Positions 1-16,277 of a stretch of 16,277 nucleotides of DNA are shown piece after piece; positions within the stretch are counted from its first letter, which is position 1; the number at the start of each line of letters is the position of its first letter. Position numbers and translations under genes: made by a program. A model generated the notes under the pieces. That model did not search any database. It was given only the letters and a program-made list of their open reading frames with translations, and was not told the DNA's origin. This stretch comes from Candidatus Raymondbacteria bacterium RIFOXYA2_FULL_49_16 (lineage in GTDB: Bacteria > Fibrobacterota > OXYB2-FULL-49-7 > XYB2-FULL-49-35): positions 1-16,277 of the forward strand of contig MFYT01000010.1 of NCBI GenBank assembly GCA_001789205.1, written 5' to 3'.

Positions 1-1
1 G

Positions 2-1741
2 CCTAATGGCGGGTTCGGAAATCTGATAGCGCTTCCCCTTCAGCGACTGCCGCGGAAAGATGGAAATTCCGTTTTTATCGATGCATCTTTGACCCCTTTT
101 CCTGACCAATGGGCTTTTCTTGCCAGCATACGGAGACTTTCGTATGCCGAAATTGCAACCATTCTTGATCGCCATTGTCCACAGAAGGATATACCGGCAC
201 TATCAGATACGGAAGAGATTGAAATCATTAACGCTGAGGCACCCTTGGATTCATCATTCATCAGTCTGGAAGGGTGCCATACCGATGAAATAAAAATAAT
301 TCTGGATAGTCAGGTCGAAATTGATATTAGCGCACTTCCGGCCCGTCTTATCAACGCCTTAAAGAGAGTTGCCACATTCGCAAATCCAAAATTCTTTGAA
401 CTGCAACGTCTCCGTTTTTCCACTTGGAAAACCCCTCGTTATATCTTCTGTGGTGAACTGGATGGAAGTCGTTTACTGTTGCCACGCGGAACGCTTGATG
501 AATGTGTCGCTCTGTGTGAAAAGGCTGGCGCTCGTATCCGTATCGAGGATAGACGGGTTCGCCATACTCCTGTATCCCTTAAATTCCAGGGAGAATTGAC
601 CGTCGAACAGAAAAAGGCCTTAAACAAGTTAATTCAGAATGAATATGGTGTTCTGGTTGCTCCTCCAGGAGCCGGTAAAACCGTAACCGCGTGCGCCGTT
701 ATGGCCAAACTTAAAGTGCCGGTGTTGGTTTTGGTTCATCGCAAGCAATTACAGGAACAATGGAAGCAGATGATTACAACCTTTCTCGGTATTTCTAACA
801 AACAGATTGGAAACCCTGGCGTTAAAAGAAGCGGACTGATTGATATATCTACGTTACAAACACTTGCACGCTCCAAAAATATTCCCGACATAGACCACCA
901 TTACGGGTTGATCATCGTGGATGAATGCCATCATGGTTCTGCGGTCTCTTTTGAAGGGGTGCTCAAACTATTTTCCACTCGCGTCATACTTGGTCTGACT
1001 GCAACCCCTTTCCGAAAAGATGGAGACCAAGCCATTTTTCATATGCAGTGCGGACCAATTCGCCATCAGATGAAAGGGCCGGAGGATTCCATTTTGATAA
1101 ATAAACGAGTAGTTGTTCGCGAATCGCATTTCCGTATGCCTCCGGAGTCACCACCCCAGTCCCCGATCCACGAAGTCTGGAATCAATTGATTTTAGACCA
1201 GAATCGCCTTGAATTAATTTCTAATGATATCATTGCGGCAATTCAATCAGGTCAATTCCCGCTTGTATTGTCTGAAAGAAAAGACCATTTGGAGCGGCTG
1301 TATAGCTTTGTTCAACAAAAGAGTGCCGACACTGCCTTCAAAGGATTTCTGTTATTCGGTGATATGGGTAAAAAAGAGCGCAAGCGAATTATGGTAGGGT
1401 TGGCTCAATGTCTGGAACAGAAAGAGAAACCCTGTCTTTTCTCAACGGGGTCGCTGATAGGTGAAGGATTTGACCTTCCAGAACTGGATACGCTTATTCT
1501 TGCCATGCCTATTTCGTTTAAGGGGCGGATTATTCAATATGTCGGTCGCATCAACAGAGTTAGCCAGGGGAAAAGCACGGCAACGGTATATGATTATGTG
1601 GATATAAATCTTGGCCTGACAATTTCGATGTTCAGGAAGCGGCTCCCTGCCTATAGAAAATTGGGCTATACAGTCGAAGCTCAACCGAATACTAAAGTCT
1701 CAGAACTGATAAAGCGAACAAGAAAAATAAACCTGGAGTAA
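2..1741 (+). CDS. TOTE-type archaeo-eukaryotic primase/SF2 helicase (5'-partial)
   Basis: The reading frame is open from the first full codon of the window, so the gene starts outside it; the TTG at 89 is internal. The first ~40 residues (GGFGNLIALPLQ, GNSVFID, PDQWAFL) look like the end of the archaeo-eukaryotic primase domain of TOTE conflict-system proteins. A complete superfamily II helicase core follows: Walker A APPGAGKT at residues 220-227 (counted from base 2), Walker B DECH at 307-310, LTATP at 332-336 and the arginine-finger motif QYVGRINR at 512-519. The protein stops soon after the helicase, with no extra nuclease domain visible. TOTE proteins are predicted, from comparative genomics, to act on invading nucleic acid by coupling primase-like and helicase activities. 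The helicase assignment is very secure; the TOTE label rests on recognising the short primase tail and on the overall architecture. Confidence 0.85.
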   Translation, partial: PNGGFGNLIALPLQRLPRKDGNSVFIDASLTPFPDQWAFLASIRRLSYAEIATILDRHCPQKDIPALSDTEEIEIINAEAPLDSSFISLEGCHTDEIKIILDSQVEIDISALPARLINALKRVATFANPKFFELQRLRFSTWKTPRYIFCGELDGSRLLLPRGTLDECVALCEKAGARIRIEDRRVRHTPVSLKFQGELTVEQKKALNKLIQNEYGVLVAPPGAGKTVTACAVMAKLKVPVLVLVHRKQLQEQWKQMITTFLGISNKQIGNPGVKRSGLIDISTLQTLARSKNIPDIDHHYGLIIVDECHHGSAVSFEGVLKLFSTRVILGLTATPFRKDGDQAIFHMQCGPIRHQMKGPEDSILINKRVVVRESHFRMPPESPPQSPIHEVWNQLILDQNRLELISNDIIAAIQSGQFPLVLSERKDHLERLYSFVQQKSADTAFKGFLLFGDMGKKERKRIMVGLAQCLEQKEKPCLFSTGSLIGEGFDLPELDTLILAMPISFKGRIIQYVGRINRVSQGKSTATVYDYVDINLGLTISMFRKRLPAYRKLGYTVEAQPNTKVSELIKRTRKINLE

Positions 1742-1802
1742 CGATTGCAACTTTTCGTGATTTTGGATGTTTTAGAAGATTATACACTTGGCAGGAGGAA
1801 TT

Positions 1803-2171
1803 TTGGATGGTTATTTTGATAATGCCGATGGGGCATCAGAATTTGGCAGCGGATGCGCTGCCGCGCACCTCTTATGCCAGACGTTAAGAAGCAACGTTAT
1901 GTTTAATGGATCCAGCATATATGAAGAGGATAGAATCCTAACGGCGAAATACTGTGATCGCCGTTCCACTGATTATCTACACTACAATGCCAAGACAACA
2001 ATTAAAGCTACCGGCAAAAAACGGATCGAGATGTCTTTGGTTTTCAGCGGAACGCCACCATTTGCTGCGCCTATGCCGCCTTGTGAGCACACTATAAATG
2101 CAGAATGCATTCTCGATTTGTATTCTAAACTGATGAAATGGTTTCGGAAGTGGGGGTATGAAATACAGTAA
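1803..2171 (+). CDS. Unrecognised small protein
   Basis: I do not recognise this protein. From the TTG at 1803 it has 122 residues; a longer version from TTG 1788 is possible, but only the 1803 start has an SD (AGGAGG, 1793-1798), at a short spacing of four bases. The N-terminus is small and acidic (DGYFDNADGASEFGSG). The middle is basic with several tyrosines, followed by a PPFAAPMPP proline segment. The C-terminus is an amphipathic tail rich in Trp and Lys (KLMKWFRKWGYEIQ). There is no signal peptide or membrane segment. The gene starts about 60 bases after the helicase stop on the same strand and may be cotranscribed. An ATG at 1807 in another frame has better SD spacing but encodes only 26 residues. 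The residue composition looks protein-like, but start and function are uncertain. Confidence 0.5.
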   Translation: MDGYFDNADGASEFGSGCAAAHLLCQTLRSNVMFNGSSIYEEDRILTAKYCDRRSTDYLHYNAKTTIKATGKKRIEMSLVFSGTPPFAAPMPPCEHTINAECILDLYSKLMKWFRKWGYEIQ

Positions 2172-2298
2172 GCGAACCAACCCTTCTAAGCAAGCCGCAC
2201 GTGAATTACTTAATACGATGTCACGGGATAATGTCCGATAAGTTTCCTGAGATTTGCAACTTGAAACCATTGGTGACGTTCGGTCAGAAAGGTAAGAT

Positions 2299-2634
2299 AT
2301 GGCAGAATATGGTGAGTGGAATCGGAAAGGGGCAACCCTCAGCGACATAACGGCTAAGAGGGAATATGGAGTAGACCGGGATTTCATCATTAAGGGCATA
2401 CAGGCCGGCAAACTCGAATACCGCGAGGGCTCAATATGGGGCAATCCGTATATAAAGGTCTTGCGGAGCCAACTTGAGAAGTACATCACTGAGCAGCTTG
2501 GAAAAGATCATCTACGGACGGGCACGAATAAGACAGAGCTTCGGAAGATCAAGAAGGAAATGGCCGATCTAAAGAAGAGACTGGATGAGCTTCAAGCCCG
2601 AAGAACAGAGCTTGAGAAAGAGATGAGGAAATAG
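2299..2634 (+). CDS. Small HTH protein with C-terminal coiled coil
   Basis: This 111-residue protein starts at ATG 2299 behind AAAGG (2288-2292). Residues ~12-60 (GATLSDITAKREYGVDRDFIIKGI onward, then AGKLEYREGSIWGNPYIKVLRSQLEKYI) resemble the compact winged or MerR/excisionase-like helix-turn-helix that reads a short site and ends in a helix. Residues ~76-111 are a highly charged heptad-like helix (KTELRKIKKEMADLKKRLDELQ...), very probably a coiled coil for dimerisation. It is the last + strand gene before the R1 boundary element and may be a regulator or excisionase-like accessory factor of the module carrying the helicase. It could equally be an independent small DNA-binding protein. The gene is likely real; the exact family is not identified. 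Confidence 0.72.
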   Translation: MAEYGEWNRKGATLSDITAKREYGVDRDFIIKGIQAGKLEYREGSIWGNPYIKVLRSQLEKYITEQLGKDHLRTGTNKTELRKIKKEMADLKKRLDELQARRTELEKEMRK

Positions 2635-2741
2635 GGGACCGAATACGTGTATCTACCCAACTGTTGATTGCCCGACCAGAGAGAAACATCAGCCAGAAAA
2701 GAGAGAATCCTTCAAACCAGAAGGACTTGCAGGTTTCTTAT

Positions 2742-2768
2742 TGTAGCGGGGCTTGGATTTGAACCAAA
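2742..2768 (-). other. tRNA 3'-end-like fragment (T-arm plus acceptor strand)
   Basis: Read on the minus strand, 2768-2752 folds as a T-arm: stem TTTGG, loop TTCAAAT, stem CCAAG. The seven bases CCCCGCT (2751-2745) follow, which would be an acceptor 3' strand, then A-CAA. No matching 5' acceptor strand (AGCGGGG), D-arm or clear anticodon arm lies upstream on that strand, so this is at best a 3' fragment. Such fragments are often left by integration at tRNA genes. It could also be a chance T-arm look-alike. Confidence 0.3.
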
Positions 2769-2803
2769 ACTTACAGGTTCTTTGAGCTATGAGAGCAAAT
2801 CCG

Positions 2804-2936
2804 TGCCAAAACACCCCCTGCCAAAAACATCTCATTTCTACCTCACCGCTCTATAACACATTGATTTTAAAGACTATTCTTCGGGTCGCCATATTGAGCC
2901 CCCTGATTCCAAAAGAGTTGGGGGGTTCTTTCTTTA
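2804..2936 (+). repeat. Boundary repeat R1 (diverged copy)
   Basis: This is the first and most diverged of three copies of an intergenic element (also 6792-7021 and 13231-13461). Shared blocks run in the same order: CCGTGCC, CACCCCCTGCC, then CTCACCGCTCTATAAC, ATTGATTTTAAAG and a CATTCT-like block, ending in a GC-rich hairpin and a T tract. The first hairpin present in the other two copies is not palindromic here. R1 lies between the convergent ends of the HTH gene (+) and the second TPR gene (-), where a terminator is expected. Confidence 0.7.
2897..2936 (+). terminator. Rho-independent terminator in R1
   Basis: CCCCC at 2899-2903 pairs with the G run at 2920-2925. An inner stem ATTC/GAGT contains one wobble pair, and the T-rich tail starts at 2926. 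It is oriented to stop transcription from the HTH gene side. Confidence 0.65.
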
Positions 2937-3007
2937 TGCTCTTGCCAGCTGCTTCTATTGGCATATTTTTTGTGGGAAAATCCGGGTTTTTCAATTGGAA
3001 GATAAAA

Positions 3008-3940
3008 TCACACCACATGGTTGTTTTTCTTTTCGTCCATTCTTTTATAATCGTCTTCAAGTTCATTCAGGGATTTCCCGGATTCGATATCAGCCAAAAG
3101 AAATCTTGCCCCCTGATTGTCTGATGGGTTAAGCCAAAGCATTTTATCAAATACTTGCTTGGCTTCTTGGATTTCCCCTAATTTCCAGAGTACCAATCCA
3201 TACCCATGCATACACCGAAGAAAAGGCCGGTTATTGATGTGTCCCCATGGCAATAATCCTTCAAACTCATTTCCAAAGGACAATTCAGCGATCTTAATCC
3301 CAACCTGATAGTGTCGTTTTGCCCGTTCCAGCCTAAACGTACTTCCATCACTGTCCCAATTCCCCAAATGAGCATGCGCATCTATACAGCGAAGGTCTGT
3401 AGTCAATATGTGTTCCATAATTTCATGAGCCTTTTCGTAATCGCCGCGATCATGACAATCCGCCGCTTCGATAATAGGATCGCTCCAATCATCATCAGGA
3501 TCCTGAAAGGGTATTACCTGTTCCATTTCGTATGATTTTCTGGGGCCGCGGACAATTATTGGCGCATAGTATTTCTCAAAGGGATCCCCGTTATCAAATA
3601 AATCCTCACCGGCAGGGTCCCATTCGCCCTGATCTTTAATGCCGAGAGGGGTCAGTTTCAAGGCCGGTATATCAATTCGACTTGAAAGAACGCTGCCGGT
3701 CATATAATCCGTGGTTTTATATCGCCAAATCTTTATAACCTCTACGGTAATGATTTCTCCCTCAACTTCTTCCCGAACCAGCCTGAACGTGACCGGTTGG
3801 CACCCATTTAATAATCTGCACCTAATCCCTGTTCTTTTTACGGCAAGGACAACCAATTCAACGACCTGCCCTGCTTGAATATTTAAGTCACTATTTTGAT
3901 TTTCAACCAAATCCCAGGGCCTTTTTAAAATATCCGTCAT
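3008..3940 (-). CDS. TPR-containing cytoplasmic protein with N-terminal OB-like domain
   Basis: This 310-residue protein starts at the ATG complementary to 3940-3938, preceded on that strand by GAAGGAAAT. Residues ~20-100 are beta-rich (VVELVVLAVKRTGIRCRLL, EIITVEVIKIW) and may form an OB-like fold. Residues ~150-290 carry TPR-like helix pairs (AADCHDRGDYEKAHEIMEHIL, YGLVLWKLGEIQEAKQVFDKM) and the segment LPWGHINNRPFLRCMHGYG, followed by LWLNPSDNQGARFLLADI. I know this arrangement from an uncharacterised 'cytoplasmic TPR protein' family with scattered distribution in bacteria. No signal peptide or membrane segment is visible. It is the last gene of the minus-strand operon, 42 bases after the zinc-ribbon TPR gene. 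TPR proteins usually act as protein-binding scaffolds; the partner here is unknown. Confidence 0.82.
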   Translation of the reverse strand: MTDILKRPWDLVENQNSDLNIQAGQVVELVVLAVKRTGIRCRLLNGCQPVTFRLVREEVEGEIITVEVIKIWRYKTTDYMTGSVLSSRIDIPALKLTPLGIKDQGEWDPAGEDLFDNGDPFEKYYAPIIVRGPRKSYEMEQVIPFQDPDDDWSDPIIEAADCHDRGDYEKAHEIMEHILTTDLRCIDAHAHLGNWDSDGSTFRLERAKRHYQVGIKIAELSFGNEFEGLLPWGHINNRPFLRCMHGYGLVLWKLGEIQEAKQVFDKMLWLNPSDNQGARFLLADIESGKSLNELEDDYKRMDEKKNNHVV

Positions 3941-3982
3941 TTTTTATTTCCTTCACCTGATGTTTTTCAGACGCGCCAAGGT

Positions 3983-4939
3983 CTATGCTAACTTTCTTAA
4001 CAGGTCTTTGAGAAGAGATTTATTCTTTGCCTGGTAATCCAAACCATAATTTATTATCGGGACAGGACCTTCATGCAGGGTCTCGCCTTCTTCAAGCGAC
4101 AAAAGCGAAGCCTTATTTATCTGGGCAGGTTCATAATCCGGATCGACTTGAAGCGCCTTGTCAAAAACCGCGAGTGCTTCCTGTTTTTGCCCAAGTTTGG
4201 CGTAACAAAGACCCATATTGCCGTACGAACGCGCATTTCCGGGATTAATTGAAACACACTCTTTGAAAATACGTATAGCCCCTTCCCAGTCCATTTCTTC
4301 CATGGCTTTAACAGCTGTTTCAAACACATCGTACGCCTTGACAAATGTGTCCAAGTTCACGCCTTCTCTTTTGCGGATATCATCGTTAAGTTCCCATAGG
4401 AACTGCTTGGCCCAAATGACATTTTCATTGTTATGGTCTCCATATTCTATCGCTTCCTTGAAAGCCCTGACCATGTTTGGAATGTCCATCTTGATCTTAT
4501 ATGCCATTCCCTTATTGAACAATGCGGGGAAGAAATAAGGAAACATTTTCAGCGCTTTATCGAAATAGCGTATCGCATCGTCTGGATTGTCCCATTTGGC
4601 CATGACTGTACCACGGGCAAAATTGACCATGTAGTATTCTGAATCCACTGCCGGTATTCCATCAAGCATTCTTTCCGCTTCAGATAGGCTGTTATTTTCA
4701 ACAAGTTCCAAGACACGATCAATTTGTTCCTCTATTTCAGGTTTCACCTCGAAAATGAATTTTGGGGTCTTTTTTCCCCCTAGTTCTTTCTTATATTTCA
4801 TGGAATCAGCGTAATATCGGCATCCATCACATTCATCATTGCGAATGGCCGCGCAGCACATTGAACAAATTTCAAGCTTGTTTTTTGCCATGCAGGTTCG
4901 CTGGGATTTCTTTATTTTACAAAGTCCGCATTTTTGCAT
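3983..4939 (-). CDS. Zinc-ribbon TPR protein
   Basis: I place the start at the ATG complementary to 4939-4937 (318 residues). It has AGAGGAAAT upstream, whereas an upstream GTG would add nine residues overlapping the preceding gene. The N-terminus has a Cys-rich knuckle, C4-x2-C7, C16, C25-x2-C28-C29 and C37-x2-C40, probably binding zinc. At least three TPR-like units follow: VNFARGTVMAKWDNPDDAIR, the FFPALFNKGMAYKIKMDIP region and ARSYGNMGLCYAKLGQKQEA, the last ending in a canonical FDKALQVDPDYEPA. The upstream stop (TAA, 4944-4942) is two bases from this ATG, so translation is probably coupled. The role is unknown; a zinc-ribbon adaptor bringing other proteins together is the simplest reading. 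The family is recurrent in accessory regions, which is an impression and not measured. Confidence 0.85.
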   Translation of the reverse strand: MQKCGLCKIKKSQRTCMAKNKLEICSMCCAAIRNDECDGCRYYADSMKYKKELGGKKTPKFIFEVKPEIEEQIDRVLELVENNSLSEAERMLDGIPAVDSEYYMVNFARGTVMAKWDNPDDAIRYFDKALKMFPYFFPALFNKGMAYKIKMDIPNMVRAFKEAIEYGDHNNENVIWAKQFLWELNDDIRKREGVNLDTFVKAYDVFETAVKAMEEMDWEGAIRIFKECVSINPGNARSYGNMGLCYAKLGQKQEALAVFDKALQVDPDYEPAQINKASLLSLEEGETLHEGPVPIINYGLDYQAKNKSLLKDLLRKLA

Positions 4940-4941
4940 TT

Positions 4942-5272
4942 TTATTTCCTCTTCGCCTTGAACCACGACTGATCGCCCATGTGGAAAGCAATTTTACCGT
5001 ATAGGGTTCCGTCTTCCTCAATTCTTGTCCAACCTCTACCGCTGACCGGATCCATTTCGTCGTTTCCGGCCCAAGAAAATTCAAGGCGCTGTTTTCCTTC
5101 GATTTCCTCTATTTCGTAATCTATCTGCCCTTGGACATATCCAAACTGAAAAGAGCTTCGTTTGCCGAATTCGATGAAACCTTCCACCTCTTCATCAATG
5201 AAATCCTGGTCCCCACTGCTCCATTTCGGTAATGCGCCATTTGCCGATGAATGGGTTTCTATTTTCAGCCAT
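4942..5272 (-). pseudogene. Small conserved protein broken by a +1 frameshift
   Basis: The 81-codon open frame ending at 4942 (FIEFGKRSSFQFGYVQGQID..., NDEMDPVSGRGW) has no good start of its own. In another frame, an ATG complementary to 5272-5270 begins MAENRNPFIGKWRITEMEQW, which fits the expected N-terminus of this family. The two frames join exactly if one G is removed from the run of four G (5211-5214, CCCC on the plus strand): ...EQW then DQDFIDEEVEGFIEF. The repaired protein would have 109 residues. It belongs to a recurrent family of small soluble proteins of unknown function with the NDEMDP and GRGW motifs. Either the gene is a recent pseudogene or the assembly has one extra base. 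It lies in the minus-strand operon, 84 bases after the AlbA_2 gene and two bases before the zinc-ribbon TPR start. Confidence 0.75.
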
Positions 5273-5356
5273 TGATTTGTTTTCCCCGTTTTACCCCAAC
5301 AAGCCCTTTTCGGTCTTTTGCAGGCGTTTGGACGTCAATCCATGGTGTATTTCAAA

Positions 5357-6760
5357 TCATTTTTCAGGAGGTGGACTGATAACAAGCCAATGCCCGCCTT
5401 TATCCGGACCAATTCGGCGAAGCAGGCTTTTCTTCTTCAAGTGCATTATATTCTTATCGATCGCGGTAGTGCTAATGCCAATATTTTCAGATAATTCTTT
5501 CTTCGAGATGTTCGGATTATTTGTCATCAGCTCAAGCATCTTTTTCTGGTTTTCTACCAACCCTTCTACCAACCCTTCTACCAACCCAGCCTTCGAACTT
5601 TCCCCTGATTCAGCGATAATACCTTTGTTCCTTTCGGTCTGCAATGTGGTCATGTCAGGTCTGTAGAAGGTCACCATAAAGCCGCTTTTGGTCCTTTCAA
5701 ACATCACTTTCACGCTTGCCGCTTTGCACTCTTCACTAATTCGCCGTAAACCAGAACCCCATTTTTCAATATCTTCAGAACGATATAATGTCTCCGCGAT
5801 TAAGGGATTCCGGGGAATGCTTGGCTCCGTTCCTTTGATGAAATCTTCCGGTGAAAAATCGAAGGGGAATTGACCGGGGTTAAAGATTTCTATTCTGTCC
5901 CGATAGATGGCAACCTCGTTGCTCTTGGGATTCGTAAAATCCCTGTGGCACAACGAATTGATGATGGCTTCCTTGATGGCGCGTACAGGAATTTCGGGAA
6001 TTTCCAGCCTGCGGCTTCCGGAAAGGTCGGCACGCCAGTTGATGTGCTCTTTTATATACAGTTCACTTTTCTCGATCAGATCAAAAAGATTACCCCGGAA
6101 GCTCTGGATATCCAGAAATGTTATCTTGTCATTACCTGCGAAAACAGCGGCCTGTACCTCGATTCCATTGTCCTTGCAAAACAATCCTTTGCCTGCGTTA
6201 AGCAGTTTGTCGCCTTTCATAAGGTTCAATTTATTCAGGGCGTTTTTTGCGGAATCGTAAGGAAAGCTGATCCGTCCTACTTCGTTGCCTCTTTTTATAA
6301 ACTGGCGTAAGGTTGAAACGTCTACATCGGACACGGGGATATCTGAAATTTCCGCACCCCATGGGTAAACGTAATGGCTTTTCTTTTCAATAAGCCGACG
6401 TATTTCACTTACCGAAAGCTTTCTATCCTCGTCTCCGGTCCGCATATAAAAACGGCCAAAGGCCGAATAAAGCGCCTCATGACCGGAAAACTCGACTTTG
6501 ATGCAGTCTTTGCTGTCAATCTTTTCAACTTTAATATCCGGGAATATCTTTGGATCAATATGGTCGCTTATGGCCCTTGAAATGTCTTTTAGTGTTAAAT
6601 TACCGACCTGCTGTCCAATGATCGTTCCATCATCTTTGATGCCGAAATAAAGGATCCCTTTCCCATGCTTATTTAGAATGGAAGATATGGATATAACCGC
6701 CTCTTTCAGTTCGGATGTTGATTTTTTCAACTCGACATTTTCCGTCTCTTTAAATTGCAT
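5357..6760 (-). CDS. AlbA_2/Schlafen-type ATP-binding transcriptional regulator-like protein
   Basis: I choose the ATG complementary to 6760-6758 (467 residues), preceded by TGAGGT at a good distance, over an ATG nine codons further upstream. Residues ~1-120 form an AlbA_2/Schlafen-AAA_4 domain (VELKKSTSELKEAVISISS, HGKGILYFGIKDDGTIIGQ, GRFYMRTGDEDRKLS). Residues ~250-360 resemble an HATPase_c_4-type domain (IPVRAIKEAIINSLCHRD, RIEIFNPGQFP, IAETLYRSEDIEKWGSGL). A linker made of three G-L-V-E units leads to a C-terminal winged helix (NPNISKKELSENIGISTTAI). Proteins of this kind are annotated as putative DNA-binding, ATP-binding regulators and sit in many accessory and defence-type loci; few have a known job. 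It is the first gene of the minus-strand operon, and its probable promoter lies inside boundary repeat R2. Confidence 0.9.
   Translation of the reverse strand: MQFKETENVELKKSTSELKEAVISISSILNKHGKGILYFGIKDDGTIIGQQVGNLTLKDISRAISDHIDPKIFPDIKVEKIDSKDCIKVEFSGHEALYSAFGRFYMRTGDEDRKLSVSEIRRLIEKKSHYVYPWGAEISDIPVSDVDVSTLRQFIKRGNEVGRISFPYDSAKNALNKLNLMKGDKLLNAGKGLFCKDNGIEVQAAVFAGNDKITFLDIQSFRGNLFDLIEKSELYIKEHINWRADLSGSRRLEIPEIPVRAIKEAIINSLCHRDFTNPKSNEVAIYRDRIEIFNPGQFPFDFSPEDFIKGTEPSIPRNPLIAETLYRSEDIEKWGSGLRRISEECKAASVKVMFERTKSGFMVTFYRPDMTTLQTERNKGIIAESGESSKAGLVEGLVEGLVENQKKMLELMTNNPNISKKELSENIGISTTAIDKNIMHLKKKSLLRRIGPDKGGHWLVISPPPEK
5552..5587 (-). repeat. 12-bp tandem repeat encoding G-L-V-E units
   Basis: Three perfect head-to-tail copies of a 12-base unit (TTCTACCAACCC on the plus strand) lie inside the AlbA_2 gene, adding four residues (Gly-Leu-Val-Glu) per unit to the linker before the winged helix. 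Because the unit is a multiple of three, copy-number change would keep the frame. Confidence 0.95.
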
Positions 6761-6813
6761 ATTATTAACCTCATGTAAAAAATACATTTCCGGCCAGAGA
6801 TAGATGAAAGAGA

Positions 6814-6843
6814 ATTATGGGCATACACTCCGCCCAGTGTTAA
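6814..6843 (-). promoter_or_regulatory. Possible promoter of the minus-strand operon
   Basis: On the minus strand, a -35-like TTAACA (6843-6838) and a -10-like CATAAT (6819-6814) are 18 bases apart, about 55 bases before the chosen AlbA_2 start. Both boxes fall inside repeat R2. The match is modest. Confidence 0.3.
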
Positions 6844-6981
6844 TAAGGACCCATAGCGACAAATAGGGGAATTAAAGAAAATCCATGCCGCAGCACCCCT
6901 GCCGTTAATATCTCAATTTTATCTCACCACTCCGTAACGCATTGATTTTAAAAGCCATTCTGCGAGGCGCCAGATCGCAGA

Positions 6982-7021
6982 AACCCCTCAATCCAGCAAT
7001 GGGCTGAGGGGTTTTCTTTTT
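6982..7021 (+). terminator. Terminator-like hairpin 2 of R2
   Basis: Perfect arms AACCCCTCA (6982-6990) and TGAGGGGTT (7005-7013), with extra inner pairs, are followed by a T-rich tract. It is oriented toward the marR promoter and would block read-through into the efflux unit. Confidence 0.75.
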
Positions 7022-7055
7022 CCATTTCATTCGGCCTAATTGTTGATTTTAGTTG

Positions 7056-7086
7056 GTTGATAAAGATAACTGTTGCTTATTGCAAC
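7056..7086. promoter_or_regulatory. Tandem operator pair before marR-type gene
   Basis: Two 15-bp near-palindromes lie one base apart: GTTGATAAAGATAAC (7056-7070) and GTTGCTTATTGCAAC (7072-7086; perfect arms GTTGC/GCAAC). The same GTTG-N7-(C/T)AAC-like pair recurs before the tolC-type gene with the same 16-base period. These are likely binding sites of the MarR protein. Confidence 0.6.
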
Positions 7087-7101
7087 CATTTGTATTATAT
7101 T
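7073..7101 (+). promoter_or_regulatory. Probable promoter of the marR-type gene
   Basis: A -35-like TTGCTT (7073-7078) and a -10 TATATT (7096-7101) are 17 bases apart. The -35 box is inside the second 15-bp inverted repeat, so bound repressor would block RNA polymerase. Confidence 0.45.
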
Positions 7102-7126
7102 TATTACTGCTCTAAAGGAGAAACAA

Positions 7127-7567
7127 TTGAGACAGCACGAAATACCTTTTGGAATGGTGATTGGCGAACTGATGAGACCGTACATGAAACAATTAAAAAA
7201 ACGCATATCTGAATCAGGATTAGATATCACTTTTGAGCAATTAGGACTTCTGCATGCAATTTCGACAAAGATGGACGATGTGTTTCAGCAGGATATGGCT
7301 GACATGCTGTGCAAGAATAAATCGGGAATTCTCAGGTTTACAGATATTTTAGAAGCAAAAAGATATGTGGTGCGTAGTCATGACCCCAACGATCGCCGGA
7401 AAAATATTCTTTCAGTGACAACGAAAGGACACGAAGTTTTGGAAAAAGTCATGGGCATTGATTTTGCCATGGCTGAATCTTTTACAGAAGGAATTGAGTG
7501 CGCGGATATGGATGCTTTCTATAGGGTCATTGAAGCAATTAAGATAAAAATGGAGGAACAGGACTAA
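7127..7567 (+). CDS. MarR-family transcriptional regulator
   Basis: I place the start at TTG 7127 (146 residues), six bases after AAAGGAG (7114-7120). The 18 codons upstream in frame have no SD and read as promoter DNA. The protein fits the MarR fold: an N-terminal dimerisation helix (EIPFGMVIGELMRPYMKQLKKRI), a winged helix (FEQLGLLHAIS, VFQQDMADML, SGILRFTDILEAKRYVVR), the wing HDPNDRRKNILSVTTKG with the D-x-R-x-K-like basic tip, and C-terminal helices. MarR proteins bind palindromes as dimers and release them on binding small molecules. The gene is directly upstream of the efflux operon. Matching tandem inverted repeats in both promoters indicate that it represses itself and the pump. The inducer cannot be read from the sequence. 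Confidence 0.93.
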   Translation: MRQHEIPFGMVIGELMRPYMKQLKKRISESGLDITFEQLGLLHAISTKMDDVFQQDMADMLCKNKSGILRFTDILEAKRYVVRSHDPNDRRKNILSVTTKGHEVLEKVMGIDFAMAESFTEGIECADMDAFYRVIEAIKIKMEEQD

Positions 7568-7584
7568 AAAAATTTGCTCCAATA

Positions 7585-7615
7585 GTTGACATTATCAACC
7601 GTTGACGTTGTTAAT
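7585..7615. promoter_or_regulatory. Tandem operator pair before the efflux genes
   Basis: Two 15-bp sites lie one base apart: GTTGACATTATCAAC (7585-7599, perfect arms GTTGA/TCAAC) and GTTGACGTTGTTAAT (7601-7615, second arm degenerate). Layout and sequence match the pair before marR. TTGACA within the first site could serve as a -35 box, but no convincing -10 box is seen at normal spacing. Confidence 0.6.
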
Positions 7616-7636
7616 CTATTTTGAAAGGAATTCGAT

Positions 7637-9001
7637 ATGCGATTTAACATGTATCACCCTCTTTTCTGGTGTGGAATGCTTTTTCTCGCATGCATGCTCA
7701 ATGCCCAATCGTCCTTCTCTCTTAAAGATTGCATTGAATACGCGAAAACTCACCATTCAACCCTAAAAACGGGTGAATATGATATTGCCATTGCTCAGAA
7801 AAGAGTGAATGAGCAGATAGGTTCAGGACTCCCGCAGATTACGGCATCCGGCTCGTTGGATGACAATCTTAAAAAGGCCACGCAACTCATGCCGGCGGCA
7901 ATGTTCGGAGGCCCTTCAGGAAGTTATGTGGAAATGGAGTCAGGCACCCGGTACAGTATGTCCGCCGGTGTTTCGCTTAATCAGAACATAATAAACCCTT
8001 CTTTTTGGATTGGATTGGAAAGCGCAAGAATAAGCAAAAAACTTTCAGAGCAGAGGTTTCAACAGAGCTATGAACAGGTTGTTTATGGGATAGGATTGGC
8101 ATACTATCAATCCATGATTCTGCAAAAACAGGTGCGGATATTGCAGGCCACGCTTGATGCTTCGAACGCGTCCCTTCGGGCCGCCGAATTGCGCTTTGCC
8201 AATGGAATGGCCAAACAGACTGATATAGATAGGTTACGAATCAGCTTTAACAATGCCCGGTCACAGATGGAACAGACCGCGATGAATTATGAACAATCGC
8301 TCAACAGCCTCAAGTTTAATTTGGGAATGCCTGTTGACAGCGCCCTCATACTGGCTGACACGTTACTACCCACAAGTTTCGCTGATACATCCGTCGATAC
8401 TTCGGTTGCAATGGCGGTGGAAAGTAGGAGTGACTATAGATTACAGGAGACTAATCTTTTCCTTTCAAAATTGGATCGTAAAAAGCTGTTCGCATCCACC
8501 CTTCCGGTTCTTACTGGTTATGTCAATCTGAGATATAATGCCGCAAACGAGGAGTTTAATTTAATTGACAAGGATCAGAAGTGGTATGAAAGTTCGGCCA
8601 TCGGGCTTCAGCTTTCTATGCCGCTGTTCAGCGGTCTGCAGACCTTCCAGAGGATTGCCCAATTAAGACTCACTATGATAAAAGCAGAGGAAACCCTCAA
8701 ACAGACCGAACAATCGATTAAAGTCAATGTTTCAAATTACCTGGTGCAGTACAAAACCACCCTGGCCCAGATAACCAACGAGTCTGATAATTATGAACTG
8801 GCAAAACGGGTTTATGCCGATACGCGACTGGAATTCGAGCAGGGTGTAAGCTCAACCTATAATTTAGTACAGGCCGAGAGTTCGCTTCGCGAAGCGCAGA
8901 ACAACTACTTCAACAAGCTGCTTAATTTTTATATCGCCAGGATAGGACTGGAACAGGCCAAAGGCACTCTTGTTTCATTTTTTCTAACAAAAGAAAGGTA
9001 G
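7637..9001 (+). CDS. TolC-family outer-membrane efflux protein
   Basis: This 454-residue protein starts at ATG 7637 behind AAAGGA (7624-7629). A signal peptide is visible (hydrophobic core FWCGMLFLACMLNA, likely cut near NAQ), and the mature N-terminus has the typical SLKDCIEYAKTHHSTLK. Two repeated units of long amphipathic coiled-coil helices with short beta segments follow (INPSFWIGLESARIS, LSMPLFSGLQTFQRIAQL, LEFEQGVSSTYNLVQAESSL), as expected for a trimeric beta-barrel/alpha-tunnel channel. It would form the exit duct of a tripartite efflux complex with the adaptor and RND pump encoded immediately downstream. The length is normal for the family. The substrate is unknown. Confidence 0.95.
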   Translation: MRFNMYHPLFWCGMLFLACMLNAQSSFSLKDCIEYAKTHHSTLKTGEYDIAIAQKRVNEQIGSGLPQITASGSLDDNLKKATQLMPAAMFGGPSGSYVEMESGTRYSMSAGVSLNQNIINPSFWIGLESARISKKLSEQRFQQSYEQVVYGIGLAYYQSMILQKQVRILQATLDASNASLRAAELRFANGMAKQTDIDRLRISFNNARSQMEQTAMNYEQSLNSLKFNLGMPVDSALILADTLLPTSFADTSVDTSVAMAVESRSDYRLQETNLFLSKLDRKKLFASTLPVLTGYVNLRYNAANEEFNLIDKDQKWYESSAIGLQLSMPLFSGLQTFQRIAQLRLTMIKAEETLKQTEQSIKVNVSNYLVQYKTTLAQITNESDNYELAKRVYADTRLEFEQGVSSTYNLVQAESSLREAQNNYFNKLLNFYIARIGLEQAKGTLVSFFLTKER

Positions 9002-9007
9002 TACACC

Positions 9008-10060
9008 ATGAGCAAAAAAACATTCATACTCATAGGTCTGGTCATCGTAGGGCTGATCATTTACCGATTGAACGGTAATTATAATAAAATCAATTCGCGC
9101 CAAAATGTCAGTACGGACCTTCCCCGGGTCAGTGTGACCGTGGATACTGTGAAATCATTCTCCTTGGAGCAGGACATGGAATGCGTTGGCACTCTCGCTC
9201 CCATCACTGAAATCAATATTGCAGCAGAATCTCAGGGCGGTATTACTTCTTTGCCGGTCCGCCTGGGGCAGAGAGTACAGAAGGGAGAGATCCTTGCCAA
9301 GATTGACGACAAACAGAAAGCGCTTTCCGTAGAGGCGGCGCGTATCAGTTTAAGGAAACTTGAAAAAGACTTACAGCGTTATCAGAACCTCTACAAGGGT
9401 GGGACAATCACAGAGCAGCAACTGGATGAGATGACCAGTGTTCGCGACAACACGGTGATCCAGCTTCAGCAGATGGAAAAACAGCTATCCGACGCTGTTA
9501 TCCGAGCCCCTATCACCGGAATTATATCCGAAAAGTTTGCCGAAGAAGGAGCATTCATCAATGTAGGTTCTCCGGTTGTCACCATTGTCAATGTTGACAG
9601 ATTTAAAATAAATCTCAATGTTTCCGAGGAACAGGTCTACGTGTTGATAAAAGGATCGCCAGCCACAATAAAGACCGATATTTATCCTGATGTCGATTTT
9701 TCCGGTATCGTAAGTTTTATCAGCCCAAAAGGGGATGCGGGACACAATTATCTTGTGGACGTGATTCTGAACAACAGCGCACATCATTCGCTTAAAGCAG
9801 GAACTTTCGTAACCGTTAGAATATCTCTTCCTGCCTCTCCCAAGGCATCTTACATTCTGAGAGAAGCACTGCAGGGGACGCTCCAGAATGCTTATGTGTA
9901 TGTTGCGGAAGGGGGGCTTGCCTTATCGCGCTCTGTGGTTGTACAAAGCGCAGGGAACAAGTGGCTCCGTATTCGTAAAGGGCTTAATCCCGGAGAAGCG
10001 GTTATCATAGGCGGTCAAGTCAACCTCACCGATGGCAAAGCCATTGCCATCCGCAATTAA
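9008..10060 (+). CDS. RND efflux periplasmic adaptor subunit (HlyD/MFP family)
   Basis: This 350-residue protein starts six bases after the tolC-type stop, with AAAGG just upstream. The N-terminus has one membrane anchor (TFILIGLVIVGLIIY). Two half-lipoyl segments (INIAAESQGGITSLPVRLGQ with VQKGEILAKID; VIRAPITGIISEKFAEEGAF) flank a short alpha-hairpin (residues ~100-150, LRKLEKDLQRYQNLYKGGTI). A beta-barrel and membrane-proximal domain follow (FKINLNVSEEQVYVLIKG, LKAGTFVTVRI, GLNPGEAVIIGGQVNLTDG). It bridges the inner-membrane pump and the outer-membrane channel in the periplasm. The short hairpin is typical of RND-type adaptors. Confidence 0.95.
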   Translation: MSKKTFILIGLVIVGLIIYRLNGNYNKINSRQNVSTDLPRVSVTVDTVKSFSLEQDMECVGTLAPITEINIAAESQGGITSLPVRLGQRVQKGEILAKIDDKQKALSVEAARISLRKLEKDLQRYQNLYKGGTITEQQLDEMTSVRDNTVIQLQQMEKQLSDAVIRAPITGIISEKFAEEGAFINVGSPVVTIVNVDRFKINLNVSEEQVYVLIKGSPATIKTDIYPDVDFSGIVSFISPKGDAGHNYLVDVILNNSAHHSLKAGTFVTVRISLPASPKASYILREALQGTLQNAYVYVAEGGLALSRSVVVQSAGNKWLRIRKGLNPGEAVIIGGQVNLTDGKAIAIRN

Positions 10061-10071
10061 TGGAGGATGTC

Positions 10072-13000
10072 ATGTCCATAACAGAAATAGCCATCAAACG
10101 ACCGACCCTAATTGTTGTCATCTTTACCATATTGGCGGTACTGGGATTAACATCCTATTCTTTGCTGAATTATGATTTAATCCCTAAGATGAGTATTCCT
10201 AATATTACAGTGGCAACAATTTATCCGGGCGCTTCTGCGCATGAAGTGGAAAGCTCCATTACCAAGCCTCTTGAAGAAGCGCTTTCATCGCTGGACAATG
10301 TCAAAAGCATGCAGTCGACATCACAAGAGGGCGCCTCAACCATTATGCTAGAACTGGGGACTGAAGCTGATGTCAATCGGGTGTTACAGGATGCCCAACG
10401 GAAGGTAAATACCATATTGGCAGGTCTTCCTTCGGGTGCCAAGACTCCTTCCATCAACAAGTTTTCCTTCGATGATATGCCCATCATGAAACTGGGTGTC
10501 ATCGGGTCGCTTCCTCCCAAGCAGCTCTACCAACTTGTCGAAGATCAGATCAAACCTCAGCTGTCCAAGATCGGTGGTGTAGGCCAGGTGAGCTTGGTGG
10601 GCGGGAGCAAGCGTGAAATCCAAATCAGTGTCAAGAGAGACCGTCTCAACGCCTATCAAATGAGCATGGATCGGATTTATGCAGCTATCCAGGCAGCTAA
10701 TCTGGAAATGCCGACCGGCAGTATCGAAAGCGATTACAAACAATACACGGTAAGAATGAAGGGGAAGGTGACCTCCCTTGACCAGCTAAGAAATCTCATG
10801 CTCTCAAGGACGACATCGGGCGGAATCGTGAGATTGGGTGATATTGCCGAAATTACCGATGGTATCGCGGAACAAACGGCCCTTAACCGTATCAATGGCC
10901 AAAACTCCATAGGGCTTCTTATAACTAAGCAGAGCGATGCCAATACGGTGGATATCTGTACCAAGCTAAAGAAGCAATTCACCCTATTAGAAAAACAATA
11001 TGCGGGCGACCATATTGTTTTTGATATCGCGGCAGATAACTCCACCTATACGCTGGCTTCTGCACATGCCGTTATGGAAGGTCTGATGCTCGCAATCATC
11101 CTCGTTGCCTTTGTCATGTTTTGCTTTCTTCACAGCGTCCGCAATTCATTCATTATTCTTGTTTCAATTCCCTGTTCGATCGTTTCTGTCTTTATTGCCA
11201 TGTATGTTTTTGATTTTTCATTGAACATGCTCACCCTAATGGCACTCTCTCTGGTGATTGGCATTCTGGTGGACGACTCCATCGTGGTCCTTGAGAATAT
11301 CCATCGCCATCTTGAAATGGGAAAGAACCGTACCGTTGCGGCCCTCGACGGAAGGAATGAGATCGGGCTTACCGCTCTTGCTATTACATTCGTGGATGTG
11401 GTTGTCTTTCTGCCGCTTTCATTGGTGTCCGGTATGATCGGGCACATGTTGCGTGAATTTTCACTGGTTATTGTATTCTCAACCTTAATGAGCTTGTTTG
11501 TTTCTTTTACAGTCACTCCGCTGTTGGCCTCCCAGTTGAGCAAAATTGAAAAACTGACCCGGAAGCGTCTTATCGGCCGCTTTGCCATCTGGTTTGAGGG
11601 GTCTTTCAAGGCGCTATTGTGTAAATATGAGTCCATTCTACGTTGGGCCTTGCAGCATCGGAGATGTGTATATGGTGGTGTTTTTGCTCTCTTGCTTGTT
11701 TCCGTTGTTCTCCTAAAATTGGGATTAATTGGCGCCGCGTTTATGAACGATGGTGATAAAGGGGAGTTCGTGATCAAACTTGAAGGTGAGCCCCAAAATA
11801 CATTACTCCAGTCTTCGCTCCTCACCGAAAAAGTTGAAAACCTGCTTAGAAAACATCCAGAAGTTATCAAGGTCTTTTCCAATGTGGGTTACACCAGCGC
11901 AGACATGGGAATGGGCAGCAATGGTCAGTACAAAAGTGAATTGACTGTTACCTTGGTGCCAAAGGAGAATAGGTCCATGCCGGTTGACGCTTTTGCGGCC
12001 ATGATTAAAAAAGAGATACAGGAGATACCCGGACTAAAGGTAACCTCTACCCCATCTAACATGATGGGTAATGCCGATGACGCGCCGATACAGCTTCTCT
12101 TGCGGGGGGCGGATGTCGTCCAGCTCTTTGCAACAGCAGATAGCGTTATGGGGGTTGTCAGGAAGATTCCTGGCACCAACGATGTTAAACTGTCCATTGA
12201 CAGAAGCAATCCGGAGATTCAGATAGAATTTGACCGTGAAAAGATGGAACTCCTGGATATTTCTGTACGTCAGGTGGGGAATACACTAAATATGGCACTT
12301 GCCGGAAATAGTGACCTTAAATATTCGGAGGGGGACAAAGAGTATGAAATTAATGTGGAATTCAACCGCTTTGACCGAAAAAGCATTGAAGATATCGGTT
12401 CGATGAAATTCCAGAATAGCCGTGGTGAAAACATTGCTCTGAGCTCTTTCGCAACTCTGACTCAATCTACTGGACCAAATAAACTGGAACGTTTTAACCG
12501 AATGCCTTCCATTACAGTCAATGCGTCGGTGTTCGGCCGACCTGTGGGTACTGTTGGCGATGAAATCAAAAAGGCTGTTAAGGAACGCATCCATCTCGGT
12601 CCGATCAGTTTGGATTACAAAGGACAAATGGAACGTCAGGCGGATGCTTTTAGCAGTCTCTTTATTGCTATTGGGGCGGCGCTCCTGTTCGTTTATCTGG
12701 TCATGGTTGCCCTCTATAATTCCTACCTTTATCCCTTTGTGGTCATGTTTGCAATCCCAGGGGCGGTGTTTGGTGCTTTTCTCGCACTTGCAGTGACGGG
12801 TGAAGCACTCACAATATTTTCAATGATAGGCATGATTATGTTGATAGGACTGGTTGCCAAAAACGCGATTTTGTTGGTTGATTTTACCAATAAATTGAAA
12901 GAGCAGGGAAAGAGTGTAACCGAAGCGTTGGTGGAAGCGGGCAAGGAACGTTTACGCCCAATCCTCATGACCACATTGTCTATGATCTTTGGCATGCTCC

Positions 13001-13185
13001 CCATTGCGCTGGCATCCGGGGCAGGTGCGGAGAGCAAAAATGGTCTGGCCTGGGTAATTATAGGGGGACTGACCAGTTCACTCATACTCACGCTGGTTTT
13101 GGTGCCTTCTGTTTACATGACGATGGAAAAGTATAAGAGTAGAATAATAAACCTTTTTCGTAAAAAGCAACCTGCCATTTCCTGA
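10072..13185 (+). CDS. RND multidrug efflux transporter, HAE1/AcrB-like
   Basis: I choose ATG 10072 (1037 residues) because GGAGG (10062-10066) lies five bases upstream; an ATG at 10060 would overlap the adaptor stop and has no such SD. The two-fold RND layout is complete: TM1 (PTLIVVIFTILAVLGL), a first periplasmic loop, TM2-6, TM7, a second loop and TM8-12. The proton-relay residues are present: Asp401-Asp402 in the TM4 segment GILVDDSIVV, and Lys930 in TM10 (GLVAKNAILLVDF), corresponding to AcrB Asp407, Asp408 and Lys940. The pump would work as a trimer and use proton import to expel amphiphilic or hydrophobic compounds. Its neighbours supply the adaptor, channel and repressor. The substrate range cannot be told. 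Confidence 0.96.
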   Translation: MSITEIAIKRPTLIVVIFTILAVLGLTSYSLLNYDLIPKMSIPNITVATIYPGASAHEVESSITKPLEEALSSLDNVKSMQSTSQEGASTIMLELGTEADVNRVLQDAQRKVNTILAGLPSGAKTPSINKFSFDDMPIMKLGVIGSLPPKQLYQLVEDQIKPQLSKIGGVGQVSLVGGSKREIQISVKRDRLNAYQMSMDRIYAAIQAANLEMPTGSIESDYKQYTVRMKGKVTSLDQLRNLMLSRTTSGGIVRLGDIAEITDGIAEQTALNRINGQNSIGLLITKQSDANTVDICTKLKKQFTLLEKQYAGDHIVFDIAADNSTYTLASAHAVMEGLMLAIILVAFVMFCFLHSVRNSFIILVSIPCSIVSVFIAMYVFDFSLNMLTLMALSLVIGILVDDSIVVLENIHRHLEMGKNRTVAALDGRNEIGLTALAITFVDVVVFLPLSLVSGMIGHMLREFSLVIVFSTLMSLFVSFTVTPLLASQLSKIEKLTRKRLIGRFAIWFEGSFKALLCKYESILRWALQHRRCVYGGVFALLLVSVVLLKLGLIGAAFMNDGDKGEFVIKLEGEPQNTLLQSSLLTEKVENLLRKHPEVIKVFSNVGYTSADMGMGSNGQYKSELTVTLVPKENRSMPVDAFAAMIKKEIQEIPGLKVTSTPSNMMGNADDAPIQLLLRGADVVQLFATADSVMGVVRKIPGTNDVKLSIDRSNPEIQIEFDREKMELLDISVRQVGNTLNMALAGNSDLKYSEGDKEYEINVEFNRFDRKSIEDIGSMKFQNSRGENIALSSFATLTQSTGPNKLERFNRMPSITVNASVFGRPVGTVGDEIKKAVKERIHLGPISLDYKGQMERQADAFSSLFIAIGAALLFVYLVMVALYNSYLYPFVVMFAIPGAVFGAFLALAVTGEALTIFSMIGMIMLIGLVAKNAILLVDFTNKLKEQGKSVTEALVEAGKERLRPILMTTLSMIFGMLPIALASGAGAESKNGLAWVIIGGLTSSLILTLVLVPSVYMTMEKYKSRIINLFRKKQPAIS

Positions 13186-13230
13186 TGCTCACGAAGATTG
13201 GGTTTAATATTCCGCCCCTAATCATCGTGT

Positions 13231-13461
13231 GGCCAGAAATCACAGATAGTGCTTAGCGGTCTATAGTATAGAATTATTGTGGATTACGAGAGAAGCGGCA
13301 AAATATTGATTTAAGAATTCCATGCCACCGCAATACCCCTGCCGTAAAATAATCCCAATTTAATCTCACCGCTCTGTAACGTATTGATTTATAAGACCAT
13401 TCTGCGAGGCGCCAGATCGCAGAACCCCTCAGTGCAGCAATGTGCTGAGGGGTTCTTTTTT
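13231..13461 (+). repeat. Boundary repeat R3
   Basis: This is the third copy of the boundary element, aligning with R2 from GGCCAGA to the T tract with similar length (start to hairpin 1 is 169 bases here, 166 in R2). Hairpin 1 is identical to R2, including its nine-base loop: TTCTGCGA (13400-13407) pairs with TCGCAGAA (13417-13424). Hairpin 2 differs in its inner stem but stays paired. R3 lies 45 bases after the pump stop. Confidence 0.8.
13423..13461 (+). terminator. Terminator of the efflux operon (hairpin 2 of R3)
   Basis: Ten-base arms AACCCCTCAG (13423-13432) and CTGAGGGGTT (13445-13454), plus wobble inner pairs, are followed by seven T's. It is suitably placed to end the marR-pump transcript. 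Confidence 0.85.
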
Positions 13462-13482
13462 ATTGCAACGAAAGAGGGGAGA

Positions 13483-13742
13483 TTAGGGACCGAATGAAGT
13501 AAGAAAGAAAATAGCAAATGCTGAAAAGAGGAAGATGCCAGAAAATTTTGCAATGTTATAAGCTACTACTTTTGATTTTGAGTCGTTCTGCGTAGCGTAA
13601 ACTAATGATGCTGATATTGAAGGTACTGAAATACCATCATTGTACTCTTTGGTAGTCGCCGACTCAGTTCTTCCCCAACTATAAAAAGTGTAATCAAAAG
13701 AAGCGTTTAATAGAACATTCTTTATTAATTTGAAGCAATAGT
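13483..13742 (-). pseudogene. 3' fragment of an unrecognised membrane protein gene
   Basis: An open frame on the minus strand ends at TAA (13485-13483). Its last residues, KVVAYNIAKFSGIFLFSAFAIFFLTSFGP, form a hydrophobic C-terminal segment, and the preceding part (NASFDYTFYSWGRTESATT, SVPSISASLVYATQ) looks protein-like. No plausible SD/start is seen in the frame; upstream it runs into terminator and insertion-sequence DNA. I read it as the tail of a gene whose front was removed by the neighbouring IS. It could also be a chance open frame. Confidence 0.35.
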
Positions 13743-13778
13743 GTTGCACATTTAGCTGACAAATAAAAAATAGCATTT

Positions 13779-13806
13779 TGCCCCTTGCGTGGGGCATCTT
13801 TTTTTA
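13779..13806 (+). terminator. Terminator-like hairpin at left edge of the IS remnant
   Basis: TGCCCC (13779-13784) pairs with GGGGCA (13791-13796) and is followed by TC and a T run. It faces transcription arriving from the left and would shield the IS genes from read-through. Confidence 0.6.
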
Positions 13807-13833
13807 TTATATTATGTGTATATATACACATAA
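13785..13833 (+). promoter_or_regulatory. Promoter and perfect 22-bp palindrome before first DUF6788-like gene
   Basis: A -35-like TTGCGT (13785-13790) and -10 TATATT (13808-13813) are 17 bases apart. A perfect palindrome with half-site TTATGTGTATA begins at 13812, overlapping the -10 box and the expected start point. The same geometry occurs before the second DUF6788-type gene, with a different palindrome. Confidence 0.5.
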
Positions 13834-13862
13834 GCGTTTAAACACCCAAACAGGAGGTTCCC

Positions 13863-14159
13863 ATGCCATCTCTCGCCACTCTCATCAAAAAGCGCGATGT
13901 CCTCGTCAGTCAGCTGTCAGGCTTCCCTGGCGCAATCAGCGGCAACCTTTCAATAACCCCAGTCCCCCCCGGAAGCGCCAATGCATACTGGCGTATCACC
14001 TGGAAAGTGCAGAAGAAGACGAAAATCCAATATGTTAGGCCGGATGAGGTAGAAGCATTCAAAGCGGGCATCAAGCAGTTCACCCGATTGAAGGTACTGG
14101 TCAACCGGTTGGGTGATGTGAACCGCGCCATTATTCTGGCAAAACGAAGCCACGCATAG
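13863..14159 (+). CDS. DUF6788-like IS accessory protein (first copy, diverged)
   Basis: This 98-residue basic protein starts at ATG 13863 behind AGGAGG (13852-13857). Its plan matches the DUF6788 protein at 14470: an N-terminal helix (LATLIKKRDVLVSQL), a small beta part with an aromatic strand (ANAYWRITWKVQKKTKIQYV), then VRPDEVEAFKAGIKQFTRLKVLVNRL, which aligns in shape with the VPAAKQRQVRSYIAATKRFRALQ segment. It lacks the Cys pairs of the second copy. Such proteins sit directly before transposase genes; the role is unknown. The gene belongs to an older insertion sequence whose transposase start follows at 14165. Confidence 0.65.
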   Translation: MPSLATLIKKRDVLVSQLSGFPGAISGNLSITPVPPGSANAYWRITWKVQKKTKIQYVRPDEVEAFKAGIKQFTRLKVLVNRLGDVNRAIILAKRSHA

Positions 14160-14164
14160 GCCCC

Positions 14165-14360
14165 ATGAACCTACTCATCCCACAGGTTGCACACACATTT
14201 ACCGCTTTGTTCGCCTTCTGCCTTGATAAGCGTAAGACGGTCATCATGCCGGTGTTGATCAGCAGTCTGCTGTTATGCCGTGGCCCGAAGTCTCATGCCG
14301 GACTGGCACGGACCATTGTGTCCGAAGAACGGCACAGGGCATGTTTCTGCAAGGTGTACC
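14165..14360 (+). pseudogene. N-terminal fragment of a transposase cut by an IS insertion
   Basis: The frame from ATG 14165, six bases after the first DUF6788-like gene, encodes about 65 residues (MNLLIPQVAHTFTALFAFCL, KSHAGLARTIVSEERHRACF) before the left inverted repeat of the next IS begins at 14361. The segment resembles the helical N-terminus of IS4/IS701-type transposases, but this is a loose match. Its position after a DUF6788-like gene fits a transposase. The frame continues to a stop at 14404, but those last residues are IS-encoded. No remainder is found at the other end of the inserted IS. Confidence 0.5.
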
Positions 14361-14372
14361 GGGCGCATTCCC
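14361..14372 (+). repeat. Left terminal inverted repeat of the IS
   Basis: GGGCGCATTCCC is the inverted counterpart of 16206-16217 with one mismatch. Confidence 0.75.
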
Positions 14373-14400
14373 GATTTGTGGGTATTTTATTGGCCAGGTA

Positions 14401-14429
14401 TTGACATCGGCCTCTTTTTTTAGTATATT
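14401..14429 (+). promoter_or_regulatory. Sigma-70-like promoter of the IS
   Basis: A consensus -35 TTGACA (14401-14406) and -10 TATATT (14424-14429) are 17 bases apart, just inside the left end of the IS and upstream of the DUF6788 gene. Confidence 0.75.
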
Positions 14430-14458
14430 TCCTATAGCCATATAATGGCTATAGGAAA
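14428..14458 (+). promoter_or_regulatory. Perfect 14-bp inverted repeat over the IS transcription start
   Basis: Arms TTTCCTATAGCCAT (14428-14441) and ATGGCTATAGGAAA (14445-14458) are separated by ATA. The repeat overlaps the -10 box, the expected start point and the first bases of the SD (AAAGGAGG, 14456-14463). It could be a protein operator. It could also be an RNA hairpin formed only in read-through transcripts that partly hides the SD, as known for some other insertion sequences. Confidence 0.65.
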
Positions 14459-14469
14459 GGAGGCTCGTT

Positions 14470-14790
14470 ATGAGTGGCTCATTGGATCGCGTCCAGCTGC
14501 TGTTAGACCAACTCGCCCAACTCGGCCCCATGCTCCCCGGCACCATCAGCACCCAGTGGAACGTCTGCGGCAAAGCGGGTTGTCGCTGTAAGGATCCCCA
14601 CAAGCCGCGCAAGCACGGTCCCTACTACCAGCTCAGCTATACGTTGGGGGGCAAGAGCTCCACAGCATTCGTCCCGGCCGCCAAGCAGCGCCAAGTCAGG
14701 TCCTACATCGCCGCCACCAAGCGTTTCAGAGCCCTGCAGGTCAGGTTACTGCAAGAGTATGTTGCGCTACTACGTCAGGGAGAGATATGA
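14470..14790 (+). CDS. DUF6788 family IS accessory protein
   Basis: This 106-residue protein starts at ATG 14470 with SD AAAGGAGG (14456-14463). It shows the DUF6788 pattern: an N-terminal helix (LDRVQLLLDQLAQLG), MLPGTISTQWNVCGKAGCRC with the C-x4-C-x-C knuckle, HGPYYQLSYTLGGKSSTAFV, and a C-terminal helix (KRFRALQVRLLQEYVALLR). The family is found beside transposase genes of several insertion sequences; its role in transposition is unknown, though the Cys/His pattern and positive charge suggest nucleic-acid binding. The stop overlaps the transposase start (ATGA at 14787-14790), indicating translational coupling. Confidence 0.85.
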   Translation: MSGSLDRVQLLLDQLAQLGPMLPGTISTQWNVCGKAGCRCKDPHKPRKHGPYYQLSYTLGGKSSTAFVPAAKQRQVRSYIAATKRFRALQVRLLQEYVALLRQGEI

Positions 14791-16203
14791 ACCAGAACCT
14801 TCCATCGGCAGATGCACAATTCGCGACGACAACACCATCGGCCGCCGAACTGCTTGAGGCGACTATCCAAGAGATGCGGTGATGTATCCAAAGCCCCAAT
14901 ACCATACGCGATGCCCAGCACATGCTGGCCATGGAGCGGGATGTCGTGGCGCTGACCGATCGGTTAGCAGGAGCGATGATTGCTCAGATGACCACCAAGG
15001 CGTTGGAAGACCCGCTTCTGCGAGATGAGGGAAAGCAGATGAGTCGTTCACAGCCCCAGCGCATGAAGAATGTCGGCATCCGCTCGGTAACCATCCAGCC
15101 GGTCCGGGGGGAGGCGTTTGCGGTGAAGACCACCTACTACCACCGAAAAAAAAAGGGCTCTACGCCGAGCTGATCTTGCTGGGGATCGAGGATGGCCATA
15201 CGCCGGGGGATGCGGCGGATCTGGCGATCATGGCCAGCGCAATGTCCTCCTTGGCCGAGGCGACGGCGATGCTCGCCCGACAGGGCCGTCCCATTGATAT
15301 AAAAACACTGCGCTCGATCACATATCGCTTTTCTCGCAGAGCACGGGCTACGCAGGGTGTCGCCCAACTCGGCGCCCACATGTCGCTACAGGGATGTCGC
15401 TGCGCGGTCTCGGTTGATGGGGGGCGCATCCGTATCCGTACCCCCAAACGAGGGCACCATACCCCCAAAAAGCGCCAGCGCTACCACACCGACTGGCGGG
15501 AACCCAAACTGCTGCACATTTGGTTGCTAAGCGAGGACGGCATAATCCTGAGAGAGGCTTCTCCCTGGATCGACGGCACGTTGCGCGGCCCTGACGTCAT
15601 TTTCGGACAACTGCGCTACTACCTCACTGCCTTCGGTGTCACCGAAGCCGACCATGTACTGTTCATCGCCGACGGGCACGCTGGATATGGTCACGAGTAG
15701 AACAACTCATCGTCGACCTACGCCTTAACCCGGCAAAAGTCACCCAACTGGTCGACTTCTATCATGCGGTGGAGCATCTGGGTGTCGTGGCATCACTGAA
15801 GAAAGGATGGTCATTAAAAAAGCGTTCCCGTTGGCTCAATACGCACAAACGCGCACTAAAGAACGGAGCAGTAGATATGGTGGTCGCTGCCGTACAAAAG
15901 ATCTGTCGCGGAAGAATCAGCACCGCCATTGCCAGAGAGCGTGACTACTTCGACAACAACGCGCACCGTATGAACTACGCCAAGGCCCGGCGGCGGCATC
16001 TACCCATCGGCAGCGGTCCAATGGAAAGCGCGATCAGGCGCGTGATAAACTTGAGGCTTAAGGGCGCAGGTATCTTCTGGAGCGAGGAAAACGCCGAGGC
16101 AATGATCATGCTCCGCGCGTTCTACAAGGCGGGTAGATGGGACGTGCTGTTGACTTTGGCAACAACGCCACCAACGAATACCGCGAAAATATCAACCAAC
16201 TAA
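14787..16203 (+). pseudogene. DDE transposase gene, broken (ISKra4/ISLre2-like)
   Basis: The first frame starts at ATG 14787 behind AGGGAGAG, meets an in-frame TGA at 14880-14882, and resumes in the same frame (IQSPNTIRDAQHMLAMERDV) to the A9 run at 15146-15154. There the coding frame moves by -1 to ...KGLYAELILLGIEDGHTPGD. A further shift at ~15697 (GHE, then a loss equivalent to four bases) leads to EQLIVDLRLNPAKVTQLVDFYHAVEHL and the end at 16203. Candidate catalytic residues are Asp in SVDGGRI (15416), Asp in IADGHAG (15671) and Glu in GSGPMESA (16024). The C-terminal NLRLKGAGIFWSEENAEAM block is typical of this transposase group. With a nonsense codon and a clear frameshift, this copy is probably inactive. 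Confidence 0.85.
15149..15155 (+). other. Candidate -1 programmed frameshift site (A-AAA-AAG)
   Basis: In the incoming frame the run reads A AAA AAG, the classical slippery heptamer of IS transposases, and the downstream coding frame is exactly -1. A small stem GCTC/GAGC follows within a few bases. A plain indel in the A9 run would look the same. Confidence 0.45.
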
Positions 16204-16205
16204 AT

Positions 16206-16217
16206 GGGAATGCACCC
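16206..16217 (-). repeat. Right terminal inverted repeat of the IS
   Basis: GGGAATGCACCC lies two bases after the transposase stop and is the inverted match of 14361-14372. Confidence 0.75.
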
Positions 16218-16218
16218 A

Positions 16219-16277
16219 AACCTGATTCTATCAATGAAAAATGACAACCTGTTGTGGGGTACGAAAAGAATTCAAGG
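16219..16277 (+). CDS. Fragment of an rve/integrase-core transposase (partial)
   Basis: Beyond the IS right end, the frame from 16219 encodes NLILSMKNDNLLWGTKRIQ, which resembles the conserved segment before the catalytic core of integrase-type transposases (pattern M-x-x-(E/D)-N-x-x-W-G-x-x-R-I-x). It runs off the window. It does not match the transposase fragment left of the IS, so the two flanks come from different genes. The call rests on 19 residues only. Confidence 0.4.

Follow-up and report, generated by a model that had tools for sequence, protein, structure and literature searches.

The locus analysed here raises the question of what the three related repeats are that separate unrelated groups of genes in a 16,277-nt stretch of DNA (the window, which is the whole of contig C10). 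In the first-pass annotation, R1, R2 and R3 had been described as same-strand repeats, each closing with a terminator-like hairpin, that mark the borders between a TOTE module, a TPR/AlbA_2 module and a MarR/RND efflux module. Alignment and hairpin prediction bore out the repeats, their places and the strong terminator hairpin at the end of each, and the gene calls agreed with the module borders, the cores of the repeats (see below) being crossed by no recognised gene. The three copies are co-oriented and, when aligned, share a common unit of ∼140 bp (Table 1), in which R2 and R3 are ∼83–87% identical and R1 stands at ∼70–75%. A repeat search of the window delimited an ungapped block of 77 nt (2829–2905, 6910–6986 and 13352–13428), over which R1 and R3 show 70% and 87% identity to R2, respectively. 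Local alignment of the ∼135-bp units gave scores of 82, 81 and 168, compared with 25–30 for the best of 1000 dinucleotide shuffles, which excludes a chance likeness. Beyond the units, the ∼100 bp upstream and downstream aligned no better than shuffled sequence; for the ∼100 bp upstream of R2 and R3, by which their alignment had earlier been drawn out to ∼230 bp, the score was 16, whereas shuffles averaged 16.6.

The repeats had also been taken to be dispersed, and a covariance-model search for many further genomic copies had been proposed. In the 5.43-Mb genome, however, BLAST, a pattern search allowing three mismatches and a covariance model yielded three copies, all of them in the window; every copy belongs to one array beside one tRNA gene. 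Among the matches listed for the covariance model, the sole further one in this genome was partial (C80:1956–2011, − strand) and corresponds to the 3′-end of tRNA-Phe followed by a terminator. When other genomes of the phylum were searched with the covariance model and for the arm plus core, no convincing copy was found, R2 and R3 being the sole matches to the arm-plus-core search. Weak covariance-model matches across the phylum were explained by the terminator or by composition, and a degenerate pattern of the IHF-type arm, run against genome contigs, hit five loci from unrelated taxa that have the IHF-like motif alone in common. R has no match in Rfam, and querying phage and plasmid collections with R3 returned no real match.

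Each repeat contains a 16-nt core corresponding to the 3′-end of tRNA-Phe(gaa), the gene for which (C80:1994–2066, − strand) is present in a single copy in the genome, as seen with Rfam (RF00005) and ARAGORN. The core of R2 and R3 (ATTCTGCGAGGCGCCA) matches tRNA-Phe at 16 of 16 positions, the next-best value among all host tRNAs being 11/16, while R1 has a decayed version (13/16). When the 19-mer ATTCTGCGAGGCGCCARAT was sought with up to three mismatches, only R2, R3 and tRNA-Phe were recovered. R2 and R3 are identical over 28 nt that comprise the core and its flanks, but their arms differ. The tRNA-Phe gene and R1–R3 all lie in one orientation. An intact host tRNA gene stands at one end of the region (where the assembly also branches to contig C58; see below), a co-oriented fragment of its 3′-end is found at each unit border, and the cargo is delimited by repeated copies of the 3′-end of one and the same tRNA. 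The core is the tRNA-Phe 3′-end and not an attC motif, which fits the earlier remark that the repeats lack the conserved ends of integron attC sites. A foreign tRNA-Phe was sought as the source of the R1 core, with no viral match. Separately, a tRNA-like sequence (GTTTTGGTTCAAATCCAAGCCCCGCT) resembling a T-arm plus the 3′ acceptor strand lies at 2745–2780 (− strand); it is unique in the genome within three mismatches, was called by neither ARAGORN nor Rfam, and may be what is left of another att site.

Table 1. Repeats, junction elements and units of the array (positions in the window)
Feature	Position	Strand	Description
R1	2797–2935	+	att junction, unit 1 (AbiEi-TOTE)/unit 2 (TPR/AlbA_2), very probable assignment
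R2	6878–7020	+	att junction, unit 2/unit 3 (MarR-RND), very probable assignment
R3	13317–13460	+	att junction, right end of unit 3, very probable assignment
R1 core	2876–2891	+	ATTCTTCGGGTCGCCA; 13/16 to tRNA-Phe 3′-end; next-best host tRNA 10/16
R2 core	6957–6972	+	ATTCTGCGAGGCGCCA; identical to host tRNA-Phe 3′-end
R3 core	13399–13414	+	ATTCTGCGAGGCGCCA; identical to host tRNA-Phe 3′-end
R1 predicted IHF-consensus site	2854–2866	+	TAACACATTGATT
R2 predicted IHF-consensus site	6935–6947	+	TAACGCATTGATT
R3 predicted IHF-consensus site	13377–13389	+	TAACGTATTGATT
R2 putative half-sites	6958–6982	+	TTCTGCGAG/GCGCCAG/ATCGCAGAA; inverted, 7-bp spacer
R1 terminator hairpin	2896–2928	+	right arm
R2 terminator hairpin	6982–7013	+	right arm
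R3 terminator hairpin	13421–13456	+	right arm
Unit 1, window part	1–2875	+	TOTE primase-helicase C-terminal part (2–1741) and small ORFs
Unit 2	2892–6956	−	two TPR proteins, 81-aa ORF, Schlafen/AlbA_2 protein; all genes on the − strand
Unit 3	6973–13398	+	MarR regulator, outer-membrane efflux protein, HlyD-type adaptor, RND transporter

The bases around the core are arranged in the same way in the three repeats. Left of every core, at a distance of ∼10 bp, TAACRYATTGATTW fits the IHF consensus at every position, the form used being YAANNNNTTGATW, the reverse of the string WATCAANNNNTTR printed in PMC7581858. Six such sites are present in the window on both strands, half of them being those at R1, R2 and R3, so that each repeat has, as lambda-type sites do, an IHF site predicted by consensus beside its core. 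The genome encodes two HU/IHF-family proteins that score best to IHF models, yet below the curated cut-offs. The strict motif GTAACNCATTGATTTTANNTGG was matched in three viral contigs, in all of which it overlaps the stop codon of a PF00589 integrase; in two of them (L128 and L130) tRNA-Arg 3′-end sequence follows directly, L130 having a complete tRNA-Arg gene after the motif. Relative to the tRNA end, the motif is placed outside in the viral contigs and inside in R, as would be expected if R is the other arm. The core of R2 and R3, together with the bases that follow it, forms TTCTGCGAG/GCGCCAG/ATCGCAGAA, which, judged from its sequence, appears to be shaped like a tyrosine-recombinase core site. 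The hexamer ATCTCA, which lies further left, recurs after 11 bp in R2 and is mismatched in R1 and R3; these direct repeats may represent arm-type sites. With core-type, IHF and candidate arm-type sites, the plan of R would be that of a lambda-type site. Lambda-type att sites (PMC4880445) resemble the putative ones described here in their inverted core half-sites, 7-bp spacer and adjoining IHF site, and possibly in their arm-type direct repeats (ATCTCA, with an 11-bp period in R2); they differ in that the target here is the 3′-end of tRNA-Phe, and in that binding of Int and IHF is a prediction. To the right of the core, an intrinsic terminator is present in R1, R2 and R3; the tRNA-Phe gene is followed by a terminator at the corresponding position, to which the terminator of R3 is detectably similar (shuffle fraction 0.0015).

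The window adjoins the contig that bears tRNA-Phe: the first 71 bp of C10 match the end of C80 exactly, and the TOTE reading frame is open across this overlap, with the AEP-TOTE domain on C80 (PF22548, E = 2.9e-76) and the helicase on C10. That C10 might be a contaminant was considered and rejected, its composition being within the range of samples of this genome and the overlap tying it to C80. The order read is tRNA-Phe, AbiEi-TOTE, R1, TPR-AlbA_2, R2, MarR-RND efflux, R3, with core-end to core-end distances, starting at the tRNA, of 4813 bp (unit 1, tRNA end to R1 core end), 4081 bp (unit 2) and 6442 bp (unit 3). At the start of the window, where C80 and C10 join, 55 bp are also found at the end of contig C58, so the assembly graph branches there. 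In the last ∼2.9 kb of C58 (about 135390–138235), at the contig end, the TOTE and AlbA_2 genes recur in a rearranged and partly deleted form that is 93–98% identical and is followed by a transposase fragment; no R was found in the stretch matching TOTE/AlbA_2. The identity of the cores is independent of the C80–C10 join, while the order tRNA–unit 1–R1 depends on it. Unit 1 runs leftwards from the window onto C80 through the AEP-TOTE domain and AbiEi, up to tRNA-Phe. The TOTE, AbiEi and AlbA_2 genes are cargo typical of islands. A small ORF located before R1 (2299–2634), which looked excisionase-like by eye, was not supported by Pfam, PHROGs or NCBIfam.

It is very probable that a lambda-type tyrosine recombinase integrated elements serially at the 3′-end of the single tRNA-Phe gene and that R1–R3 are their attR-like junctions. 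Read from the left, a junction would consist of the end of the left element (the arm with the IHF site), the 16 nt that copy the tRNA-Phe 3′-end, and the start of the right element with its intrinsic terminator. An incoming element would rebuild the 3′-end of the tRNA and its terminator would end the tRNA transcript, which would leave the host tRNA gene intact; the older core would be displaced outwards at each insertion, and repeated rounds would produce the array of three units that extends from tRNA-Phe to R3. The earlier suggestion of cassette-style insertion or recombination between dispersed repeats is supported for insertion, the repeats being read as tRNA-Phe junctions of serially inserted islands, and not for dispersal. 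We infer the action of a tyrosine recombinase, the binding of IHF, the order of insertion, and a recombinase that either acted in trans or has been lost. One observation that speaks against serial integration is that R1, being nearest to tRNA-Phe and hence expected to be the youngest copy, is the most diverged. Simple stacking leaves this divergence unexplained, and it points to a diverged element or to decay.

Also against serial integration are the missing integrases of the units, the second branch of the assembly at the C80–C10 join and the lack of R-like IHF arms at the integrase loci of the genome; nor was an empty site seen, the genomes compared being no closer than the phylum. In its favour, 12 PF00589 recombinases are encoded in the genome, as are the two HU/IHF-family proteins. 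No PF00589 match was obtained on C10 or C80; a tblastn search of the joined C80–C10 region with 12 integrases revealed no credible relic (best E = 0.023), and no R-like IHF arm was found within ∼1.5 kb of any of the 12 loci. At one of the integrase loci of the genome, the 5′ fragment of a tRNA-Asn-like gene (C83:21745–21803) lies directly beside a tyrosine integrase (21909–22364), and its sequence looks as if the gene had been split by an island at the anticodon. Elsewhere (C75:6001–8471) three tyrosine recombinase genes are consecutive.

Serial integration at tRNA-Phe can take two forms. In one, to which we give nearly an even chance, every unit would have started out as a normal island or prophage whose tRNA-Phe integrase was deleted later, and would be immobile now. 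The degenerate R1 core, the frameshifted ISKra4-type transposase to the right and the partial duplicate of TOTE/AlbA_2, rearranged and with deletions, at the end of C58 are in line with such a history, but three consecutive units without any integrase remnant are not, and the identity of R2 and R3 over the core and flanks, with arms that differ, is unlike neutral decay. That three units in a row have no integrase would instead suit non-autonomous units with complete att ends, served by an integrase whose gene lies at another place in the genome or is brought by visiting elements. This second form, which we regard as plausible and put forward tentatively, also agrees with the retention of IHF site, core and terminator at each junction and with the 12 tyrosine recombinases located elsewhere, although none of these has an R-like IHF arm nearby and copies of R occur at no second site in the genome. 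An integron-like platform at a tRNA gene, in which integrase-less cassettes with a self-contained ∼140-bp att module (composed of IHF arm, tRNA-Phe core and tRNA-protecting terminator) would be moved in and out in trans by a recombinase outside the array, seems rather unlikely.

It is improbable that a single island at tRNA-Phe gained its extra junctions through segmental duplication or through homologous recombination between att copies: the partial TOTE/AlbA_2 copy on C58, 93–98% identical, shows that segments here do duplicate, but the three units carry unrelated cargo and sequence similarity does not extend beyond the ∼140-bp junction. A family of terminators or small RNAs placed after operons would account for the strong terminator at the end of each copy, yet is hardly credible: R2, with no + strand gene upstream, is ruled out as an ordinary gene terminator, conservation includes the unstructured arm and core, the first hairpin is broken in R1, the core is identical to tRNA-Phe, and neither a match in Rfam nor copies elsewhere in the genome were found.

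Tycheposons have a tRNA border and a tyrosine recombinase within the element, whereas no recombinase was seen in any unit of the present array. The tRNA/tmRNA islands and tandems of Islander (PMC4383910) are similar to it in having an intact tRNA gene at one end and co-oriented displaced 3′ fragments at the borders. Islander accepts a tandem only if every member has its own integrase, and counts 125 tandems of two or more and four of three or more (PMC4383910); with no integrase per unit, the array described here is additive and tRNA-anchored, and not a strict Islander-type tandem. Since the Islander filters drop integrase-less arrays, such stacks may be under-counted. The fGI-2 region of Ca. 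Methylopumilus (PMC10872708) is likewise built at one tRNA gene, with repeated copies of the 3′-end, and has variable cargo, a feature that the present array may share, but its repeats are the last 20 nt of tRNA-Lys, while here the tRNA is tRNA-Phe, the core has 16 nt and each copy lies inside a ∼140-bp junction with an IHF-consensus site and a terminator. In Dehalococcoides, too, several islands are stacked downstream of one RNA gene, ssrA; their borders are 20-bp direct repeats of the ssrA 3′-end, and they contain an integration module ‘in many cases’, not all (PMC3146451). These islands use a serine recombinase module, whereas the arms of R resemble tyrosine-recombinase sites and the units contain no recombinase. 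That islands can lie in tandem at RNA genes is already known; what is new is an integrase-less array with unusually complete, long and well-preserved junctions. A repeat that had no name now gives precise unit borders, which allow the TOTE, AbiEi and AlbA_2 defence genes and the efflux operon to be interpreted as three units, each acquired separately, at a single tRNA gene. The completeness of the junctions makes mobilisation in trans directly testable.

Two further observations concern the right part of the window. In unit 3, an inverted repeat pair is located before marR (7055–7075) and between marR and the outer-membrane efflux gene (7580–7600), positions at which they may possibly serve as MarR operator sites. 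The segment 13863–16277 contains a frameshifted transposase, the last part of which (15769–16203) matches the ISKra4 family; two DUF6788-like ORFs, one strong and one weak, precede it, and the last ∼57 bp of C10 resemble a transposase gene on C70.
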